A stretch of 64,000 bases of DNA from Desulfatiglans anilini DSM 4660 (GTDB lineage Bacteria; Desulfobacterota; DSM-4660; Desulfatiglandales; Desulfatiglandaceae). The position numbers and the translations under genes are program-made. This document shows positions 1 through 64,000 of the stretch, in pieces (positions within the stretch are counted from its first letter, which is position 1; every line of letters starts with the position of its first letter). Below the pieces are notes generated by a model that searched no databases, was not told the DNA's origin, and saw only the letters and a program-made list of their open reading frames with translations. The stretch lies in assembly GCF_000422285.1 (NCBI RefSeq), contig NZ_AULM01000001.1, positions 62,001 through 126,000 of the forward strand, read 5' to 3'.

Positions 1-116
1 GGTCCGTAGGTGTAAAGCGGCCGGTCGTCCTTCTGATTGGCTGCGGTCAGGACGAGCTCCATGGCGCGCCTGACGCCCATGCAGAAACCCGCTGTTCTCG
101 CAAGCTTGACCTTCAA
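1..116 (-). CDS. ispH: 4-hydroxy-3-methylbut-2-enyl diphosphate reductase (IspH/LytB), 5' end only
   Basis: This is the first 38 codons of IspH, the Fe-S enzyme that makes IPP and DMAPP in the last step of the methylerythritol phosphate pathway. The visible N-terminus reads MKVKLARTAGFCMGVRRA and continues to LYTYG. The GFCMGV segment carries the first cluster-ligand cysteine, and the following R-A-M-E-L matches the family. The start is a TTG that overlaps the TGA stop of the upstream dus gene. A GCAGGAG ribosome site lies about 7 nt before it, so translation is probably coupled to dus. The gene runs off the left edge. Identity is fairly sure despite the short fragment. Confidence 0.85.
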   Translation of the reverse strand, partial: MKVKLARTAGFCMGVRRAMELVLTAANQKDDRPLYTYG

Positions 117-1162
117 TGCGCCGCTCCTGCCGCCGTCAGCTTGTCCAGGAAGAGGTCCAGGGCGTCCATCAGGCTCGAGGTATCCGTGATGGAGGTGATG
201 GCGCCCCGGAAGCGGCTGCTGAACGGCAGGCTTTTTGTATACCAGAGAAGCAGCCCCCGCATGCGGCGGGCCGCGCGGGTGCCCCCTTCAAGTTTGCTGA
301 GGAGTTCAAAGTGCGTCAAAATCGCCTCCCGGCGCTCATCGAGGCCCGGAGCGGTCGCGGCGAGCCCGGCGCCGAGTGCGCGCACCTGTCCGAAAATCCA
401 TGGGTTTCCAATGGCCGCGCGTCCGATCATGACCCCATCGCAGCCGGTTTTTTCCATCATGGCGATGGCGTGAATCGGCTCCGTGATGTCTCCGTTGCCG
501 ATGACCGGGATGTGAAGGCGGGCCTTGACTTCTCCGATGACATCCCAATCCGCATTCCCGCAAAAGCCTTGCGAAACCGATCGACCGTGCACCGTCACGG
601 CGTCGACGCCGCATCCCTCGGCGATGCGGGCAAGGTCGAGCACCTCACGGGAGCGGTGCGACCAACCTGTACGCATCTTCACCGTGAGCGGCACCGGGCA
701 GCACCGCCGAACACGCGCAAGAATCCGTTCGAAGAGCGCAGGTTCCTTCAACAGCGCTCCCCCCGCTCCGGTTTTGACGACCTTCCGGACCGGGCAGCCG
801 GCGTTGATATCCAGGACGGCCGCTCCTGACCCGACCGCGATCCGGGCGGCTTCTTCCATAACGGCAGGGTCGGCCCCGAAGATCTGAACGGCCAAAGGAG
901 CTTCTTCATCGAGGGTTCTCATGTAGGAGAAGGTCTTTTTCTGCCCCTGGATCAGCCCATGGGCGCTTACCATCTCTGAAGTCACCATCGCCGCGCCGTG
1001 GCGCCGGGCGAGGATACGGAAGGCGAGGTCGCTGATGCCGGCGAGGGGGGCCATGACAACGCAAGACTCAAGCAAAAGGGACCCGAGTCGGAACCCTTTC
1101 ACGATGCCTGTCCGCTGCAGTCCCTGTGCCTGCTGCAAATGGGTTTGTAGCACTGGCGTCAT
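113..1162 (-). CDS. dus: tRNA-dihydrouridine synthase (DusB-like)
   Basis: FMN-dependent enzyme that reduces uridine to dihydrouridine in the D-loop of tRNA. The TIM-barrel signature MAPLAGISDLAFR is at residues 37-49. The catalytic cysteine is Cys123 in NAGCPVRKVVKTGAGGALL, and the phosphate-binding segments HGRSVSQGF and NGDI follow. Length (349 aa) is usual for the family. The ATG used has no clear ribosome site. A GTG at codon 21, preceded by GGACAGG, would give a start closer to other family members. The gene lies 22 nt after the dipeptidase and overlaps ispH, so the three probably form one transcript. Confidence 0.9.
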   Translation of the reverse strand: MTPVLQTHLQQAQGLQRTGIVKGFRLGSLLLESCVVMAPLAGISDLAFRILARRHGAAMVTSEMVSAHGLIQGQKKTFSYMRTLDEEAPLAVQIFGADPAVMEEAARIAVGSGAAVLDINAGCPVRKVVKTGAGGALLKEPALFERILARVRRCCPVPLTVKMRTGWSHRSREVLDLARIAEGCGVDAVTVHGRSVSQGFCGNADWDVIGEVKARLHIPVIGNGDITEPIHAIAMMEKTGCDGVMIGRAAIGNPWIFGQVRALGAGLAATAPGLDERREAILTHFELLSKLEGGTRAARRMRGLLLWYTKSLPFSSRFRGAITSITDTSSLMDALDLFLDKLTAAGAAH

Positions 1163-1184
1163 ATTCGTTTAACCAAGATGTCCT

Positions 1185-2153
1185 TCAGGCGCAGGCCTCT
1201 GGCCGGGTGAGGAGTTCCCGCAGGAAACGCACCCAATTTCCGCCCATGATCTGTTCAACCTCCGTGGCAGTGTAGCCATGGGAGGCCATTATCCGGGCCA
1301 GGCGCTCCAAGTGCCCGATATGTTCCATTCCTTGACAGAAATTGTCGAAACCAAAAAAATCGGATCCCAGGGCGACTCCGTCGGGCCCGAAGGTCTGCAC
1401 CAGCAGGTCCACATGCCTGAAGATGTCTTCCAATCCACAGGGTCGTGAAGCGGTGAGCATTTCCGGGTTGAAGGTCACGCCGACCACACCGCCCCGGATC
1501 ATGATCTCCCGGGCCTGGTCCAGGTCGAGATTTCTTCTGAGAGGGCAGAGGTCCCTGATGCCGGTATGGGAGTCGACCAACGGTCCATCGAAAGACCCGA
1601 CGAGCTCCCAGAAGCAACGCGGATGCAAATGCGCGACATCTACGGCGAGGCCCAGGCGTTTGATCTCGTCGAGAACCCCGTGTCCGACACCCGTCAACCC
1701 CGAAGCGGTTTCGATGCCGTTTCCCTGGGCCAGGCGGTTCGATCCGGCATGCGTCAATCCGACCAGAAGCACGCCATTGTACCGGAGACGAGTCAGGCGG
1801 GCCGGATCATCGGCAAGGGCGTCCGCGTTTTCCAGAATAAGAAACGTTCCCAGCACGCCTTCGGCCGTTTGCAGGGCCTCGAGATCTTTGCGGGCTTTGA
1901 GGATGCTTAATCCCTGCAGCCTTTCGAGCGTCAAGGCGAGGAGATGGTCCAGATGCACCCCGGCTGAGCCTGGGCCGTTGAATGCATCCTCGCAATAAAG
2001 CGCGGTGCCGAAGAGGCGGACACCCCCTTCGGCGGCCCGCTGGACTGTGAAAGGGCCTTCGGAGAGACAGGCGAACGGAAGGCCGCAGCCTTCCCGCATC
2101 ATGTAATAGGGCCAGTCAGTGTGGCCGTCGACCCGGAGGCCTTTTTGAATCAA
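1185..2153 (-). CDS. Membrane dipeptidase-like protein (peptidase M19)
   Basis: Zinc-dependent dipeptidase of the M19 (renal dipeptidase) family, which cleaves dipeptides, often with D- or dehydro-residues. Visible marks are the N-terminal metal motif DGHTD, a metal-bridging Glu in ILENADAL, histidines in DVAHLHP and VDSHTG, and the C-terminal GSDFFGFD and GGNWVRF motifs. Length is 322 aa. There is no signal peptide, so it is probably cytoplasmic. The start is TTG, supported by GGGAGGG about 8 nt upstream. It is first in a likely dipeptidase-dus-ispH transcript. Substrate cannot be told from sequence. Confidence 0.87.
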   Translation of the reverse strand: MIQKGLRVDGHTDWPYYMMREGCGLPFACLSEGPFTVQRAAEGGVRLFGTALYCEDAFNGPGSAGVHLDHLLALTLERLQGLSILKARKDLEALQTAEGVLGTFLILENADALADDPARLTRLRYNGVLLVGLTHAGSNRLAQGNGIETASGLTGVGHGVLDEIKRLGLAVDVAHLHPRCFWELVGSFDGPLVDSHTGIRDLCPLRRNLDLDQAREIMIRGGVVGVTFNPEMLTASRPCGLEDIFRHVDLLVQTFGPDGVALGSDFFGFDNFCQGMEHIGHLERLARIMASHGYTATEVEQIMGGNWVRFLRELLTRPEACA

Positions 2154-2312
2154 GAATCAGACCCTCCCTGCGCCGTCCCGAGGTGACGGATATGACCAGT
2201 CGTCTTAAATGAAGAAAATTCTTCGTTTCGGGATGGGTGACCGGTCCGGCAGAGGACAGGTATTCCGTAAGGAAACGAAGGAAAGGTTGATGATCCGTCC
2301 ACGGCGGTGATT

Positions 2313-4211
2313 TCAATAGTCGACACTCGGAAAAAGCCTCCGGTCCGTGTGCGGCAGAAAGAGAGAGGCAATGTACTCGTCCATGAACGGCTGATAGTTC
2401 GAAAGCTCGATATTGGTCATGGACCGGGAGATGGTCATGGATTTTTCCATCGCGGCTTCGGACAACAAACACATCCGGGCGCCGGTCAGGGAGCTGTTTC
2501 CGATGAACTGGATCTTCTCCCGGTCGATATCCGGCAGGAGACCGATCGCGACCGCCTTGGGGATGTTCAAGAAGCTCCCGAACCCCCCTGCGACGTAGAG
2601 GCTCTCGAGCTGGTCGAAGGGCATCCCGATATAGTCCATGAGCGCCTTGATCGCGGCGAAGACCGCGCCTTTCGATTTCATCAGATTGTCGATGTCCGAT
2701 TCGGTGATCACGAGGATGTCCCCGGTCTCGGTTTCATCCCGCTCGGCGATGGTGTACTGCGGGATGTCGTCGACGAATGTCAGCCGTGGGTCGGACAGCT
2801 TCCGATGAAACTTCCCATCCGGGGTGATAATCCGGTTCTTCACCAGCTCGTAGATGATGTCGATCAACCCCGAGCCGCAGATTCCGCGGGGGGCGAAGTT
2901 TCCGATCGTTTGATATTGAACCGCGCCATTTAGTATCTGGACCTTTTCGATGGCGCCTTTGGTGGCGCGCATGCCGCAACGGGTGCCGCCCCCCTCGAAG
3001 GCGGGGCCGGCCGATGCCGAGCAGCAAACCAGCCAATCTTTGTTCCCGATGGCGATCTCTCCGTTGGTTCCGATGTCGATCAAACCGCGGACCGCCTCGC
3101 TCTCCGCTATGCCGGAGGCCAGCACACCTGCGACGATATCCCCGCCGACGTAGGAAGCCACACTCGGAATGGTCTCGAGGATGGCGTTTTCATGGGTGTT
3201 GAGGCCGACCTCCCGGGCCGAGATCTGAGGATAGATATAGGCCGTGGGGACGTAGGGTTCCAGCCGGATGGAGCAGGGGCTCAGTCCGAGCAGAAAGTGG
3301 CTCATTGTCGTGTTTCCAGCGGCGACGATGGCCCGGATGGCTTCGGGCGCGATCCCGTTGCGGCTGGTCAGGTTGCGGATCAACTGGTTGATATTGCGGA
3401 TGACGGCGGCGTGCAGGGGATCCAGCCCGCCTTTTCCGCAGGCGAAGATCATGCGCGAGATCACGTCCTCGCCGTAGGATGCCTGCATGTTGTGGGTGCC
3501 GTCCACATCGAGGACCTGCTGCTTGCCGAGATCGAGCAACTGTGCGACCACAGTGGTGGTGCCGACATCCACCGCCAGGCCGTAGCAGGGCTCCATGCTG
3601 GTATCTCCGTGCTCGATGTCGATGATGCGGTAGCGTTCGATCTCCCGCGCCAGGCTCACGGTCACCTTCCAGTCATTCTGACGCAGTTTTTCAGACAATT
3701 TTCGGAGACACGGAAGCGTGATTTCGTATTGATGCCAGCCGAGGATCTTGCGTATCCCGCGGAAAAGCCGTTCGACATCGGCCATGTTGTCTTCCAGGGT
3801 GGGCTCCGGAAGCTCCACGTAGACCTTGCGGACCAACGGCCCCGAAGGCTGCTCTTCGGATGCCGCAGCGCCCGTGGCAGAAGACCGGTCGCTTTCTCCG
3901 GTCATGATCTGCGCACCCTCGATCCGGGATTCGGGAGGGATCAGCACGTCGAGGTCATCGTGCACTTTCGTCTGACAGGCGAGGGTGTACCCCTTGGCGA
4001 GTTCTTCCTCTGAAAAAAAGGCCCTGCTTTGATCATCCCTATCGATCTTGCCGCCGGTGATCTGGACGCGGCATTGCCCGCAGACCCCCTCACCGCCGCA
4101 CAGATTGTTGATAAAGACCCCGGCGTCCTGCGCCGCTTTCGCGATCAGCGTACCTTCTTCCACCTTGATGGAGATATTGTCGGGCTGAAATGTTATGGTA
4201 AAGTCAGTCAT
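2313..4211 (-). CDS. RACo-type ATP-dependent reductive activator of corrinoid proteins (2Fe-2S + ASKHA domain)
   Basis: Proteins of this family use ATP and a low-potential electron to bring inactive cob(II)alamin back to cob(I)alamin in corrinoid methyltransferases. The N-terminus is a plant-type 2Fe-2S ferredoxin domain with Cys38, Cys44, Cys47 and Cys79. After a linker comes the actin-like ASKHA core, with AVDVGTTTVVAQLLD, DIGTNGEI and the C-terminal VAGGFG motifs. The length of 632 aa fits. Start ATG follows AAGGGGG at 8 nt. No corrinoid protein or methyltransferase is encoded in this window, so the target is unknown. The stop is about 160 nt before the dipeptidase gene. Confidence 0.88.
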   Translation of the reverse strand: MTDFTITFQPDNISIKVEEGTLIAKAAQDAGVFINNLCGGEGVCGQCRVQITGGKIDRDDQSRAFFSEEELAKGYTLACQTKVHDDLDVLIPPESRIEGAQIMTGESDRSSATGAAASEEQPSGPLVRKVYVELPEPTLEDNMADVERLFRGIRKILGWHQYEITLPCLRKLSEKLRQNDWKVTVSLAREIERYRIIDIEHGDTSMEPCYGLAVDVGTTTVVAQLLDLGKQQVLDVDGTHNMQASYGEDVISRMIFACGKGGLDPLHAAVIRNINQLIRNLTSRNGIAPEAIRAIVAAGNTTMSHFLLGLSPCSIRLEPYVPTAYIYPQISAREVGLNTHENAILETIPSVASYVGGDIVAGVLASGIAESEAVRGLIDIGTNGEIAIGNKDWLVCCSASAGPAFEGGGTRCGMRATKGAIEKVQILNGAVQYQTIGNFAPRGICGSGLIDIIYELVKNRIITPDGKFHRKLSDPRLTFVDDIPQYTIAERDETETGDILVITESDIDNLMKSKGAVFAAIKALMDYIGMPFDQLESLYVAGGFGSFLNIPKAVAIGLLPDIDREKIQFIGNSSLTGARMCLLSEAAMEKSMTISRSMTNIELSNYQPFMDEYIASLFLPHTDRRLFPSVDY

Positions 4212-4607
4212 GATCTATGACCCCCTTATGTTGTCGGTATGACCCGGATGCATGATGGCAGGCTTTGGGAAATTCATCTCCCCATATGGGTCAAAATAAG
4301 ATATAGTTATGCGGTATACAGCATTTACCTGGTATTAGAAAGGGGTTTTTGCTGCAACGGTTCCAAGGTGATCCTGTGCGTCGATCCTCCGTCGAGAACC
4401 ACTCCCCTGGAGAAAAACTGCAGCTGAGGCAGGTGCTTCTGGATGGACACCCATCTCGAGCGATATTATGCCAGTAAACGGTTCAGTGAAGCAACCCGCA
4501 TCCGCAAGATAAGCCGGCCCTGGGCTTGAAGCCGTTGATTCCGGACGTTTCGTACCCGGGTAGGACTCGTATCGTAAACCCCAAATCGTTTCCAAGGAGG
4601 AGATGGG
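4212..4607. other. Divergent intergenic region between RACo and MFS genes
   Basis: No gene is seen in these 396 nt. An AT-rich block at about 4281-4345 contains a perfect 10-bp palindrome CCCATATGGG (4281-4290) and several TATA-like hexamers. I could not pair them with a convincing -35 box on either strand. Promoters for both divergent genes presumably lie here. Confidence 0.5.
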
Positions 4608-5885
4608 ATGGTGTCGGACGCATTGGGAAGGGCTCTGAGGTACCGTTGGTTGATCTTCTGGATTCTGGCATTCGGCTATGTACTGGTCTATTTTCATCGG
4701 CTCTGCCCGGCTGTCGTGGCAGTGGACATGATGCGCGACCTGAATGCCGGCGGAGCCCTGACAGGACTTCTGGGCGCCGCCTATTTCTATCCCTATGCAC
4801 TGATGCAGCTGCCTGCGGGGCTCCTTTCCGATTCATGGGGACCGCGAAACACGATTACGCTTTTTTTCCTGGTCGCCATCGCAGGCTCGTTCATCCTGGG
4901 TTTCGCTCCCTCTGTCTTTCTTGCGATTATAGGGCGCACACTGGTCGGGCTCGGCATAGCCATGCTGTTCGTCCCGACCATGAAAGTGCTGGCCGAATGG
5001 TTCGAGACGAAGGAATTCGCCACAATGACCGGGATCCTGATGGCGATGGGAGGGTTGGGCTCCCTGATCGCGGCCGCCCCTCTGGCCTGGGTCAGCAACC
5101 TCATCGGTTGGCGGATGTCCTTTGTGGCCGTCGGTGTCCTGACTCTCATTTTGGCGGTTCTGGTCTGGTTCTTCGTCCGCGACAAGCCGCAGGACATGGG
5201 CTTCGAGCCTCCGATGGGGGCCCCGAAAGTGAAACCGGAGGCGATCGGTCTGATGCAGGGGGTCGCGAAGGTCGTCAAGGAACCCTTTTTCTGGCCGGTG
5301 GCGGTCTGGTTCTTTTTCGATTGCGCGGTCTTTTTTTCCTTCGGCGGGCTCTGGGGCGGGCCGTACCTCATTCAGGTCTATGGGATGAGCAAGGGAGAGG
5401 CCGGCCGCATCCTCTCGATGCTCGCCATCGGCATGATCTTGGGCAGTCCACTGTTGAGCTACGCATCCAATCGGGTCTTCAAGGGCCGCAAGCCGGTGCT
5501 CATCCTGTCGAGCACCATCCTGGTGGCACTGACCGCCGTGCTCGCCTTCGCCACCGCCTCGATCCCGACTGTCGGCCTTTATGCCGTCTGCCTCGGGCTC
5601 GGCGTTTTTTCGAGCGCCGTCGTGGTGATCGGTTTCATCACGACAAAAGAGCTTTTTCCTGTCCAGATGGCCGGAACGGCTACAGGCCTGGTGAATCTGT
5701 TTCCCTTTGCCGGCGGAGCGGTGTTTCAGCCGCTCCTTGGATACGTCCTCGAAAAAGGGGGCCAGGGGGTAGGAGGGGCTTTCACCCTTGCCGCCTACCG
5801 TCAGGCATTCCTGGTGCTTTTTGTCTGCGGCGTGATCGCCTTTTTGGCAAGCCTGTTCACCAGGGAAACCTTGGCGCGGCAGTGA
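4608..5885 (+). CDS. Major facilitator superfamily transporter
   Basis: Inner-membrane secondary transporter of 425 aa with about 12 hydrophobic segments. The loop 2-3 signature G-L-L-S-D-S-W-G-P-R is visible near residue 75, and LNAGGALTGLLGAAYFYPYA resembles the organic-anion/glycerol-3-phosphate branch of the superfamily. The ATG is preceded by AAGGAGGAG, a strong ribosome site. Nothing in the sequence or the neighbouring genes names the substrate. It is convergent with the M16C peptidase, with only 50 nt between the stops and no evident terminator. Confidence 0.88.
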   Translation: MVSDALGRALRYRWLIFWILAFGYVLVYFHRLCPAVVAVDMMRDLNAGGALTGLLGAAYFYPYALMQLPAGLLSDSWGPRNTITLFFLVAIAGSFILGFAPSVFLAIIGRTLVGLGIAMLFVPTMKVLAEWFETKEFATMTGILMAMGGLGSLIAAAPLAWVSNLIGWRMSFVAVGVLTLILAVLVWFFVRDKPQDMGFEPPMGAPKVKPEAIGLMQGVAKVVKEPFFWPVAVWFFFDCAVFFSFGGLWGGPYLIQVYGMSKGEAGRILSMLAIGMILGSPLLSYASNRVFKGRKPVLILSSTILVALTAVLAFATASIPTVGLYAVCLGLGVFSSAVVVIGFITTKELFPVQMAGTATGLVNLFPFAGGAVFQPLLGYVLEKGGQGVGGAFTLAAYRQAFLVLFVCGVIAFLASLFTRETLARQ

Positions 5886-5935
5886 TCCGGCAAAAAAGCG
5901 CTGCGCCCACGAGCGACCGCCTCCTGCGCGCGGGT

Positions 5936-8854
5936 TTAGAGGATCTGGACGATATCGAGGTTCGGGGGGAGTTCGGAACGGACCTTGTCGACGGCCTCCC
6001 GAGCCCCCAGGACCTTGATGTAAGCCGAGTCCCGAAGAGCCTCCAGGATGTCACCGAATTCCCGGAAGTGCCGCTGCTCGGTCCCCAGGATTTCCTCCCG
6101 CATCTGTTGACGCGACGCGTCGGTATCTCCGGTCAGAGTCCGGAGCAGAGATACGAATCCCTTCGCGTCGGGGAGCAGATGGCTGTCCAGCTCCCCGATG
6201 GTCCCGATGATCGCCTTCTCGCGTTCGTCATCGGCAAGCGCTCTGTTTTTCAGGAAATCGGCACTTGCGTCGAAGGCCTTCAGCGTCGGGACGATATTCG
6301 GGTCCCTGTAGGACACAAAGGTCAGCGCGCCTGAAAAGCGCTCGAGGCTGCAAAACGCCCCATACGCACCCCCGAGGACCCTCACCTGGTTCCAGAGCCA
6401 GGCATTGCGCAGGTAGCGGGCGATGACCAGCGCGGAGCCGTGGAAGCGGTAGCCTGTTTGGAACAGATCCGTGCCCTTGCCGACGTAGTTGACCTGAGAG
6501 GGCACGGTCATTCCTTCAGCCGACGGAAGGCGTTCCCAGTTCCATGGGGCTTCCTCCACCGCCCTGTCGGGGATGTCCGCCGTCAATGCTCCGAGAGAGG
6601 CCTTCGCCTGCTCCAGCAACCCTTCCTCGGCCGTCAGATTGAGCTGAAGCAGCCGGCGGCTGATCAGCGTCTGCCGGATTCTTTCCAGTTGTACGAGGAC
6701 CTTCGGCCAGTCAGTCTGGACATCGCGCGCCAGGGCACGCAGAAACAGGATATATCCGATGCCGCCCATGCTTTCAGCCGCTCGATGAGCCTCGCTGAAA
6801 TGGGCCTTGAGGCGCAGGGCGACCGCCTGGTGGCCTGCGGGGATCAGGTGATGCTCGGCCCGGGCCTTTTCCTCTAAGGTCATCTGACGGAACCGTTCCT
6901 GGTTTTCGAGCGCCGGTTCCAACAGGATGTCTTTGAGGATGGCGACGAGTTCCGGGATCTGGTGCGGAAGGGCCTTGGCGCGCAGAAAGAGGCGGGCTGC
7001 AGCCTCCCGGCGGTCTTTCTTCGCGGAGAGGAAGCGCTCCGGCCGGATGCCCCCGGTCCGTGCGCTGATCCGGCGTGAGAGGGCGGCGAAGTCTTCCTTG
7101 CTGGTTCCCATTTCAAGCAGCGCACGGCTGAAAAGCGGGACCAAAGGAAGCGAATCGGGCGGTAGCGCGTGAAGGTCGAAACCGAGATCGAGGTAAATGA
7201 TGCCGTTCGTAGGCAGTTCGTGGCAGAGCAACGGGACGCCGTCGAGGTCCTGGGATGTGGCGGGGATGAGCTTGTTCTGCGTATCGAGGTCCTGGAGGCG
7301 CAGCCGGGGAATGGCGGCCAGATGCTCTGGAGGGTCCGGCCGGGTCTGCTCGGTCTTGAGGCTCTTCGATTGGTCGGCCAGTTCCTGAAGTTGGCGTTGA
7401 TCCAGTCCTTGCTGAAACCGTTCGAGCTCGGCTGCTTCGGCTTTTTCCCTTCGCTCTCCCAGCTCCGGGTCGGGTTTGAGGGTCAAGGTCACCCGGTGCG
7501 GATTGTCGATAAAATGCTCGGTGAGCAGGTCCTCGAAATAACCCTTTTCTCCCTTGGCCAGCGATTTGACGGTCTCCAAAGGCTCCTCGAAGGCCAGAAG
7601 CGAGAAGGGATCCCCGTCATACAGCCAGGTGGTCAGGGACCGCAGCATGAGCAGCAGGCCGCGGGGATAGTGGCCGCTGTTGTTTTCACGGAGACGGAAT
7701 TCGATCGTATTGAGGGCCGCTTCCGTCATCGACGGGTCGATCCCTCCTCGGGCCAAACTCTTCAATGTGTCCAGCACCAGGGCTTCCAGACGGCTGGTGT
7801 GATCCGGGTCGATTCCCTTCAGGCCTGTCGCGAAATAGATCTGGCGGAGTTCGGTTCCAAGGCCCTCCCCCGCAAGGTCTTCGCCGAGAGACGATTCGAT
7901 CAAAGCCCTTCGCAGCGGGGACCCGGGCATCCCGAGCAAAATGTACTCGAGGATGTGCAGGGCGAAGTTAAGCTCTTTTTGGGTGGTTTCACCGAGAAGC
8001 CAATTGATCGTTACCATGCCTTTGGAGGCGGAGTCCGGCTCCTTTCCCGCCACGATCGGGCGGACGACCTGCCTCGGCCCTGAAAAGGGCTGTTGCAGCG
8101 GGATGGCCGACTCGACCGGAAGACGGTCGAAGTCTTCCAGGTACCCTTGCAGCACGGGCATCATCTCTTCGGGGGCCATGTCTCCGTAAACGAAGATGCG
8201 GGCGTTGGAAGGATGGTAATAACGGTGGTGAAAGGCCAGAAAATGCTCGTAGGTCAGGCGGGGAATCACCCGCGGGTCCCCGCCGGCATCGAAGGCGTAA
8301 GGGTTGCCGGGGAAGAGTTCCTGCAGGGTGTAGGTTCCCAGCAGATTGTCCGGAGAGCTGTAGGCGCCCTTCATCTCGTTGAAGACAACACCCTTGAACT
8401 GCAGGGGTGCACCCGGTTCCTCGAGCTCGAAATGCCAACCTTCCTGCTTGAGAGTCGTTTCGGTGAGCCTCGGATGGAGTACGGCATCGAGGTAGACATC
8501 GATCAAGTTGAGAAAATCCTGCCGATTCTGGCTGGCAACGGGGTAGCAGGTCCTGTCGGGATAGGTGAAGGCGTTTAGAAAGGTCTGCAGGGAACCCTTC
8601 AGGAGTTCCACGAATGGCTCTTTCAGCGGATACTTCCGAGAGCCGCAGAGGACCGAATGCTCCAGGATGTGGGGCAGGCCTGTGCTGTCGGCAGGGGGGG
8701 TGCGGAAGGTGATGCCGAAGACCTTGTTCTCGTCCTCGTTCAGGAGGTAGAGAAGCTTGGCTCCGGTCCGGGTATGTTCATACATCCGCCCATGGGTTTT
8801 AATCTCGTGGATATCACGTTCATGGATGAGTTCGAAGCCGTATTCAGGGGACAT
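5936..8854 (-). CDS. M16C-family zinc metallopeptidase (presequence protease-like)
   Basis: Large peptidase of the pitrilysin/PreP type, 972 aa, which as a family degrades peptides inside a closed chamber made of two halves. The inverted zinc motif HxxEH is at His62-Glu65-His66 (PHILEHSVLCGSRKYP). The downstream metal-ligand glutamate is expected in FNEMKGAYS. The M16C-type linker and the second, catalytically inactive half follow. I chose the internal ATG at 8854 because GGAGG lies 6 nt before it and homologues begin here; an ATG 18 codons upstream has no support. No signal peptide is seen, so it is probably cytoplasmic. It stands alone. Confidence 0.9.
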   Translation of the reverse strand: MSPEYGFELIHERDIHEIKTHGRMYEHTRTGAKLLYLLNEDENKVFGITFRTPPADSTGLPHILEHSVLCGSRKYPLKEPFVELLKGSLQTFLNAFTYPDRTCYPVASQNRQDFLNLIDVYLDAVLHPRLTETTLKQEGWHFELEEPGAPLQFKGVVFNEMKGAYSSPDNLLGTYTLQELFPGNPYAFDAGGDPRVIPRLTYEHFLAFHHRYYHPSNARIFVYGDMAPEEMMPVLQGYLEDFDRLPVESAIPLQQPFSGPRQVVRPIVAGKEPDSASKGMVTINWLLGETTQKELNFALHILEYILLGMPGSPLRRALIESSLGEDLAGEGLGTELRQIYFATGLKGIDPDHTSRLEALVLDTLKSLARGGIDPSMTEAALNTIEFRLRENNSGHYPRGLLLMLRSLTTWLYDGDPFSLLAFEEPLETVKSLAKGEKGYFEDLLTEHFIDNPHRVTLTLKPDPELGERREKAEAAELERFQQGLDQRQLQELADQSKSLKTEQTRPDPPEHLAAIPRLRLQDLDTQNKLIPATSQDLDGVPLLCHELPTNGIIYLDLGFDLHALPPDSLPLVPLFSRALLEMGTSKEDFAALSRRISARTGGIRPERFLSAKKDRREAAARLFLRAKALPHQIPELVAILKDILLEPALENQERFRQMTLEEKARAEHHLIPAGHQAVALRLKAHFSEAHRAAESMGGIGYILFLRALARDVQTDWPKVLVQLERIRQTLISRRLLQLNLTAEEGLLEQAKASLGALTADIPDRAVEEAPWNWERLPSAEGMTVPSQVNYVGKGTDLFQTGYRFHGSALVIARYLRNAWLWNQVRVLGGAYGAFCSLERFSGALTFVSYRDPNIVPTLKAFDASADFLKNRALADDEREKAIIGTIGELDSHLLPDAKGFVSLLRTLTGDTDASRQQMREEILGTEQRHFREFGDILEALRDSAYIKVLGAREAVDKVRSELPPNLDIVQIL

Positions 8855-8979
8855 GAGAACCTCCGGAAATGATGTCGGCGCCCGTCGAAGGCCGATGCGC
8901 GCCCACATACAGAATGCTCGGACCGGAGGTCCCGCGTCAAGAGAAACATCCTGCGCATCGACCTGGATACAACTTTTGC

Positions 8980-9008
8980 TTGAACGGACAAAAGATACCT
9001 CCTATGAT
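8980..9008 (+). promoter_or_regulatory. Predicted sigma-70 promoter for DUF39-pfk
   Basis: TTGAAC (8980-8985), a 17-nt spacer and TATGAT (9003-9008) form a good match to the consensus. Transcription would start near 9015 and leave a 265-nt leader before the DUF39 start codon at 9280. I looked for a SAM- or SAH-type riboswitch in that leader and recognised none. The remainder of 8855-9279 has no gene. Confidence 0.5.
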
Positions 9009-9279
9009 ACCGGCTTCACCAGTTTGAGCGGTGTCCATCCGGAGACGGGCGTTGGGCGCCTTGGCGTTTTGAGACCTGAGCGGCCGGTTTCGGCTTTCGC
9101 TCCCTCCAGTCTCGGGTCGCTTCCCTGTGGGATTGGTGCGGCTCGGCGCCACGGCCGGGGCGGCCCCGTGCAAGCAGGCGGCGGTTCGGCCGAAGCGCAA
9201 GGATAGGGTTTGTCCGTTCGGCGTCTGGGTGAGTGAAGAGTCTTATTTCCGGGACGGAGACCAGGGGAGGTTGACGGGT

Positions 9280-10455
9280 ATGGCGGCCAAAGGGTTTACG
9301 AGAAGCATTCAGGAGATCAACGAAAAGATCAGGAAAGGCCAGGTTGTCGTCGTCACGGCCGACGAGATGACCGAGATTGTGAAAAGCGAAGGGGTGCAGA
9401 AGGCAGCGCGTGAAGTGGACGTGGTGACGACCGGGACCTTTTCGACCATGTGTTCTTCAGGCGCCCTGATCAATTTCGGCCATACCAAGCCGGCCACCAA
9501 GGCATCGCAGGTTTGGCTGAACGACGTGCCGGCCTATGCAGGACTGGCGGCGGTCGACATCTTCATCGGGGCCACGGAGCCGGTCCGGGACGACCCGCTG
9601 AACCGTGTGCATCCAGGGCAATTCAAGTACGGGGGCGGTCATGTGATCCAGGACCTCATCGCGGGCAGGAAGGTGAACCTGGTTGTAACGGCCTATGGGA
9701 CCGACTGCTATCCCAATCGGGAGGTCAAAAAACGGGTGAGCCTGGAGGATTTGCCTTATGCCGTTCTGCTGAACCCGAGAAACGCCTATCAGAACTACAA
9801 CTGCGCCGTCAATCTGAGCGGAAAGACCATTTACACCTACATGGGGGTCCTCAAGCCCAACGCCGGCAATGCAAACTACGCCACGGCGGGACAGCTGAGC
9901 CCCCTCTTCAACGACCCTCTGTACCAGACGATGGGGCTGGGGACGCGCATTTTTCTGGGCGGGGCCCAGGGCTATATCGTCGGGCCGGGAACCCAGCACA
10001 ATCCGAACGCGAAGAGGCATTCGAACGGAACCCCCTTGACCCCTGCAGGGACCTTGATGGTCATGGGAGACATGAAGGCGATGAATCCCCGCTGGATGGT
10101 CGGGGTGAGCATCCTCGGCTATGGATGCTCGCTGGCGGTCGGACTGGGCGTTCCCATCCCGATCCTGAACGAGGAGATCGCACGGCACTGCGGCGTTTCG
10201 GATGACGATATTTTCACCCAGATCATCGATTATGGGGTCGATTACCCGAAAGGCGAATCGAAGAGCCTCGGGCAGGTCAGCTACGCCGAGTTGAAGAGCG
10301 GCTCCATCCGTTTCAACGGCATCGATATCCACACGGTTCCGCTATCGTCCTATATCCGCGCGCGCGAAGTGGCTCAGAGCCTGAAGGGTTGGATCGAGAG
10401 CGGCGAGTTCCTGCTCACGGAGCCGGTGACCGGCCTGCCCGGTCCTTCTCTTTGA
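9280..10455 (+). CDS. Homocysteine biosynthesis protein (DUF39 family)
   Basis: Members of the DUF39/HcyBio family convert aspartate semialdehyde and sulfide to homocysteine in methanogens and some anaerobic bacteria, bypassing homoserine acylation. This 391-aa protein shows the family core, including VVTADEMTEIV, CSSGALINFGHTKP, GTDCYPN and the conserved cysteines of those blocks. The start is ATG at 9280, with GGGGAGG 8-9 nt upstream; an open frame extends further back but without a ribosome site. The small ferredoxin-type partner known from methanogens is not adjacent. The pfk gene follows after 48 nt, probably co-transcribed. Confidence 0.87.
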   Translation: MAAKGFTRSIQEINEKIRKGQVVVVTADEMTEIVKSEGVQKAAREVDVVTTGTFSTMCSSGALINFGHTKPATKASQVWLNDVPAYAGLAAVDIFIGATEPVRDDPLNRVHPGQFKYGGGHVIQDLIAGRKVNLVVTAYGTDCYPNREVKKRVSLEDLPYAVLLNPRNAYQNYNCAVNLSGKTIYTYMGVLKPNAGNANYATAGQLSPLFNDPLYQTMGLGTRIFLGGAQGYIVGPGTQHNPNAKRHSNGTPLTPAGTLMVMGDMKAMNPRWMVGVSILGYGCSLAVGLGVPIPILNEEIARHCGVSDDDIFTQIIDYGVDYPKGESKSLGQVSYAELKSGSIRFNGIDIHTVPLSSYIRAREVAQSLKGWIESGEFLLTEPVTGLPGPSL

Positions 10456-10503
10456 CGAAGGGCGGCACGGGCCCGTTTCGAACGAGCAGAACAGGTCCCG
10501 AAG

Positions 10504-11820
10504 ATGACAACGAAAGACAAGGCGACGGTGGAAGTCCCGGATAGCCTGGATCTGGGCATAGAAACGCTCGGACCCTGCCGCATCCCCTCTCCTATGAAGG
10601 AGATCCAGTTCGTACAAGACAACGAACGGATCCTGTTTCATTCCAACCTGAAGGCGTACGACTGCCGCTCCGGCATGCTGAACGATCCCCCCTGTTTTGA
10701 AATGGCGGGACCGCGCCGGGAGATCTATTTCGATCCTTCGAAACTCAAGTGCGGCATCGTGACCTGCGGCGGCATTTGCCCAGGACTGAACGACGTCATC
10801 CGCGCTACGGTCCTGAGCCTGTCCCATCACTACGGTGTGCAGGGTGTCTTCGGCTTCCGCTACGGTTTCGAAGGCCTGATCCCTCGATACCGCCACACAC
10901 CGATGGAGTTGACGCCGCGAACGGTCGCCGAGATCCAGCAGAGCGGCGGCACGATCCTCGGGACCTCGCGCGGGCCGCAAGACATCTCCGAGATGGTGGA
11001 CACGCTTGAGCGGATGAACATCGGAATCCTCTTCACCATCGGCGGGGACGGCACCCTCAGGGCGGCGAGGGGCTTTTCGGAAGAGATCGCCCGCCGTCGT
11101 CTGAAGATCAGCATCGTCGCTATCCCGAAGACCATCGACAATGACATTGCCTATGTGGACCAATCCTTCGGCTTCGAGACCGCTGTCGCCGAATCGCGAC
11201 GCGCCATCTACGCGGCCCATGTCGAGGCGCTCGGCGCCCGGAACGGGATCGGTTTGGTCCGCCTGATGGGCCGGGATGCCGGGTTCATCGCCGCCAACGC
11301 GACCCTCGCGAACAGTGAGGTGAACTTTTGCCTGGTTCCGGAAGCGCCGTTCAGTCTGGACGCTTTTCTGAAGGCGTTGCAAGAGCGCCTGATCCGGCGG
11401 CAGCACGCCGTTATCGTGGTTGCGGAAGGCGCGGGACAGGACCTTGTGGGTGGGACCGGTGAGAGGGATGCCTCCGGCAACCGGCGGCTCGGCGATGTCG
11501 GTCTTTTCCTCAAGGAAAAGATCCTTGCCTATTTTGCGGGAGCAGGGATGGAAGTCACCCTGAAATACATCGATCCAAGCTACACCATCCGGAGCACGCC
11601 CGCCAATGCGCATGACTCCGTCTTCTGCCTGCTCTTGGGGCACAATGCCGTCCACGCCGGCATGACGGGCCGCACCAACATGGTCGTCGGCTACTGGAAC
11701 GGGGAATATACCCACGTGCCCATCCCTCTGGCCGTTTCCCGGACCAAACAGATCGATCCCAGGGGTCGCTTCTGGAGCAGCGTGCTCGAATCGACCGGCC
11801 AGCGCATCGGAAGGGTGTGA
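10504..11820 (+). CDS. pfkA: ATP-type 6-phosphofructokinase (plant/spirochaete-like long form)
   Basis: Phosphorylates fructose 6-phosphate in glycolysis. The 438-aa protein has an N-terminal extension of about 80 residues before the kinase core, as in long group II/III enzymes. GGDGTLRAA has the Gly typical of ATP-using members; pyrophosphate-using members have Asp there. PKTIDNDIAYVDQSFGFETA supplies the catalytic Asp pair, and MGRDAGFIA binds substrate. Phosphate donor is inferred from these residues only. The ribosome site is weak (AGGT, about 7 nt). It lies downstream of DUF39 and is convergent with the WbqC gene. Confidence 0.9.
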   Translation: MTTKDKATVEVPDSLDLGIETLGPCRIPSPMKEIQFVQDNERILFHSNLKAYDCRSGMLNDPPCFEMAGPRREIYFDPSKLKCGIVTCGGICPGLNDVIRATVLSLSHHYGVQGVFGFRYGFEGLIPRYRHTPMELTPRTVAEIQQSGGTILGTSRGPQDISEMVDTLERMNIGILFTIGGDGTLRAARGFSEEIARRRLKISIVAIPKTIDNDIAYVDQSFGFETAVAESRRAIYAAHVEALGARNGIGLVRLMGRDAGFIAANATLANSEVNFCLVPEAPFSLDAFLKALQERLIRRQHAVIVVAEGAGQDLVGGTGERDASGNRRLGDVGLFLKEKILAYFAGAGMEVTLKYIDPSYTIRSTPANAHDSVFCLLLGHNAVHAGMTGRTNMVVGYWNGEYTHVPIPLAVSRTKQIDPRGRFWSSVLESTGQRIGRV

Positions 11821-11840
11821 CGTGATCCTTCTCCCTGCGG

Positions 11841-12590
11841 TTATGCGTTTCCAGACGGCTGTAAGCCCGTGCGAGCCGATTGCCGGCCGGCGCGCCCGCC
11901 TCCGGCGGGCATTCGGATGATCCGCGCCGCTGCAGGTCCGCAGTTGAAAAGCAAATCAAGGACGGAGAGGTTGGACAGGAAAGGCCCCCAGAGCTGCGGG
12001 TACACGGGAGGCCTGATGCGGATCGGCGCCAGTCCGATGCCTGCTTCCTCGAAGAGCGAACGATCGAGATATTTGAGAGCGCCTTTCTGGGCAAGGAAGG
12101 TGGTGGCGCCCAGGGCCTGGGCAACGGCTACCGAAAGATGCGGTTCTACGGCATCGATGTTCAGCTCCGAGAGCAGGGGCATGCGGGTGTCGATTCCCAG
12201 GCATTGCGCAAGATAGCGTAGCAGTTCGAGATTCATGTCCAAAAGGAATTCATGGTTTTTTCCGTATAATCTCTCCAGAAACGCTTTGTGCTCCTCGAAA
12301 TAAGGCGCCCGGCCGTAAGCCGCCCGCAAAGTGGTCAGGTGTTTGCGGCGCCACCGCCCCTCGTTGCACAGACGCACCTCGCGGATCTTCTGCAGACCCA
12401 GCCCCTTTTTCCACACCGGCACCGAGAGCCAGACCACGCCCTGATCGTTCTTGAAGCGGTTGCGCGTGAGCCAGGTGCTTCGCTGCGGGAATTGAACGTC
12501 ATCCATGAATACCATGACGTCGGAACGGACGGCCTTGGCGAAGAAGGCCGCGTGAGGGGCGAAGTAGGGTTGGACTGTCGAGACGATCAT
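11841..12590 (-). CDS. WbqC-like family protein
   Basis: WbqC-like proteins occur in O-antigen and polysaccharide loci and are thought to act on sugar nucleotides or amino-sugars; their chemistry is poorly defined. The family start MIVSTVQPYFAPHAAFF is clear, followed by FMDDVQFPQRSTWLTRN and LSVPVWKKG. The C-terminal 25 residues (glycine/arginine rich) look non-conserved. I prefer the ATG at 12590 (249 aa). An in-frame GTG at 12650 overlaps the upstream DUF3786 stop but has no ribosome site. It is cotranscribed with DUF3786. Confidence 0.82.
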   Translation of the reverse strand: MIVSTVQPYFAPHAAFFAKAVRSDVMVFMDDVQFPQRSTWLTRNRFKNDQGVVWLSVPVWKKGLGLQKIREVRLCNEGRWRRKHLTTLRAAYGRAPYFEEHKAFLERLYGKNHEFLLDMNLELLRYLAQCLGIDTRMPLLSELNIDAVEPHLSVAVAQALGATTFLAQKGALKYLDRSLFEEAGIGLAPIRIRPPVYPQLWGPFLSNLSVLDLLFNCGPAAARIIRMPAGGGRAGRQSARTGLQPSGNA

Positions 12591-12646
12591 GGCCTGATCC
12601 ACGTTTCTAGATGGTTTTCTCCTGATGTTTCGATGCGTTATCGATT

Positions 12647-13249
12647 TCACGCCCGCAGGAGGTCCAGGATTCCCCTCGATGTGTATTCCGCCACATCCGC
12701 CAACCCGTCCAGCGGCATGAAATCTGTCGCGTTGGATGAAAAAAGACAGGTGGCAGACGCCGGGAAGTCCTCGTCCTGGAGGTAAAAGATATAGCCGAGC
12801 AAGATCTTGGGCAGCGGCTGCAGCAGGAAGGCGAAATCGCCTCCCGTTCCCGTGCAGGTCTCTCCGTGGAAACGGGCGGTGATTTCCGCTTGACGTTTTT
12901 GGATGGCGGAAACAAAAGGCAAAAGGATCATTTCGGTGTGGGTCCGGAAGGCCTGCTGATAAGGCATGCTGCCCGGAAGATCCTTGAAGGCGCGCAGCGG
13001 GTGGATCGATGGCGCCCCATTTGTGGCGTGGAGCGCGTAAAGGGAGATGAGGAGATCCCTGGGGTCTTCAGGTTCCCGTCCGCCGAGGGTGATGCCCTGC
13101 CGCGTCACCCGGCAGGGTTCCCCGAACGCCTCGAAAGAAAGCGACCCGTCGTTTTCCATCCGTGCAGCCATAGAGGCGGCAAGATCCGCAGCCGGCCGCA
13201 GGAACGCCTGTTTCAGGTTTTCTCGCATCATCGATTTATAAGAACTCAT
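12647..13249 (-). CDS. DUF3786 domain-containing protein
   Basis: Conserved protein of strict anaerobes with no established function; relatives often sit near corrinoid or C1 genes. The family core is recognisable in LRAFKDLPGSMPYQQAF, GDFAFLLQPLPKILL and the acidic DEDFPASATCLF block, ending FMPLDGLADVAEYT. The start at 13249 (200 aa) has GGGAG 8 nt upstream. A longer reading from a GTG would add 28 residues resembling a lipoprotein signal, but that region holds a palindrome and lacks a ribosome site. The downstream WbqC gene is probably in the same transcript. Confidence 0.8.
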   Translation of the reverse strand: MSSYKSMMRENLKQAFLRPAADLAASMAARMENDGSLSFEAFGEPCRVTRQGITLGGREPEDPRDLLISLYALHATNGAPSIHPLRAFKDLPGSMPYQQAFRTHTEMILLPFVSAIQKRQAEITARFHGETCTGTGGDFAFLLQPLPKILLGYIFYLQDEDFPASATCLFSSNATDFMPLDGLADVAEYTSRGILDLLRA

Positions 13250-13263
13250 CGGACACGCTCCCG

Positions 13264-13280
13264 TTTTACACCCTGTAAAA
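13264..13280. promoter_or_regulatory. Palindrome TTTTACA-N3-TGTAAAA, candidate activator/operator site
   Basis: A perfect 7-bp inverted repeat with a 3-nt centre lies 15 nt upstream of the DUF3786 start. It is about 110 nt upstream of the sigma-54 site that drives the porin. Its placement would suit an enhancer-binding protein for the porin or an operator for DUF3786. The binding protein is unknown. Confidence 0.5.
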
Positions 13281-13388
13281 AAGGTCAACATCAGCAGTGC
13301 AGTCGCGGCCTGTCCCCTGCCTCCTCTATACACCGCTTTCGATTTGGATTCAAACCCCTTAGACCTCTTTTCATCCCCGGCACAGAGA

Positions 13389-13404
13389 TGGCACCTCCTT
13401 TGCT
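13389..13404 (+). promoter_or_regulatory. Predicted sigma-54 (RpoN) promoter for the porin
   Basis: TGGCAC-CTCCT-TTGCT matches the -24/-12 consensus, with GG and GC separated by exactly 10 nt. Transcription would start near 13415, about 130 nt before the porin start. A TTGACA at about 13419 could belong to a second, weaker sigma-70 promoter, but no good -10 follows it. Confidence 0.65.
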
Positions 13405-13544
13405 TTGGAGGAAAAGGTTGACAAAAGGGTCTTCGTCCGTTTTAGGTGTGCGGAACATTTGACAGGGCGAGCCCGCGTGGCCGCGTTTCCGCAGGGGAAC
13501 CCTTTCATGGGGACGGAAAAAATGCAAGAGGGAGGATGGTATCG

Positions 13545-14966
13545 ATGGCAAGACGATGGAGTTGTTTCGTGGTATGGACCGCGCTGATCTTCGTCGGATG
13601 GATGGGGACGCATGCGGGCGCGGCCGGTGAGGTGGGCCAGGAGGAGCTGCTCGAGCGCCTCGACGCCTTGACCAAGTTGATAGAACAGCAGCAGCAGGAA
13701 ATCGAGCGGCTGCGGCGGGAGGTCGAAAATCAGCGCGGGGCGATTACGCGCGTCGAAGAGACGCAGACCCGGGTCGAAGAGACCCGCAAGGCGGAGGTTC
13801 AAGAGGCCGTGGCGACCGAGGTCGACAAGCAGGAGAGCAGCTGGAAAGACTCTATCCCGCGATGGATCAGGACCATGAAGGTTTCCGGGGATCTGCGTCT
13901 CCGCTACGAAGGCATCTACGGCCGGGGCGAGACCCAACCGGACGGCTCCGTGAAGGATCTGCCGAATCGCGACCGGTTTCGACTGAGGGCGCGCCTGTTT
14001 TTCGATGGGGATATCACCGAAGAGGTTTCCACGCACTTCATGATCTGCACCAACCAGGACGCAAACCGGGAGGCGACGACGACCAATCAGAGTTTCACCG
14101 ACGACTTCAACGACAAGGGGATCTACCTTCATCGAGCCTACGCCACTTACGAGCCCAAATGGCTGCCGGGCCTCGAGCTGACAGGCGGAAAATTCAAGAA
14201 CACCTTTCTGCACACCGACATCATGTGGGACCCGGATGTGAACCCGGAGGGATTCTATGAACGTTATCGGTATGCGGGCCTCAAGCATTTCACCCCGTTC
14301 GTTCAGTTCGGGCAGATGGTGGTGAACGAGGTCAAGAACGAGAGCGACGACGCGATGCTCTACATCTACCAGGCCGGCTATGTGTGGGAGGCGGGCGCCG
14401 TGAAATGGACCATGGCGGGCAGCTATTACGACTGGTCCAACCTCCAGAATTCCAAATACCTGCACACCGCGGATTATGCGGGCGGCGGCGGTAATACCTT
14501 CGTGCTGGACGACAAGGGAATGCTCCAGTATGCCTATGACTTCAACCTGTGGGAGGCCTATACGACCGTCGATTTCACGGTGAAATCCCTGCCGGTTCAG
14601 CTCCTGGGGGACTACATCGTCAATGTGGCCGACCGGGTTCCCAGTGATGAGGATTCCGCCTACTATGCGGGTTTCCAGGTGGGCAAGGCCAAGAAGAAGG
14701 GAGAGTGGGCGGTCACTTACAAATATGCGCGGATCGAGCGGAACGCGCTGATAGGCTCCATGAACGATCAGGATTTTTATGGGGCGAACCGAAAAGGGCA
14801 CAAGGTCAAAGTGATGTTCCGCCCCTTGAATCATGTCCGCTTCGATATGGCGTATTTTTACACCGACCCGGTCAAGGACTGGGACCCGAGCGACATCACG
14901 TTCAACAAGAACAAGGAGCGTATGCACGAAGACAGAGTGCAGGTGGACTTGATCTTCGACTTCTAG
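13545..14966 (+). CDS. Putative outer-membrane porin (beta-barrel with N-terminal coiled coil)
   Basis: A signal peptide (MARRWSCFVVWTALIFVGW, cleaved after AGAAG) is followed by a heptad-rich coiled coil at about residues 35-95 (LERLDALTKLIEQQQQEIERL). A stretch of alternating beta strands then ends in Phe, the typical sorting signal for outer-membrane barrels. It resembles the putative porin families common in Desulfobacterota. I chose ATG 13545 because GGAGG lies 9 nt upstream; the ATG three codons earlier abuts that site. Solute is unknown. Expression is probably under sigma-54 control. It is convergent with asnS across a copy of the intergenic repeat. Confidence 0.82.
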   Translation: MARRWSCFVVWTALIFVGWMGTHAGAAGEVGQEELLERLDALTKLIEQQQQEIERLRREVENQRGAITRVEETQTRVEETRKAEVQEAVATEVDKQESSWKDSIPRWIRTMKVSGDLRLRYEGIYGRGETQPDGSVKDLPNRDRFRLRARLFFDGDITEEVSTHFMICTNQDANREATTTNQSFTDDFNDKGIYLHRAYATYEPKWLPGLELTGGKFKNTFLHTDIMWDPDVNPEGFYERYRYAGLKHFTPFVQFGQMVVNEVKNESDDAMLYIYQAGYVWEAGAVKWTMAGSYYDWSNLQNSKYLHTADYAGGGGNTFVLDDKGMLQYAYDFNLWEAYTTVDFTVKSLPVQLLGDYIVNVADRVPSDEDSAYYAGFQVGKAKKKGEWAVTYKYARIERNALIGSMNDQDFYGANRKGHKVKVMFRPLNHVRFDMAYFYTDPVKDWDPSDITFNKNKERMHEDRVQVDLIFDF

Positions 14967-14969
14967 CGG

Positions 14970-15115
14970 GTTTCCGACCGGAAAGGGTCTTTCTGCCCAA
15001 TCTCTGCGTCAATCTGCGCGGTTGCTCGTGCGGCGCACGATTCGTGCGCCTTCGCGCAAGTGCTTGATTTCCGTGATCCTGGCCAAGCCGGGACCCGCCC
15101 GGTGGCGCTGGGGCT
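14970..15115 (+). repeat. Modular intergenic repeat, copy 1 (left arm + core + decayed insert unit)
   Basis: The left arm (TTTCCGACCGGAAAGGGTCTT) begins at about 14971. The core with a near-perfect hairpin GGCGCACGA/TTCGTGCGCC is at 15032-15050. CAAGCCGGGACCCGCC begins the inserted unit, which then decays. The right arm is missing. The copy sits between the convergent porin and asnS stops and may act as their terminator. Confidence 0.7.
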
Positions 15116-15157
15116 AGGCGTCCCGAGGCTCAGGTGGCGGGGCGGGCCGGCCATGAC

Positions 15158-16549
15158 TCAGAAGTTGAGGTTTCCCGGAGTCCTCGGGAAGGGGATGACG
15201 TCGCGGATGTTGCCCATCCCGGTGATGAACTGGACCAGCCTCTCCAGACCGAGACCGAAGCCGGCGTGGGGGGTGCTGCCGAAGCGGCGCAGATCCAGGT
15301 ACCACCAGTAGTCATCGACGTGGAGACCGCTCTCTTCGATTCGCTGAAGGAGGGTATCGTAGTCGTCCTCGCGCTGACTGCCGCCGATGATCTCGCCGAT
15401 CTTGGGAACGAGGACATCCATGGCCCGGACGGTTTTTCCGTCCGGGTTCAGTTTCATGTAGAACGGTTTGATCGTTTTCGGATAATCGGTGAGGATGACC
15501 GGTTTCTTGAAGGTTTTCTCGCAAAGGTAGCGCTCGTGTTCCGATTGGAGGTCCGTCCCCCACGCGACGGGAAATTCAAATTCCTCACCGCTCTTCGACA
15601 GGATCTCGATCGCCTCGGTGTAGGACAGCCGCTCGAAATCCTGGGTGGCGAGGGTTTCGAGGGTGCCGATGACGCTCTGATCGATGAAGCGGTTGAAAAA
15701 CTCGAGATCGCCCCGGCAATGATCCAAAACGTGGCGAAAGAGATACTGGAGGAACTCGACGGCAAGGTCCATGTCGCCTTCGAGTTCACAAAAGGCCATC
15801 TCGGGCTCGACCATCCAGAATTCGGCCAGGTGGCGGGAGGTGTTCGAGTTTTCCGCGCGAAAGGTGGGGCCGAAGGTGTAGACGTCTCCCAGGGCCAGGG
15901 CATAGATCTCCGCTTCCAGTTGGCCGGATACCGTCAGGTTGGCAGGCTGACCGAAAAAGTCCTCCGAAAAATCCACCCGGCCCTCCTCGATGGGGACGGC
16001 GCCGAGGTCGAAGGTGGTGATGTGAAAAAGATCACCGGCCCCTTCGCAGTCGCTGCCGGTGATGATGGGGGTGTGGACATACAGGAAGCCCCGCTCCTGA
16101 AAAAAGGTGTGGATGGCGTGGCTGACGGCGTTGCGGACCCGCGCCACGGCCCCGAAGGTGTTGGTACGCGGCCGCAGGTGGGCGATGGTTCGCAGGAATT
16201 CGAAGGAATGGCGCTTTTTCTGCAGGGGATAGTGTTCCGGGTCGGCCCAGCCGAAGACGCGCAGGGCCTCGACCTTCAGTTCGACCCGCTGCCCTTTCCC
16301 CGGAGAGGCCTGGAGCAGACCCTCGACTTCGAGAGAGCAGCCGGGCTGGAGCCTCAGCACCGTGCCTTCGTAATCGGCCGTCTGCGCATCGGCGATGAGC
16401 TGGAGATTTTCCATGCAGGATCCGTCATTGAGCTCGATGAACGAGAAACCGCCCTTCGAATCCCTCCTGGTCCGGACCCATCCGCAAACCTTATAGCGGG
16501 CCCCGGTCGTTCCGCCGGACAATATGTCTTTGATCCGTGTCCTTGCCAA
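15158..16549 (-). CDS. asnS: Asparaginyl-tRNA synthetase
   Basis: Charges tRNA-Asn; class IIb synthetase. The N-terminal OB-fold anticodon domain contains [19 protein letters not shown]. The catalytic core has motif 2 ([24 protein letters not shown], residues given in part) and motif 3 ([16 protein letters not shown]). The protein of 463 aa is the usual length. The start taken is a TTG giving [10 protein letters not shown], with GGGGGA 6 nt before it. An ATG 11 codons upstream with GGGAG is also possible. The gene lies 104 nt downstream of serC on the same strand. Confidence 0.95.
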
Positions 16550-16653
16550 TGGTTCCCCCTGAGTGCAGCGTGTTCGGTCCATATCACTCCCGGCGGGAAG
16601 GGCCTTTCAGCGGCGTCCCTTCCCGTACCGGAGGTCGAAGCAGGTGCGAACGG

Positions 16654-17736
16654 CTATGCCTTGCGCTCGAATTCCCGCATGAATTCCACCAGGGCCTTGA
16701 CGGCATCCAGACCGGTGGCATTGTAAATGGAGGCGCGGCAGCCGCCAACGGAGCGGTGCCCCTTGAGCCCTCCCAGGCCGGCCGTCTGCGCATCGGCGAT
16801 GAAGCGCTTTTCGAGCTCTTCGCTGGGCAGGCGGAACGTGACGTTCATGAGGGAACGGCTGTCCTTGTCGGCCGTGCCGCGGTAGAAATCGGACCGATCG
16901 AGCAGATCGTAGATCGTCTTACCCTTTTCACGGTTGAGGAGTTCCATGTTGGCAAGCCCCCCGACGGTGTCTTCCAGCCATTTGAGAACGAGGTCGATGA
17001 CATAGATCACGACGCAGGCCGGCGTGTTGTACATGGAGTTCTTCTCCGTGAACGTCGTGTATTTCAGCATCGCCGGGAGATCGGCGGGGACGCGCTCGAG
17101 CATGTCTTTGCGGATGATCGCCAGCGCCGTCCCGGCCGGGCCGATATTCTTCTGGGCGCCGGCATAGATGAGGCCGAACGGTTGGGGGTCGAACGGACGG
17201 CTCATGAAATCCGAAGACATGTCGCATACGAGGGGTACGGTGCGAGGGTTCGGGAATTGCGCCCACTGCGTCCCTTTGATGGTGTTGTTGGAGGTGAAAT
17301 GCAGGTAGGCGGCTCCCTCGTCTATGTCGAAGGCCTTCGGGATGTAGCAGAAATCTCTGTCCTCCGAAGAGGCGATCACATGGACCTGTTTCTTCAGCGT
17401 CTTGGCTTCCTTGATGGCCTTGGTGGACCAGGTCCCGGTGTTGATGTAGTCGACCGGCTGGCCGTCCACGGCCAGGTTCATGGGGATCATGCAGAACTGA
17501 AGGCTCGCGCCCCCCTGGATGAAAACGACCTCGAAATCATCCCCGAGATTGAGAAGCCGCCTTGTTCTCGCCACGGCGTCGTTGATGACCTCGTCGAACC
17601 ACTTGCTGCGGTGGCTGACCTCCAGGATCGACATGCCTGATCCTTTGAAGTCCAACAGTTCCTGCTGCATTTCCTCGAGGACCGGCAGGGGAAGGGCCGC
17701 CGGGCCGGCGTTGAAATTGTGGATGCGTTTCGTCAT
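16654..17736 (-). CDS. serC: Phosphoserine aminotransferase
   Basis: Transfers the amino group from glutamate to 3-phosphohydroxypyruvate in serine synthesis, using PLP. The start segment MTKRIHNFNAGPAALP is typical, GASLQF binds the cofactor phosphate, and the PLP lysine is Lys196 in YAGAQKNIGPAG. The C-terminal GLGGLKGHRSVGGCRAS block is well conserved. Length 360 aa is standard. AAGGAG lies 8 nt upstream of the chosen ATG. It follows cooC on the same strand with a strong hairpin in between, so the two may be transcribed separately. Confidence 0.95.
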   Translation of the reverse strand: MTKRIHNFNAGPAALPLPVLEEMQQELLDFKGSGMSILEVSHRSKWFDEVINDAVARTRRLLNLGDDFEVVFIQGGASLQFCMIPMNLAVDGQPVDYINTGTWSTKAIKEAKTLKKQVHVIASSEDRDFCYIPKAFDIDEGAAYLHFTSNNTIKGTQWAQFPNPRTVPLVCDMSSDFMSRPFDPQPFGLIYAGAQKNIGPAGTALAIIRKDMLERVPADLPAMLKYTTFTEKNSMYNTPACVVIYVIDLVLKWLEDTVGGLANMELLNREKGKTIYDLLDRSDFYRGTADKDSRSLMNVTFRLPSEELEKRFIADAQTAGLGGLKGHRSVGGCRASIYNATGLDAVKALVEFMREFERKA

Positions 17737-17763
17737 GATTTTTCTCCTTGTAAAAGAATATGG

Positions 17764-17787
17764 TCCATCCGGAAATGGTCTTTTCTT
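17764..17787 (+). repeat. Solo left arm of the modular repeat
   Basis: TCCATCCGGAAATGGTCTTT matches the left arm of the full copies at 24840 and 34933 almost exactly, but neither core nor right arm follows. It is probably a remnant. It lies between cooC and serC. Confidence 0.5.
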
Positions 17788-17829
17788 CACCCTTCACCGA
17801 TCCGAATCGGTTCCGCGCACCTTTCTCGA

Positions 17830-17857
17830 GGGCCCCTGCCTTTACCGGCAGGGGCCC
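17830..17857 (-). terminator. Strong hairpin between cooC and serC
   Basis: GGGCCCCTGCC, a 6-nt loop, and GGCAGGGGCCC form a perfect 11-bp stem just past the cooC stop. No T-run follows on the minus strand. It may be a pause or mRNA-stabilising hairpin rather than a classic intrinsic terminator. Confidence 0.55.
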
Positions 17858-17867
17858 CGGGATCCAC

Positions 17868-18632
17868 TCAGTTCTTCTGCAGCTTTTTCAGCATGTCCTT
17901 GACGAGGGTCATGGTTTCGCTGTCCTTTTCGTAAGGCGGTCTTCCTTCGAGATCCGCCTCGATGATTCCTTTTCCGTAAGGGATGAAGCCAAGAAAGTCG
18001 AAATCGGGCATCTGCGTCAGCAGGAATTCCCGATCCTCGGGGGAGCGGATCTTGTTGCCGACGAAGCTCAGTTTCTTGATCCCGACATCCGCTGCAAGGG
18101 CGCGTATCTGGTGGGCCGTTTCGATGCTGCGCCGGCCCGGCTCAACGACGACGATCAGCCGGTCGACCGACATGGCGGTACCCCGTCCCAGGTGCTCCAG
18201 GCCAGCCTCCATGTCGAGAACGACGGCCTCGTCGCGCGAGAGAACGATGTGGCGCACCAGGTTCTTCAAGAGCGTGCTCTCTGGGCAGATGCAGCCCGCG
18301 CCGCCCTTTTTGACCCCGCCCATGACCATGACCTTGACCCCGTCGACCTCTACGGAGAGCCTTTCCGGAAGGTCGTCCACTTTGGGGTTCAGCTTGAAAA
18401 AGGAGCCCATCGTGCCGACCTTGGCCTCGGTCCGCTCTTCGATCAATTCTTTCATGTTGGATATGGGGACGATGTCTTCGCTGTTCTTGACACCCAGCGC
18501 CTGGGCGAGGTTCGCGTCCGGGTCTGCATCGATGGCCAGGACCCGTTTGCCTTGATCGGCGAGGGCACGGATCAGAAACGCGGCGAATGTGGTTTTTCCC
18601 ACCCCGCCTTTTCCACTGACGGCCAGTTTCAT
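17868..18632 (-). CDS. cooC: CooC-type ATPase (nickel insertion for CO dehydrogenase/acetyl-CoA synthase)
   Basis: MinD/ParA-like P-loop ATPase of 254 aa that helps load nickel into carbon monoxide dehydrogenase. It starts directly with the deviant Walker A SGKGGVGKTT (residues 6-15) and carries the family's CxC metal motif at Cys114 and Cys116 (GAGCICPEST). DIDADPDAN-type and LDMEAGLEHLGRG segments complete the ATPase. The ribosome site AAGGAGG is excellent. No CO dehydrogenase gene is in this window, so its client lies elsewhere. It probably precedes serC and asnS only by chance. Confidence 0.88.
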   Translation of the reverse strand: MKLAVSGKGGVGKTTFAAFLIRALADQGKRVLAIDADPDANLAQALGVKNSEDIVPISNMKELIEERTEAKVGTMGSFFKLNPKVDDLPERLSVEVDGVKVMVMGGVKKGGAGCICPESTLLKNLVRHIVLSRDEAVVLDMEAGLEHLGRGTAMSVDRLIVVVEPGRRSIETAHQIRALAADVGIKKLSFVGNKIRSPEDREFLLTQMPDFDFLGFIPYGKGIIEADLEGRPPYEKDSETMTLVKDMLKKLQKN

Positions 18633-18903
18633 GGTTGCCTCCTTGGGCTGTTTTTACGTCCAGACGGGCAAGGTCGGATCGACCCCCGCATGCTTCGCGC
18701 CTCGTGTTGACACGGGCCTTGGCTGCGGGCCGAACCGGGGGTCCTGCTCGACAGATGCCGTCAAGCCTTTCTTTCCGCCGGTTCGATGCAGGGGCCACAG
18801 GGTCGGCGGCGCCTGAGTGAGCGTCTCTGGACAGTTACCGAATAAATTACCAGAATAAGAGATAAGCTTAGAGAATTTCAAGCATAAAATAGCCGTCGTT
18901 TCC

Positions 18904-18932
18904 TTGACACCTGGGCGCGCTTGCCGTATGGT
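18904..18932 (+). promoter_or_regulatory. Predicted sigma-70 promoter for the ferredoxin-nitroreductase
   Basis: A perfect TTGACA (18904-18909), a 17-nt spacer and TATGGT (18927-18932) are followed by a leader of about 120 nt to the start codon. The rest of 18633-19059 holds an AT-rich stretch at 18840-18895 and no gene. Confidence 0.6.
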
Positions 18933-19059
18933 TGCGCCGGGTTCGGAGAAGTTGGACGCACCGCCGGGGAAGTGGCTCGTGAGCTCCCGGCCTCGGCCGG
19001 CCCACCATGACGGAACGGATTTCTGCGAGACGCAAGCCAACAGGTAGGAGCAAATCCGT

Positions 19060-19884
19060 ATGACCCTTTTTTCAGTGGATTCTCAGACGTGCAGGAGGGA
19101 CGGCAGCTGTGCTGCGGTATGCCCTATGAAGATCATCCATTTCGCGGAGGACGGTTCCCCGCCTTGGCTGGGGCCGGATGCCGAAGAGCTCTGCATCGCC
19201 TGCGGGCATTGCGTCGCGGTCTGCCCCCATGGGGCCCTTTCCCATCGAAAGGTGCCCCCGGATGTCTGTCCGCCAATGGGGAAGGACTGGCCGCTTTCTC
19301 GGAATGCCGTCTCGGCCCTTCTGCGGGGTCGACGTTCCATCCGGGTCTTCAGGGAGCGCCCGGTCGAGCCAGGGCTGGTCGAGGAACTGATCGCGCTTGC
19401 AGCGCATGCCCCGTCCGCACACAATATGCAGCCCGTCAGGTGGCTGGTGGTTTCCGGGCAGGAACGGATCCAGCCGATTGCAGGCTTGGTCGTCGCTTGG
19501 ATGAGGTCATTGATCGCGGCCGCATCGCCCCTGGCTGAAACGTTCCATATGGCGCGGACCGTTTTGCAGTGGGAATCCGGCAAGGATCCGATCGCCCGGC
19601 AAGCCCCCTGCCTGGTGGTGGCGCATGCGGCGAAGGACGCGCGGCTTGCGGCCACCGCCTGCACCATCGCACTGACCTATCTCGAACTGGCAGCCCCTTC
19701 CCACGGGCTCGGGGCGTGTTGGGCCGGTTACATCAATACGGCCGCCAACCTATCGCCGCCGCTGTTGCAGGCGCTCGATCTGCCGGAGGAACACCTTTCC
19801 TACGGGGTCATGATGCTCGGGTATCCCAAATACACGTACCATAGGATCCCGAAGCGCAAAGCCCCCTCGATCATCTGGCGCTGA
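19060..19884 (+). CDS. Nitroreductase with N-terminal ferredoxin domain
   Basis: FMN-binding nitroreductase fused to a two-cluster ferredoxin domain, 274 aa, cytoplasmic. Cluster ligands are Cys11, Cys17 and Cys21 in the first motif, and Cys45, Cys48, Cys51 and Cys55 in the second. In the first motif the expected second cysteine is Asp14 (CRRDGSC), as in ferredoxins with an Asp ligand or a 3Fe-4S cluster. RRSIRVFRERPVEPGLVEEL and HAPSAHNMQPVRW are classic FMN-binding segments. Substrate is unknown; the ferredoxin part suggests reduction by low-potential electrons. AGGAG lies about 10 nt upstream. Confidence 0.88.
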   Translation: MTLFSVDSQTCRRDGSCAAVCPMKIIHFAEDGSPPWLGPDAEELCIACGHCVAVCPHGALSHRKVPPDVCPPMGKDWPLSRNAVSALLRGRRSIRVFRERPVEPGLVEELIALAAHAPSAHNMQPVRWLVVSGQERIQPIAGLVVAWMRSLIAAASPLAETFHMARTVLQWESGKDPIARQAPCLVVAHAAKDARLAATACTIALTYLELAAPSHGLGACWAGYINTAANLSPPLLQALDLPEEHLSYGVMMLGYPKYTYHRIPKRKAPSIIWR

Positions 19885-20133
19885 ATAAGAGAAGGCGGGC
19901 ATTCATCTCTGGCTTGCAGGGTGCGCCCGTGTCAACAGATCACGGCCAGGAAGACCTGCAGGCGTCGATTCCGGCTCCGCGGGCGTGAGGCGGCATGTGC
20001 GGGCGCTTTGCGGAGAATTTTTTCAGCGCAAGACGGAGGGTCGCCGCTTGTGAATGTTTTCTTTTGACAGGTCAGGGGCAGTATGCTAAACCGCATTCGG
20101 TGAATTTCACTCTAAATTCTATGGAGGTGCAAG

Positions 20134-20970
20134 ATGTTCGAAATCTTGAAACGGCAGGAAATGGCCGGCGGGACAGTCGTTCTGAACGAGATCAGTGCGC
20201 CCGCGATCGCCAGGAAGGCCAAGCCGGGACAATTTGTCATTCTGAAGGCCAATGAGACCGGAGAGCGTATCCCTCTGACCATGGCCGATACGGACCCGAA
20301 AAAGGGCACCATCACGATCATTTATCAGGTGGTGGGCAAATCCACCACGCTGTTCAAGTCGCTGCAGGTGGGCGAGCGTTTTCAGGATGTCATCGGGCCG
20401 CTCGGGCAAGCGACCCATCTCGAAAAACTCGGGACGGTGGTGTGCGTGGGCGGTGGAACCGGCGTGGCCGTCCTGCACCCCATTACACGCGGATTGAAGG
20501 AAATAGGCAACCGTGTCATCGCGATCATCGGCGCGCGCACGAAAGACCTGCTGATCCTGGAAGACAAGATGAAGGCGGCTTCGAACGAGCTGCACGTGTG
20601 TACGGATGACGGCAGCTACGGCCATCATGGGTTTGTGACGGATGTCCTGAAGGAGATCCTCGAAAAGGAAGACGTCAAGATGGTGGTCGGTATCGGCCCG
20701 GTTCCCATGATGAAGTTCGTCTGCAAGGTGACGGAGCAGTACAAGGTCAAGACCCTCGTCAGTCTGAACGCCATTATGGTCGACGGCACGGGGATGTGCG
20801 GCTGCTGCCGGGTGACCATCGGGGGCGAGACCCGATTCGCTTGTGTCGACGGTCCTGAGTTCGACGGCCACAAGGTCGATTTCGACGAGTTGTCGCAGCG
20901 CCTGAATGCCTACAAGGAAGACGAGGCTGTGGCGATGCAGCAGTATGCCTGCAAGTGCCAGGCGGGTTGA
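20134..20970 (+). CDS. nfnA: NfnA / sulfide dehydrogenase small subunit (ferredoxin-NADP reductase-like)
   Basis: FAD/NAD-binding subunit of 278 aa, paired with the next gene. Together such pairs catalyse NADH-dependent reduced ferredoxin:NADP+ oxidoreduction by flavin-based electron bifurcation; older annotation calls them sulfide dehydrogenase. The FAD-binding segment RIPLTMAD and the NAD segment VCVGGGTGVAVLHP are clear. The C-terminal cysteine cluster MCGCCRVTIGG with a later FACVDGPEFDGHKVDF holds the 2Fe-2S centre. GGAGG precedes the start. The partner follows after 66 nt. Which of the two activities applies is inferred from family context. Confidence 0.87.
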   Translation: MFEILKRQEMAGGTVVLNEISAPAIARKAKPGQFVILKANETGERIPLTMADTDPKKGTITIIYQVVGKSTTLFKSLQVGERFQDVIGPLGQATHLEKLGTVVCVGGGTGVAVLHPITRGLKEIGNRVIAIIGARTKDLLILEDKMKAASNELHVCTDDGSYGHHGFVTDVLKEILEKEDVKMVVGIGPVPMMKFVCKVTEQYKVKTLVSLNAIMVDGTGMCGCCRVTIGGETRFACVDGPEFDGHKVDFDELSQRLNAYKEDEAVAMQQYACKCQAG

Positions 20971-21036
20971 AAAGCCTCTCCGGTGAACGACGAAGCGTAA
21001 GTCCCTGATAGGGTTTCAGATAGAATGGAGGATATG

Positions 21037-22449
21037 ATGGCGGAAACGACGGAAAAGAAGGAAAAAGTGCCCAGACAGCCCATGCCGGAGCAGTCCGCAG
21101 AGGTGAGGCGGAGGAACTTCGAAGAGGTTCCGAGAGGATACACGGCGGAGATGGCGATGAAGGAGGCCGAGCGATGCCTGCAGTGCAAGAATCCGGCCTG
21201 CATGAACGGCTGTCCCGTGTCGATCGAGATCCCGGCCTTCATCAAACATGTCAAGGAGGGCGATTTTACCAAAGCCGTCCGTAAGATCTGGGAGCGGAAC
21301 GCCCTGCCGGCGGTCTGCGGCCGGGTGTGCCCCCAGGAGATCCAGTGCGAAGGCCTGTGCATCCTCGGGAAAAAAGGCGAGCCTGTGGCGATCGGCAACC
21401 TGGAGCGCTTCGTGGCCGATTGGGAAAGGGCGAACGGAAAGGGCGACCTGCCGCCCAAGGCCGAGCCGACCGGGAAGCGTGTGGCTGTCGTAGGGTCCGG
21501 ACCTTCAGGTCTGACCGTCGCCGGCGACCTGATCCTGAAGGGCCACGACGTGACGATCTTCGAGGCCTTCCACAAACCGGGCGGCGTGCTTGTCTACGGG
21601 ATCCCCGAATTCCGGCTCCCCAAAGAGATCGTGTACTCGGAAGTCAATTTTCTCGAGCGGCTCGGCGCAAAGCTGCAGTGCAACTCGGTAGTCGGGCGTA
21701 CGGTCTCCGTTGACGAACTGTTCGAAGAGGGGTTCGATGCCGTCTATATCGGGGTCGGGGCAGGGCTGCCGAGTTTCCTCAACATCCCGGGCGAAAACCT
21801 GATCGGCATCTATTCGGCCAACGAGTACCTCACACGGGCCAACCTGATGAAGGCCTATCTCTTCCCCGAGTACGATACACCGATCGTGCGCGGGAAGGAT
21901 GTGGCCGTGCTGGGCGCCGGTAACGTGGCTATGGACTCGGCCAGAACGGCGATGCGGCTCGGGGCGGACCGGGTGAGGATCGTATACCGGCGTTCACGGG
22001 ACGAGATGCCTGCCAGAAAGGCCGAGATCCATCATGCCGAGGAGGAAGGGATCGAATTCCACCTGCTGACGGCGCCGACGCGCTTTATCGGGGATGAAAA
22101 CGGACGCGTCAAGGCCATGGAATGCCTCAAGATGGAACTGGGTGAACCGGATGCCTCGGGCCGCCGCCGCCCGGTGCCGGTCGAGGGCTCCAAGTTCACC
22201 CTGGACTGCGACCTGGCGGTCATTTCGGTCGGAGCCGGTGCGAACCCGCTGCTGACGCGGAGCACGGAAGGACTGCAACTGACGAAGTGGGGCTACATCA
22301 TCGCTGATCCCGAAACGGGAAAGACGACCAAGAAGGGCGTGTGGGCCGGAGGCGATATCGTCACCGGGCAGGCCACCGTTATCCTGGCGATGGGCGCCGG
22401 GCGTATGGCCTCCGATTCGATCCACAAATATCTGACCTGGGGCTGGTAG
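21037..22449 (+). CDS. nfnB: NfnB / glutamate synthase small subunit-like oxidoreductase
   Basis: Large subunit of the pair, 470 aa. The N-terminal Fe-S domain has CLQCKNPACMNGCPVSIEIP and CGRVCPQEIQCEGLC, which bind two 4Fe-4S clusters. The flavin domain begins with VAVVGSGPSGLTVAGDL, and a second dinucleotide fold begins at VAVLGAGNVAMDSARTA. The ATG at 21037 has GGAGG 5 nt before it; two in-frame ATGs lie slightly upstream and are less well spaced. Family members include GltD-like proteins, but the adjacent nfnA makes the bifurcating transhydrogenase the best reading. Confidence 0.88.
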   Translation: MAETTEKKEKVPRQPMPEQSAEVRRRNFEEVPRGYTAEMAMKEAERCLQCKNPACMNGCPVSIEIPAFIKHVKEGDFTKAVRKIWERNALPAVCGRVCPQEIQCEGLCILGKKGEPVAIGNLERFVADWERANGKGDLPPKAEPTGKRVAVVGSGPSGLTVAGDLILKGHDVTIFEAFHKPGGVLVYGIPEFRLPKEIVYSEVNFLERLGAKLQCNSVVGRTVSVDELFEEGFDAVYIGVGAGLPSFLNIPGENLIGIYSANEYLTRANLMKAYLFPEYDTPIVRGKDVAVLGAGNVAMDSARTAMRLGADRVRIVYRRSRDEMPARKAEIHHAEEEGIEFHLLTAPTRFIGDENGRVKAMECLKMELGEPDASGRRRPVPVEGSKFTLDCDLAVISVGAGANPLLTRSTEGLQLTKWGYIIADPETGKTTKKGVWAGGDIVTGQATVILAMGAGRMASDSIHKYLTWGW

Positions 22450-22759
22450 CGCACCTCTTCATCCGGGGATGGCGCTGCACTGTTTTATCGGCATGCGGGG
22501 GGGTGCGGCCGGGCATGGCTCTTCCAATCCACTCCCGAGGCCGGTCCGCAGGCTTTGCAGGGGTGGTGTCCGGTCTGCGGATGACGGGGAAAAGAGCCCT
22601 CCGGAGTTGAAAATGCGCGTGTGCAGAGGATCGTTCTGCACAGACAAAACTCATCGGCTTGAGCCCACTGAGATCGGCGAGCTGGCGGGGTACCGCAGCA
22701 CATCCGGTGTCCCGCCGGCTTCCGTTTTGTGAAGAGCTGCGGTGTGGGGACCCTGCGAG
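22450..22759. other. Intergenic region after nfnB
   Basis: No gene or promoter was recognised in these 310 nt. A 7-bp perfect hairpin GTGCAGA/TCTGCAC lies at 22621-22641 without a T-run. The region separates the convergent nfnAB and the 113-aa unknown gene. Confidence 0.45.
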
Positions 22760-23101
22760 TTACAGCTGGCTTTCGAGATCTTCAAAGGCGTCTTCCAGTT
22801 GATAGAGTAGTCGATCGAGTGCATCCAACTCCCGCTGGAGGAGCGTTTCCCGGGCCTTATTGCGCAGGTCGAGCATAACGGGGAGAAGACGTTTCAGGGC
22901 AGGCTTCATCTGCTCCGGGACATGCGGGTCCCGCGCAAGCATCTCCAGGCGGTCGACCAGAGCGTAGAAAGACGGCTCGGCTTCGAGGACCTCACCGTAG
23001 CCGGCAAGCCTCAGAAAATCTGCGATGCGGGGAAAATCTGAAGCGAAGCCGGCCTCATAAACCGGTTGGATACGGATCTCGATCTGCATGAATCGGCTCA
23101 T
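22760..23101 (-). CDS. Hypothetical protein, 113 aa, helical
   Basis: I do not recognise a family. The protein starts MSRFMQIEIRIQPVYEAGF and is rich in leucine, arginine and glutamate. The second half (LLPVMLDLRNKARETLLQRELDALDRLLYQLEDAF, in part) is predicted to be a long amphipathic helix or coiled coil. Only the first residues look like beta strand. AAGGGG lies about 7 nt before the ATG. The start overlaps the stop of a 72-codon ORF by ATGA, suggesting coupled translation. It lies downstream of the IMP cyclohydrolase gene on the same strand. Confidence 0.6.
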   Translation of the reverse strand: MSRFMQIEIRIQPVYEAGFASDFPRIADFLRLAGYGEVLEAEPSFYALVDRLEMLARDPHVPEQMKPALKRLLPVMLDLRNKARETLLQRELDALDRLLYQLEDAFEDLESQL

Positions 23102-23316
23102 GGCGAACCCCTTGTCTCTGCGTCAGGGGCCTCGGGGGGGTTGGAACGACCCCGAGACTTGGGTAAAAAAACACGGTTGAGCCTGTCTTGAACATGTTTT
23201 TCTGTGACCTTCAATGCATCTATGCCTGTTGGCCGAAAGAGGCAGGGCTGGACGGGTCCGGGAGTTGCCAAACCTTCCAGGCGGTCTACTGCGAAAAAAA
23301 GGGGAGGCATGTCCAC
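23098..23316 (-). CDS. Possible small protein (72 aa) coupled to the downstream 113-aa gene
   Basis: A GTG-initiated open frame sits between the IMP cyclohydrolase stop and the 113-aa gene, overlapping the latter by ATGA. The beginning MDMPPLFFAVDRLEGLA is faintly like a small beta-barrel protein; the rest has no recognisable motif. The ribosome site is weak. The arrangement supports it more than the sequence does, and it may be non-coding. Confidence 0.3.
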   Translation of the reverse strand: MDMPPLFFAVDRLEGLATPGPVQPCLFRPTGIDALKVTEKHVQDRLNRVFLPKSRGRSNPPEAPDAETRGSP

Positions 23317-23385
23317 AAGAACATGCCCTGCCGGGAAAAGACTCCACGCGCTGCAAGCCCCGGCTCCGATGATCGCGCCAATCCC

Positions 23386-23982
23386 CTATAACGCGACGCC
23401 GCTCAGATATTGCGAGATCGCGCCGTCATAGCGGTGGGTCAGCGCGAAAACCTTTTTGGCCAGTTCAAAACGTGTTTTCAGGGTGGTCTCTCCACCCGAC
23501 GACGCCATTTCATCCAGGACCCGGGGGTAATCCGCTGGATCGACGATCACCGTGACATCCCGGAAATTTTTCGCTGCAGAGCGCAGCATGGCCGGTCCGC
23601 CGATGTCGATATTTTCTATGGCCTGCTCCAAGGTGACTTGAGGGTCGGCGACCGTTTTTTCGAACTGGTAAAGATTGACCACGAGCATGTCGATGGTCTG
23701 AATGCCGTGGCGCGACATCATGTCCCTGTGTTCGTGGTTGTCTCTCAACCCGAGCAGTCCGCCGTGGACCTTGGGATGCAGGGTCTTGACCCTTCCGTCC
23801 AGCATTTCCGGAAATCCGGTGTACTGCGAGATGTCGGTGACGGTGAGGCCCCCGTCCCGCAGGGTTCGGGCTGTTCCGCCGGTGGACAGGATCTGGACCC
23901 CGAAAGGGGCTAGAGCCGATGCAAAATGGACGATACCGGTTTTGTCTGTCACGCTGATGATGGCACGCTCGATCTTAGCCAT
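23386..23982 (-). CDS. purH: IMP cyclohydrolase, stand-alone (PurH N-terminal domain only)
   Basis: Closes FAICAR to IMP in the last step of purine synthesis. The 198-aa protein is the MGS-like cyclohydrolase domain: [13 protein letters not shown] at the start, [24 protein letters not shown] and [17 protein letters not shown]. It ends where the bifunctional PurH would continue into the AICAR transformylase domain of about 300 aa. A clean stop and an unrelated downstream gene argue against truncation by frameshift. Split forms are known in Desulfobacterota, so the transformylase is expected elsewhere. AGGAGG lies 7 nt before the ATG. Confidence 0.9.
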
Positions 23983-24190
23983 GGTCTGCCTCCTGATGTG
24001 GATATGATCCAGGCGCGGTGAGGATCTTCAATGGCTGCTGCGGCGTGAGGGGTATCCGCCGTTTCGGCCGGCCGGTTCGAAGCGCAGCCGTAGAGGGCCG
24101 CCCTGGAAAGGCGCGGGTTCTTGTTGAAATAAGCCCGCCCTCGATGATCGTTTCGCCTCGGGGCCTGGGGCGCATCCAGGGCGAGCACCC

Positions 24191-24219
24191 TGTATAATCC
24201 AAAACGGGATTTTTGGCAA
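24191..24219 (-). promoter_or_regulatory. Predicted sigma-70 promoter for IMP cyclohydrolase
   Basis: On the minus strand TTGCCA (24219-24214), a 17-nt spacer and TATACA (24196-24191) form a reasonable promoter. It leaves a leader of about 200 nt before the purH start. No purine riboswitch was recognised in that leader. No gene lies in 23983-24370. Confidence 0.45.
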
Positions 24220-24370
24220 CCGCCTGATCGGTTCAGTGCCGGCGAAGAAAAGGGGCCTCCGCTTCCAGGCGAAGAGACGGAGGCGATGCCCCGCAAGGAA
24301 CGGTGACCGTGGGCTGCTCTGGAGACCGGGCGTGGGCGATCCGCGGGCGGGTGCAAGGGGGAGCGTCTTT

Positions 24371-24835
24371 ATGGCCTGTTCAATCCTGGTGGTTTATCAC
24401 TCCCAGGGAGGCAACACGCGCAAGATGGCGGAAGCCGTTGCGGCTGGTGCAGGAGAGGTGGAGGGTGTCCGCGTGGTTCTGAAAGAGGCCTTCCAGGCTA
24501 CGCTTGCGGATCTGGTTGACTGCGACGGACTGGTCCTCGGCTCGCCCGAGTATTTCGGGTACATGGCGGGGGCGGTCAAAGATTTCTTTGATCGAACCTA
24601 CGAATCCGCCAGAGTCGAAAGAAAGGTTTTCAAGAAACCCTATGCGGTCTTTGTCAGCGCCGGGAACGACGGGCGAGGCGCTCTTGCGGCGATCGAGCGG
24701 ATCTGCATCGGTTATCCACTCAAGAAGGTCTGTGAGGCGGTCATCGCCCGCGGAGAATTGACGGAACAGAACCTGGCGCAGTGCCGCGAGTTGGGGCAAA
24801 CGGTGGCGGCCGGCTGTGATGCAGGCATCTACTAG
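24371..24835 (+). CDS. Flavodoxin-like protein
   Basis: FMN-binding flavodoxin fold of 154 aa. The phosphate-binding loop is YHSQGGNTRKMAEAVAAGA at residues 8-26, and the isoalloxazine loop is GSPEYFGYMAGAVKDFFDR. The C-terminal part (SAGNDGRGALAAIERIC) resembles NAD(P)H-quinone/WrbA-like members more than classic electron-transfer flavodoxins. The ATG at 24371 has GGGGGAG 8 nt upstream; the frame is open further back without a ribosome site. Its TAG stop lies inside one copy of the 8-bp direct repeat that flanks repeat copy 2. Confidence 0.85.
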   Translation: MACSILVVYHSQGGNTRKMAEAVAAGAGEVEGVRVVLKEAFQATLADLVDCDGLVLGSPEYFGYMAGAVKDFFDRTYESARVERKVFKKPYAVFVSAGNDGRGALAAIERICIGYPLKKVCEAVIARGELTEQNLAQCRELGQTVAAGCDAGIY

Positions 24836-24838
24836 CCA

Positions 24839-25061
24839 GTTTCCACCCGGAAATGGTCTTTTTGGCCAATCTCGTCGTCAATCTGCCCGTTTGTTTGTGC
24901 GGCGAATTACAATTCGACTCAGCGCAACCGATTGATTTTATTGGTATTGACGAGCAAAGGGCTGCTGCGAAGCGTTGGGGCTGAGCACCTGCAGGGTGTG
25001 AAGAAAAAATCCTCATTCCCGGATGGAAACTGGGTTCTACCGAGAAACCATTTCCGGATGG
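24839..25061 (+). repeat. Modular intergenic repeat, copy 2 (complete, one insert unit)
   Basis: The left arm TTCCACCCGGAAATGGTC is followed by the core CAATCTGCCCGTTTGTTTGTG with a palindrome GGCGAATTACAATTCGACT. One insert unit (GCTGAGCACCTGCAGGGTGTG) and the right arm (TCATTCCCGGATGGAAAC, ending in CATTTCCGGATGG) complete it. The octamer CTAGCCAG flanks it at 24832-24839 and 25065-25072, like a target-site duplication. It fills the space between the convergent flavodoxin and DUF1178 genes. Confidence 0.75.
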
Positions 25062-25181
25062 CTGCTAGCCAGCCTGCAGCCATTCAGGTTCCAGGCGATC
25101 AGGGCGCGCCGAGAAGAAACCGGTTCCGATGGCATTCATCGGGGTCGAACCTGGTCTCAAAGGCCCGCTGCATGAAGAAAA

Positions 25182-25610
25182 TCAATTGGTCTTCTTGTCT
25201 TCGGGGAATCTGGGGACAGGGAATTTGAAGAATTCGACGCCCTCCTCTTTGAGCATCTTTTCCTCTTCGTCCGTAGCTGAACCGCGGATGTTCCTTTTTT
25301 CCGAAACGCCATAGTGAATCTTGAGGGCCTCTCCGGCAAACTGCGTCCCTACGTCGTCAAAGGTAGCGTGAATGGATCGCAAGACCGCCATGGCGAGTGC
25401 ATGGTAGTCGACCGGTTGGGATGCATCGTGGGAGGGTGCGGGAGAGGCCTTCTTGATGGACACAGGAGACATGATTCTTCGGATGTTGGAATCCTCGCAA
25501 TACGGGCAGGTGATCAAACGCCTGGCGTTCTGATCTTCGAAGGCCTCGATGCTGTCGAACCAGCCTTCGAAGACATGGTCTCTAGAGCACTTGAGATCGA
25601 AAGCGATCAC
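25182..25610 (-). CDS. DUF1178 family zinc-ribbon protein
   Basis: Small conserved bacterial protein without a known function. The N-terminus VIAFDLKCSRDHVFEGWFDS is the family signature, and CPYCEDSNIRRIMSPV completes a four-cysteine-type metal site with CSRDH. The 142-aa length is normal. The start is a GTG with GAGG 8 nt upstream, 10 nt after the XRE-cupin stop, so it is probably the last gene of the kor transcript. The C-terminus (FFKFPVPRFPEDKK) is charged. Confidence 0.85.
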   Translation of the reverse strand: MIAFDLKCSRDHVFEGWFDSIEAFEDQNARRLITCPYCEDSNIRRIMSPVSIKKASPAPSHDASQPVDYHALAMAVLRSIHATFDDVGTQFAGEALKIHYGVSEKRNIRGSATDEEEKMLKEEGVEFFKFPVPRFPEDKKTN

Positions 25611-25620
25611 AGCGGCCGCC

Positions 25621-26325
25621 TCAGCGTTCTGTGTAGAGAACGGCGAGAATCTTCGCCGGTTTGTCACCGTGACACTTCACCAGGTGGGGAACGGTCGAAT
25701 CATAGTAGATGGCATCGCCGGTTTCGAGCACGTATCGTTCGTCCTCCAAGTAAACCGCCATGGCGCCTTCAAGGACGTAGATGAATTCCTGACCGTCGTG
25801 GCTCGAACGTTCCTCTTCGGTCTCGGCGGGTGCCAGCACTACGATGAAGGGCTCCATGTGGCGGTCGACCTTGTGCGGGGCGAGCGAGATGTATTCATAC
25901 CCGTACCGTTTGCCCTTGGTGGAATCGTAGCGGGACACGATCTTCCGGTCCTGATGGTGCACGATGGTAAAAGGGCGGTTTTCCTGGCCGGATATGAAAT
26001 AGCCCATCTTCATTTCGAGGGCCTTGGCCAGCTTGATCACCGTGCCCAGGGGCGGGGCTACGGCACCGTCTTCAATGGAGGCAAGCAGACCCACGTCCAG
26101 ATCGGTTCGCCTGGAGACATCCTCGAGCGTGAGCCCCCGCTTCTGCCTTACGGCGCGCACGCGCTGACCGACGTCGACTTCGTAGTCCGCACCTTCACCA
26201 GGCTCGCCGGGGATGCTGTCCATGAAATCCTTTTCCTGGCTTTGCCTGGCGAACTGCTCGTTGATATCGCTCAGAAAGTCCTGGTAGGTATCCCGTGCCT
26301 CATCGCGGTTCCGATCCTCGTCCAT
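25621..26325 (-). CDS. XRE-family transcriptional regulator with C-terminal cupin domain
   Basis: DNA-binding regulator of 234 aa. The helix-turn-helix is RVRAVRQKRGLTLEDVSRRT and the following DLDVGLLASIEDG. The cupin domain begins near FVVVLAP and carries the metal-type pattern HDGQEFIYVLEGAM...DAIYYDSTVPHLVKC. Such proteins usually sense a small carboxylate or amino-acid derivative. ATG 26325 has AAGGAAGG upstream; an ATG overlapping the korC stop at 26370 would add 15 residues. It lies directly after korABC and probably controls this operon. The ligand is unknown. Confidence 0.88.
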   Translation of the reverse strand: MDEDRNRDEARDTYQDFLSDINEQFARQSQEKDFMDSIPGEPGEGADYEVDVGQRVRAVRQKRGLTLEDVSRRTDLDVGLLASIEDGAVAPPLGTVIKLAKALEMKMGYFISGQENRPFTIVHHQDRKIVSRYDSTKGKRYGYEYISLAPHKVDRHMEPFIVVLAPAETEEERSSHDGQEFIYVLEGAMAVYLEDERYVLETGDAIYYDSTVPHLVKCHGDKPAKILAVLYTER

Positions 26326-26369
26326 AACGCCGACCTTCCTTTCCTTGTGGTTGGGGGAAGAGGGCTTCA

Positions 26370-26924
26370 TTACGGATGCCCATTGTCTGCAGCGAAACGG
26401 GCGCCCAGCTCCAAGGCCTTGCTATTCGACTCTATCATGCTGTGGTAACGCCGGTCAAGCGCACCATAAAGGGCCTTCTTGAGCGAGCGGACCCGGACGA
26501 CGCCAGTGCGGCGAACAGCCGCGCCAAGCACGACCATGTTGGCCAGCCGTTCGTTCCCGAGCTGCAGGGCCAGCTCGCGGCTGGGGACCATAAGGCAATC
26601 CACCCCCCGGAACTGCGCCGCTTCTTCAGGGATCAGAGAGGCATTGACGACCAGCGTTCCGCCTTTGCGAACACGGGGTCCGAATTTGTCAAGGGAAGGA
26701 CGGTTCATGACAATGGCTGAAACCGGCCGCTGGATGATGGGCGAACCGATTTCCTGGTCGGAGACGACGACGGTGCAGTTGGCTGTCCCTCCACGCATCT
26801 CGACGCCGTAGACCGGCATGTAGGTCACCCTCTTCTTTTCACCCATCGCGGCATAGGCTAGGATGTTGCCCATGAGCAGAACGCCCTGGCCCCCGAAACC
26901 CGCTATGATCGTGTCAAAATACAT
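26370..26924 (-). CDS. korC: 2-oxoacid:ferredoxin oxidoreductase, gamma subunit
   Basis: Gamma subunit (184 aa) of a four-subunit 2-oxoacid:ferredoxin oxidoreductase, which oxidatively decarboxylates a 2-oxoacid to acyl-CoA and reduces ferredoxin. Family marks are AGFGGQGVLLMGNILAYAAM, YMPVYGVEMRGGTANCTVVVSD and PSLDKFGPRVRKGG. It overlaps the beta subunit by one nucleotide (TAATG-type junction). Together with alpha and beta the set looks like the VOR/KOR type (branched-chain or 2-oxoglutarate), but substrate cannot be settled by reading. Confidence 0.9.
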   Translation of the reverse strand: MYFDTIIAGFGGQGVLLMGNILAYAAMGEKKRVTYMPVYGVEMRGGTANCTVVVSDQEIGSPIIQRPVSAIVMNRPSLDKFGPRVRKGGTLVVNASLIPEEAAQFRGVDCLMVPSRELALQLGNERLANMVVLGAAVRRTGVVRVRSLKKALYGALDRRYHSMIESNSKALELGARFAADNGHP

Positions 26925-27664
26925 TAGGCGTCACCCCCCTTGAAGATGCCCAGCGGGAAATAGGGGATCATCTCTTCCTTGACCCGCTTGTTGGCGCGCT
27001 CCGGCGACATTTTCCAGTTCGTCGGACAGGCGGAAAGGATCTCCACGAAACCGAACCCCTCGCCGGTGGTCTGAACCTCAAAGGCGCGCTGCATGTACTT
27101 GCGGGTCTTCACGAGGTTCTTAGGGGTGTCGACCGCCCCGCGGGCGACAAAGGTCGTGCCGGTCAGTCCGCCCAAAAGTTCCGCCATCCGGATGGGGAAA
27201 CCGTTTACGGCTGGATCTCTTCCAAACGGTGTCGTCGTGGTTTCCTGACCGGGCATCGTCGTCGGGGCCATTTGGCCGCCGGTCATTCCGAAGACCGTAT
27301 TGTTGACGAAGATGACCGTGATGCGGTCTCCGCGGTTGGCGGCGTGGATGATTTCGGCGGTCCCGATGGCTGCGAGATCCCCGTCCCCCTGATAGGTGAA
27401 GACGAAGCGGTCGGGCCGGGCCCGCTTGACACCGGTCGCGACTGCTGCTGCGCGTCCGTGCGGGGCCTCGAGCACATCGACATCCAGATAATCATAAAGA
27501 AACACCGAGCAGCCGACGGAGGCCACCGCGATGGACGTTTCCTGCAAGGCATACCGATCGATGCATTCGGCCGTCAGGCGGTGGATGATGCCATGGTGAC
27601 AGCCCGGGCAGAAGTGGAACGGCACGTCAATGAGGCTTTGGGGTCTTGAAAAAACCTGCTCCAT
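26924..27664 (-). CDS. korB: 2-oxoacid:ferredoxin oxidoreductase, beta (TPP-binding) subunit
   Basis: Catalytic TPP subunit of 246 aa. CPGCHHG (residues 19-25) is a conserved N-terminal motif, and the TPP/Mg2+ segment is [17 protein letters not shown]...VIFVNN. No ferredoxin domain is fused; the clusters are in korD. The junctions with korA and korC are zero or one nucleotide. Together with the other subunits it would supply acyl-CoA and reduced ferredoxin to anaerobic metabolism. Confidence 0.92.
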
Positions 27665-28723
27665 TTATGCGATCCTCTTTTTGTAGACTTTGGCGATTTC
27701 ATGAAAGATTTCGTCCGGCGACGGGATGGAGCCGGGCGGTCTGCCATAGAAATCCACCTGGTTCTTCTTGTGTCCGACGGCCAGTTTGACGTCTTCGACC
27801 ATTTGGCCCGTACTCAGTTCCACCGCCATGAAATTTCTGATCTTCCGGGAGATCTTTTCCAGCGCAGCATAGGGAAAGGGGTAAAGGGTGATCGGTCGCA
27901 GGAGGCCGATCAGCATGCCTTTTTCACGGGCCATACCCACAGCGCTCTTCACGATGCGTGCCAGTGAGCCGAATGCGACGACGAGCAGCTTCGCATCATC
28001 CAAATTCTGGGTTTCAAAGCGGATCTCGCGCTTCATCTGCTGATACTTGCGGTAAAGGAACCAGTTGTGGTCCGTGAGTTCGCCTTCCGAGAGGTAGAGG
28101 GATTTGAGGATCCGGCGGGGCCGCCCGGAGGCGCCCGTAAGAATCCAATCCTTTTCGGGGGGGGTTCCTCTGTATGGGCGTGTTTTCAAGGGTTCTTTGA
28201 TCTGCCCCAGCAATGCGTCGCCCAGGATTAGAACCGGATTCCGGTATTTGTCGGCGAGGTCGAAGGCCCGCATCGTGAGGTCATAGGCCTCCTGGACGGA
28301 TGAGGGGGCCAGAACGATCGTCCGGTAGTCCCCGTGCCCGCCGCCCCTGGTGGCCTGAAAATAGTCGCCCTGCGATGGCGAGATCCCCCCGAGGCCGGGT
28401 CCACTGCGGCTCATGTTGACAATGACACCCGGTATCTGGCTGCCGCACAGGTAAGAAATCCCCTCCTGCTTCAGGGAAATGCCCGGGCTCGAAGAGGAGG
28501 TCATGGCCCGTGCTCCGGTGGCGCTTGCGCCCAGGAGCATGTTGATGGACGCTATCTCGCTTTCGGCCTGTATGAAAGTGCCCCCGACGGCCGGCAGATG
28601 CTTGGACATATACTCCGGGATGTCGTTCTGGGGAGTGATGGGATAGCCGAAATAAAAACGGCATCCGGCTTCGATGGCGCCCATGGCGATGGCTTCGTTG
28701 CCTTTTACGAACAAAGTCTCCAA
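27665..28723 (-). CDS. korA: 2-oxoacid:ferredoxin oxidoreductase, alpha subunit (VorB/KorA type)
   Basis: Alpha subunit of 352 aa with the pyrimidine-binding domain. The start METLFVKGNEAIAMGAIEAG, the YPITPQNDIPEYM motif and SSSPGISLKQEGISY are typical. The short form without a fused gamma domain is the VOR/KOR type. The start codon is TTG with GAGGAG 9 nt upstream. A 65-codon unknown ORF ends 13 nt before it, and the ferredoxin subunit is a further 260 nt upstream. Confidence 0.92.
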   Translation of the reverse strand: METLFVKGNEAIAMGAIEAGCRFYFGYPITPQNDIPEYMSKHLPAVGGTFIQAESEIASINMLLGASATGARAMTSSSSPGISLKQEGISYLCGSQIPGVIVNMSRSGPGLGGISPSQGDYFQATRGGGHGDYRTIVLAPSSVQEAYDLTMRAFDLADKYRNPVLILGDALLGQIKEPLKTRPYRGTPPEKDWILTGASGRPRRILKSLYLSEGELTDHNWFLYRKYQQMKREIRFETQNLDDAKLLVVAFGSLARIVKSAVGMAREKGMLIGLLRPITLYPFPYAALEKISRKIRNFMAVELSTGQMVEDVKLAVGHKKNQVDFYGRPPGSIPSPDEIFHEIAKVYKKRIA

Positions 28724-28736
28724 ACCGTTTTTCTCC

Positions 28737-28934
28737 TCAATGCCATCGCTTCCACAAAGGGAAGGGAGCGATGGGAATCTCGAACTGCTTCATCTTCCGC
28801 CTGAAGACGACGGTTTTTGCCCCTGCGCCAATGATCGAGGGCTGTGCAATGCTCTCGGGCTCGAGGTTGTCCTGTTTTGTCTTCAGGCCTCGTTTGGTGG
28901 TGCGGATAGTTCCACTGGCCTCCAGGGAGGGCAA
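28737..28934 (-). CDS. Unknown 65-aa ORF between korD and korA
   Basis: I recognise no family. The TTG-started frame has codon use like its neighbours and a conserved-looking C-terminal half, AKTVVFRRKMKQFEIPI followed by APFPLWKRWH. AGGGAA lies 5 nt before the TTG. The stop is 13 nt from the korA start, inside the spacing of its ribosome site. It may be a small subunit or chaperone of the oxidoreductase, or the remnant of a longer gene. The 258 nt upstream of it (28935-29192) have no other recognisable gene. Confidence 0.42.
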   Translation of the reverse strand: MPSLEASGTIRTTKRGLKTKQDNLEPESIAQPSIIGAGAKTVVFRRKMKQFEIPIAPFPLWKRWH

Positions 28935-29192
28935 CGTTCCCTATCGATAGTTCTTCACCGGTGTCTGCCGCCTGAATCTTCAGGATTTCCCGAGCAGGGT
29001 TGGCATGGCAAGCCGCGCAGCGGGGCGAATAGGTACCCCGTTCTCGAAGATGACAACCCCTTAAGATTCAATCCATGTTCCCGAGGTGTACCGGCTGCCT
29101 GAGATGCTTCGCAGAACACGGGTTTCCGACGTCTGAAAACCGATTCAGCGCCGGACAGGGGACACCATTCTAAGCGTTTTTACGAGGGGATA

Positions 29193-29396
29193 TCATTTGT
29201 ACACCGTGATCACCACATCGGGGCACATCTCAGCGCACAGTTTACAACCGGTGCATGCCTCCATATCGCTGATGTGAGCGGTGGGATAACCCGACAGATT
29301 GATGGAGGAGCTGATACTGAGGAGCCCTTTGGGACAGGCCAGTACGCAGAGTCCACACCCCTTGCAGCGTTCTTCTCTAAATTTGATCAAGGCCAT
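29193..29396 (-). CDS. korD: Ferredoxin-type delta subunit of 2-oxoacid oxidoreductase
   Basis: 67-aa 2x[4Fe-4S] ferredoxin. The clusters are bound by Cys11, Cys14, Cys17, Cys21 and Cys48, Cys51, Cys54, Cys58. The spacing and the start MALIKFREERCKGCGLC fit the delta subunit that accepts electrons from the TPP subunit. No strong ribosome site is seen. In most such operons it lies immediately before korA; here 469 nt intervene, containing the 65-aa ORF. Confidence 0.87.
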   Translation of the reverse strand: MALIKFREERCKGCGLCVLACPKGLLSISSSINLSGYPTAHISDMEACTGCKLCAEMCPDVVITVYK

Positions 29397-29487
29397 GATT
29401 CAGCATGTCTTTCTACGCAGTTTCCGAGCCTTCTTTTCCGGATCGGGGACAGTCGGTTCGACAGGGTTGGTTCCGGATCTAAACCTA

Positions 29488-29694
29488 TTACGTTTCGAGG
29501 ACGAAAATGACCTCCAGGCGCACGCGGAACTCTTTGATTTGTCCTTCTTCTACGGAGACACGCTGCTCGATGACACGCAACCCGGTGATTCCCCGCAGAG
29601 TGCGGTTCGCCCTTTCGAAACCGACCCGGATGGCTTCATCGAAACTGTGGGGTGACGCTGCGATAATCTCCGTTACCCTTGCAACACGTTCCAT
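29488..29694 (-). CDS. Dodecin (first copy)
   Basis: Dodecins form a hollow dodecamer that stores flavin or CoA. This 68-aa copy shows the core ARVTEIIAASPHSFDEAIRVGFERANRTLRG in part, then VIEQRVSVEEGQIKEFRVRLEV. Start ATG 29694 is preceded by GGAGAGG. It lies between the aminotransferase and korD, so flavin supply to the nearby oxidoreductases is plausible but inferred. A second, divergent dodecin is at 33413. Confidence 0.85.
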   Translation of the reverse strand: MERVARVTEIIAASPHSFDEAIRVGFERANRTLRGITGLRVIEQRVSVEEGQIKEFRVRLEVIFVLET

Positions 29695-29736
29695 GTCTAC
29701 CTCTCCTGTTTCCAAATCGAATCCTCTTCGTAGCTT

Positions 29737-30729
29737 TTATTGGGCGTCTTCCCAGATGACGGGCGTGAGCAGCCGTTCGTTGTTCCGCATATCCTGTCGA
29801 AGAAGTCTATGCAATCGGGCATAGCCTGGACCGGGGGTGCCGTCTCCGATGGTGCGGCCGTCGAAGCGAACAACCGGCAGGATGTCGAGAGACGTTCCCG
29901 TGAGGAAAACCTCCCGGGCCTGATAGGCCTCCTCGGGGGGTATTTCGCCGAAGACGGCGTCTTTGAGGTGTCCCTCCTGCACCAGCTGCCGGGCCAGCTC
30001 GAAAACCCGCTGCTCGGTGATGCCCGAAAGCGTCGTGTCCAGTCCGGGGAATTTCAGAATGCCCTCTGCCGTGACGATACCGAGGTTTTCCGTCGAACCC
30101 TCGGCAAGAAATCCCTTTTCATCCAACCCGACGGAATACCCGCAGCCCGCCTCGACCGCCTCCATCTTCATCAGAACATTGGGCAGATAGTCACAGGATT
30201 TGATGGTGGCAAAAAACGATTTTTTGATGGGGATGCGGCTTGTAATGATGGAAATGCCCTCCCGGTAGTGGGCTTCTGGCAGGCCTTTGAACCGGATCAC
30301 GTTGACGTACAACTGGCTTTCAGGACAATCGAACGGGTTGGCGGTGAAACTTCCCGGACCACGCGACACCATTAGGCGGATCAGGCAGTCCCTTTGGCCG
30401 CCTTTCCGTACGAGAAACCGGATCAGATCTCTAATATCGGCATAGACTTCGGGCGGGGAGAGGGAAATGGCGCGGGCCGAACGGTTCAGCCGCTTGAGAT
30501 GCTCCTCCATCTGGTAGATCTTGCCGTCGACGCAGCGCATGACGTCGAAGACCCCGTCGCCCCGGTGGACAAGGTGGTCGTCGACAGGGATCAACATCAG
30601 GTCGGGATCCGTCGTGAATCCTCCCCACTGGGTCGAGTACATCGTCAGGTAATTATGCTGCCAGGGTTTTTCCCGGGCGCTGATACGGTCGAAAAAATCG
30701 GTTCTGGTGATCTCTGGAAGTTTCATCAT
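29737..30729 (-). CDS. Class IV aminotransferase (branched-chain/D-amino-acid type)
   Basis: PLP enzyme of fold type IV. Recognisable segments are DDHLVHRGDGVFDVMR, the PLP lysine in SFFATIKSCDYLPNVLM, and the phosphate-binding STENLGIV and GSTENL loops, with TGTSLDILPVVRFDG near the end. Branched-chain aminotransferases make 2-oxoacids that VOR-type enzymes oxidise, which fits the neighbouring kor genes. An upstream promoter-like TATAAT at 30868-30873 implies that the start lies downstream of about 30860. I take ATG 30729 (330 aa), although no ribosome site is obvious. Confidence 0.8.
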   Translation of the reverse strand: MMKLPEITRTDFFDRISAREKPWQHNYLTMYSTQWGGFTTDPDLMLIPVDDHLVHRGDGVFDVMRCVDGKIYQMEEHLKRLNRSARAISLSPPEVYADIRDLIRFLVRKGGQRDCLIRLMVSRGPGSFTANPFDCPESQLYVNVIRFKGLPEAHYREGISIITSRIPIKKSFFATIKSCDYLPNVLMKMEAVEAGCGYSVGLDEKGFLAEGSTENLGIVTAEGILKFPGLDTTLSGITEQRVFELARQLVQEGHLKDAVFGEIPPEEAYQAREVFLTGTSLDILPVVRFDGRTIGDGTPGPGYARLHRLLRQDMRNNERLLTPVIWEDAQ

Positions 30730-30859
30730 CGATGACGGGAAGACCCCATGATCCACGGTGTACAGATCCCTGCCACCGGAGCGTTGAATAAGGTTCGATG
30801 CCTGCCACTCGAAAGGCCGATAAGGAAACGGTTTGATGCGTATCAACCGTGACAAGTGC

Positions 30860-30888
30860 TTGACACCATTATAACCAAAAACTACCAT
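30860..30888 (+). promoter_or_regulatory. Predicted promoter for LOG-rsmG, overlapping a minus-strand TATAAT
   Basis: TTGACA (30860-30865), 17 nt and TACCAT (30883-30888) point toward the LOG gene, about 190 nt upstream of its start. On the opposite strand TATAAT lies at 30868-30873, facing the aminotransferase. The region 30730-31083 is therefore a divergent control region; no other gene is seen in it. Confidence 0.45.
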
Positions 30889-31083
30889 ACTAGCCGATCC
30901 GGTCAGAAAGCTAAACAATTAAATTCTAAAAATCAATCAATTTTTGTGTTCCTGTCTTGAAAGGAAGCTGGAGCGTGCGGGTCGGCCCCCGGGACCCGGT
31001 TGTGGAAAGCCGGAGGTGCCGCTGATCGTCCACGGTTGAGCCGGGGCCCCGAAGCTCGACCATGCCAGAAAGGAAGCCTTCCC

Positions 31084-31737
31084 ATGAGTGAAAGACAATT
31101 CTTGGTGGATGATATCACCATCAAGGACACATGGCGCATGTTCAACATCATTGCCGAATTTGTCGACGGCTTCGATGTCCTGCCGGACGTGCATCCGGCG
31201 GTCACCATCTTCGGCTCCGCGCGCGCCAAACCCCAGAGCCAGGCTTATAAGATGACCGTCAAGACCTCCCGGCTGCTGGTTGAAAACGGGTTCAACGTCA
31301 TCTCCGGCGGAGGCCCGGGGATCATGGAGGCGGCCAACAAGGGCGCGGCCGATGCGGGTGGCAAATCCGTCGGCCTGCACATCGAACTCCCGAACGAGCA
31401 GCAGGCGAACCCTTATTCGAATATCAGATTGAATTTCAAATACTTCTTCATTCGTAAGGTTATGTTCGTCAAATACGCCGTCGCTTACATTATCATGCCG
31501 GGAGGTTTCGGGACCCTCGACGAACTTTTCGAGGCCCTGACGCTGATCCAGACGGAACGGATCCGTTCCTTCCCCGTGATCATGATCGGCTCGAAATTCT
31601 GGGGAGGTCTGGTGGACTGGATCAGAGACACCATGCTCAAGGGGAAGACCATTTCGCCCTCAGACCTCGACATTTTCCGGGTCGTGGACACGCCCGAGGA
31701 GGCCGTGGGGATCATCAAAAGGCGTGTCATTGTCTGA
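31084..31737 (+). CDS. LOG family protein (cytokinin-riboside-monophosphate phosphoribohydrolase-like)
   Basis: Rossmann-fold LOG-type hydrolase of 217 aa. The motifs GSARAK, SGGGPGIMEAANKGA and PGGFGTLDELFE are all present; the last is the family's catalytic PGGxGTxxE. Bacterial members probably hydrolyse nucleoside monophosphates, and the physiological substrate is unsettled. The ATG at 31084 has AAAGGAAG about 8 nt upstream. It overlaps rsmG by 14 nt, so the two are cotranscribed. Confidence 0.88.
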   Translation: MSERQFLVDDITIKDTWRMFNIIAEFVDGFDVLPDVHPAVTIFGSARAKPQSQAYKMTVKTSRLLVENGFNVISGGGPGIMEAANKGAADAGGKSVGLHIELPNEQQANPYSNIRLNFKYFFIRKVMFVKYAVAYIIMPGGFGTLDELFEALTLIQTERIRSFPVIMIGSKFWGGLVDWIRDTMLKGKTISPSDLDIFRVVDTPEEAVGIIKRRVIV

Positions 31738-32425
31738 GCTGACCTCCGAAGAGAGACGAATGGTCACGGAGTGGGCCGAGGGCCTGCGCTGTCCCCTGGG
31801 CGATCGGGCCCTTGGCCTGTTGGGGGCCTATCTCGCCGAGCTTTGGGAGTGGAATCGACGGATGAATCTGACCGGCCTGCGCTCCCGCGAGGAAGTGGTC
31901 CGTGAATTGCTCCTGGATTCCCTGATGGCCGGATCGATTCTCCCCGCAGGAGGAAGCCTGCTCGATATCGGTTCGGGTGCGGGATTTCCGGCTATTCCCA
32001 TCAAGATCTGTCAGCCGGCCGTGATGGTCCATCTGCTGGAAGCCAATGCGCGGCGGGTCTCGTTTCTGCGGCATGTCATCCGGGTGATGCGGCTCGAGGG
32101 GATCGAAGTGTTCAGGGGCAGGGCAGGGGAAGACTGGTCAAAACGCAGCGCCGGCGGCTACTCGTGCGTTACGGCACGGGCTGTAGCGCCTCCCCCGCAG
32201 GCTTTGCGGCTGGGGGCACCCTATCTCGCTCCCAGCGGCCGAATGCTGCTTTTTGCAGGAGAAGACCTGACGGCTGTGGTGAACAGCATTGATCCGCAAT
32301 TGCAAATCTTTTCAATCCGTTTGGAGCAGGTGCTTCCGTACCGGCTGCCTCGAAAACCGACGCTTCGCCACCTCCTGGTCTTGGCGAAACGCGACGCCGA
32401 CGACCCTGTAAGAGAAGGCCATTAG
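31724..32425 (+). CDS. rsmG: 16S rRNA (guanine-N7) methyltransferase RsmG
   Basis: SAM-dependent enzyme that methylates G527 of 16S rRNA. The SAM-binding motif LLDIGSGAGFPAIPIKI and the upstream WNRRMNLTGLRSREEVVRE are diagnostic, followed by LLEANARRVSFLRHV. Length 233 aa. The start is GTG inside the end of the LOG gene. In many bacteria rsmG sits by mnmEG and parAB near the origin; here it does not. Confidence 0.9.
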   Translation: MSLSELTSEERRMVTEWAEGLRCPLGDRALGLLGAYLAELWEWNRRMNLTGLRSREEVVRELLLDSLMAGSILPAGGSLLDIGSGAGFPAIPIKICQPAVMVHLLEANARRVSFLRHVIRVMRLEGIEVFRGRAGEDWSKRSAGGYSCVTARAVAPPPQALRLGAPYLAPSGRMLLFAGEDLTAVVNSIDPQLQIFSIRLEQVLPYRLPRKPTLRHLLVLAKRDADDPVREGH

Positions 32426-32536
32426 ATTTCAACCTGGCGCACACCACCCGTTGCTTCACCGCGCAGAGGCCAGCCGCCCGGCGCTTTCGGGGGTGCAGCG
32501 TTTGGTCTTCCGGATAGGCTCTGGGTGAAAAAGGCC

Positions 32537-33160
32537 TCAGTGCGACGATTCCAGTGCATGGAAAACCGTTGCAACCTGGTTGTCGATGTACTGATCGAGG
32601 GTCAAGCGGTTTTTGAAATGCCAGTGTTTCAAAACCCACATGTGGGCCATGATGATGATGTTGTAGGCCATCAAATCAACGTCGACCTTTCTGAAAAGGC
32701 CTTGTTCTATGCCATCCTCCAGAATGCCCGCGAAAATCCGGCTGATATCCACCTCCATTTGCATGATGCGCGTTTTCGATGCCCGATCCAGTGAGGCGGA
32801 TTTCTGGTAAAAAAGAAGCACTTTTTCCTTTTCGCGGTCCAGAATTCGATGGTAAATGACCAAGGCAATCGCCAGCTTTTCTTCCGGGTCCTGGATGTCT
32901 TCAAGCTCGCGGGTCAAATTTTCACGGAAGGCTCCGAGCAGGTCTTCCATGATGAGGCGCATGATCTCCGACTTGTTTTTGACGTAATGGTAGGTGACAG
33001 GCAGGCTTACTCCGGCCGCCTCGGAGATTTCCTGTATCGATGTGGAAGCGAACCCTTTCCTGGCATAAAGATTTGCCGCCGTGTCGACAATCTGACGACG
33101 CACTTTGTCTGATGAAGCAATTTGATCGAGGACCGTCAGCTTTTTAAATGTTCTATACAT
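32537..33160 (-). CDS. TetR-family transcriptional regulator
   Basis: Repressor-type protein of 207 aa. The helix-turn-helix is at about residues 21-65 (IVDTAANLYARKGFASTSIQEIS, in part, then VTYHYVKNKSEIMRLIMEDLL). The C-terminal ligand domain is all-helical and unassigned. The general pattern resembles regulators of fatty-acid or acyl-CoA degradation, which is only suggestive. The ATG follows GAGAG at 6 nt. No target operon is obvious; its own 5' region (33161-33412) has no clear palindrome. Confidence 0.85.
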   Translation of the reverse strand: MYRTFKKLTVLDQIASSDKVRRQIVDTAANLYARKGFASTSIQEISEAAGVSLPVTYHYVKNKSEIMRLIMEDLLGAFRENLTRELEDIQDPEEKLAIALVIYHRILDREKEKVLLFYQKSASLDRASKTRIMQMEVDISRIFAGILEDGIEQGLFRKVDVDLMAYNIIIMAHMWVLKHWHFKNRLTLDQYIDNQVATVFHALESSH

Positions 33161-33412
33161 GGAAGCTCTCTCATGAAGGGTGAAATGGATCGGCAAACAG
33201 GTGATGCGGAGATTTCCCCATGTCGAACCAGGTCTGCCCGGTTCCGGTCCAGAAACGAGTTGTCCAGCCTTTTTCTCCGGTCGGAGAGGGAGGAGCCCTC
33301 TGCGGTGACGGATAAGATCACCCCTTCGGCCGATCGCTTCGATTTTGACCAGGTCATCGTTTCTGGACTGAACCGCGCCGGTATTCCATATGCATTCTCA
33401 AACAGAAGCCGC

Positions 33413-33625
33413 CTAATCCTTGGTGTACTTGAAGGAAACGTTCAGTCTTGCCCGATAGGATGTGATTTTTCCGTTTTCCACCGTAACGTCCAGTCTGGTT
33501 ATTTCAGCGACCCGAAGATCCCGCAGTGATGTACCGGCGGTGTCAATCGCGGTCTTGGCCGCTTCTTCCCAGGACACATCACTCGTCCCCACCAATTGGA
33601 TGATCTTGTAAGTGCTTCCAGCCAT
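33413..33625 (-). CDS. Dodecin (second copy)
   Basis: 70-aa dodecin with YKIIQLVGTSDVSWEEAAKTAI, the family VGTS-W core, then LDVTVENGKITSYRARLNVSF. It is more canonical than the copy at 29488, which has ASPHSF in place of TS-SW. AAAGGAG lies upstream of the ATG. It is probably monocistronic. Confidence 0.9.
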   Translation of the reverse strand: MAGSTYKIIQLVGTSDVSWEEAAKTAIDTAGTSLRDLRVAEITRLDVTVENGKITSYRARLNVSFKYTKD

Positions 33626-33777
33626 TTCGTTTCTCCTTTCCTCTGATGTGAAGGTTAGCGCCGATCAGAAGACCTTGGAAAGAGACCACCTCCTTTCCCA
33701 TTGAGGATGGTTCCAATGCGGGCTCGGCCTGGTGCACCGGCCGCGCAGACGAAACAACGGCAAAAAGAACCGTATTC

Positions 33778-33805
33778 AGTTTAGCACAAAAACCGCTCTT
33801 TTCAA
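33778..33805 (-). promoter_or_regulatory. Predicted promoter for the second dodecin
   Basis: On the minus strand TTGAAA (33805-33800), a 16-nt spacer and TAAACT (33783-33778) stand about 150 nt before the dodecin start. The matches are fair. Confidence 0.4.
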
Positions 33806-33868
33806 GGGAATCTTTCCGCCGGGACCCTTGTGTCCGGAGGAATCATGCCGCTCGCAGCCACCGGGAAA

Positions 33869-34131
33869 CCATCGAAATCCAGTTCAGGCTCCACACCGGT
33901 AAAGAAGGGTTTTTCTTCACACGCTGCGCGTGCGCAGTTCCACCCCTTCGCGGCGGGTCCCGGTTTCTTCACACCTTTCGGGTGCTCAGTCCCACTCCTT
34001 CGGGGCGGGTTCCGGCTTGTCCCCTATCAAGGAAAGCGAGCGTTTGTGCGTAAGCGCCAGATGAGCCGTCGCACAAGCAGATCTGCCCGTTGGCGTCGAA
34101 AGGGGAAAAAAGATCATGGCAGGATGGAGTC
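33869..34131 (-). repeat. Modular intergenic repeat, copy 3 (complete, reverse orientation, two insert units)
   Basis: Read on the minus strand, the decayed left arm (at 34099-34131), the core with CTTGTGCGACGGC and CACAAACGCTCG, and two insert units (GACTGAGCACCCGAAAGGTG and a relative) lead to the right arm ending at 33869. The copy starts only 4 nt beyond the stop of the Mut7-C gene. The rest of 33626-34135 holds the dodecin promoter and no gene. Confidence 0.7.
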
Positions 34132-34135
34132 CGGC

Positions 34136-34591
34136 TCAGCCGGCGGGAAATCCCCAGTCCGCAAGTTGCGCCAGCATCCGTTCCCGGTGGGTTCCCGGCC
34201 AGAAACAGCGGCGGCAGACGGGGCAAAAGCGGATGGCCCCATGGTGAATCGCCTGGACATAGTCGGGCACCGTTTCTGAGAGATTGTCCGGAGCGGGTTC
34301 CAGAGGGGCGTTGCACCGGATGCACCGGCTGAGCCACTGGGATGACGGGGGATCGATTCCGAGGCTTTCACGCAGCTCCATCAGCTGGGGTCCGGTACGT
34401 TCGGCCCGGATGAGCACGGCCCCGGGATGAGAGGCGACGCGTGCCTGCTGCCTCGAGAGCAGGATCCGATCGTCCATGGGGAAGTCGGCGGGAAATCCAG
34501 GGCCGTAGCTTCTTTGATAGATCGTATCGAAACCGAGCACCCTCAGCCACTTGGCCAGGCTGCCGAGCATACAGTCGGCGACGAATCTCAT
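34136..34591 (-). CDS. Mut7-C RNase domain protein with zinc ribbon
   Basis: PIN-like protein of 151 aa of the Mut7-C family (PF01927-type). The N-terminal FVADCMLGSLAKWLRVLGFDT holds the first active-site Asp, and MDDRILLSRQ the second acidic segment. The C-terminal part carries two CxxC pairs (CIRCNAPL and CPVCRRCF) forming a zinc ribbon. RNase activity is inferred from the family, not proven. GGAGG lies before the ATG. The upstream region is divergent with murA. Confidence 0.85.
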   Translation of the reverse strand: MRFVADCMLGSLAKWLRVLGFDTIYQRSYGPGFPADFPMDDRILLSRQQARVASHPGAVLIRAERTGPQLMELRESLGIDPPSSQWLSRCIRCNAPLEPAPDNLSETVPDYVQAIHHGAIRFCPVCRRCFWPGTHRERMLAQLADWGFPAG

Positions 34592-34660
34592 CTCTCACCT
34601 CCACGTCAGTCTATCTTTGTTGACCGGGAAAAACAATTGTTATAAACCGTAGATCGGCCG
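34592..34660. promoter_or_regulatory. Divergent promoter region between Mut7-C and murA
   Basis: On the plus strand TTGTTG (or TTGACC) is followed by TATAAA with 18 (or 15) nt between. On the minus strand TTGTTT-N17-TAGACT faces the Mut7-C gene, leaving a short leader. The AACAATTGTT palindrome sits in the centre. The remaining 34661-34931 contains no gene that I can support. Confidence 0.35.
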
Positions 34661-34931
34661 CACCTGGTCGAGGAAGTGACCCGGGCGGGCCGGCTGGTTG
34701 GGGGTGTAGGAGTTCGCCCCCGACGGGCAGGAGGACTTGGGCAAGAAGAGGACATGAACGGGGTCCGGAATAGCGGAGAGTCCGAGCTTCAGACGCTCGG
34801 GTGCAGACCGTCCGGAGACCCTGCTGAAAGGCCAGGCGCCTGGCTCTGGGCCGAAGGCTGCTCTCCAAGACCCGGGCGGGGGTGGAAGGCCGCGTGCGGG
34901 TCGGTTTGAGGCGCCAAGCGGCTGTGATGAA

Positions 34932-35104
34932 CTTTCCATCCGGGAATGGTCTTTATTAGCCAATCTCGGCGTCAATCTGCACGTTTGCTTGTGAGGCGAC
35001 CTGCAGGTCGCCTCAGCGCAAACGCTTAATTTCCTTGATATTGGCTAAAAATCCTCATTCCCGGATTGGAAACTGAGTCCCACCGCGAAATCATTTCCGG
35101 ATGG
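34932..35104 (+). repeat. Modular intergenic repeat, copy 4 (complete, no insert unit; reference copy)
   Basis: The left arm TTTCCATCCGGGAATGGTC continues to TAGCCAAT. The right arm begins ATTGGCTA and reads back as its near-perfect complement over about 32 bp. Between them GTTTGC/GCAAAC and a perfect 22-bp palindrome (left half GAGGCGACCTG) form the inner stem. The distal end ATTTCCGGATGG is a further inverted copy of the arm. GAACT occurs on both flanks. It ends 23 nt before murA. Confidence 0.8.
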
Positions 35105-35127
35105 ATACGAACTATGAGGAAACCAAA

Positions 35128-36384
35128 ATGGAAAAGATGGTAATAGAAGGCGGCCGCCCCCTCCGAGGGGCGGTTTCCGTGAGTGGAGCGAAAAACGCCG
35201 CCCTTCCGATTATGGCGGGCTGTCTTCTGGGGGGTGGGCGGCATGTGCTGCGAAATGTCCCCCGGCTGCGGGATATTTCCACGATCGTCAGGATCATGGA
35301 GCAGTTGGGGGTGCGCTTCGATGAGGGCGAGGATTTCCTGGGGGTGGACGCCTCGGATTTGAGCGGCTATGAGGCCCCCTACGACCTGGTCAGGACGATG
35401 CGCGCCTCGATCCTGCTGCTCGGCCCGCTTCTGGCCAGGCAGGGAAAGGCAAGGATTTCTCTGCCCGGAGGCTGCGCGATCGGAGCCCGGCCGGTCAATC
35501 TGCATCTGCGGGCGCTGGTGGCCATGGGTGCGGATATGCATCTCGATCAAGGATATATCCACGCCACGGCCGGCCGGCTGAAAGGGGCCGATATCTTTTT
35601 CGACATCCCCACCGTGACCGGCACCGAAAACATCATGATGGCTGCTGTACTGGCGGAAGGCCGGACGGTCCTGCGGAATGCCGCCAACGAGCCCGAGGTG
35701 AAAGATTTGGCGGATCTGCTGCGTGCGATGGGGGCGCAGATCGAGGGCGACGGCGGGGACATCATCACGATCGAAGGGGTCGAGAGCCTGAAGGGCGTCG
35801 AGCATACCATCATTCCGGACCGGATCGAGACCGGGACCTTCATGATTGCCGCGGCGATGACGGGAGGGGATGTGTCGATCAGCGGCTGCCGGCCGGAACA
35901 CGTGGGCGCCCTGATGGAGAAGCTCAAGTCCGCGGGGGTCGGCGTGGAGGTCGTGCCGGGTTGCATCCGCGTACAGGGCTCCGAAGAGATCCGCGGGGTG
36001 GATATCAAGACCATGCCTTTCCCGGGTTTTCCGACGGATCTGCAGGCGCAGTTCATGGCTCTGATGTGCGTCGCCCGCGGGTCGAGCCTCATTCGCGAGA
36101 CGATTTTCGAAAACCGGTTTATCCATGTGAGCGAGCTCAAGCGGATGGGCGCCGACATCGAAATCAACGGCAACCAGGCGCTGGTCAGAGGGAGGGAGCG
36201 TCTTTCAGCGGCCCCGGTCATGGCAACCGACCTGCGTGCGAGCGCCTGCCTGGTGCTGGCGGGCCTGGCCGCCGAGGGCGGCCGGACCGAGGTCAGCCGG
36301 ATCTATCACCTCGACCGGGGCTACGAGGCGCTGGATGTGAAGTTTCAGGGCCTCGGCGCTGCGATCTGGCGCGAGAAAGAATGA
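35128..36384 (+). CDS. murA: UDP-N-acetylglucosamine 1-carboxyvinyltransferase
   Basis: First committed enzyme of peptidoglycan synthesis; adds enolpyruvate to UDP-GlcNAc. Lys22 in SGAKNAALP and the active-site loop [15 protein letters not shown] with Cys116 are present. The cysteine predicts fosfomycin sensitivity. The rest follows the inside-out alpha/beta barrel fold, 418 aa. ATG 35128 follows GAGG at 8 nt; the frame is open further back into the repeat. It is the first of a murA-comEC-radA run on the same strand. Confidence 0.95.
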
Positions 36385-36388
36385 AACA

Positions 36389-38854
36389 ATGCACCGGCCG
36401 CTTGTTCCCGTTCTTTGTGCATGGGTGGCCGGGATTCTGCTGGGGCACCGGTTCCACTTCGCCGGGGGTTATTTTGTCGCGGCCCTGGGCGCCGCCGCAG
36501 CTGTTTTCGTGCTTTTGACCCTTCTTTTCCCCAGGGGCCGCCGTGTGATGTTTCTGCTCCCTGGAATCGTAGCGGCTGCGGCCCTCGTCGAGAGCATCCA
36601 CCATCCTTTGCCGATCCTCGATGTCCTGGCTCCCCAGGAGCCGCAGCTCGGGCTGGTGGGGACGGTTCTGAATCCTGTCCGTGCCGAAAATGGGCGCGGG
36701 CGATTCGCGCTGGCCGTAGAGCGAGTGATCATCGGTCGGACCGCTCTGAGCGCCGACGAGAAGGTTCTCGTCTCTGTTTACGGCAAGGGGGTTCCCCTGC
36801 GCGCAGGAGAACGCGTTCAGTTGCCAGCACGGCTTCGCGTTTTCCGCAATTTTGCGAATCCCGGCGCCTATGACTACGAAGGCCAAATGGCCTGCCAAGG
36901 GTTCAGCTGCCGGGCGGTGGTTTCGGACGGCCGTCTGGTGGTGCCTCTTGGGTATGGGGAACGGCTCCCTGTCAAAGCGTTTTTCGAAGAAGGACGCGAG
37001 CGTTTTCGGGGGCTCTTGATCGAACGGCTCGATGAGCGGAGGGCGGCGTTTTCTCAGGCGATTCTGCTGGGGGATCGGAGCGCTGTCGATCAAACAACGC
37101 AGGACCGTTTCAATGTCAGCGGCCTGGCGCACATCCTCGCCGTCTCCGGGCTGCACATGGGTTTGCTGGCTGGGTTGACCTTTTTCGGCTTGCGCCGTTT
37201 GCTGCTTTATTCCCCGCATCTGGCGCTGTGCGTGCCGGTGGGTGTCCCGGCTGCATCGGTCACGGCTCTCACCGTCCTGGTCTACCTCGGGATGGCCGGG
37301 TTTCAGGTGTCGGCCCAACGGGCCGTCCTCATGGTCTTGATTTTCCTGGGGGCCGGGCTCTGGGGCCGATCGCGGGACAGGTGGTCCACCCTGGCGTTGG
37401 CTGCGCTGTTGATCCTCGCGGTGGACCCCCAAGCCATCTTTTCCATCTCCTTTCAACTCTCTTTCGGGGCGGTCGCGGGTCTGCTGTGGTTCATGCCCGT
37501 TTTCACGGACAGGCTGGGTCTCAACGCGCCTCGAAAGGGTTCGGAAGGGCGGGGTTCGCGACGCGTATTCGGATATTTTGCCGGGCTCGCGGCGGTTTCT
37601 TTGTGCGCCACCCTCTTCCTGCTGCCTTTGACGGTTTATTACTTCCACCGCTTCCCGTTGGTGGTGGTTCCCGCCAATCTCTCGGCTGTTCCCATCTTGG
37701 GGTGCTGGGTATTGCCGCTGGGGTTGTTCGGCGCCTTTTTACTCCCGTTTTCGGAGGAGGCGGCCGGGGTTCTGGTCGAAATGTCCGGCTGGGGCCAGTC
37801 CGTTGTCCTGTGGCTCGTCCGTTTCTGGGCGGATCTGCCCTGGGCAGGCGTGTGGCTGCCTACTCCGAACGGCTTCGAGATCGCCCTTTTTTACCTGGGA
37901 CTGCTCTCGCTTTACTTTTTTCGACGAAGTCTCTGGGCGAAGCGGCTGGCGATGTCGGTCGCCTTGCTGGTCCTGTTCGATTCCGTCTATTGGGTCAAAC
38001 GGGTCTACCTCAACGAGGATATGCGCGTTACCTTTCTGGATGTGGGGCAGGGCAACGCGGCCCTGGTCGAATTTCCCGGGGGAAAGAAAATGCTTGTCGA
38101 CGGGGGCGGTTTCAGCGGGGGAACCTTCGATGTCGGGCGTATGGTGGTGGCGCCCTTCTTGTGGCAGGCGAAGATTCGACAATTGGATTACCTGGTCCTG
38201 AGCCACCCGGAGGCGGATCACATGGGGGGCCTCCCCTTTATCGCGGCATCATTCTCACCGTCGGAATTCTGGTACAACGGGGATACCGCAGACAATGACC
38301 TCTACCGGCGCCTCGCGCTGACCCTCGAGGAGGAGCGCATCTTCCCGCGGCTGCCGCCCGCCGGACCGGACGCGACGATGATCAACGGGGTGAGGGTTGA
38401 GGTCCTGCAGCCCGGAAAGGACGGGATGGAGCCGGAAGCGGAGGGACTTGGTTTCAACAATCGTTCTCTGGTCTTGAAATTGTCCTATCAGGGCTTCGCC
38501 TTTCTGTTTCCGGGAGACATCGAAAGACCGGCTGAAGCGCTGCTGGCCAACCGCTGCGGGGAGGCCCTCAAGAGCGATGTCCTGCTCTCCCCGCACCATG
38601 GAAGCGCCACCTCGAGCTCCGATGTTTTTCTCGCTCGGGTGCGCCCGCGGATATGTGTCATTTCGTGCGGGGCCGGCGGTGATTTTCCCGACGCACGCAC
38701 CCTTGCGGGTTACTCTGCCAGAGGCTGCGAGGTGTTTCGAACCGATTGCGACGGGGCCGTGGTCTGCACCGTTCGGGAGGGGAGGCTGTCGATGCGCACC
38801 TATAACGGGAGAAAGTTGGAGTTGAGAGGGGCTCCCGGGGAGGGCCTGCTGTAA
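36389..38854 (+). CDS. comEC: ComEC/Rec2 DNA-uptake channel protein
   Basis: Inner-membrane competence protein of 821 aa that is thought to pass single-stranded DNA into the cytoplasm. The N-terminus has several hydrophobic segments and the DUF4131 region. The central competence domain contains HILAVSGLHMGLLAG and about eight membrane spans. The C-terminal metallo-beta-lactamase domain carries FLDVGQGNAALVEFPGG, the metal motif LSHPEADHMGG and a late LLSPHHGS. It starts 5 nt after the murA stop. No other competence genes are near, so natural uptake remains unproven. Confidence 0.93.
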   Translation: MHRPLVPVLCAWVAGILLGHRFHFAGGYFVAALGAAAAVFVLLTLLFPRGRRVMFLLPGIVAAAALVESIHHPLPILDVLAPQEPQLGLVGTVLNPVRAENGRGRFALAVERVIIGRTALSADEKVLVSVYGKGVPLRAGERVQLPARLRVFRNFANPGAYDYEGQMACQGFSCRAVVSDGRLVVPLGYGERLPVKAFFEEGRERFRGLLIERLDERRAAFSQAILLGDRSAVDQTTQDRFNVSGLAHILAVSGLHMGLLAGLTFFGLRRLLLYSPHLALCVPVGVPAASVTALTVLVYLGMAGFQVSAQRAVLMVLIFLGAGLWGRSRDRWSTLALAALLILAVDPQAIFSISFQLSFGAVAGLLWFMPVFTDRLGLNAPRKGSEGRGSRRVFGYFAGLAAVSLCATLFLLPLTVYYFHRFPLVVVPANLSAVPILGCWVLPLGLFGAFLLPFSEEAAGVLVEMSGWGQSVVLWLVRFWADLPWAGVWLPTPNGFEIALFYLGLLSLYFFRRSLWAKRLAMSVALLVLFDSVYWVKRVYLNEDMRVTFLDVGQGNAALVEFPGGKKMLVDGGGFSGGTFDVGRMVVAPFLWQAKIRQLDYLVLSHPEADHMGGLPFIAASFSPSEFWYNGDTADNDLYRRLALTLEEERIFPRLPPAGPDATMINGVRVEVLQPGKDGMEPEAEGLGFNNRSLVLKLSYQGFAFLFPGDIERPAEALLANRCGEALKSDVLLSPHHGSATSSSDVFLARVRPRICVISCGAGGDFPDARTLAGYSARGCEVFRTDCDGAVVCTVREGRLSMRTYNGRKLELRGAPGEGLL

Positions 38855-39079
38855 GAAAACCCTTGTTGGGTGATGGAGGCGGCCCCGCGCTGGATGTTCA
38901 TTTCAAGGTGAGCAAAAGAGGGTTGTGGCGCGGTCCAGGACGGGCCGGTCGGGTTTCGGAAAGCTGAAAACCTCTCGGGAAGGCCCTTTCTTTGCCGTCG
39001 ATCCGGCCCCGGCCGCCCCCACTCGACGCCGTCGGCGGAAAGGGGCAGGTGCGAACCATTTCAGGGTGGATGTTGCTTT

Positions 39080-40447
39080 ATGGGATCAGGAAAAACGAGG
39101 CATCTGTTTGTCTGTGGGAGCTGCGGCTACCAGGCGCCCAAGTGGCTCGGGCGGTGTCCGGATTGCGGATCCTGGAACAGCTTCATGGAGGAAACCGAGG
39201 TCCAAGCCGAGGGCCGTCGGGGCGGGCGCCGTTCGTCCATCGGGCGGCCGGAGCCGATCACATCCATATCCCTCGAGAGCGAAATGCGCTACGTTGCGGG
39301 GATCCCGGAGTTCGACCGGACGCTCGGAGGAGGGGTGGTGCCGGGTTCGGTGACCCTGATCGGCGGCGAGCCCGGGATCGGCAAGTCGACGCTGATCCTG
39401 CAGATTCTTGCAAAGCTGACGGAGGGCGGGAGGTCCGCCCTCTATTTTTCAGGGGAGGAATCGGCCCAGCAGATCGGGCTGAGGGCCGAGCGTATCGGGA
39501 TCCGGGCCGATCGGCTTTTCGTCTTGACCGGGACGTGCATAGACGAACTGCTGAAGCAGGTGGGGGAGCTGAAACCCTCGCTTCTCGCCGTCGATTCGAT
39601 CCAGACCGTTTATTCACAGGACATGGGGGCGGCGCCCGGGAGCGTCGGGCAGGTGCGGGAGGCGGCCCTGCGGCTGATGGACCTGGCGAAGGGGTCGGGC
39701 ATCCCGGTCTTCCTGATCGGGCACGTCACAAAAGAAGGGGCCATCGCCGGGCCTAAGGTCCTGGAGCACCTTGTGGACACGGTCCTCTATTTCGAAGGGG
39801 ACCGCGGGCATCTTTACCGTATCCTGCGGGCCGTGAAGAACCGTTACGGACCCTGCAACGAGATCGGCGTCTTCGAGATGAAGGACGCCGGCCTTTGCGA
39901 AGTGGGAAACCCGTCGCGCATCTTTTTGGAGGAGCGGCCGGAAAACACCTCCGGCTCCGTTGTGTTCCCGTGTCTGGAGGGCACGCGTCCGCTGCTGGTC
40001 GAGATTCAGGCGCTCGTGGGGCCGAGTTCGTTCGGGACGGCGCGGCGGACGGCCTCGGGAATGGATCAGCACCGCATCGCGCTGCTCGTGGCGGTCCTCG
40101 AAAAGCGTCTGGGAATGCAGCTGGCGGAGCAGGATATCTTCGTCAACATCGCCGGCGGCCTGCGGGTCGATGAGCCGGCGGCCGATCTTGGACTCGTTTC
40201 CGCCTTGATGTCCAGTTTTCTGGACCGGCCGGTGCCGCAGGACTGGGTGTTTTTCGGGGAGGTGGGCCTCGCCGGAGAGGTGCGCGGCGTCAATCACCCC
40301 GATCTGCGCATCCGTGAAGCACGGAAGCTCGGTTTCAGCCGCTGCTGCCTGTCCCGCAGCCGTCTCGAGGGGCTTCAGGCGGTGGAAGGCATGCAGTTGA
40401 CCGGCGTAAGGTCGATCCAGGAACTCTTCGATGTACTGTTCGGGTAG
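39080..40447 (+). CDS. radA: DNA repair protein RadA (Sms)
   Basis: RecA-like helicase that extends D-loops in recombination. An N-terminal zinc finger has Cys12, Cys15, Cys26 and Cys29. Walker A is GGEPGIGKST (residues 95-104), the KNRYG motif appears in RAVKNRYGPC, and a Lon-like domain forms the C-terminus (DIFVNIAGGLRVDEPAADL). The 455-aa length is normal. GGGTGG lies upstream of the ATG. The 225 nt between comEC and radA contain no gene. Confidence 0.95.
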   Translation: MGSGKTRHLFVCGSCGYQAPKWLGRCPDCGSWNSFMEETEVQAEGRRGGRRSSIGRPEPITSISLESEMRYVAGIPEFDRTLGGGVVPGSVTLIGGEPGIGKSTLILQILAKLTEGGRSALYFSGEESAQQIGLRAERIGIRADRLFVLTGTCIDELLKQVGELKPSLLAVDSIQTVYSQDMGAAPGSVGQVREAALRLMDLAKGSGIPVFLIGHVTKEGAIAGPKVLEHLVDTVLYFEGDRGHLYRILRAVKNRYGPCNEIGVFEMKDAGLCEVGNPSRIFLEERPENTSGSVVFPCLEGTRPLLVEIQALVGPSSFGTARRTASGMDQHRIALLVAVLEKRLGMQLAEQDIFVNIAGGLRVDEPAADLGLVSALMSSFLDRPVPQDWVFFGEVGLAGEVRGVNHPDLRIREARKLGFSRCCLSRSRLEGLQAVEGMQLTGVRSIQELFDVLFG

Positions 40448-40648
40448 GTCGGGGCGGTCGGCCTTCTCCGCCCCCTTCCCTAAGGGATTCCGCTGACGAA
40501 GACGGACTTGCGACCGGAGTGGAAGACGGGCCCGCAGGCTTGGTGGAGGAGCGCGGGAGAAGCCCCTGTGTTGTGCCTCGAAAGGCCCCGGGTTTCCATC
40601 CGGGTTGCCGCGTGCGGTCTTCACGCTCCGCCCGGACGCCCTGACAGG

Positions 40649-41425
40649 CTACGGATGGCCAGCCGCGCGGGACTCGCCTGGCGCTTTCAGGCGGAAGCGC
40701 CAGGCGCAATACCACTCCTCGGGATGGGGGCCCGGCGGACAGCCGATGCACTCGGTCTCGATGCGGGGATCGATGGCTTCCGCGAAATAGGTGTATTCGA
40801 CCAGACCGACCGAGGTGCACGGGTAGTCGTCCAGCCCTTTGCGTTTGCGTGCCGACTGGACGCGGCAGTCATTCATCTGGAAGACGAAGCTTTCCGCCCC
40901 TTCGTCGATGATGGTCTGCACGTTCACGCGGGCGTAAGTGCGAAAACGCAAGGCTGTTTTCAATCCTTCGAGGCCCGGTCGCTCGGGCAGGTGGAGCAGC
41001 CTGCGGATGGACCAGGCCTCGAAGGGCGAGTACCGCGTCCAGCAGGAATCGTTGCAGCGCTTGGCATCGTTCATGCCATGGGCGAATTCGACGGCCTGGA
41101 ACCAGATGCCGTCATTGGCAAGCCAGTTCTTGGAGACCTCGTCCGCCGCCTCGAGCAGCTCTTCCCGGGAGCGTTCCAGGAGGGGCTTGGGTATGCCCTC
41201 GACCAGCTCGAAGTTGAACAGTTTGGCCATCCGCTTCATTTGCACTGCGTAGGTTTCCTGGTAGGCCGTTCCCAGGACACCGAGGGCCTTGGGCATGCCC
41301 ATCTGGTGCTCCACTTCCCTGAGCCAGAGCGTGTGGTGCACCGCGATGCGGTGGAAGATGTCCAGCACGAACCGGGCCAGGTCTTCCTTGCCCATATCTT
41401 CGGGTCTCGTGATGTCCTCTGCCAT
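40649..41425 (-). CDS. DUF6125 family protein
   Basis: Conserved 258-aa protein known mainly from Desulfobacterota and other anaerobes, distantly like L-2-amino-thiazoline-4-carboxylate hydrolases; function unproven. The C-terminal half is Cys- and Trp-rich and shows FQMNDCRVQSARKRKGLDDYPC in part, ECIGCPPGPHPEEWYCAW, and HGMNDAKRCNDSCW. The cysteines may bind a metal or cluster. The ATG at 41425 has AGGAG 8-9 nt upstream. Upstream lie a good promoter and the parS-like palindrome. Confidence 0.82.
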   Translation of the reverse strand: MAEDITRPEDMGKEDLARFVLDIFHRIAVHHTLWLREVEHQMGMPKALGVLGTAYQETYAVQMKRMAKLFNFELVEGIPKPLLERSREELLEAADEVSKNWLANDGIWFQAVEFAHGMNDAKRCNDSCWTRYSPFEAWSIRRLLHLPERPGLEGLKTALRFRTYARVNVQTIIDEGAESFVFQMNDCRVQSARKRKGLDDYPCTSVGLVEYTYFAEAIDPRIETECIGCPPGPHPEEWYCAWRFRLKAPGESRAAGHP

Positions 41426-41514
41426 GGTCTCGTCTCCTGGTGTAAATGGAATCGGCCGCTCCGGCCGCCTTCTCGATGCAGAGCGCCGGCTGGTCTCGTG
41501 GCGGGTGGAACCGG

Positions 41515-41552
41515 TGAAGCGGTGGTGTTTCATGTGAAACATCACCGCTTCA
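41515..41552. promoter_or_regulatory. parS-like 38-bp palindrome in the DUF6125/smc divergent region
   Basis: Arms of 18 bp with one mismatch surround a 2-nt centre. The core TGTTTCATGTGAAACA (41526-41541) differs from the bacterial parS consensus at one central base. Flanking CGGTG/CACCG and TGAAG/CTTCA extend the symmetry well beyond a usual parS. It overlaps the -10 region of the predicted DUF6125 promoter, so an operator is an equal possibility. Confidence 0.6.
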
Positions 41553-41578
41553 TAGCATGAATCCGCGCTCTTTGGCAA
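41549..41578 (-). promoter_or_regulatory. Predicted promoter for DUF6125
   Basis: On the minus strand TTGCCA (41578-41573), an 18-nt spacer and TATGAA (41554-41549). The palindrome begins inside the -10 box and would also fold as a stem at the start of the transcript. Confidence 0.45.
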
Positions 41579-41662
41579 ATCGATTCATTCAGCGAATAGG
41601 GTATCGAAATACAACATATTGACTTTTATGGGGCCATCTGCCACAGGATATAGTATTTCTTC

Positions 41663-41691
41663 TTTACAAAAGGCCTCAGATAGGCTATAAA
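41663..41691 (+). promoter_or_regulatory. Predicted sigma-70 promoter for smc
   Basis: TTTACA (41663-41668), 17 nt and TATAAA (41686-41691), each box with one mismatch to consensus. Transcription would begin near 41698, about 67 nt before the smc start. Confidence 0.6.
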
Positions 41692-41764
41692 ATCCGAGCG
41701 ATAGCCTTTTTCTGCCGATGTGTTGCTCCGTCTGAAGGAAGGATCGGCCTTACAGGAGGCGCAC

Positions 41765-44700
41765 ATGCGTATCAACAAGCTCTCCATCCGCGGGTTCAAA
41801 TCCTTTATGGACCGGGTCGACATCGCTTTCCCGAAGGGGATCAGCGGGGTGGTGGGGCCGAACGGCTGCGGAAAGAGCAACATCATAGACGCCATCCGCT
41901 GGTGCATGGGGGAGCAGAGCCCCAAACAGCTGCGGGGCCTGCGCATGGAGGACGTGATTTTCAACGGCGCCGGGGATTACAAGGCCTTCGGGATGGCCGA
42001 GGTGTCCCTGCTCTTCGATAACGAGGACGGCGCGGTGACCCATCCCGCCTTCCGGCATGATCCGGAGATCGCGGTCACCAGACGGCTCTATCGATCCGGA
42101 GAGAGCGAGTATCTCATCAACGGCGCCGCCTGCCGGTTGAAGGACATTCAGGAGCTGTTCATGGACACGGGCCTTGGCAACAAGGCCTATTCCATTATCG
42201 GTCAGGGCCGGATCGGCAACATCCTGGAGCAGCGGCCGGAGGAGACCCGGGTGATGCTCGAAGAGGCCGCCGGGATTACCAAATTCCGCCGGCAGGCGGA
42301 AGTGACGGGGAAGAAGATCGAACTCACCGAGGAGAATTTGCGGCGTGTCGAGGATGTCCTTGGGGAGGTGGAACGGCAGATGCGCTCCCTCCAGCGACAG
42401 GCGGCCAAGGCAAGGCGCTACAAGGAGATCTCGGAGGAGATCGCCCGGTTCGAACTGACCCTGGCAAGCAACGCTTATCAGCAGATGCTCGGCCAATTGA
42501 AAGATCGGCTTCAGGCCTCCGAGGGGCTCGTCGAGCAGGAGATCGAGCGGACTGCCGCGCTTGCCCAGGCCGATGCGAATCTGTCGGCGCTCGATGGGAT
42601 GAGGCAGACGGCCGAGAGCGATCTCAGGGATCGCAGACGACGCTATGAAGTCTTGAAGGAAGCGGTCCACCGTCAGGAATCGCTCCAGGAAACCCTCGGA
42701 TCCGAGATCCGGATGCAGCATGAGATGGGCGAGCGTCTTCTGCAGGAAAAGGAAGACATCGTGCGGCGCTGCCGGGAATTGGCCCTCGAGCGCCAGGCCC
42801 TCGAACGTGGAGCGGAGGAAAAACGCCTCGCTATAAGGGAGATGGAGCAGGAACTCGGCCGTCGACGCGAGCACGTGAAGTCGCGCCGGGAGGCCTTCCA
42901 GACGCTCAAGGACGAGTTCGAGGCGGTCCGGGAGGACATCCTGTCGCGGGACAAGCGGCGGGCGGGCCTCAGCCAGGAGTCCGGCTACCTGGAGAAGACG
43001 ATCGAGCAGATCGTCGATCGTCGTTCGCGGCTGGAGACGGAAAAAGGCGAACTGAGCCAGAAGATGGAAAAGGTCATGACAGCCTCCGAGACGCGGGCGC
43101 TTGCCCGTGAGGCTGTTGCGGAGCGGCTGCGGGAGCTCGAGGATGCCATCGCCGGGGAGACCGATCTGCTGGATGAGCTCAAGCAGGTTGGAAGGCGGGT
43201 GGAGACGGAGTTCAAAACGGCCGAAAAGGAGTGGACGGTTTTCCAGACCCGGCTTGGGAGCCTTCAGACGCTTCTCGACAATTACGAAGGGTACCAGAAA
43301 GGCGTCCGCAACATCATGAGGGCGCAGGATCTCGCTCCGCACAAGGAGGGCCGGATCCTCGGCCTGGTCGCTGACATGATCGACGTGCAGCCGCACTATG
43401 AGCAGGCGGTGGAGGCGGTGTTGGCGGAGAACCTCCAGTCCGTGATCGTCGCGACGCAGGAGGACGGACGTCAGGCGGTCGAATATCTCAAGCAGGAGGA
43501 CCGGGGGCGAAGCAGCTTCGTGCCGATCGAGGACCTGAACGGGGAGAACGGCAACGGCCGCAAGATGTATCCCGGCGCCCACCCCCTTGTGAGCTTCATT
43601 TCCTGCCCCGACAAATATGTACCGCTCTTTGGCACCCTGCTGGGACGGACGCTGGTGGTGGACGACCTCGAAACCGCCCTCAAGGCCTGGAAGGCAAACG
43701 GGAAGGATTGCTGTTTCGTGACGGTCGACGGGGACATGGTGGATGAGCGGGGCGTTATCAGCGGGGGGCGCTTTTCGCGGGTTACCCAGGGGCTGCTCGC
43801 ACGCAAACGGGAAATGACGGAATTGAAGGCCCAGGTCGATGCGGGGCGCACCCGTGCGGAGAGCTTGAAAGAACGCCTTGAACAGATCGAAACGGAGGTC
43901 GAGGACCGGCGCATGGCGGTCGAGGCCCTCGACAAACGCAGGTGGGATCTGCGGGATGAGCGCAACGAACTCGACAAGGCCGTCTTCCGCCTGAGCCAGG
44001 AAGTCGATCAGCTGCAAAGGATGTCCGAAAGAGTGAGCGAGGACCTCGAACGCAAGGACAAAGAATTGATCAGGCACCGGGCTGAACTTGAAAAGGTCAG
44101 GGCCGCCCTGGATCTGTGCGCCGCCCGTCAGGCCAGGGAGGAGGCGGCTTTCGAGGAGAAAAAGGCGGAGGTCGAGGCGGCTGCGGAGGAGATCGATCGG
44201 CTGAAGGAGGCCTTCGCGCAGGCGGAAAGCGATGATCGGCTCCTGCGGGAAGAGCGCAGGGGGATCCTGCGTGATATCGAGAGGCTGGATGCCTATGCGC
44301 AAGAGGCTGCCGGCCGCCTGGCGCGCATCGACGAGGATCTGGCCGAAGGCCTGGAAAAGAAGGCCGGAGCCGAAGAAAGACGTGCGGCGGTGGCCAGGGA
44401 ACTCGGATTGGCTTACGCGGATCTGCGCGAGATGCAGGGCTGGATGGAGGAGAAGGAGCGCGCCTTTCAGGGGTTCGTAGAGGAAATCAAGACCGGCGAG
44501 GCCGCCGCCGGGCGGATCAGGGGGGAGATACAGGATCTCAGGGAACGGATCAATCGCCTCCAGATGGCCCATTCCGAGATCCGACTGCAGATGCAGGCCC
44601 TCGTGGAAAAGGTGCAGGAGAACTTCAATCTGGATCTGGCCGCCGTTTTCAGGGAGCATCTCCAGGAGGCGGCTTCGAAGGTCGACCTGGAGAACGAAAT

Positions 44701-45337
44701 CAAGGAAAAAAAGGCGCGGCGCCTGGCCCTTGGCGAGGTGAATCTCGTGGCCATCAGAGAGTATGAGGCCTTGAAGGAGCGGTACGATTTCATCCAGGGA
44801 CAGCGGCAGGATCTGATCCAGTCCATCGATTCCCTCCGGGCGGCCATCCGGAAGATCAACCGGACCTCTCTCGAGCGGTTCCGTGAGACGTTCGACCAGG
44901 TCGATGCCAAGCTGAAGGAGATTTTTCCCATCCTCTTCAACGGCGGCGAGGCCGGGTTGAAGCTCACCGACGAGGAGCGTCCGCTCGATAGCGGCGTCCT
45001 GGTGGAGGTGAAGCCGCCCGGGAAGCGGCTGAGCCACATGGGGCTCCTCTCAGGTGGAGAGAAGGCCCTGGTGGCGATGGCCCTTCTCTTCGCCATCTAC
45101 ATGATCAAACCCAGCCCCTTCTGTCTGCTCGACGAAGTGGATGCACCGCTGGACGAGGAGAATGTAGACCGTTTCAACCACCTGCTGCTCGAGATCAAGC
45201 GCGCTTCGCAGATCATCATGGTGACGCACAGCCGGAAAAGCATGTCCATCAGCGACCGCCTGTTCGGTGTTACGATGGAGCAGGCCGGGATATCGAAGCT
45301 CGTGTCCGTGGATCTGGAAAGGGTGAGGCGGCACTGA
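41765..45337 (+). CDS. smc: Chromosome segregation ATPase SMC
   Basis: Condensin ATPase of 1190 aa. The N-terminal head has Walker A GPNGCGKSN at residues 31-39. Two long coiled coils flank a hinge at about residues 505-660. The C-terminal head carries the signature LLSGGEKALVAMAL, Walker B FCLLDEVDAPLDEEN and the D-loop. The ATG 41765 follows GGAGG at 5 nt; the frame is open a little further upstream. scpA and scpB are not adjacent. ftsY follows on the same strand, a known pairing, here separated by a repeat copy. Confidence 0.96.
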   Translation: MRINKLSIRGFKSFMDRVDIAFPKGISGVVGPNGCGKSNIIDAIRWCMGEQSPKQLRGLRMEDVIFNGAGDYKAFGMAEVSLLFDNEDGAVTHPAFRHDPEIAVTRRLYRSGESEYLINGAACRLKDIQELFMDTGLGNKAYSIIGQGRIGNILEQRPEETRVMLEEAAGITKFRRQAEVTGKKIELTEENLRRVEDVLGEVERQMRSLQRQAAKARRYKEISEEIARFELTLASNAYQQMLGQLKDRLQASEGLVEQEIERTAALAQADANLSALDGMRQTAESDLRDRRRRYEVLKEAVHRQESLQETLGSEIRMQHEMGERLLQEKEDIVRRCRELALERQALERGAEEKRLAIREMEQELGRRREHVKSRREAFQTLKDEFEAVREDILSRDKRRAGLSQESGYLEKTIEQIVDRRSRLETEKGELSQKMEKVMTASETRALAREAVAERLRELEDAIAGETDLLDELKQVGRRVETEFKTAEKEWTVFQTRLGSLQTLLDNYEGYQKGVRNIMRAQDLAPHKEGRILGLVADMIDVQPHYEQAVEAVLAENLQSVIVATQEDGRQAVEYLKQEDRGRSSFVPIEDLNGENGNGRKMYPGAHPLVSFISCPDKYVPLFGTLLGRTLVVDDLETALKAWKANGKDCCFVTVDGDMVDERGVISGGRFSRVTQGLLARKREMTELKAQVDAGRTRAESLKERLEQIETEVEDRRMAVEALDKRRWDLRDERNELDKAVFRLSQEVDQLQRMSERVSEDLERKDKELIRHRAELEKVRAALDLCAARQAREEAAFEEKKAEVEAAAEEIDRLKEAFAQAESDDRLLREERRGILRDIERLDAYAQEAAGRLARIDEDLAEGLEKKAGAEERRAAVARELGLAYADLREMQGWMEEKERAFQGFVEEIKTGEAAAGRIRGEIQDLRERINRLQMAHSEIRLQMQALVEKVQENFNLDLAAVFREHLQEAASKVDLENEIKEKKARRLALGEVNLVAIREYEALKERYDFIQGQRQDLIQSIDSLRAAIRKINRTSLERFRETFDQVDAKLKEIFPILFNGGEAGLKLTDEERPLDSGVLVEVKPPGKRLSHMGLLSGGEKALVAMALLFAIYMIKPSPFCLLDEVDAPLDEENVDRFNHLLLEIKRASQIIMVTHSRKSMSISDRLFGVTMEQAGISKLVSVDLERVRRH

Positions 45338-45429
45338 ACCGAGGGGTCACCGCCGGCCCGCTCCAGTGGCGCCGGCAATCTCCAAGGCTGCTCGGCCGGC
45401 TGGCCGCGGGCATTCTCTTGCCGGGTTCC

Positions 45430-45550
45430 TGCCAGCGAAAGGCTGGGACTGAGCACCCGAAGGGTGTAAAGAAACCGGGACCCGCCGCGAAGCGGTGGGA
45501 CTGAGCACCCGAAGGGTGTAAAGAAACTTCCCTGTTGTTGGATTGGAAAC
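45430..45550 (+). repeat. Modular intergenic repeat, copy 5 (two insert units, arms mostly lost)
   Basis: Two tandem insert units are nearly identical: GGGACTGAGCACCCGAAGGG twice, joined by AAACCGGGACCCGCCGCGAAG. Only a remnant of the right arm (TTGGATTGGAAAC) follows. It lies between smc and ftsY, so it would be carried in any smc-ftsY read-through transcript. Other parts of 45338-45694 have no recognisable feature. Confidence 0.7.
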
Positions 45551-45694
45551 ATTCGCGTATATGATAAGCCTTTACGGGTGGCATCCAGGCCGTCCGGAAT
45601 GTCCAACCGGAGCGAGGCGAAAGCGCGGCTGCCGTCCGACAGCCGATTGGAGGATAGGAAGCGATCGAGGATCAAGCCAGGGGTTTAAACGACC

Positions 45695-46714
45695 ATGTTT
45701 AAATTTTTTACGAAGAAACAAGACGATAAAGAGCAACCCGTAGACCGGGGGGAGGTTGTTCCGGCCAGTTCCCTCCACCCGTCTCCGCCGTCCGATCAAG
45801 AGGGTTTTTTTTCTAGGCTCAGGGCGGGGCTCTCAAAGACCCGGAACGGATTTACCGGGAGACTCGACCGCCTGTTCCTCGGGAAGAAAGAGATCACCCA
45901 AGACCTTCTGGAGGAATTGGAGGAGATCCTGTTTACCTCCGATATCGGGGTGGCGACGACCCAGGAACTGATCGCAGAGGTGCAGGCGAAGGTTGCCCGC
46001 AAGGAGCTCAAGGATCCCCAAAAGCTGAAAGAGGCCCTCAAGGGGATGATCTCGGCCTTCCTGGAGGTTCCGCCCCGGCCGCACACTGCTCCTCTGCCCG
46101 GCGAACCGCTGGTGATCATGGTGGTGGGTGTCAATGGGGTGGGGAAGACGACGACGATCGCCAAGGCGGCGCATCGTTTCCGGAGCGAAGGGAAGAGCGT
46201 GATACTGGTGGCGGCCGATACGTTTCGGGCCGCTGCTGTCGAGCAGTTGTCGATATGGGGGGAGCGTGCCGGGGTTCCTGTGATCAAGCAGCAGACAGGG
46301 GCCGATCCCTCGGCGGTCGCCTTTGACGGTGTGGCGGCGGCCCTCGGCCGGAAGGCGGATGTGGTGTTGATCGATACGGCGGGCCGGCTGCACACGCGGA
46401 CGAACCTGATGGAAGAACTTCAGAAGATCAACCGCGTCATCGGCAAGAAACTACCCGGTGCCCCTCACGAGGTCTGGCTGGTTTTGGACGCCACGACGGG
46501 GCAGAACGCCATCTCGCAGGCGCAGCTTTTCAATGAGGCTGTAAGAGTGACCCACATCGTCCTCACCAAACTCGACGGCACCGCGAAAGGCGGGATTGTC
46601 GTGGGTATATCGAAACAGCTTGCCATACCCATCAAATTGATCGGCATAGGGGAGAGGATGGATGATCTCAGGCCTTTTGTCCCCCGGGACTTCGTGCAGG
46701 CCATCTTCGAATAG
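45695..46714 (+). CDS. ftsY: Signal recognition particle receptor FtsY
   Basis: GTPase that docks the signal recognition particle at the membrane, 339 aa. A short acidic A domain is followed by the four-helix N domain. The G domain has GVNGVGKTTTIAKAA (145-159), DTFRAAAVEQL, DTAGRLHT and TKLDGTAKGG. C-terminal GIGERMDDLRPF is typical. The ribosome site AGGGG is 11 nt away and weak. A perfect 12-bp hairpin follows the stop. Confidence 0.95.
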   Translation: MFKFFTKKQDDKEQPVDRGEVVPASSLHPSPPSDQEGFFSRLRAGLSKTRNGFTGRLDRLFLGKKEITQDLLEELEEILFTSDIGVATTQELIAEVQAKVARKELKDPQKLKEALKGMISAFLEVPPRPHTAPLPGEPLVIMVVGVNGVGKTTTIAKAAHRFRSEGKSVILVAADTFRAAAVEQLSIWGERAGVPVIKQQTGADPSAVAFDGVAAALGRKADVVLIDTAGRLHTRTNLMEELQKINRVIGKKLPGAPHEVWLVLDATTGQNAISQAQLFNEAVRVTHIVLTKLDGTAKGGIVVGISKQLAIPIKLIGIGERMDDLRPFVPRDFVQAIFE

Positions 46715-46727
46715 CCTCTTCATGAAA

Positions 46728-46766
46728 CGTCCTCCGCATTCGAGCTCGTTTCGGATGCGGAGGACG
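46728..46766 (+). terminator. Hairpin downstream of ftsY
   Basis: CGTCCTCCGCAT and ATGCGGAGGACG form a perfect 12-bp stem with a 15-nt loop, 14 nt after the ftsY stop. There is no T-run, so it may be a weak or bidirectional terminator between the convergent ftsY and radical SAM genes. Confidence 0.55.
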
Positions 46767-46862
46767 ATAAGGTGCCGGAACACAATGAAGCGCGCGGCCG
46801 GGATCGGCCGATTGACGGTTTTTACTCCAAAAAACGATCTGTTTTCGAATCCGTGAAGAGGA

Positions 46863-47759
46863 TCACAAGGCGCGCATCCACTCCGGCCGCAAGCCTACTT
46901 CTCCTTTCAACGCCGCATCGATAATGTCGAGGGCTTCCTGTTTGCCGCGGGGCAGCCGTGCACGGACCGGCAGGTAGTTGGAGGCGTGGTTCGAGAAGAA
47001 AAGCCCCCGGGTCAGATTCGTCTCGGCGATCATTTCACGCAGCTCCATGAGGGTTTCACTTTCCTCCAGGAGTTCAAAGCGCCCTTGCTGGTATTCCTCG
47101 TACAAAACGGTGCCGGGGATGAGCATGACGGTGAGGGCGCCGATATAATCGGGATCCATGGCGCTCAGCAATCTGCCCGTAGCGCGGGCGTGTTCCAGGG
47201 ATTTCTCCCGGCCGGCGATGCCCAGCAGGACCGTGACGGAAAGCTTCATCCCGGCCGCTTTGACCTTCCTGCCCATGTCGATCAGGTTCTGTGCCGTCGT
47301 TCCCTTGCAGATCTTCTCGAGGATTTCCTCATGGCCGCTTTCCACCCCGAGATAGATGATCCCGAGGCCGTTTTCGCGCAAAGCGATCAGCTCCTCCGGG
47401 GATTTCATCTTGATGCTTTTGGCGTTTCCGTACGCCCCGACCCGTTTTACCCAGGGTAGATGCTCCCGGATACGGTCCAAAATCCACATGAGGCGTTTCT
47501 GGGGAATGATCAAGGCGTCGCCATCCATCAGGAAGACCTTGTCCTGCCGCTTCATGTACTTGGAGGCGAACAGGATGTCGCTCAGGATGATGTCGTCGTC
47601 CTTGATCTTGAAACGTTTGTCCTTATAGGTGCCGCAAAAGGTGCACTTGTTGTGGGAGCAGCCGGTCGTCACCTGCAGCAGAATGCTGTAGGCCTCGCTG
47701 GGGGGTCGGATACAGCTGCCTTCATAGTGCATCCCGTCTTGTTCGGTTGTGCAATCCAT
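46863..47759 (-). CDS. Radical SAM protein (CSHNKCTFC type)
   Basis: Radical SAM enzyme of 298 aa. The 4Fe-4S ligands are Cys34, Cys39 and Cys42 in TGCSHNKCTFCGTY, the spacing usual in this subfamily. LYLGVESGHEEILEKICKG and VLLGIAGREKS line the barrel. The C-terminus (TNLTRGLFFSNHASNYLPVRARLPRGK) matches coproporphyrinogen-oxidase-like relatives of unknown function. AGGAGG lies about 8 nt before the ATG. The transcript probably starts about 160 nt upstream at a promoter that contains a perfect palindrome. Confidence 0.87.
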   Translation of the reverse strand: MDCTTEQDGMHYEGSCIRPPSEAYSILLQVTTGCSHNKCTFCGTYKDKRFKIKDDDIILSDILFASKYMKRQDKVFLMDGDALIIPQKRLMWILDRIREHLPWVKRVGAYGNAKSIKMKSPEELIALRENGLGIIYLGVESGHEEILEKICKGTTAQNLIDMGRKVKAAGMKLSVTVLLGIAGREKSLEHARATGRLLSAMDPDYIGALTVMLIPGTVLYEEYQQGRFELLEESETLMELREMIAETNLTRGLFFSNHASNYLPVRARLPRGKQEALDIIDAALKGEVGLRPEWMRAL

Positions 47760-47925
47760 CGTATGGTCCTCCTCAAAATCCAGTCCGCCGGCCGGAAGTC
47801 TATGACGGAACGGCCTTGGCTTTCAGTCTGTGCCGCCGCACGGACAGGCTGCAACCACCTGCCGGGCTGAGTGATCCTCCGGTTCCTATCTTGCAGGTGC
47901 GGAATCGAACGATCCAAATATATTC

Positions 47926-47953
47926 AATATAAACGTTTATATCGGGAAGTCAA
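47926..47953 (-). promoter_or_regulatory. Promoter with embedded 16-bp perfect palindrome, upstream of radical SAM gene
   Basis: On the minus strand TTGACT (47953-47948), 16 nt and TATATT (47931-47926). The palindrome ATATAAACGTTTATAT (47927-47942) covers the -10 box and most of the spacer. A dimeric repressor bound there would block RNA polymerase. The remainder of 47760-48048 has no gene. Confidence 0.55.
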
Positions 47954-48048
47954 ACCATCCGGGCTCTGTGCCCGCCCGGAGGGAGGTTGCGTCCCTGCAC
48001 CCGCGAGTCGAGAGCGAAGGCTGCCTCCGCCGGGCGGGACCGATGATT

Positions 48049-48468
48049 TTACCCTCGATCGAAGGCCAGCCGCTTCGGTCCTTCCCGGAAGAGGACCTCC
48101 ATCTTGCCTGGTTCGACGATGCGGGTGACGAAGCCGATGCCGAAGACGGGGTGTTCCAACACGTCCCCGGAGGAAAAGACGGACTGGATGGAATAGGGCT
48201 TGGGAACGGCGTCGGGATGCGCGGCCCATTGCTCCTGCCACTTGACCGATTCGGGATCCGGCCGTTTTCGGACCGGTGTCCTCGGCTTTTTCACCCGTGA
48301 TTCCGGGGTTGCACCTTCGTGCGGGCGGTGGTAAGCATGTTCCTTGCGGCACGTCAGACAGATGACCCTTACGATCCTCTGCCTGTCGAGGGCGACGATG
48401 ACGTGCATGAGATCCATCTTGCAACTGGGGCAATGGGCAACAACTTCCTGTGCGACCTGATATGACAT
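48049..48468 (-). CDS. Hypothetical zinc-ribbon protein with C-terminal CarD/Tudor-like segment
   Basis: 139 aa. The N-terminal zinc ribbon uses Cys13, Cys16, Cys37 and Cys40. A basic linker (KKPRTPVRKRP) follows, and then SSGDVLEHPVFGIGFVTRI, which matches the start of small SH3/Tudor-like barrels in CarD and in the C-terminus of UvrD-type helicases that bind RNA polymerase. The combination suggests a transcription- or nucleic-acid-linked role, but none is established. The ATG 48468 follows GGAAAGG. Confidence 0.7.
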   Translation of the reverse strand: MSYQVAQEVVAHCPSCKMDLMHVIVALDRQRIVRVICLTCRKEHAYHRPHEGATPESRVKKPRTPVRKRPDPESVKWQEQWAAHPDAVPKPYSIQSVFSSGDVLEHPVFGIGFVTRIVEPGKMEVLFREGPKRLAFDRG

Positions 48469-48753
48469 GGATACCTTTCCTGACAAGGCTTTGGCGACGA
48501 GACGCAGTGGCGCTTGAAAAAACAGCTGTCCCTCGCCGCTCAGGCTGGACGTCGATGGGCCTGTTTGATGGAGATAAATCCGGCAGGCGGTGCGAGGCGC
48601 ATATGAACGCAGAATGCTCTTTCTTTATAAACGCAGCAGGACGCGAGGTCAAGTTCAGTCCTCCTTTTGAGGCTTTTTGTTCCAGGAGACGGCATTCCAG
48701 CAGAGGGCTGGGCAGGGTCAGGCGGCCGGTTGGCTGCGACAGGAGAAGATCAG

Positions 48754-49347
48754 GTGACGACGCTTATCGATTTGTCGCTCGAGATTGAAGAAGGCATGCC
48801 GGTTTACCCTGGGGATCCGGCGACCCGAATAGACGTTCTGGAGGCGCCGGAATCGACGGGAGAAGGCTGGACGGTTCACTTCATCCGTATGAGTCTTCAT
48901 GCCGGGACCCATATCGAGGCCCCTTCGCACAGCATACCCGGTGGGAAGACCCTCGACGACTACCCCCTCGAGGTCTTCCGAGGTCGGGCTGCGGCGATCC
49001 GGCGGGAGGAGATAGGATGGAGGGAGATCGATGCGCCGATCCTGCTGGTGCATACAGGGGAGGATCCTAGGGCGGATATTCAGGACCGGGGAACGGCGGC
49101 GCCCTTTACCCCAGACGAGATGCGGTGGATCGCGGATCGGGGTGTCCGTCTTGTGGGATTCGACGTCATGAGTGTGGGGGATATCCATGTCCACCGCGCC
49201 CTCCAGGAGAGGGACATCCTGATTGTGGAATCGATGCGGGGGCTTGATGCTGTCTTGCACCGGTCCATGAATGTGTATCTTTTTCCGCTCCGGATCGTGC
49301 GTGCGGAGGCATCGCCCGTCAGGGCGGTGGCCGAAATCGTTTCGTGA
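48754..49347 (+). CDS. Cyclase/kynurenine formamidase-like hydrolase
   Basis: Metal-dependent amidohydrolase of the cyclase family, 197 aa. The signature HxGTHxDxPxH appears as HAGTHIEAPSH (His49, His53, His59) with Glu in the usual Asp position. MPVYPGDP and MRGLDA complete the fold. Substrates of relatives range from N-formylkynurenine to cyclic amides; no neighbour narrows this. The start GTG has AGGAG 8 nt upstream. Confidence 0.87.
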   Translation: MTTLIDLSLEIEEGMPVYPGDPATRIDVLEAPESTGEGWTVHFIRMSLHAGTHIEAPSHSIPGGKTLDDYPLEVFRGRAAAIRREEIGWREIDAPILLVHTGEDPRADIQDRGTAAPFTPDEMRWIADRGVRLVGFDVMSVGDIHVHRALQERDILIVESMRGLDAVLHRSMNVYLFPLRIVRAEASPVRAVAEIVS

Positions 49348-49581
49348 GGGCGATGAACCGGAGACTAGGCAGAAAAGGGTTCGTTTCCTGATGGAATTTC
49401 AACCGAAGGGGCAGGCTTGAGGCGACTCTGTCCGTGCGGTTCCGCTTCCGCCTGTGATGCCGGAGCGTTCGGTCGTCACGGACCCGGGCAACCCCGCCTC
49501 GGCGTTTCACAGGGCGCTGCACAGCCGGGGGGTGGATCGACCGAGCGTGTTTCTCGACAACGTTTTTCCGAGTGGAAAAGC

Positions 49582-49593
49582 GATAACGTTATC
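49582..49593. promoter_or_regulatory. Perfect 12-bp palindrome upstream of DUF3467
   Basis: GATAACGTTATC lies 25 nt before the DUF3467 start codon, where a repressor could act. No clear -10/-35 pair was seen near it. The 271-nt interval 49348-49618 otherwise has no gene. Confidence 0.35.
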
Positions 49594-49618
49594 CATGAAT
49601 CAGTGAGCGAGGAGGGCT

Positions 49619-49906
49619 ATGATGGCGACGCAGCCACCGAAAGAAGTCAAGATCAATTTTCCACAGGGTCTTTATGGAGGGGTCTATTCCAACAACATGG
49701 CCGTCGGGCACAGCCGCGAAGAATTCATTATGGATTTCCTGATGGTTGCGCCCCCAGCCGGCGCCGTTACCGCGCGCATCATCGTCAGTCCGGGGCATAT
49801 GAAGCGGATTGCAGCCGCCCTCCAGGACAACCTGCGCAAATACGAAGAAAAATACGGTGAGATCCAGCAGGCCGAGGAACCGAAGCCCGACATCCAATTC
49901 AACTGA
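49619..49906 (+). CDS. DUF3467 family protein
   Basis: 95-aa member of a widely conserved family with no known role. GLYGGVYSNNMAVGHSREEFIMDFL is recognisable in parts, as is IIVSPGHMKRIAAALQDNLRKYEE. A short charged tail ends the protein. Two ATG codons follow GAGGAGGGCT. It is convergent with the small membrane protein. Confidence 0.85.
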   Translation: MMATQPPKEVKINFPQGLYGGVYSNNMAVGHSREEFIMDFLMVAPPAGAVTARIIVSPGHMKRIAAALQDNLRKYEEKYGEIQQAEEPKPDIQFN

Positions 49907-49983
49907 AGACCCGGGTGACGGGGCGAGGAGCCGTGCCCGCGGCGCTTCTGACGGCAGGCGCCCGCCGCCGCTGGTTTCGGCGG

Positions 49984-50298
49984 TTAGAGGTAGAGGTAAA
50001 CAATCAGGATGGAGGTTGCCAGCGAAACGATAGCCGTTGTGATGGCCTCGGTACGGGCCTCGGGCGAACGCCCGAAGATGGCGATGGCCCCACCCAGCAA
50101 AGACAAGGCGAAGGCGATAAGACAGGCCCCTTGTAGGATGAGGACGGCCTCTTTCCCTATGTGTATGAAAAAGGAGATCAGGAAGGCAAAGCCCACCAGC
50201 GCGGCGAGTGTTTGACGGTCGCGCGGTCTGCCGAGCATGGCGGCGAGGCCGCCGATGACGGCCATGGCAAATGAAAGAACGGCCATCAGGTTCTGCAT
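49984..50298 (-). CDS. Small integral membrane protein, unknown function
   Basis: 104 aa with three or four hydrophobic segments: about 2-22, 33-50, 53-75 and 86-104. A basic loop GRPRDRQ and a second loop GRSPEARTE divide them. I recognise no family. GGGAG lies 8 nt upstream of the ATG. It follows the histidine kinase gene on the same strand with a 112-nt gap. Confidence 0.65.
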   Translation of the reverse strand: MQNLMAVLSFAMAVIGGLAAMLGRPRDRQTLAALVGFAFLISFFIHIGKEAVLILQGACLIAFALSLLGGAIAIFGRSPEARTEAITTAIVSLATSILIVYLYL

Positions 50299-50410
50299 GC
50301 AGCCACTCCCTGAGGTTTGGCGGTTGTGGACCCGGCTGCTCGTTCGATTGGTCGATGCAGTGGGACGGAGTTTCCAGGCCGAAAATGGCGTCTTTTTTTG
50401 CTGCGGAGGA

Positions 50411-51742
50411 TCAAAGCTCGGAGCCGTCCGCCTCAGGGCGGGATGAAGGCATTGTATTCACAGAGGGAAGCGTGAGGATAAACGTCGAACCGCCCGACTG
50501 AAAGCAGGACACCCTGTCGGCGATATGAGGGCAGCGGTCCACAGCGCCCGGGCAGAGATCTCTTTCATCGGGGATATAGCGGCAGCGGGTGCTTTGGCAC
50601 TCGATCAGGAACCCGAACATTTCTCCGTATATCTTGGTTCGCAGGAGGTCGAGCCCTTTGCCTCCGGCGCCGAACAGGTAGGGGCTCCTGGTGGAATAGA
50701 GTTCGGTTTCCCTGGCGTGATAAAAACCGCCGAAGATCTGTTTCAGGCTTTCGGCCGTAATGCCTGTCCCTGTATCGGTGACGCTGATGCGGGCTGCATC
50801 GGGGATGATCTCCACCAGCACACGGATCCTTCCCCCGTCCGGCGTGTTTTCGACGGCGTTGCGCAGGATTCCTGTCAGGACCTTCTCGATCACGAGAGGG
50901 TCGATGGTGACGAGGGCGTCGCCCGGGATTTCTTCTTCAATCTCCACGTCGCGTGCAGCAGCCTTTTCACGCGTGATGCGGACGGTCTTATGGAGGATGT
51001 CCGAGATCGGCACAGGACCCGCCGCCGGGGTCCGGAACCGGAAATCCTGCTCGATACGTTCCCGGATCAGATCCAGGGCACGGCGTTGCTCAGGGTTTTC
51101 CTCGGCGACAAGTTCTATCAGGTCGAGGGCCTGATCGACCCATGGCGACAAACTGCAGGACTGCGCCAGTGGACGGCCTTTGACGATGTCTTCGACCTCC
51201 ATCTGAATGGACAGCAGTCGATCGAGATTGCGTTGGACCCTGTCTGCCGCTTTTTCATCCCCCGGTCGGACGAGGCGTTTGAAGGAGGCCAGGACAATCG
51301 ACAAAGGGGTCTTCAACTCATGGGAGAGGTGCGCCAGGACCCGTTTACGGGCACGATCCAGGGATTTCAGTTCGGTGATGTCCTTGAACACGACCACGAT
51401 GCACCGTTCCTCAGGCGAGTCGTCGGAAACACCGAGGAAAGAGGTAGTCACCGCAAGATCGAGCAGCCGTCCGTCCCTGCGGCGAAAGAGGACCTCCTGA
51501 TAGCGGCGGGTCTCCCGCTTCTGGATGCCTTCGAACAGGATGTCGTTGAAGGCGTCGTTTTCCTGCTCCTCCATGAAGAGCTCCAGGTACGTCTTGCTGA
51601 ACAGCTCTTCCGGTTGAATGTTCAGCGTTTCGAGCGCAGCCGGGTTGGAGTGAACGATGTACCCCCGGGCATTCAACACCAGAAGTCCGTCGCTCATGCT
51701 TTCGATGATGGGAGCAGAGAGATCTTCTTTCATGGAAGGCAT
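50411..51742 (-). CDS. PAS-domain sensor histidine kinase with Cys-rich insert
   Basis: Cytoplasmic kinase of about 443 aa. A PAS domain (IIESMSDGLLVLNARGYIVHSN, in part) precedes the phosphoacceptor helix LAHLSHELKTPLSIVL. The ATPase has its N-box (ILRNAVENTPDGG), DTGTGI and GAGGKGLDLL. Between the last motif and the final strand GGSTFILTLP is an extra segment with five cysteines (Cys382, 387, 397, 404 and 413). No membrane segment or response regulator is adjacent. The start is uncertain; ATG 51733 is an alternative and neither has a strong ribosome site. Confidence 0.88.
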   Translation of the reverse strand: MPSMKEDLSAPIIESMSDGLLVLNARGYIVHSNPAALETLNIQPEELFSKTYLELFMEEQENDAFNDILFEGIQKRETRRYQEVLFRRRDGRLLDLAVTTSFLGVSDDSPEERCIVVVFKDITELKSLDRARKRVLAHLSHELKTPLSIVLASFKRLVRPGDEKAADRVQRNLDRLLSIQMEVEDIVKGRPLAQSCSLSPWVDQALDLIELVAEENPEQRRALDLIRERIEQDFRFRTPAAGPVPISDILHKTVRITREKAAARDVEIEEEIPGDALVTIDPLVIEKVLTGILRNAVENTPDGGRIRVLVEIIPDAARISVTDTGTGITAESLKQIFGGFYHARETELYSTRSPYLFGAGGKGLDLLRTKIYGEMFGFLIECQSTRCRYIPDERDLCPGAVDRCPHIADRVSCFQSGGSTFILTLPSVNTMPSSRPEADGSEL

Positions 51743-51817
51743 TTCTTTTAGGTTTAATTGCGTCAAAAATAAGTGCAACCATAATCAACAAAAACGAGCA
51801 TGTCAAGATGGCTCGTT

Positions 51818-51952
51818 CAGCTATCCGGAAGGTGTGAAGAAACCGGGACCCGCCACGCAGGGGTGGGACTGAGCACCCGAAGGGTGTGAAGAAAAATCCC
51901 CATTTCCGGATTGGAGACCGGGTTCTACCGGGAAATCATTTCCGAATGAATG
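51818..51952 (+). repeat. Modular intergenic repeat, copy 6 (one and a half insert units + right arm)
   Basis: A partial insert unit (GGAAGGTGTGAAGAAA), a full one (GACCCGCCACGCAGGGG, then GACTGAGCACCCGAAGGG) and a complete right arm (ATTTCCGGATTGGAGACC, ending GAAATCATTTCCGAATG) are present. The left arm and core are missing. It lies between the divergent histidine kinase and aminotransferase genes. Confidence 0.7.
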
Positions 51953-52027
51953 GTAAGGTTGATGACCTCTTGAAAAAACCCGCCGGCAGGCTGCGGAAAA
52001 ATCGTTTCGAGAGGCCAAAATTTTGTC

Positions 52028-52056
52028 TTGACAGGCATTCAGCATTGTCTTACGCT
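52028..52056 (+). promoter_or_regulatory. Predicted promoter of candidate small RNA
   Basis: TTGACA (52028-52033), a 17-nt spacer and TACGCT (52051-52056). The -35 is perfect and the -10 moderate. Transcription would start near 52063. Confidence 0.45.
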
Positions 52057-52062
52057 TTCTGA

Positions 52063-52273
52063 CTCAAGTAGTGAAAATTTTAGTGTGAGCACGAAGAACC
52101 GATGGAACGAACGGATCTTTTATCCCCAACGATCATGATGGCGGAGCTGGCTAGCCGGGCCGCCGCGGCTATGACTGCCGGGTGGCCTTCGGTCCTGGGG
52201 GGTGAAGATCCGCTTTGATTGGCAGGGTAGATCGTTTCAGGGCTGTAGGCAGATGCGCCGCAGCCCTTTTTTT
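52063..52273 (+). ncRNA. Candidate structured RNA, about 210 nt, or long leader of the aminotransferase
   Basis: The span lies between a promoter and an intrinsic terminator and has no convincing ORF. CGGATCTTTTATCCCC pairs with GGGGGGTGAAGATCCG over 16 positions with two mismatches, closing a domain of about 100 nt rich in GGC/GCC stems. I compared it by eye with 6S, SRP, TPP, cyclic-di-GMP and cobalamin RNAs and found no match. It could be a small RNA or an attenuator controlling the downstream aminotransferase. Confidence 0.42.
52239..52273 (+). terminator. Intrinsic terminator
   Basis: AGGGCTG and CAGCCCT form a perfect 7-bp stem with a 15-nt loop, followed at once by seven T. This is the best terminator in the window. 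Confidence 0.8.
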
Positions 52274-52356
52274 GTGCGCCCGGCAGGGCGCACCGATTTG
52301 GAGTCGGTATCATGAATGCGCGCCGACTCCATTCGACGGCCCCGTTTTCGGGGGCA
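52274..52356 (+). other. Three tandem hairpins in the aminotransferase leader
   Basis: GTGCGCC/GGCGCAC (52274-52293), GGAGTCGG/CCGACTCC (52300-52330) and GCCCCG-TTTT-CGGGGGC (52339-52355) follow the terminator directly. They may be antiterminator or processing structures. Beyond them, 52357-52528 has no recognisable feature except the ribosome site. Confidence 0.45.
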
Positions 52357-52528
52357 AAATGAGCACTTTGCCAGGCTGACCGCCTGATCGCCTTCTGTCA
52401 CAAACCGGTAGCAGTCATCGGGTTGCAGGCGGTGAGCTGCCCCGTTTTTGGTGGATCCTTGAATCAACCTTGCAGGCATCTCCGATTGAAGGGCCTGTCA
52501 TTCCTGGAAAGGAAAAAGGTATTACGGT

Positions 52529-53896
52529 ATGCGAACCCATATTATCCATATCGGCGCCGGTGAACTCAACTACGAGATCCGGAACATCATCCGTGTGGCG
52601 GAGCGGCTTCAGGCGCTGGGCGTGAAAATCAACCTGGAGAATATCGGTGATCCGGTTGCCAAGGGGGAGAAAATCCCGGAGTGGATGAAACGGATCGTGG
52701 CGCGTTTGGCCATGGAGGACTGCTCCTATGGTTACTGTCCGACCCAGGGCATTCTCGAGACGCGCCAGTTTCTGGCCGAGCAGAACAATCGCCACGGCGG
52801 GGTCCGGATAGCTCCTGAGGACATTATTTTCTTCAACGGGCTGGGCGATGCCATTACGAAGGTCTACGGGTTCCTGGCCCGGACCGCACGTATCATCACG
52901 CCTTCTCCGACCTACACGACTCATTCGGCCTCGGAGGCGGCCCATGCCGGTCTGCCGGCCATCACCTACGGGCTCGATCCGCACCGCGACTGGCGCCCCA
53001 ACCTGAGGGAGCTTCGCCAGAAGGTCAGGTACAACCCCACCATAGCCGGCATCCTGGTGATCAACCCGGACAATCCGACCGGGGCGGTTTACACGGATGA
53101 AGACCTGATGGAAATCGTGCACATCGCCAAAGAGTTCGATCTGTTCATCATTGCGGATGAGATTTACCAGAATCTGGTCTTTGAAGGGCATCGGACGCTG
53201 CCGCTTGTCGAGGTGATCGGAGATGTCCCGGGTCTCGCCATGAAAGGCGTTTCCAAGGAACTCCCCTGGCCGGGCTCCCGCTGCGGCTGGATCGAGGTTT
53301 ACAATGGAGGCCGGGACCGCGATTTCGCCGCCTACACGCGGAGTATCCTGAACGCCAAGATGGTCGAGGTCTGCTCCACGACCCTGCCGCAGAAGGCCAT
53401 CCCCGACATCTATCGCCACCCGGAATATCCGGTGTACCTGGAAAGCCGCCGCCGGCGCTATCAGCGGTTTTCCGATCTGGCCTACGAGCGGTTGAGCGCG
53501 ATTCCGGGCGTGGTGGTGAATCGGACCAAGGGCGCGTTCTATATGTCCGTCGTTTTCGAGCCCGGTTTACTGAATGGCCGGCAGTCTTTGCCTTTACAGA
53601 ATGAAGACATCCGGGAACTCATCGATGAACTGGTCGAGGCCCCCGGCGTTGCCCTCGACAAACGCTTCGTCTACTATCTGCTGGCCGCAACCGGCCTGTG
53701 TGTCGTGCCTTTGACCTCTTTCAATTCCGAGCTGAATGGTTTCCGGTTCACCCTTCTGGACCCTGACGAGGAGCGTTTTCAGAACACTGTCGAGACGCTG
53801 GCATGGGGGGTCCGGCAGTATTTGTCTTCGTCCGGTGAAACGGCGAAAATCCCCGGGGAGGCGCTGGTCATGAAGGCGCATGCCGCGGCCCGATGA
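52529..53896 (+). CDS. Class I/II aminotransferase (PLP fold type I)
   Basis: 455-aa PLP enzyme. The aminotransferase landmarks are INPDNPTGAVYTDEDLM, the Asp-Tyr pair in IADEIYQNL, and the PLP lysine in GVSKELPWPGSRCGW. RFTLLDPDEE is near the C-terminus and binds the substrate carboxylate. It is longer than typical aspartate or alanine aminotransferases and resembles uncharacterised deltaproteobacterial members. The amino acid is unknown. AAAGG lies about 10 nt before the ATG. Upstream lies a structured leader. Confidence 0.88.
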   Translation: MRTHIIHIGAGELNYEIRNIIRVAERLQALGVKINLENIGDPVAKGEKIPEWMKRIVARLAMEDCSYGYCPTQGILETRQFLAEQNNRHGGVRIAPEDIIFFNGLGDAITKVYGFLARTARIITPSPTYTTHSASEAAHAGLPAITYGLDPHRDWRPNLRELRQKVRYNPTIAGILVINPDNPTGAVYTDEDLMEIVHIAKEFDLFIIADEIYQNLVFEGHRTLPLVEVIGDVPGLAMKGVSKELPWPGSRCGWIEVYNGGRDRDFAAYTRSILNAKMVEVCSTTLPQKAIPDIYRHPEYPVYLESRRRRYQRFSDLAYERLSAIPGVVVNRTKGAFYMSVVFEPGLLNGRQSLPLQNEDIRELIDELVEAPGVALDKRFVYYLLAATGLCVVPLTSFNSELNGFRFTLLDPDEERFQNTVETLAWGVRQYLSSSGETAKIPGEALVMKAHAAAR

Positions 53897-53988
53897 TGGA
53901 ATTCCCTGAAGCCTCGGACCGGGCGGGTACGACCTGCAGGTGCGGCGGCTTGCTTCGCGTCCGCTCTTGAACCAGAGAGGGGGTGCGG

Positions 53989-54055
53989 CACCCTTTCCCG
54001 CAGGGGCGGGACGGAGCACCGGCAGGGGGTGAAGAAACGGGGACCCGCCCCTGAG
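53989..54055 (+). repeat. Modular intergenic repeat, copy 7 (insert units only)
   Basis: GCAGGGGCGGGACGGAGCAC and GGGGGTGAAGAAACGGGGA with CCCGCCCC resemble one and a half insert units. No arms are visible. The fragment lies between the convergent aminotransferase and MFS genes. Confidence 0.5.
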
Positions 54056-54109
54056 GCCCTCCGTGTGGAACGCTCCGCAGGACAAGATCGCTTTGCCCCG
54101 CCGTCTTTT

Positions 54110-55315
54110 TCACCCCGCCTTTCCTTCCCCCTGGATCTTCAAAAGGCCTGCCAACAAGGTCCCGGTCAGGACCAGTGCCCCCGTGATCATCATACCGGCG
54201 GGAAAACGCCCGCTGTCCCCCAGCATGCCGATCAGAAGAGGGATGCAGCCTCCGCCCATGATGAATGCGGCGGGAATGGTCAGTGAAACAGCGATATTGC
54301 GCGTGCTGGGGGGACCGATGGCGGACAGGGTCGCAAAGGCCGGCGGAAAGAAGCAAACCGCCACAAGGGGCTGCACGAAGATCACGACGATGAGCCAACG
54401 GCCCGGGGCGAGGCCGAGCAGAAGGGTCGTCAGGCCGGTCAGAATGAAGACCGTTCTCAGGGTGCGTTTGGCCCCCAGCCGGTCGCAGGCCCACCCGGCG
54501 ACGAAGGCCATGCCGATGCTCAGGATGCGCGAAAGGCCGATCAGGCTGTTTGCCACACTGCGATCCATGCCGTGTTCCGCCACCAGATAGAGGGGAAGCA
54601 TGGTATAGACTCCCATGGTGGCGCCCAGCCCAAGCGTGAAAAGAAGGATCATCACCCAGAAATCGGAGAGGACGAGGAGGTCCTTGAAGGCCGAGAAGCT
54701 CGGGGCCTTGCCGGGGAAATCTCCCCCCCTTCCGAAGCGGGAAAAGGCCGCCGCCGACAGGAGCGTGGCGGCCCCCAAGGCGATGACCACATTCCGCCAG
54801 GAAAGCCACTGAAGCAGGAGTTCGGCAAGGAGGGGCGCCAGCACGAAGCTCCCGTTGGGCGCCAGTTCATGGATTGCGAGGGCCTTTCCCCAATGCCTCG
54901 GGCTTACGAGGGCGGTAATGGACGCGATCCCGGATGGCAGGTACAGACCGGCGGCCATTCCTACGACGAAAAGCCCGAGGCGGATGCCCCAAAGGCCCTG
55001 GCTCGAAGCGATGGAGAAAAGCGCGGCGCTCAGGCATACGGCGGAGAGAATGATCGTCCGTCTGTGAAGGATGCGGGCGGATATGAACCCCGAGGCGAGC
55101 AGCGTGGTGAAATAGCCGAGGGAGACCAAGAGAAAAAGCGATCCCGCGTCCGCGTGCCCGATGCCCAAATCCTGTTCGATCGTGGGCAGCAGCGGCGCGA
55201 AGATGATGCGGGACAGGAAATTGATGAAGAACATGCCCGTCAGAAAGAGGACCGGGCCCAGATAGGCGGTGAAACGGCTGGCGCCTTCGTTTGCCGAGGA
55301 AGCAGGTGATTGCAT
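54110..55315 (-). CDS. Major facilitator superfamily transporter
   Basis: 401 aa with about 12 membrane spans. The N-terminus FLSRIIFAPLLPTIEQDLGIGHADAG (in part) and the loop RILHRRTIIL indicate the drug/sugar-type branch with an unknown substrate. ASGFISARILHRR stands in the loop 2-3 position. AAAAGGA is 7 nt before the ATG. It ends the minus strand facing the aminotransferase. Confidence 0.85.
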   Translation of the reverse strand: MQSPASSANEGASRFTAYLGPVLFLTGMFFINFLSRIIFAPLLPTIEQDLGIGHADAGSLFLLVSLGYFTTLLASGFISARILHRRTIILSAVCLSAALFSIASSQGLWGIRLGLFVVGMAAGLYLPSGIASITALVSPRHWGKALAIHELAPNGSFVLAPLLAELLLQWLSWRNVVIALGAATLLSAAAFSRFGRGGDFPGKAPSFSAFKDLLVLSDFWVMILLFTLGLGATMGVYTMLPLYLVAEHGMDRSVANSLIGLSRILSIGMAFVAGWACDRLGAKRTLRTVFILTGLTTLLLGLAPGRWLIVVIFVQPLVAVCFFPPAFATLSAIGPPSTRNIAVSLTIPAAFIMGGGCIPLLIGMLGDSGRFPAGMMITGALVLTGTLLAGLLKIQGEGKAG

Positions 55316-55949
55316 GCGCGTCCTTTTTAGTTATTTTTAGATCCGGAACCGGGCCTCTCGGCCGCCGTGCGGACCGGCAGCGGCACCGCCGTCCGGGCGG
55401 TCTTTCTGCAGGCAGCTTCTTGCGTGAAGGATTGCTTGCTTTTCCTGTTCCGCTTTCCTTCAACCGATCTATGCCAACACGTCGAGGCTGCGCGGCGCAG
55501 ACAGCCGTCCTGAAGATTTCGACGCCTTTTCGGGTATGACCGTGATCTTTCAGGCCCGCGAAGGCCTCGACAGCGGCCTGAGACGCACGAATCCAACCTC
55601 GAAACCAGGCGGATGCGCCAGGCTGCGGCTGGATGGGGTGAGCAGGGTCTGGGATCGAGGGAGGCGGAACGACCCCCCCCCTTCGGAGGATAGCCAAATC
55701 GGCCGCAGGGGTCAATCCGGAACTGGTTTCAATCCGGATCCGGCCGAAGGAAAGGCCTGCTCTGTAAGGCCGCTTCCGGAAAGGACCTCGGTTGCGGCGA
55801 AATCTTGACGGTCTTGGACAGGGGAAGAATCCGTATGCGGGGCCTGCCTCCGGAGAGGGGCGGCAACCGCCGGAATATGCCTTGTCCAAGGCCGGCCGCT
55901 GGACCAGGAACAGCAGGCCGTCTGCTTCCCGGAGGTCGATCCGAACGGA
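55316..55949. other. 634-nt gap between batE and the MFS gene
   Basis: I see no gene on either strand with a plausible ribosome site and coding pattern. A GATCCG-AA-CGGATC type hairpin near 55932-55945, next to the batE stop, may terminate the Bat operon. A run of nine C at about 55673-55681 stands out. The AT-rich TAAAAATAACTAAAAAGG block (55318-55340 on the minus strand) may hold the MFS promoter. Confidence 0.4.
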
Positions 55950-56717
55950 TCACGGGCGGATGGCCTCGATCTGCTCCAGCGGGATCCAGCCCCGCTTCTT
56001 GTCGGAAAGGTGGACGAGAGCCCAGCCGCCTTCGCATCGCTCCATTTCCAGGATCGCTCCTTCACGCAGAGGGAAAAGCACGGTGTCCCCCTCTGCCGGC
56101 CCGGCCAGGACGCCGGCCTCCGGCACCAGGACCACCGCCCGGCGGTCGGTTGCGGCCGCATGCCATTTCAGCGCGAGGGACAGGCCGACAACGAGCCAGA
56201 GGACCCCGAAGGCCATGAAAAGGTAATAGAGCCATTCCCGCGAGACCCAGAAGCGCAGCAGAACGATGCCCCAGAAGAGGGCGTTGATGACGGCGAATCC
56301 CCAGAAAACCTCTCCCAGAGAGAAGGCGCCCAGCCAGAAAAAAACCGCCTGCAGGGAACCCTTTGGTTCGCTGGGAGGATCGACCAGCCGATCACGGGCG
56401 AACTCCAGATTGTGCACCAGATCGGGGTCGCGGGGGATCAGATCGCGCGCCCGTTCGTAATGGAGAATCGCGCGGCCTGGCTTGTCCATCTTCAGGTACG
56501 CGTTGCCGAGGTTGAAATAGATGTCGCCGGTCCGCCATCCTTCGTGGATCAGCGCTTCGTATCCTCGGGCCGCCTCGGCGAAGCGGGCTTCGCGATAGGC
56601 CTGATTCGCGGCGTAAAAGCGCTCATCCGGGCTCTGTTGGATCGTGTCGGCTGCGGTCGAAAAACCGGCCGGCAGGAGCAGCGCAAAGATCAGGGCGCAA
56701 GCTGTCGAACGTCTCAC
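55950..56717 (-). CDS. batE: BatE-like TPR/SH3 membrane protein
   Basis: 255 aa. A signal peptide (residues 1-22) is followed by TPR repeats around 35-105 (YFNLGNAYLKMDKPGRAILHYERA, in part). Two membrane segments lie at about 123-145 and 160-183, and the C-terminus is a bacterial SH3 domain ending WALVHLSDKKRGWIPL. It overlaps batD by ATGA and is the last gene of the Bat-type operon, which is linked to envelope stability or stress tolerance in other bacteria. Confidence 0.82.
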   Translation of the reverse strand: MRRSTACALIFALLLPAGFSTAADTIQQSPDERFYAANQAYREARFAEAARGYEALIHEGWRTGDIYFNLGNAYLKMDKPGRAILHYERARDLIPRDPDLVHNLEFARDRLVDPPSEPKGSLQAVFFWLGAFSLGEVFWGFAVINALFWGIVLLRFWVSREWLYYLFMAFGVLWLVVGLSLALKWHAAATDRRAVVLVPEAGVLAGPAEGDTVLFPLREGAILEMERCEGGWALVHLSDKKRGWIPLEQIEAIRP

Positions 56718-58474
56718 GGCAACTCCTTTTCGATCTGCCTGATCAGGTCCGGAATGTCTTCCCGGGTGCCCGTGGCGGTCTGTCGCTTTCCGGTGTAAAG
56801 GGCCCCATCGACTTCGGCCGCGAGGGCGCTGAACCGCGCGGCAAGATCTTTTCGGACCCCGCGGCCTTCGAGGATCGCAGCCGCTTCATGGGGCGTCAGG
56901 ACCCCCAGAGCGAGCTGAAATCGGTCGTTCAGATAATCCCGCAAGGCGGCCGCGAGCTCTTCGGCGGAGAGGCCGCCGTTCCCGAAGCGTGCAAAAAACC
57001 GGCGGGCGGCCTTGCGAGCCCGCAGGCGGGATGCCGCCCGGCTGGTCCGCTGACGGAGGCGGACCACGATGCCCGCTACCCCGACGGCCAGGGCGGGGCC
57101 GAGGAGGACCAGGCCCGCGTGCAGGGGGTTCGGCGGTAGCCGGTCTCCACTGGACAGGGTGATGGGGGCGGTGTGCACAGGCAGGATGTCCTGCCCCAGC
57201 GCAGCGGGCCCCGTTCCGTCTTCGGGCGGCGGGGACGTTCGGATAGCCGTAATCTGCGATCCCGCTTCCGCTTGATTGCCGGGCGAAACCTCCAGCGCCA
57301 GAGGCGGGGCTTCGATCGTGCGGTACCGGCCGGCGGACGGATCGAAAAAGTCGAGCGCGAGCGGCGGGATGGCATAGCGGCCGGGCCTTTCCGGGACCAG
57401 GGCCCATTTCATGGTTTTCACAGCCTCCGGGACCTCGCCCCCGTCGCGATATTCCAGCGAAGGCTGGTCGCCGTAGGTCTTTACATGTTCGATCGCCGGC
57501 AGACTCAGATTGGGGATTCGTTGAGCGTTGCCGCGCCCCTCGATCGTGACCGTCAAGGTTGCGGACTCCCCCGCCCTCAGGGAGGCGGGATCGAGCCGGG
57601 CCTGCATCCGGAAATCCCCGACCAGGCCGCTGAACCGGCCGGGCCGCCCATCCTCCGGAAGCGGGGAGACCTGGAGTTCGACGGGGCCGGAGCGAACCGT
57701 CACAGGCCTTCCTCGGCTAGAGGAAAAGAGGGGGTCATCGAAAAAGCCGCGCCGCGGGTTCCGGCCTGCTTCATAGAGGGTCATCCGGATCCGGGACGGG
57801 GGGATTGCGTAGCGGCCAGGGGCCGATGGGGTCACCGCGTAACGGACCTCGACGGCCTGCCAGGGTTCACCTTCGATCGTCGTGCGGTATTCCGATGGTT
57901 TCCCGAGCTGCTGGAACGAGAGATGGTCCGACTCCGGCAGGACGAGGGACAGGTCTCCGGCCCTGGCCTTGAGATAGAGCCGGAGGACGTAGACTGCGCT
58001 CTGTTCAACGTATACGTGCGGCCGGTCGAGTTCGGCCGTGAGAAAAACAGGCCCCGAAGAGGTTTGGTCATTGCCTGAAGGAGATTCGATGGTCAGCGTC
58101 AGAATGTTGCTCGTATGCTGGATGCCGTCGATCGTGAGGCTGGCCGGCCCGATGGTGAAACGGCCGGTCTTTTTTGGTTGAATAAAGTAAACATGTTCTG
58201 AGCTCTTGAGGACGCCCGTGTGATCCATCCGGATCTGGCTCGAGGTTCCCCCGCTGGTCACGACGAAGTCTTCGAGGCCCGGGATCTCTGCCGGGCGCGG
58301 GGTATCCTCGGCACCGGCGATGTGGACCGTCAGTTTGAGGGTGTCGTTGAGGGTCGCTTCACGGCGATCCAGATGGATGGAAAGTGCAGACTCCTCGGCG
58401 AATCCGGTTGCAGGAGCGCCGGACACCCATAGACAGGCGACAAGCATGACCGCGATTCTGAAAAGATGCGTCAT
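56714..58474 (-). CDS. batD: BatD-like protein (oxygen-tolerance family)
   Basis: 586 aa. Signal peptide to about residue 26 (CLWVSGAPATGFAEE), then two or three immunoglobulin-like repeats (LDRREATLNDTLKLTVHIAG; LDRPHVYVEQSAVYVLRLYLK). One membrane segment lies near residue 430 and a helical cytoplasmic tail follows, with LSAEELAAALRDYLNDRF. The start ATG lies 2 nt after the batC stop with GGTAGGA. Together with BatA/B/C/E it probably forms an envelope complex. Confidence 0.85.
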   Translation of the reverse strand: MTHLFRIAVMLVACLWVSGAPATGFAEESALSIHLDRREATLNDTLKLTVHIAGAEDTPRPAEIPGLEDFVVTSGGTSSQIRMDHTGVLKSSEHVYFIQPKKTGRFTIGPASLTIDGIQHTSNILTLTIESPSGNDQTSSGPVFLTAELDRPHVYVEQSAVYVLRLYLKARAGDLSLVLPESDHLSFQQLGKPSEYRTTIEGEPWQAVEVRYAVTPSAPGRYAIPPSRIRMTLYEAGRNPRRGFFDDPLFSSSRGRPVTVRSGPVELQVSPLPEDGRPGRFSGLVGDFRMQARLDPASLRAGESATLTVTIEGRGNAQRIPNLSLPAIEHVKTYGDQPSLEYRDGGEVPEAVKTMKWALVPERPGRYAIPPLALDFFDPSAGRYRTIEAPPLALEVSPGNQAEAGSQITAIRTSPPPEDGTGPAALGQDILPVHTAPITLSSGDRLPPNPLHAGLVLLGPALAVGVAGIVVRLRQRTSRAASRLRARKAARRFFARFGNGGLSAEELAAALRDYLNDRFQLALGVLTPHEAAAILEGRGVRKDLAARFSALAAEVDGALYTGKRQTATGTREDIPDLIRQIEKELP

Positions 58475-58476
58475 TC

Positions 58477-59502
58477 CTACCAGTCCTTTCCCGATGCCGC
58501 CCCGCTTCCCCTGCGGGACGGGATCTGGAAGCGGAGCGCTCTGCCGGGGTTTTCCCTGACGTTGTCCAGAAGGGCCCGGGCCTTCTCACGGTCCATAGCG
58601 GCAGCCGACCGGGGCGCCGTGTCCCGTGGGGTAGGAGGCTCCTGAAGGTCCTCCCGAAGGCAGAGGTCCCCTTCAGGAGTCGGCTGCCGGTTTTCCGCTG
58701 GTTGAGCCTCGCCTGCATCGTGAGGCTTCCGATCAGGATCCTCCGACTGTCGAGTTTCTTCAGGCGGCGCCTGCTGAGGAGGACTTTCCCCGGCCTTGTC
58801 CGCCGGCCCGTCTTCGGCGCTGCCGGGGGCCTCACCCGGATCCTCTTTCGAATTCGATCCTTTCGTTTCTGTAGGCTTATCGGTCGATTCATCGGGCGGC
58901 CCCTGATCGGAGTTTCCTTCTCCTTGAGACGGGTTTTGGCCTTCCGTCCCCCCCTGCGGCCGCTCGTCCTCCGGGTTTCCCGATTCCTTTTGTTTTCGGA
59001 GCGAGCGCAGAGCGAGTTCGAGATTGTGGGGGGCGTCTTCATGATCCGGGTCGAGCCGCAGCACATCCCGGTAATATCCGGCGGCGGAGGCGAAGTCCCC
59101 GTTTTTCAGGGCGACGTTGCCAAGGTTGTAGGCCGCACGGGCGCGCAGCGAGGGATCCTCGGTGCGTCGCAGGACGCTTTGGAAGGCAGCAGCCGCCGCT
59201 TCCAGGTCGCCGGCCTGGAACGCGGCGCAGCCCCGGTTGTAGCGGTAGTGCAGGGACTTCGGATGGTCCATGTCGAGGGCGGCATAGCGCTCTTGCGCCT
59301 CCTCGAAGCGTCCGGTGCGGTAGAGTTCGTCCGCGTCCTGGGCATGGGAGACAGCTCCTGAACCGAAGAGGAAGAGGATCGCCAGGACGTTGACCAGGGC
59401 CAAACGGCAGAGCGGCCTCGAATGACCGGAATGCTTCACCCGGCGCTTGCTCGAGCCAGAAAATGACCCAGGTTTCTTCTGCAAGACAAGGGTCGATTCC
59501 AT
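58477..59502 (-). CDS. batC: BatC-like TPR protein with long disordered acidic tail
   Basis: 341 aa. A basic N-terminus and a membrane segment (LVNVLAILFLFGSGAVSHA) precede TPRs at about 55-165, including RAAYNLGNVALKNGDFASAA. The remaining about 150 residues are rich in Pro, Glu, Gln, Gly and Ser and look disordered, ending in a conserved-looking block ARALLDNVRENPGRALRFQI. It overlaps batB by one nucleotide and batD follows after 2 nt. Confidence 0.8.
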   Translation of the reverse strand: MESTLVLQKKPGSFSGSSKRRVKHSGHSRPLCRLALVNVLAILFLFGSGAVSHAQDADELYRTGRFEEAQERYAALDMDHPKSLHYRYNRGCAAFQAGDLEAAAAAFQSVLRRTEDPSLRARAAYNLGNVALKNGDFASAAGYYRDVLRLDPDHEDAPHNLELALRSLRKQKESGNPEDERPQGGTEGQNPSQGEGNSDQGPPDESTDKPTETKGSNSKEDPGEAPGSAEDGPADKAGESPPQQAPPEETRQSEDPDRKPHDAGEAQPAENRQPTPEGDLCLREDLQEPPTPRDTAPRSAAAMDREKARALLDNVRENPGRALRFQIPSRRGSGAASGKDW

Positions 59503-60497
59503 CAGGGGGTCCTCCGCTCCGGGATCAGCCCCTCCACGATCAGAAGTAAGGCGGCGAAGCCCAGGAAGATCGCGAATTGTTCATCCTGGACCTTGATTTT
59601 TCCGCTTTTCAGGGTGCGGGCTTCGGTGCGGTGCTTGATGCCTTCGAAGTAGAGAAGGTCCAGGTCGAGATCCCCGGCCACCGAGCGGACATAGGCCCCC
59701 CCGGCCGCCTCCGCCATGCGGCGCAGGCCGTCTTCATCGAGTTTCGATAGGACGAGGTTTCCGTCCTGGTCTTTCAGAAAGCCTCCCCCCTCGTCAGCGG
59801 GAATCGGGCCCCCCGTGGGATCCCCTATCCCGTACACAAAAAGTCTGATGCCGTTTTGCGCCGCCGCCTTCGCGCTTTCGAGCCCACGGCTCTCATGGTC
59901 TTCCCCGTCAGTGATGAGGATGATCACCTTGTCGGTGTGATCCCGCCCGTCGAAGGCCGATGCGGCGGTTTCGATCGCGGCCCCGAGGTCGGTGCCCGGG
60001 ACCGGCAGGAGGTCGGGCCCGAGGGCGTGCAGGAACATCCTGAGGGCCTCGTAATCGAGGGTCAGCGGGCATTGCGTGAAGGCGGCGCCGGCAAAGGCCG
60101 TGAGGCCGACGCGGTCTCCGGTCGCCACGTCGATGAAGTCGAGGATCTCTCTGCGCGCCCGTTCGAGCCGGTTCGGCTGGATGTCCTCCACCAGCATGCT
60201 GCGGGAGACGTCCACCGCGAACATCAGGTCGACGCCTTTGCGCTCGACCTCCTCGTAGCGGCTTCCCCAGCGCGGGCCGGCGAGGCCCAGGAGCATCAGG
60301 GCGATGGCGGCGAGGAGCAGGAAGGCCTTGAACCCTCTTCGGCCGGGGAGGGCGGTCCCGGCTATCCTGGCCAGCAGAGGCGGGTCGGCGATCTGTTCGA
60401 GGGCCCTTGCCGTACGGCGGTGTCTGACGGCGATCAGGAAGGCCGCAAGAGGCACCAGCCAAAATAAGTAAAGGGCTGACAGGTGGGCGAAGCTCAT
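59502..60497 (-). CDS. batB: BatB-like von Willebrand factor A domain protein
   Basis: 331 aa. N-terminal membrane segments are at about 6-24 and 57-72. The vWA domain has the metal site DxSxS as FAVDVSRSMLVEDI, with TDLGAAIETA and ITDGEDHESRG completing the MIDAS. A C-terminal hydrophobic segment (FAIFLGFAALLLIVEGLI) anchors the end. It overlaps batA by ATGA. Its sequence is distinct from batA, as in other Bat operons. Confidence 0.87.
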   Translation of the reverse strand: MSFAHLSALYLFWLVPLAAFLIAVRHRRTARALEQIADPPLLARIAGTALPGRRGFKAFLLLAAIALMLLGLAGPRWGSRYEEVERKGVDLMFAVDVSRSMLVEDIQPNRLERARREILDFIDVATGDRVGLTAFAGAAFTQCPLTLDYEALRMFLHALGPDLLPVPGTDLGAAIETAASAFDGRDHTDKVIILITDGEDHESRGLESAKAAAQNGIRLFVYGIGDPTGGPIPADEGGGFLKDQDGNLVLSKLDEDGLRRMAEAAGGAYVRSVAGDLDLDLLYFEGIKHRTEARTLKSGKIKVQDEQFAIFLGFAALLLIVEGLIPERRTP

Positions 60498-61489
60498 GGG
60501 AGGACCCTCCAGACCGTGGCGGTCAGAATGAGCTCGACCAGGATCAGCAGGATGGCCGGGATCAACAGGTAGGGATAGAGGTCTCTGAAGTGAAAAAATT
60601 CCTTCACGGTCGCCTCCGTCTTTTCTTCCTGATCGATCACATCGTAGATCTCGGCAAGCCCCTGGCTGTCGGCGGCACGAAAATACCTCCCGCCTCCGAT
60701 TCGGGCCACCTTTTCCAAGGTCTCTTCATCGAGATCCACGTTCTCATGGACAATGCGGGGGCCGAACGGGGTGTTGACCCGAAAGGGGGCTGGACCCAGG
60801 CCGCCGACGCCGATGGTGTGGATTTTGATCCCCAAAGCCCGAACGGCCTCGGCCGCTGTTTCCGGGGGGATCTCCCCGGCGTTGCTCCGCCCGTCGGTGA
60901 GGAGGATCAGGAGGCGGGTCTTGGCCTCGAGGTCGCGCAGCCGTTTGCCGCCCACCGCTATGGCGGATCCGACCGCCGTCGTATCCCCGGCCATCCCGAC
61001 GGCCATCCGGTCGACCAGTTTGAGCAGGAGGCCCTTGTCCATGGTGAGGGGGGATTGGGTGAAGGCCTCGGCGCCGAAGACCACGAGGCCGATCCTGTCG
61101 GATTCCCGCCTCTCGATGAAATCGGCGACCACGCTTTTGACGGCTTCGAGGCGCGTGACCGGTTCGTCGCCGATGGTGAAATCGAGGGCCTGCATGGACC
61201 CCGAGGTGTCCAGGCACAGCACGATATCGACCCCCGGGGAGCGGACCTCGCGGGAGACATTGTAGAACTGGGGCCGGGCGGCGGCAAAGACCAGAAGGAT
61301 CAGGGCGGCGGCCCGAAGGAGGCGCGGAACATGGACCCTCACCTTGGCGCCTCCGCCGGCCAGGCGGGCCAGATCCGAGGTCATGGAATAGGTGACGCGG
61401 GGCGGTGTGCGCCGGCCGGCCGCGGCCAGCCAGAGGGCCACGCCCAGGAGGAGGCTCAGGAGAAGCGGGGCCGCGAAGCGAAACATCAT
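60494..61489 (-). CDS. batA: BatA-like von Willebrand factor A domain protein
   Basis: 331 aa, same architecture as batB. Two hydrophobic segments in the first 75 residues are followed by the vWA domain with VLCLDTSGSMQALDF and LLTDGRSNAGE. A C-terminal membrane segment (YLLIPAILLILVELILTA) ends it. The ATG 61489 (MMFRFAAPL) overlaps the stop of the preceding gene and has GAGG 7 nt upstream. The frame is open far upstream but lies antiparallel to other signals and is not translated there. Confidence 0.87.
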   Translation of the reverse strand: MMFRFAAPLLLSLLLGVALWLAAAGRRTPPRVTYSMTSDLARLAGGGAKVRVHVPRLLRAAALILLVFAAARPQFYNVSREVRSPGVDIVLCLDTSGSMQALDFTIGDEPVTRLEAVKSVVADFIERRESDRIGLVVFGAEAFTQSPLTMDKGLLLKLVDRMAVGMAGDTTAVGSAIAVGGKRLRDLEAKTRLLILLTDGRSNAGEIPPETAAEAVRALGIKIHTIGVGGLGPAPFRVNTPFGPRIVHENVDLDEETLEKVARIGGGRYFRAADSQGLAEIYDVIDQEEKTEATVKEFFHFRDLYPYLLIPAILLILVELILTATVWRVLP

Positions 61490-62478
61490 GGCGTGGCCTC
61501 CGGCGCCGGCGAGGTCTGGTGAATGTAGCCCTGGACCGCTTCGAGGGCGGCCTCTTTCGCTGCGGGCGTCGGCCGGTGACCGGCGAACTTGGCCAGATCG
61601 GCCTGACGGAGGAGCGGGAGGAGGTCCCGCTCCAAGGTGGACAGGGGCTGGCGTGCGATCTCCTCCGTCGTCATCTCCGCCGCCGGAAAGCCCCGGATGT
61701 CCTCCACGTAGCGCCTGACGACTTCGGAGAGACGAAAATAGAAGGCCTTGACGGCACCCGATTCGTAGAGGCCTGAGGCAGCCAAGGCCTGCAGGTCCGC
61801 CAGGGCCCGGACGTGCGGAGGCGGAAGGACATCGGCCGCGATGTCCCTGTAACGCCGTTTTCTGAGCCACCAGACGAGCCCGGCCCCTAGCGCGGCCAGG
61901 GCCAGCGCGGCGCCGGCCCACGGCAGGGCCTTCATCCAGGCCGCGCGCCCGGGGATGATGCCTGCGATCGGCCGGGGCTGCGCCTCCTCGGGTTTGCCGC
62001 CGAGGACCGAGAGCACCTCGGCGGAGGCCGGCGGGGCCGAAAGGGTCCGGAGGGTGCCGTCCGCATCTTCGTAATCGAGACGGAGCGGTCCGGTCCGCCA
62101 GGTATCCAGCTGGTCCACCAGGAAGGTCAGGGTGATCCGGTCGGCCTCGATGCGGCGGGAGCATTCTGTCAGGCCTTCCAGGCCGCTGATCCGGGGTGGA
62201 GTCGGAAGTCTCGCCCCTGCGGGCAGACGGGTGTGGAGGGTCAAGGTGATGCGTGTGCCGAAGGCGGCCGGGGAGCGGTCGAGGGAGGCTTCCAGCGCCG
62301 GCTCCGGGGGGACTGCGGCGGCATGCCCCTGGGCAGAGGCTGCGGACGGCGCGGGCCGCTGCAGGAGGATGGCCGCGAGCACGAGCAGCGGCAGGAGCCG
62401 TAAGGCCGCGGACCGCAGGATCAGCCTTCGCCGGGAAGGCGATCGGCGGCAGGGACCGCTCCGGCAGGTGCGGATCAT
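61486..62478 (-). CDS. DUF4381-like/Bat-associated membrane protein
   Basis: 330 aa. A very basic N-terminus and a membrane segment or signal (LRLLPLLVLAAILL) are followed by an immunoglobulin-like domain. A second membrane segment lies near residue 190-205 (WAGAALALAALGAGLVWWL), and a helical cytoplasmic part has AVKAFYFRLSEVVRRYVED. The cytoplasmic pattern resembles DUF4381 proteins that sit between DUF58 and BatA. It overlaps both neighbours by 4 nt. GC content is especially high here. Confidence 0.72.
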   Translation of the reverse strand: MIRTCRSGPCRRSPSRRRLILRSAALRLLPLLVLAAILLQRPAPSAASAQGHAAAVPPEPALEASLDRSPAAFGTRITLTLHTRLPAGARLPTPPRISGLEGLTECSRRIEADRITLTFLVDQLDTWRTGPLRLDYEDADGTLRTLSAPPASAEVLSVLGGKPEEAQPRPIAGIIPGRAAWMKALPWAGAALALAALGAGLVWWLRKRRYRDIAADVLPPPHVRALADLQALAASGLYESGAVKAFYFRLSEVVRRYVEDIRGFPAAEMTTEEIARQPLSTLERDLLPLLRQADLAKFAGHRPTPAAKEAALEAVQGYIHQTSPAPEATP

Positions 62479-63350
62479 GATCTCAGCCTCCGCCTGTCGA
62501 AGAGGCGCGCCAAGGGTTCGACCACGGGACCGTCGGTCGAGAGCACGACCTCGTCGACGCCGGTCCGCTGGAAGAGCGAGCGGAGGGCGGCGAGCCGTTC
62601 CCGGCGGGCGGCCTCCCAGCGTTTTCGGAGGGTGCGGTTGCGGGTGTTGATCAGCACGGTTTCGCCGGTTTCCGGGTCGCGCAGATGGATGCGTCCGACA
62701 TCGGGGAGCTTTTCTTCGGCCGGATCGGAGACGCGGAGCACCGTCAGATCGTGTTTGCGGGCGGTGAGGCGCAGGGGCCTTTCGAAGCCGGAATCCCAGC
62801 AGTCCGAGATCAGGAAGACGATGGCGTGGCGCTTGACGACGCGGTTCAGGTAGGAGAGGGCCGCTTCGAGGCTCGTGGTCGGCTCCTGGGGTTCATAGGT
62901 GAAGATCTCTTTGATCAGGCGCCAGACATGAGCCGCGCCCTTTTTGGGCGGGATGAACTTTTCGACACGGGAGCTGAAAAGGAGCGCCCCGACCTTGTCG
63001 TTGGTCCGGATGGCCAGGAAGGCCAGCATGCCGGCGGTCTCCGCGAGGAGCTCCCGCTTGAACTTCCTCCGTGTCCCGAAAAGGTGGGAGCCCGAGAGGT
63101 CCAGAAGCAGGAGGACGGTGAGTTCCCGCTCCTCGTGGAAGACCTTCACGTAGGGGCGGCCGAAGCGGGCCGAGACATTCCAGTCGATCGCGCGGATGTC
63201 GTCGCCGGGCTGATACTCCCGGACCTCCGCGAATTCCATCCCCTGGCCCTTGAAGGCGCTCTCGTATTGCCCGGCGAACAGGTCGTTCGCCAGGCGGCTC
63301 GTGCGAAAATGAAACCGCTGGATCTTCTGGAAGACGTCCTCGGGCAGCAT
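62475..63350 (-). CDS. DUF58 domain-containing protein
   Basis: 291 aa. MLPEDVFQKIQRFHFRT starts a DUF58 protein with the signature GMEFAEVREYQPGDDIRAIDWNVSAR (in part) and a vWA-like fold with LLLDLSGSHLFG. This family works with MoxR ATPases. ATG 63350 is 1 nt after the moxR stop and has GAGG about 9 nt upstream; a TTG eight codons earlier is less likely. It overlaps the next gene by 4 nt. Confidence 0.88.
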   Translation of the reverse strand: MLPEDVFQKIQRFHFRTSRLANDLFAGQYESAFKGQGMEFAEVREYQPGDDIRAIDWNVSARFGRPYVKVFHEERELTVLLLLDLSGSHLFGTRRKFKRELLAETAGMLAFLAIRTNDKVGALLFSSRVEKFIPPKKGAAHVWRLIKEIFTYEPQEPTTSLEAALSYLNRVVKRHAIVFLISDCWDSGFERPLRLTARKHDLTVLRVSDPAEEKLPDVGRIHLRDPETGETVLINTRNRTLRKRWEAARRERLAALRSLFQRTGVDEVVLSTDGPVVEPLARLFDRRRLRS

Positions 63351-63351
63351 C

Positions 63352-64000
63352 TCAAGGGACCTCGATGCGTTCAAGCAGGACCTGGATCAGGTCGTCGGTG
63401 GTCCTCCCTTCGGCCTCCGCTTCGTAGCTGAGAAGGATGCGGTGCCTGAAGACATCCGGAGCGAGGGCCTTCACGTCCTGGGGTGTGACGTAGCCGCGCC
63501 CCTGCAGAAAAGCGTGGGCGCGGGCCGCCTGCGCGAGCCAGATCGAGGCCCTCGGCGATGCCCCGTAGTGGATCATGGAGGCGAAGTCCAGGCCGAAGTC
63601 CGCCGGCCTGCGCGTCGCCCGCGTGAGGCGTACGATGTAGTCCACGATTTTCTCTTCCATGTGGATGGCGGCCATCACCTCACGGGCCTTGTCCAGCCGC
63701 AGGGTGTCCAGAACGCCCTCGACGGCCTCTTCGGGGCTGTGGAAGGCCCGGAGAAGGATCTCCTTTTCTTCCTCGGCCGTCGGATAGTCCACCCGTATCT
63801 TGAGCATGAACCGGTCTATCTGCGCCTCCGGCAGGGGATAGGTGCCTTCCTGCTCGATCGGGTTCTGGGTGGCGAGGACCAGAAAAGGCCGCCCCAGGAC
63901 GAAGGTCGTTTCGCCGATCGTGACCTGCCTCTCCTGCATGGCCTCGAGAAGCGCGCTTTGCACCTTCGCCGGCGCCCGGTTGATCTCGTCCGCCAGGATG
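63352..64000 (-). CDS. MoxR-family AAA+ ATPase, C-terminal part
   Basis: The 5' part lies beyond the right edge. Visible are the Walker B and following region (ILADEINRAPAKVQSALLEAMQE), the sensor-1 segment VLATQNPIEQEGTYPLPEAQIDRF, and sensor 2 near SPRASIWLAQAARAHA. MoxR proteins act as chaperones for vWA and DUF58 partners, which follow here in one coupled run. About 215 codons are present. Confidence 0.93.
   Translation of the reverse strand, partial: ILADEINRAPAKVQSALLEAMQERQVTIGETTFVLGRPFLVLATQNPIEQEGTYPLPEAQIDRFMLKIRVDYPTAEEEKEILLRAFHSPEEAVEGVLDTLRLDKAREVMAAIHMEEKIVDYIVRLTRATRRPADFGLDFASMIHYGASPRASIWLAQAARAHAFLQGRGYVTPQDVKALAPDVFRHRILLSYEAEAEGRTTDDLIQVLLERIEVP

Follow-up and report, generated by a model that had tools for sequence, protein, structure and literature searches.

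A foldback segment of DNA lies in the leader of murA in Desulfatiglans anilini DSM 4660, and its parts recur between other genes of the window, that is, the whole stretch of 64,000 nucleotides that was analysed. An earlier note on this DNA left its nature between a non-autonomous element and a dispersed structured-RNA cassette, and the questions raised by the locus are what kind of element it is, how it could have spread and why its fold is kept. The best reading is that of an ancient family of non-autonomous elements with a conserved foldback core.

The reference copy and the other copies of the window

The whole element (176 bp, plus strand) extends from 34933 to 35108, as established by the alignment of copies and by an empty site in G039, a complete chromosome from the same genus which is syntenic with contig C1 of D. 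anilini at about 94% identity. The segment had been recognised at the right place, with limits (34932 and 35104) that the comparison of copies replaces by 34933 and 35108. Both ends are GTnTCCATCCGGAAATG: the left terminal inverted repeat (TIR), TTTCCATCCGGGAATG, occupies 34933-34948 on the plus strand, as seen from the copy alignment and the TIR counts, and the right, outer one, which reads GTATCCATCCGGAAATG on the minus strand, occupies 35092-35108 (exact match, C1:97092-97108). On the right, the target duplication GAACTA (35109-35114) follows and, 13 bp beyond it, the start codon of murA (35128-36384, plus strand; TIGR01072, 563 bits). On the left, a remnant of the duplication, GAAC, is found at 34929-34932, three bases (TAG) being absent from the GAACTA plus G expected from the empty site.

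The foldback claimed for this segment was confirmed in its main parts. The arms 34933-34967 and 35037-35071 pair over 35 nt at 77%, and the distal end does repeat the arm (35092-35105, 93%). The inner GTTTGC/GCAAAC belongs to a central hairpin at 34982-35024 (plus strand), supported by fold and covariation, in which CGTTTGC/GCAAACG flank a palindrome that is perfect, as claimed, and measures 24 bp (34992-35015) instead of 22 bp. Folding of 34932-35104 gives a predicted free energy of -75.0 kcal/mol, and the covariance model described below matches 34932-35073 with 129 bits.

The six further loci of the window are also real, being either islands or arrays of the B cassette alone. On the plus strand, a second A-type copy with B material after it lies at 14970-15108 (island about 14946-15108; covariance model, 62.3 bits), and an A-B-C copy with one B cassette, also matched by the covariance model, at 24839-25062 (island about 24831-25062); the interior of the latter is strongly different at the orthologous site of G039. 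A degraded A copy is found on the minus strand at 34017-34128. The remaining three, all on the plus strand, are a C-type right end preceded by B material (51887-51950), two tandem B cassettes (45428-45526, C1:107428-107526) and a single B cassette (53993-54037, C1:115993-116037), the last two loci having no recognised A.

Modular organisation

The element is a gene-less foldback of 140 to about 350 bp, whose interior is made up of three modules in the order A-B(n)-C. Module A (about 115 bp) comprises the left end and the long hairpin. Module B (about 51 bp, CCGGGACCCGCCGCGAAGCGGTGGGACTGAGCACCCGAAGGGTGTGAAGAAA and variants) is itself composed of two small hairpins and is present in 0-3 tandem copies; its arrays hold one copy in 35 cases, two in 18 and three in one, and 64 of the 74 B units lie inside elements. 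Module C begins with an inner copy of the end that is one base longer (GTTTCCAATCCGG) and continues with a 36-bp unit that terminates in the outer end. The reference copy is of the A + C type, without B cassette; its inner TIR-like copy lies at 35057-35073 on the minus strand, 36 bp inside the outer end, and its module C runs from there to 35108. The 36-bp unit is sometimes multiplied in G039, and G308, a genome from another family, also carries this unit, with the same spacing and the extra base of the inner end.

At C1:86831, 348311 and 354396 the insertion point and the outer ends are the same as in G039, with very different sets of modules and with internal duplications or deletions. Modules are turned over at fixed insertion sites.

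Copy number and placement

The survey of the D. anilini genome covered contigs C1-C3 and part of C4. In the 1.24 Mb fully read, 112 islands of the element were found (about 420 genome-wide by extrapolation), representing 1.58% of the DNA and 10.7% of the intergenic DNA; the element thus fills about a tenth of the intergenic DNA of its genome, the murA leader included. Over the D. anilini genome, the 16-bp TIR, with up to two mismatches, was counted 252+241 = 493 times (a figure that includes the inner end copy) versus 1+1 = 2 times in the reversed control, and 40 near-full copies are at least about 85% identical to the reference, so that a chance origin is ruled out. Where tens of intergenic copies would have counted as support, tens to hundreds were found.

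The intergenic location described earlier also holds on this scale: among 94 islands, 2.1% lie mostly inside predicted genes, versus 86.7% with random placement, the genes being predictions of a purpose-made codon-usage gene finder. By type of gap, 51 islands lie between co-directional genes, 29 between divergent and 9 between convergent ones. The orientation relative to co-directional neighbour genes shows no significant bias (32 same, 19 opposite, p = 0.09).

Evidence for mobility

Target duplications and empty sites both speak for a non-autonomous element. The duplication is of 6 bp and TAnnTA-like; a duplication of 8 bp was considered and rejected, as the outer G and C are bases of the element. 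Although a clean duplication is absent from most copies, agreement in at least five of the six bases was observed for 18 of 71 elements in D. anilini (shuffled, 1.0), 12 of 55 in G039 (shuffled, 1.05) and 23 of 28 in G032, a genome from another genus (shuffled, 6.5).

At the reference site, G039 presents the empty sequence GTGATGAACTATGAGG, whereas D. anilini has GTGATGAAC and GAACTATGAGG on either side of the element. The element at C1:246072 is also missing from G039 and, conversely, three G039 elements, with duplications GAATTC, TAAGGA and GAAT[G/T]A, are missing from D. anilini. Of 41 C1 sites comparable with G039, 18 are filled with the same length, 18 are filled with another length and 5 were counted as empty, some of these being partial losses only; therefore most insertions predate the split of the two species and a few are newer. 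At shared sites the interiors are 84.5% identical and the flanks 92.3%, which suggests either conversion between copies or a faster change of the interior; interiors more diverged than their flanks are not accounted for by a plain MITE model.

The partner insertion sequence

A transposase with the same terminal repeats had also been proposed as worth seeking. A contig scan with a single transposase gave no match. The partner was sought by searching six genomes with Pfam DDE_Tnp_1 and then examining the candidates for the ends. In this way, three autonomous-type insertion sequences of 1.69 kb, with ends (GTTTCCATCCGGAAA) common to the small element, were found in G039. Their transposase (455 residues) belongs to the ISNCY family (NF033593, 438.9 bits, cut-off 325) and contains the domains PF01609 and PF05598. 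One of the three reading frames is interrupted by a stop, and a clean duplication (TAAATA) accompanies one of the three copies. Except for the ends, the interior of the insertion sequence has nothing in common with the MITE. More distant copies from other lineages have related ends, with duplications TAATTA or TAGCTA. The ISNCY group includes an ISDol1 subfamily (PMC8147514).

A second line of evidence comes from G032, which has about 240 end matches, all part of a uniform 142-bp element. One of its contigs starts with the last 31 residues of the transposase (87% identical), followed by the end GTGTCCATCCGGAAAT, which is the end variant of the small elements of G032 itself. The end variants co-occur on both kinds of element: GTTTCC on the MITEs and insertion sequences of the D. 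anilini genus, GTGTCC on the MITEs and the insertion-sequence fragment of G032.

There is good support for regarding the element as a MITE whose matching partner is of the ISNCY type, given the shared ends, the target duplications, the empty and filled sites, the intergenic placement and the insertion sequence of the sister species, all of them observed. We infer that a transposase of the G039 type is what actually moves it. In the D. anilini assembly no intact transposase was detected, but only a 24-residue relic, which makes present mobility in this genome doubtful. Long TIR pairs in the 1.24 Mb were also considered as autonomous copies, and the four candidates (1.2-3.6 kb) were rejected, as they hold host genes instead of transposases. 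No MITE of an ISNCY element was found in the literature searched, which excluded most subscription journals.

Some minor observations concern these insertion sequences. In G039, one copy of the small element (L154:2161-2336) and an intact copy of the ISNCY sequence are about 60 bp apart. The sequence SOJY01000103.1, labelled Candidatus Bathyarchaeum, encodes an ISNCY transposase that shares 67% identity with the G039 enzyme, a result of misbinning or transfer. A second type of insertion sequence, whose reading frames span about 261-335 aa and which has an end-like GTGCTTATCCGTAAATAAA nearby, is present in D. anilini (C1:211286) and in G039 (L131, L152); it is also found at the ends of contigs C14, C15 and C76 of the D. 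anilini assembly and is a probable cause of assembly breaks.

Conservation and covariation of the core

In the 82 A modules of D. anilini, 24 pairs arranged in three helices are paired in 87.2% of cases, as compared with at most 40.7% when the pattern is slid. The helices were named by hand, RNAalifold on A1 having given 4 pairs only because of misaligned loop columns. The compensatory stem changes by which the earlier note would have had the fold judged are present: 54 double-change cells were counted versus 18.6 +/- 3.8 after shuffling (0 of 500 shuffles), a test in which the relatedness of the sequences can inflate double changes. Across five lineages, double changes amount to 108 versus 42.6 +/- 5.2 (0 of 500); here the paired percentage is favoured because the structure came from folds of the same sequences, the double changes less so. 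The four pairs beside the central stem differ by lineage, being AATC/GATT, GGGC/GCCC or AGAC/GTCT.

A covariance model built from 23 sequences matched 50 of 198 genomes of the phylum at E <= 1e-4. Since these hairpins give up to 48 bits from their antisense strand alone, as compared with 76-136 bits for the sense strand, only the stronger matches were relied on (best E <= 1.5e-13), which comprise 30 genomes from 21 families. Twenty matched regions from 15-odd families all contain the same core of 141-143 nt, with ends that vary (GTTTCCATCC, GTGCCTGAACGAAAAC, GGYTACCTCTAAAAATTG); several matches in other families likewise have other ends, and the exact ends alone are found in only 12 of 297 phylum genomes. 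The interior of the G032 element had been taken as unrelated, which was rejected when the cross-lineage alignment showed the same core. No match was obtained in phage and plasmid collections. As the core foldback is old, phylum-wide and joined to several end sequences, its pairing has been long maintained, which the covariation shows.

Origin and role of the fold

Very probably, the small element is a MITE that an ISNCY-family DDE transposase mobilises in trans; the fold is most likely kept for the benefit of the element itself. Under this mechanism, the transposase would recognise the GTnTCCATCCGGAAAT ends and act in trans, and transposition would duplicate a 6-bp TAnnTA-like target. Module A folds back, B cassettes expand in tandem and C repeats the end with one base added. 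The foldable DNA or RNA form may help the element by efficient transposition or by harmlessness beside genes. A REP/BIME-type origin, in which a RAYT (Y1) transposase acts on extragenic palindromes, would also account for intergenic palindromes in hundreds of copies, but is highly improbable in view of the 6-bp target duplications and of long TIRs common to an element whose transposase is DDE and not Y1; moreover, REP elements measure 20-40 bp (PMC3733652).

The meaning of the covariation is where the explanations diverge. The core could be a structured regulatory or trans-acting RNA, transcribed from neighbouring promoters and acting in leaders such as that of murA, with the transposon ends as a mere vehicle. 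Covariation of the stems is seen both in the genus and between lineages, the core of about 141 nt is conserved in at least 21 families though the ends change, the sense strand scores well above the antisense, and a relative is annotated as a predicted short RNA in Geobacter (PMC2700814). A consistent sense-strand signal was, however, not found when G-U and A-C intermediates were compared: the GU fraction is balanced in the 82 copies, 0.46 (0.39-0.54), and low over 20 lineages, 0.38 (0.32-0.43), while the value of 0.61 in set A3 accompanies a structure defined by the fold of that very strand. With orientation to genes lacking a significant bias and Rfam giving no match, we consider the RNA explanation unlikely. 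The same symmetric counts would be expected if covariation came from templated correction of a quasi-palindrome by replication strand-switching, or from the copying of a few master elements, and had no functional meaning; the elements are near-palindromic, and relatedness can inflate the shuffle tests. This possibility deserves real weight but is somewhat doubtful, as pairing persists across lineages with replaced stems, such as the three versions beside the central stem, and the length of the core is nearly fixed. Tentatively, and with rather low probability, the core might instead have been selected for its fold throughout the phylum, several unrelated transposase systems having carried it as its ends were exchanged; if so, it would be a long-lived functional cassette, in the form of RNA or of a DNA hairpin, able to switch vehicles. 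Returning to the MITE with its own use for the fold, a role of the core in the spread or tolerance of the element is preferred, with modest confidence, to a regulatory RNA of the host with a fixed orientation.

Relation to known elements

MITEs are usually regarded as genus-level, short-lived derivatives of one insertion sequence. A single foldback core over at least 21 families, with several types of end, contrasts with this view; what is unusual here is the age and spread of the core and the exchange of ends. The element also lends itself well, as a clean system, to the question of why a non-autonomous element retains its fold.

The MITEs Nezha and RUP depend for their movement on a resident insertion sequence that acts in trans (PMC3049150, PMC10969869). 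Like them, the present element is a gene-less foldback, intergenic and of high copy number, with TIRs common to an insertion sequence and a target duplication; unlike them, it has an interior conserved phylum-wide with covarying stems, several end sequences, a modular plan and a link to an ISNCY-type insertion sequence. The BOX element of Streptococcus pneumoniae follows the plan boxA-boxB(n)-boxC (PMC3049150), to which A-B(n)-C with tandem middle modules corresponds, a likeness in plan only. Both also have inverted-repeat ends resembling an insertion sequence, target duplications and many intergenic copies, but in the present element C repeats the end and the partner insertion sequence is different.

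The earlier statement that no named family matches stands as far as Rfam is concerned (no match at the gathering threshold and no credible one at E <= 1), but Geobacter has a relative, which was listed among predicted short RNAs as a family without a name (PMC2700814). According to that paper, Geobacter metallireducens has 24 intergenic 'predicted short RNA elements' with a central palindrome GRCGTAGCGCTGCTACGCC, annotated upstream of genes, and such elements also occur in other Geobacter and in Desulfotalea. Since this palindrome is multicopy in phylum genomes matched by the model and lies inside the same core (up to 113 bits), the Geobacter family, Gmet_R1005, is apparently a branch of the same family, on sequence grounds, and the 'predicted short RNAs' of 2009 would thereby be tied to a mobile-element explanation; mobility and a phylum-wide core are not mentioned in the available part of the published text. 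Among 24 palindrome-bearing loci of the phylum, most were matched over the palindrome at E <= 0.01. The palindrome GRCGTAGCGCTGCTACGCC is absent from D. anilini, which has a different one at the same place of a homologous core. Unlike the D. anilini element, many GRCGTAGCGCTGCTACGCC copies lack GTnTCCATCCGG ends, and in some of the loci with the palindrome the ends, CAGGTTGTTGAAAAAC, are of quite another kind. In four such loci (L271, L278, L281 and L285), ends CAGGTTGTTGAAAAAC or similar are combined with the palindrome and with core motifs common to the family.
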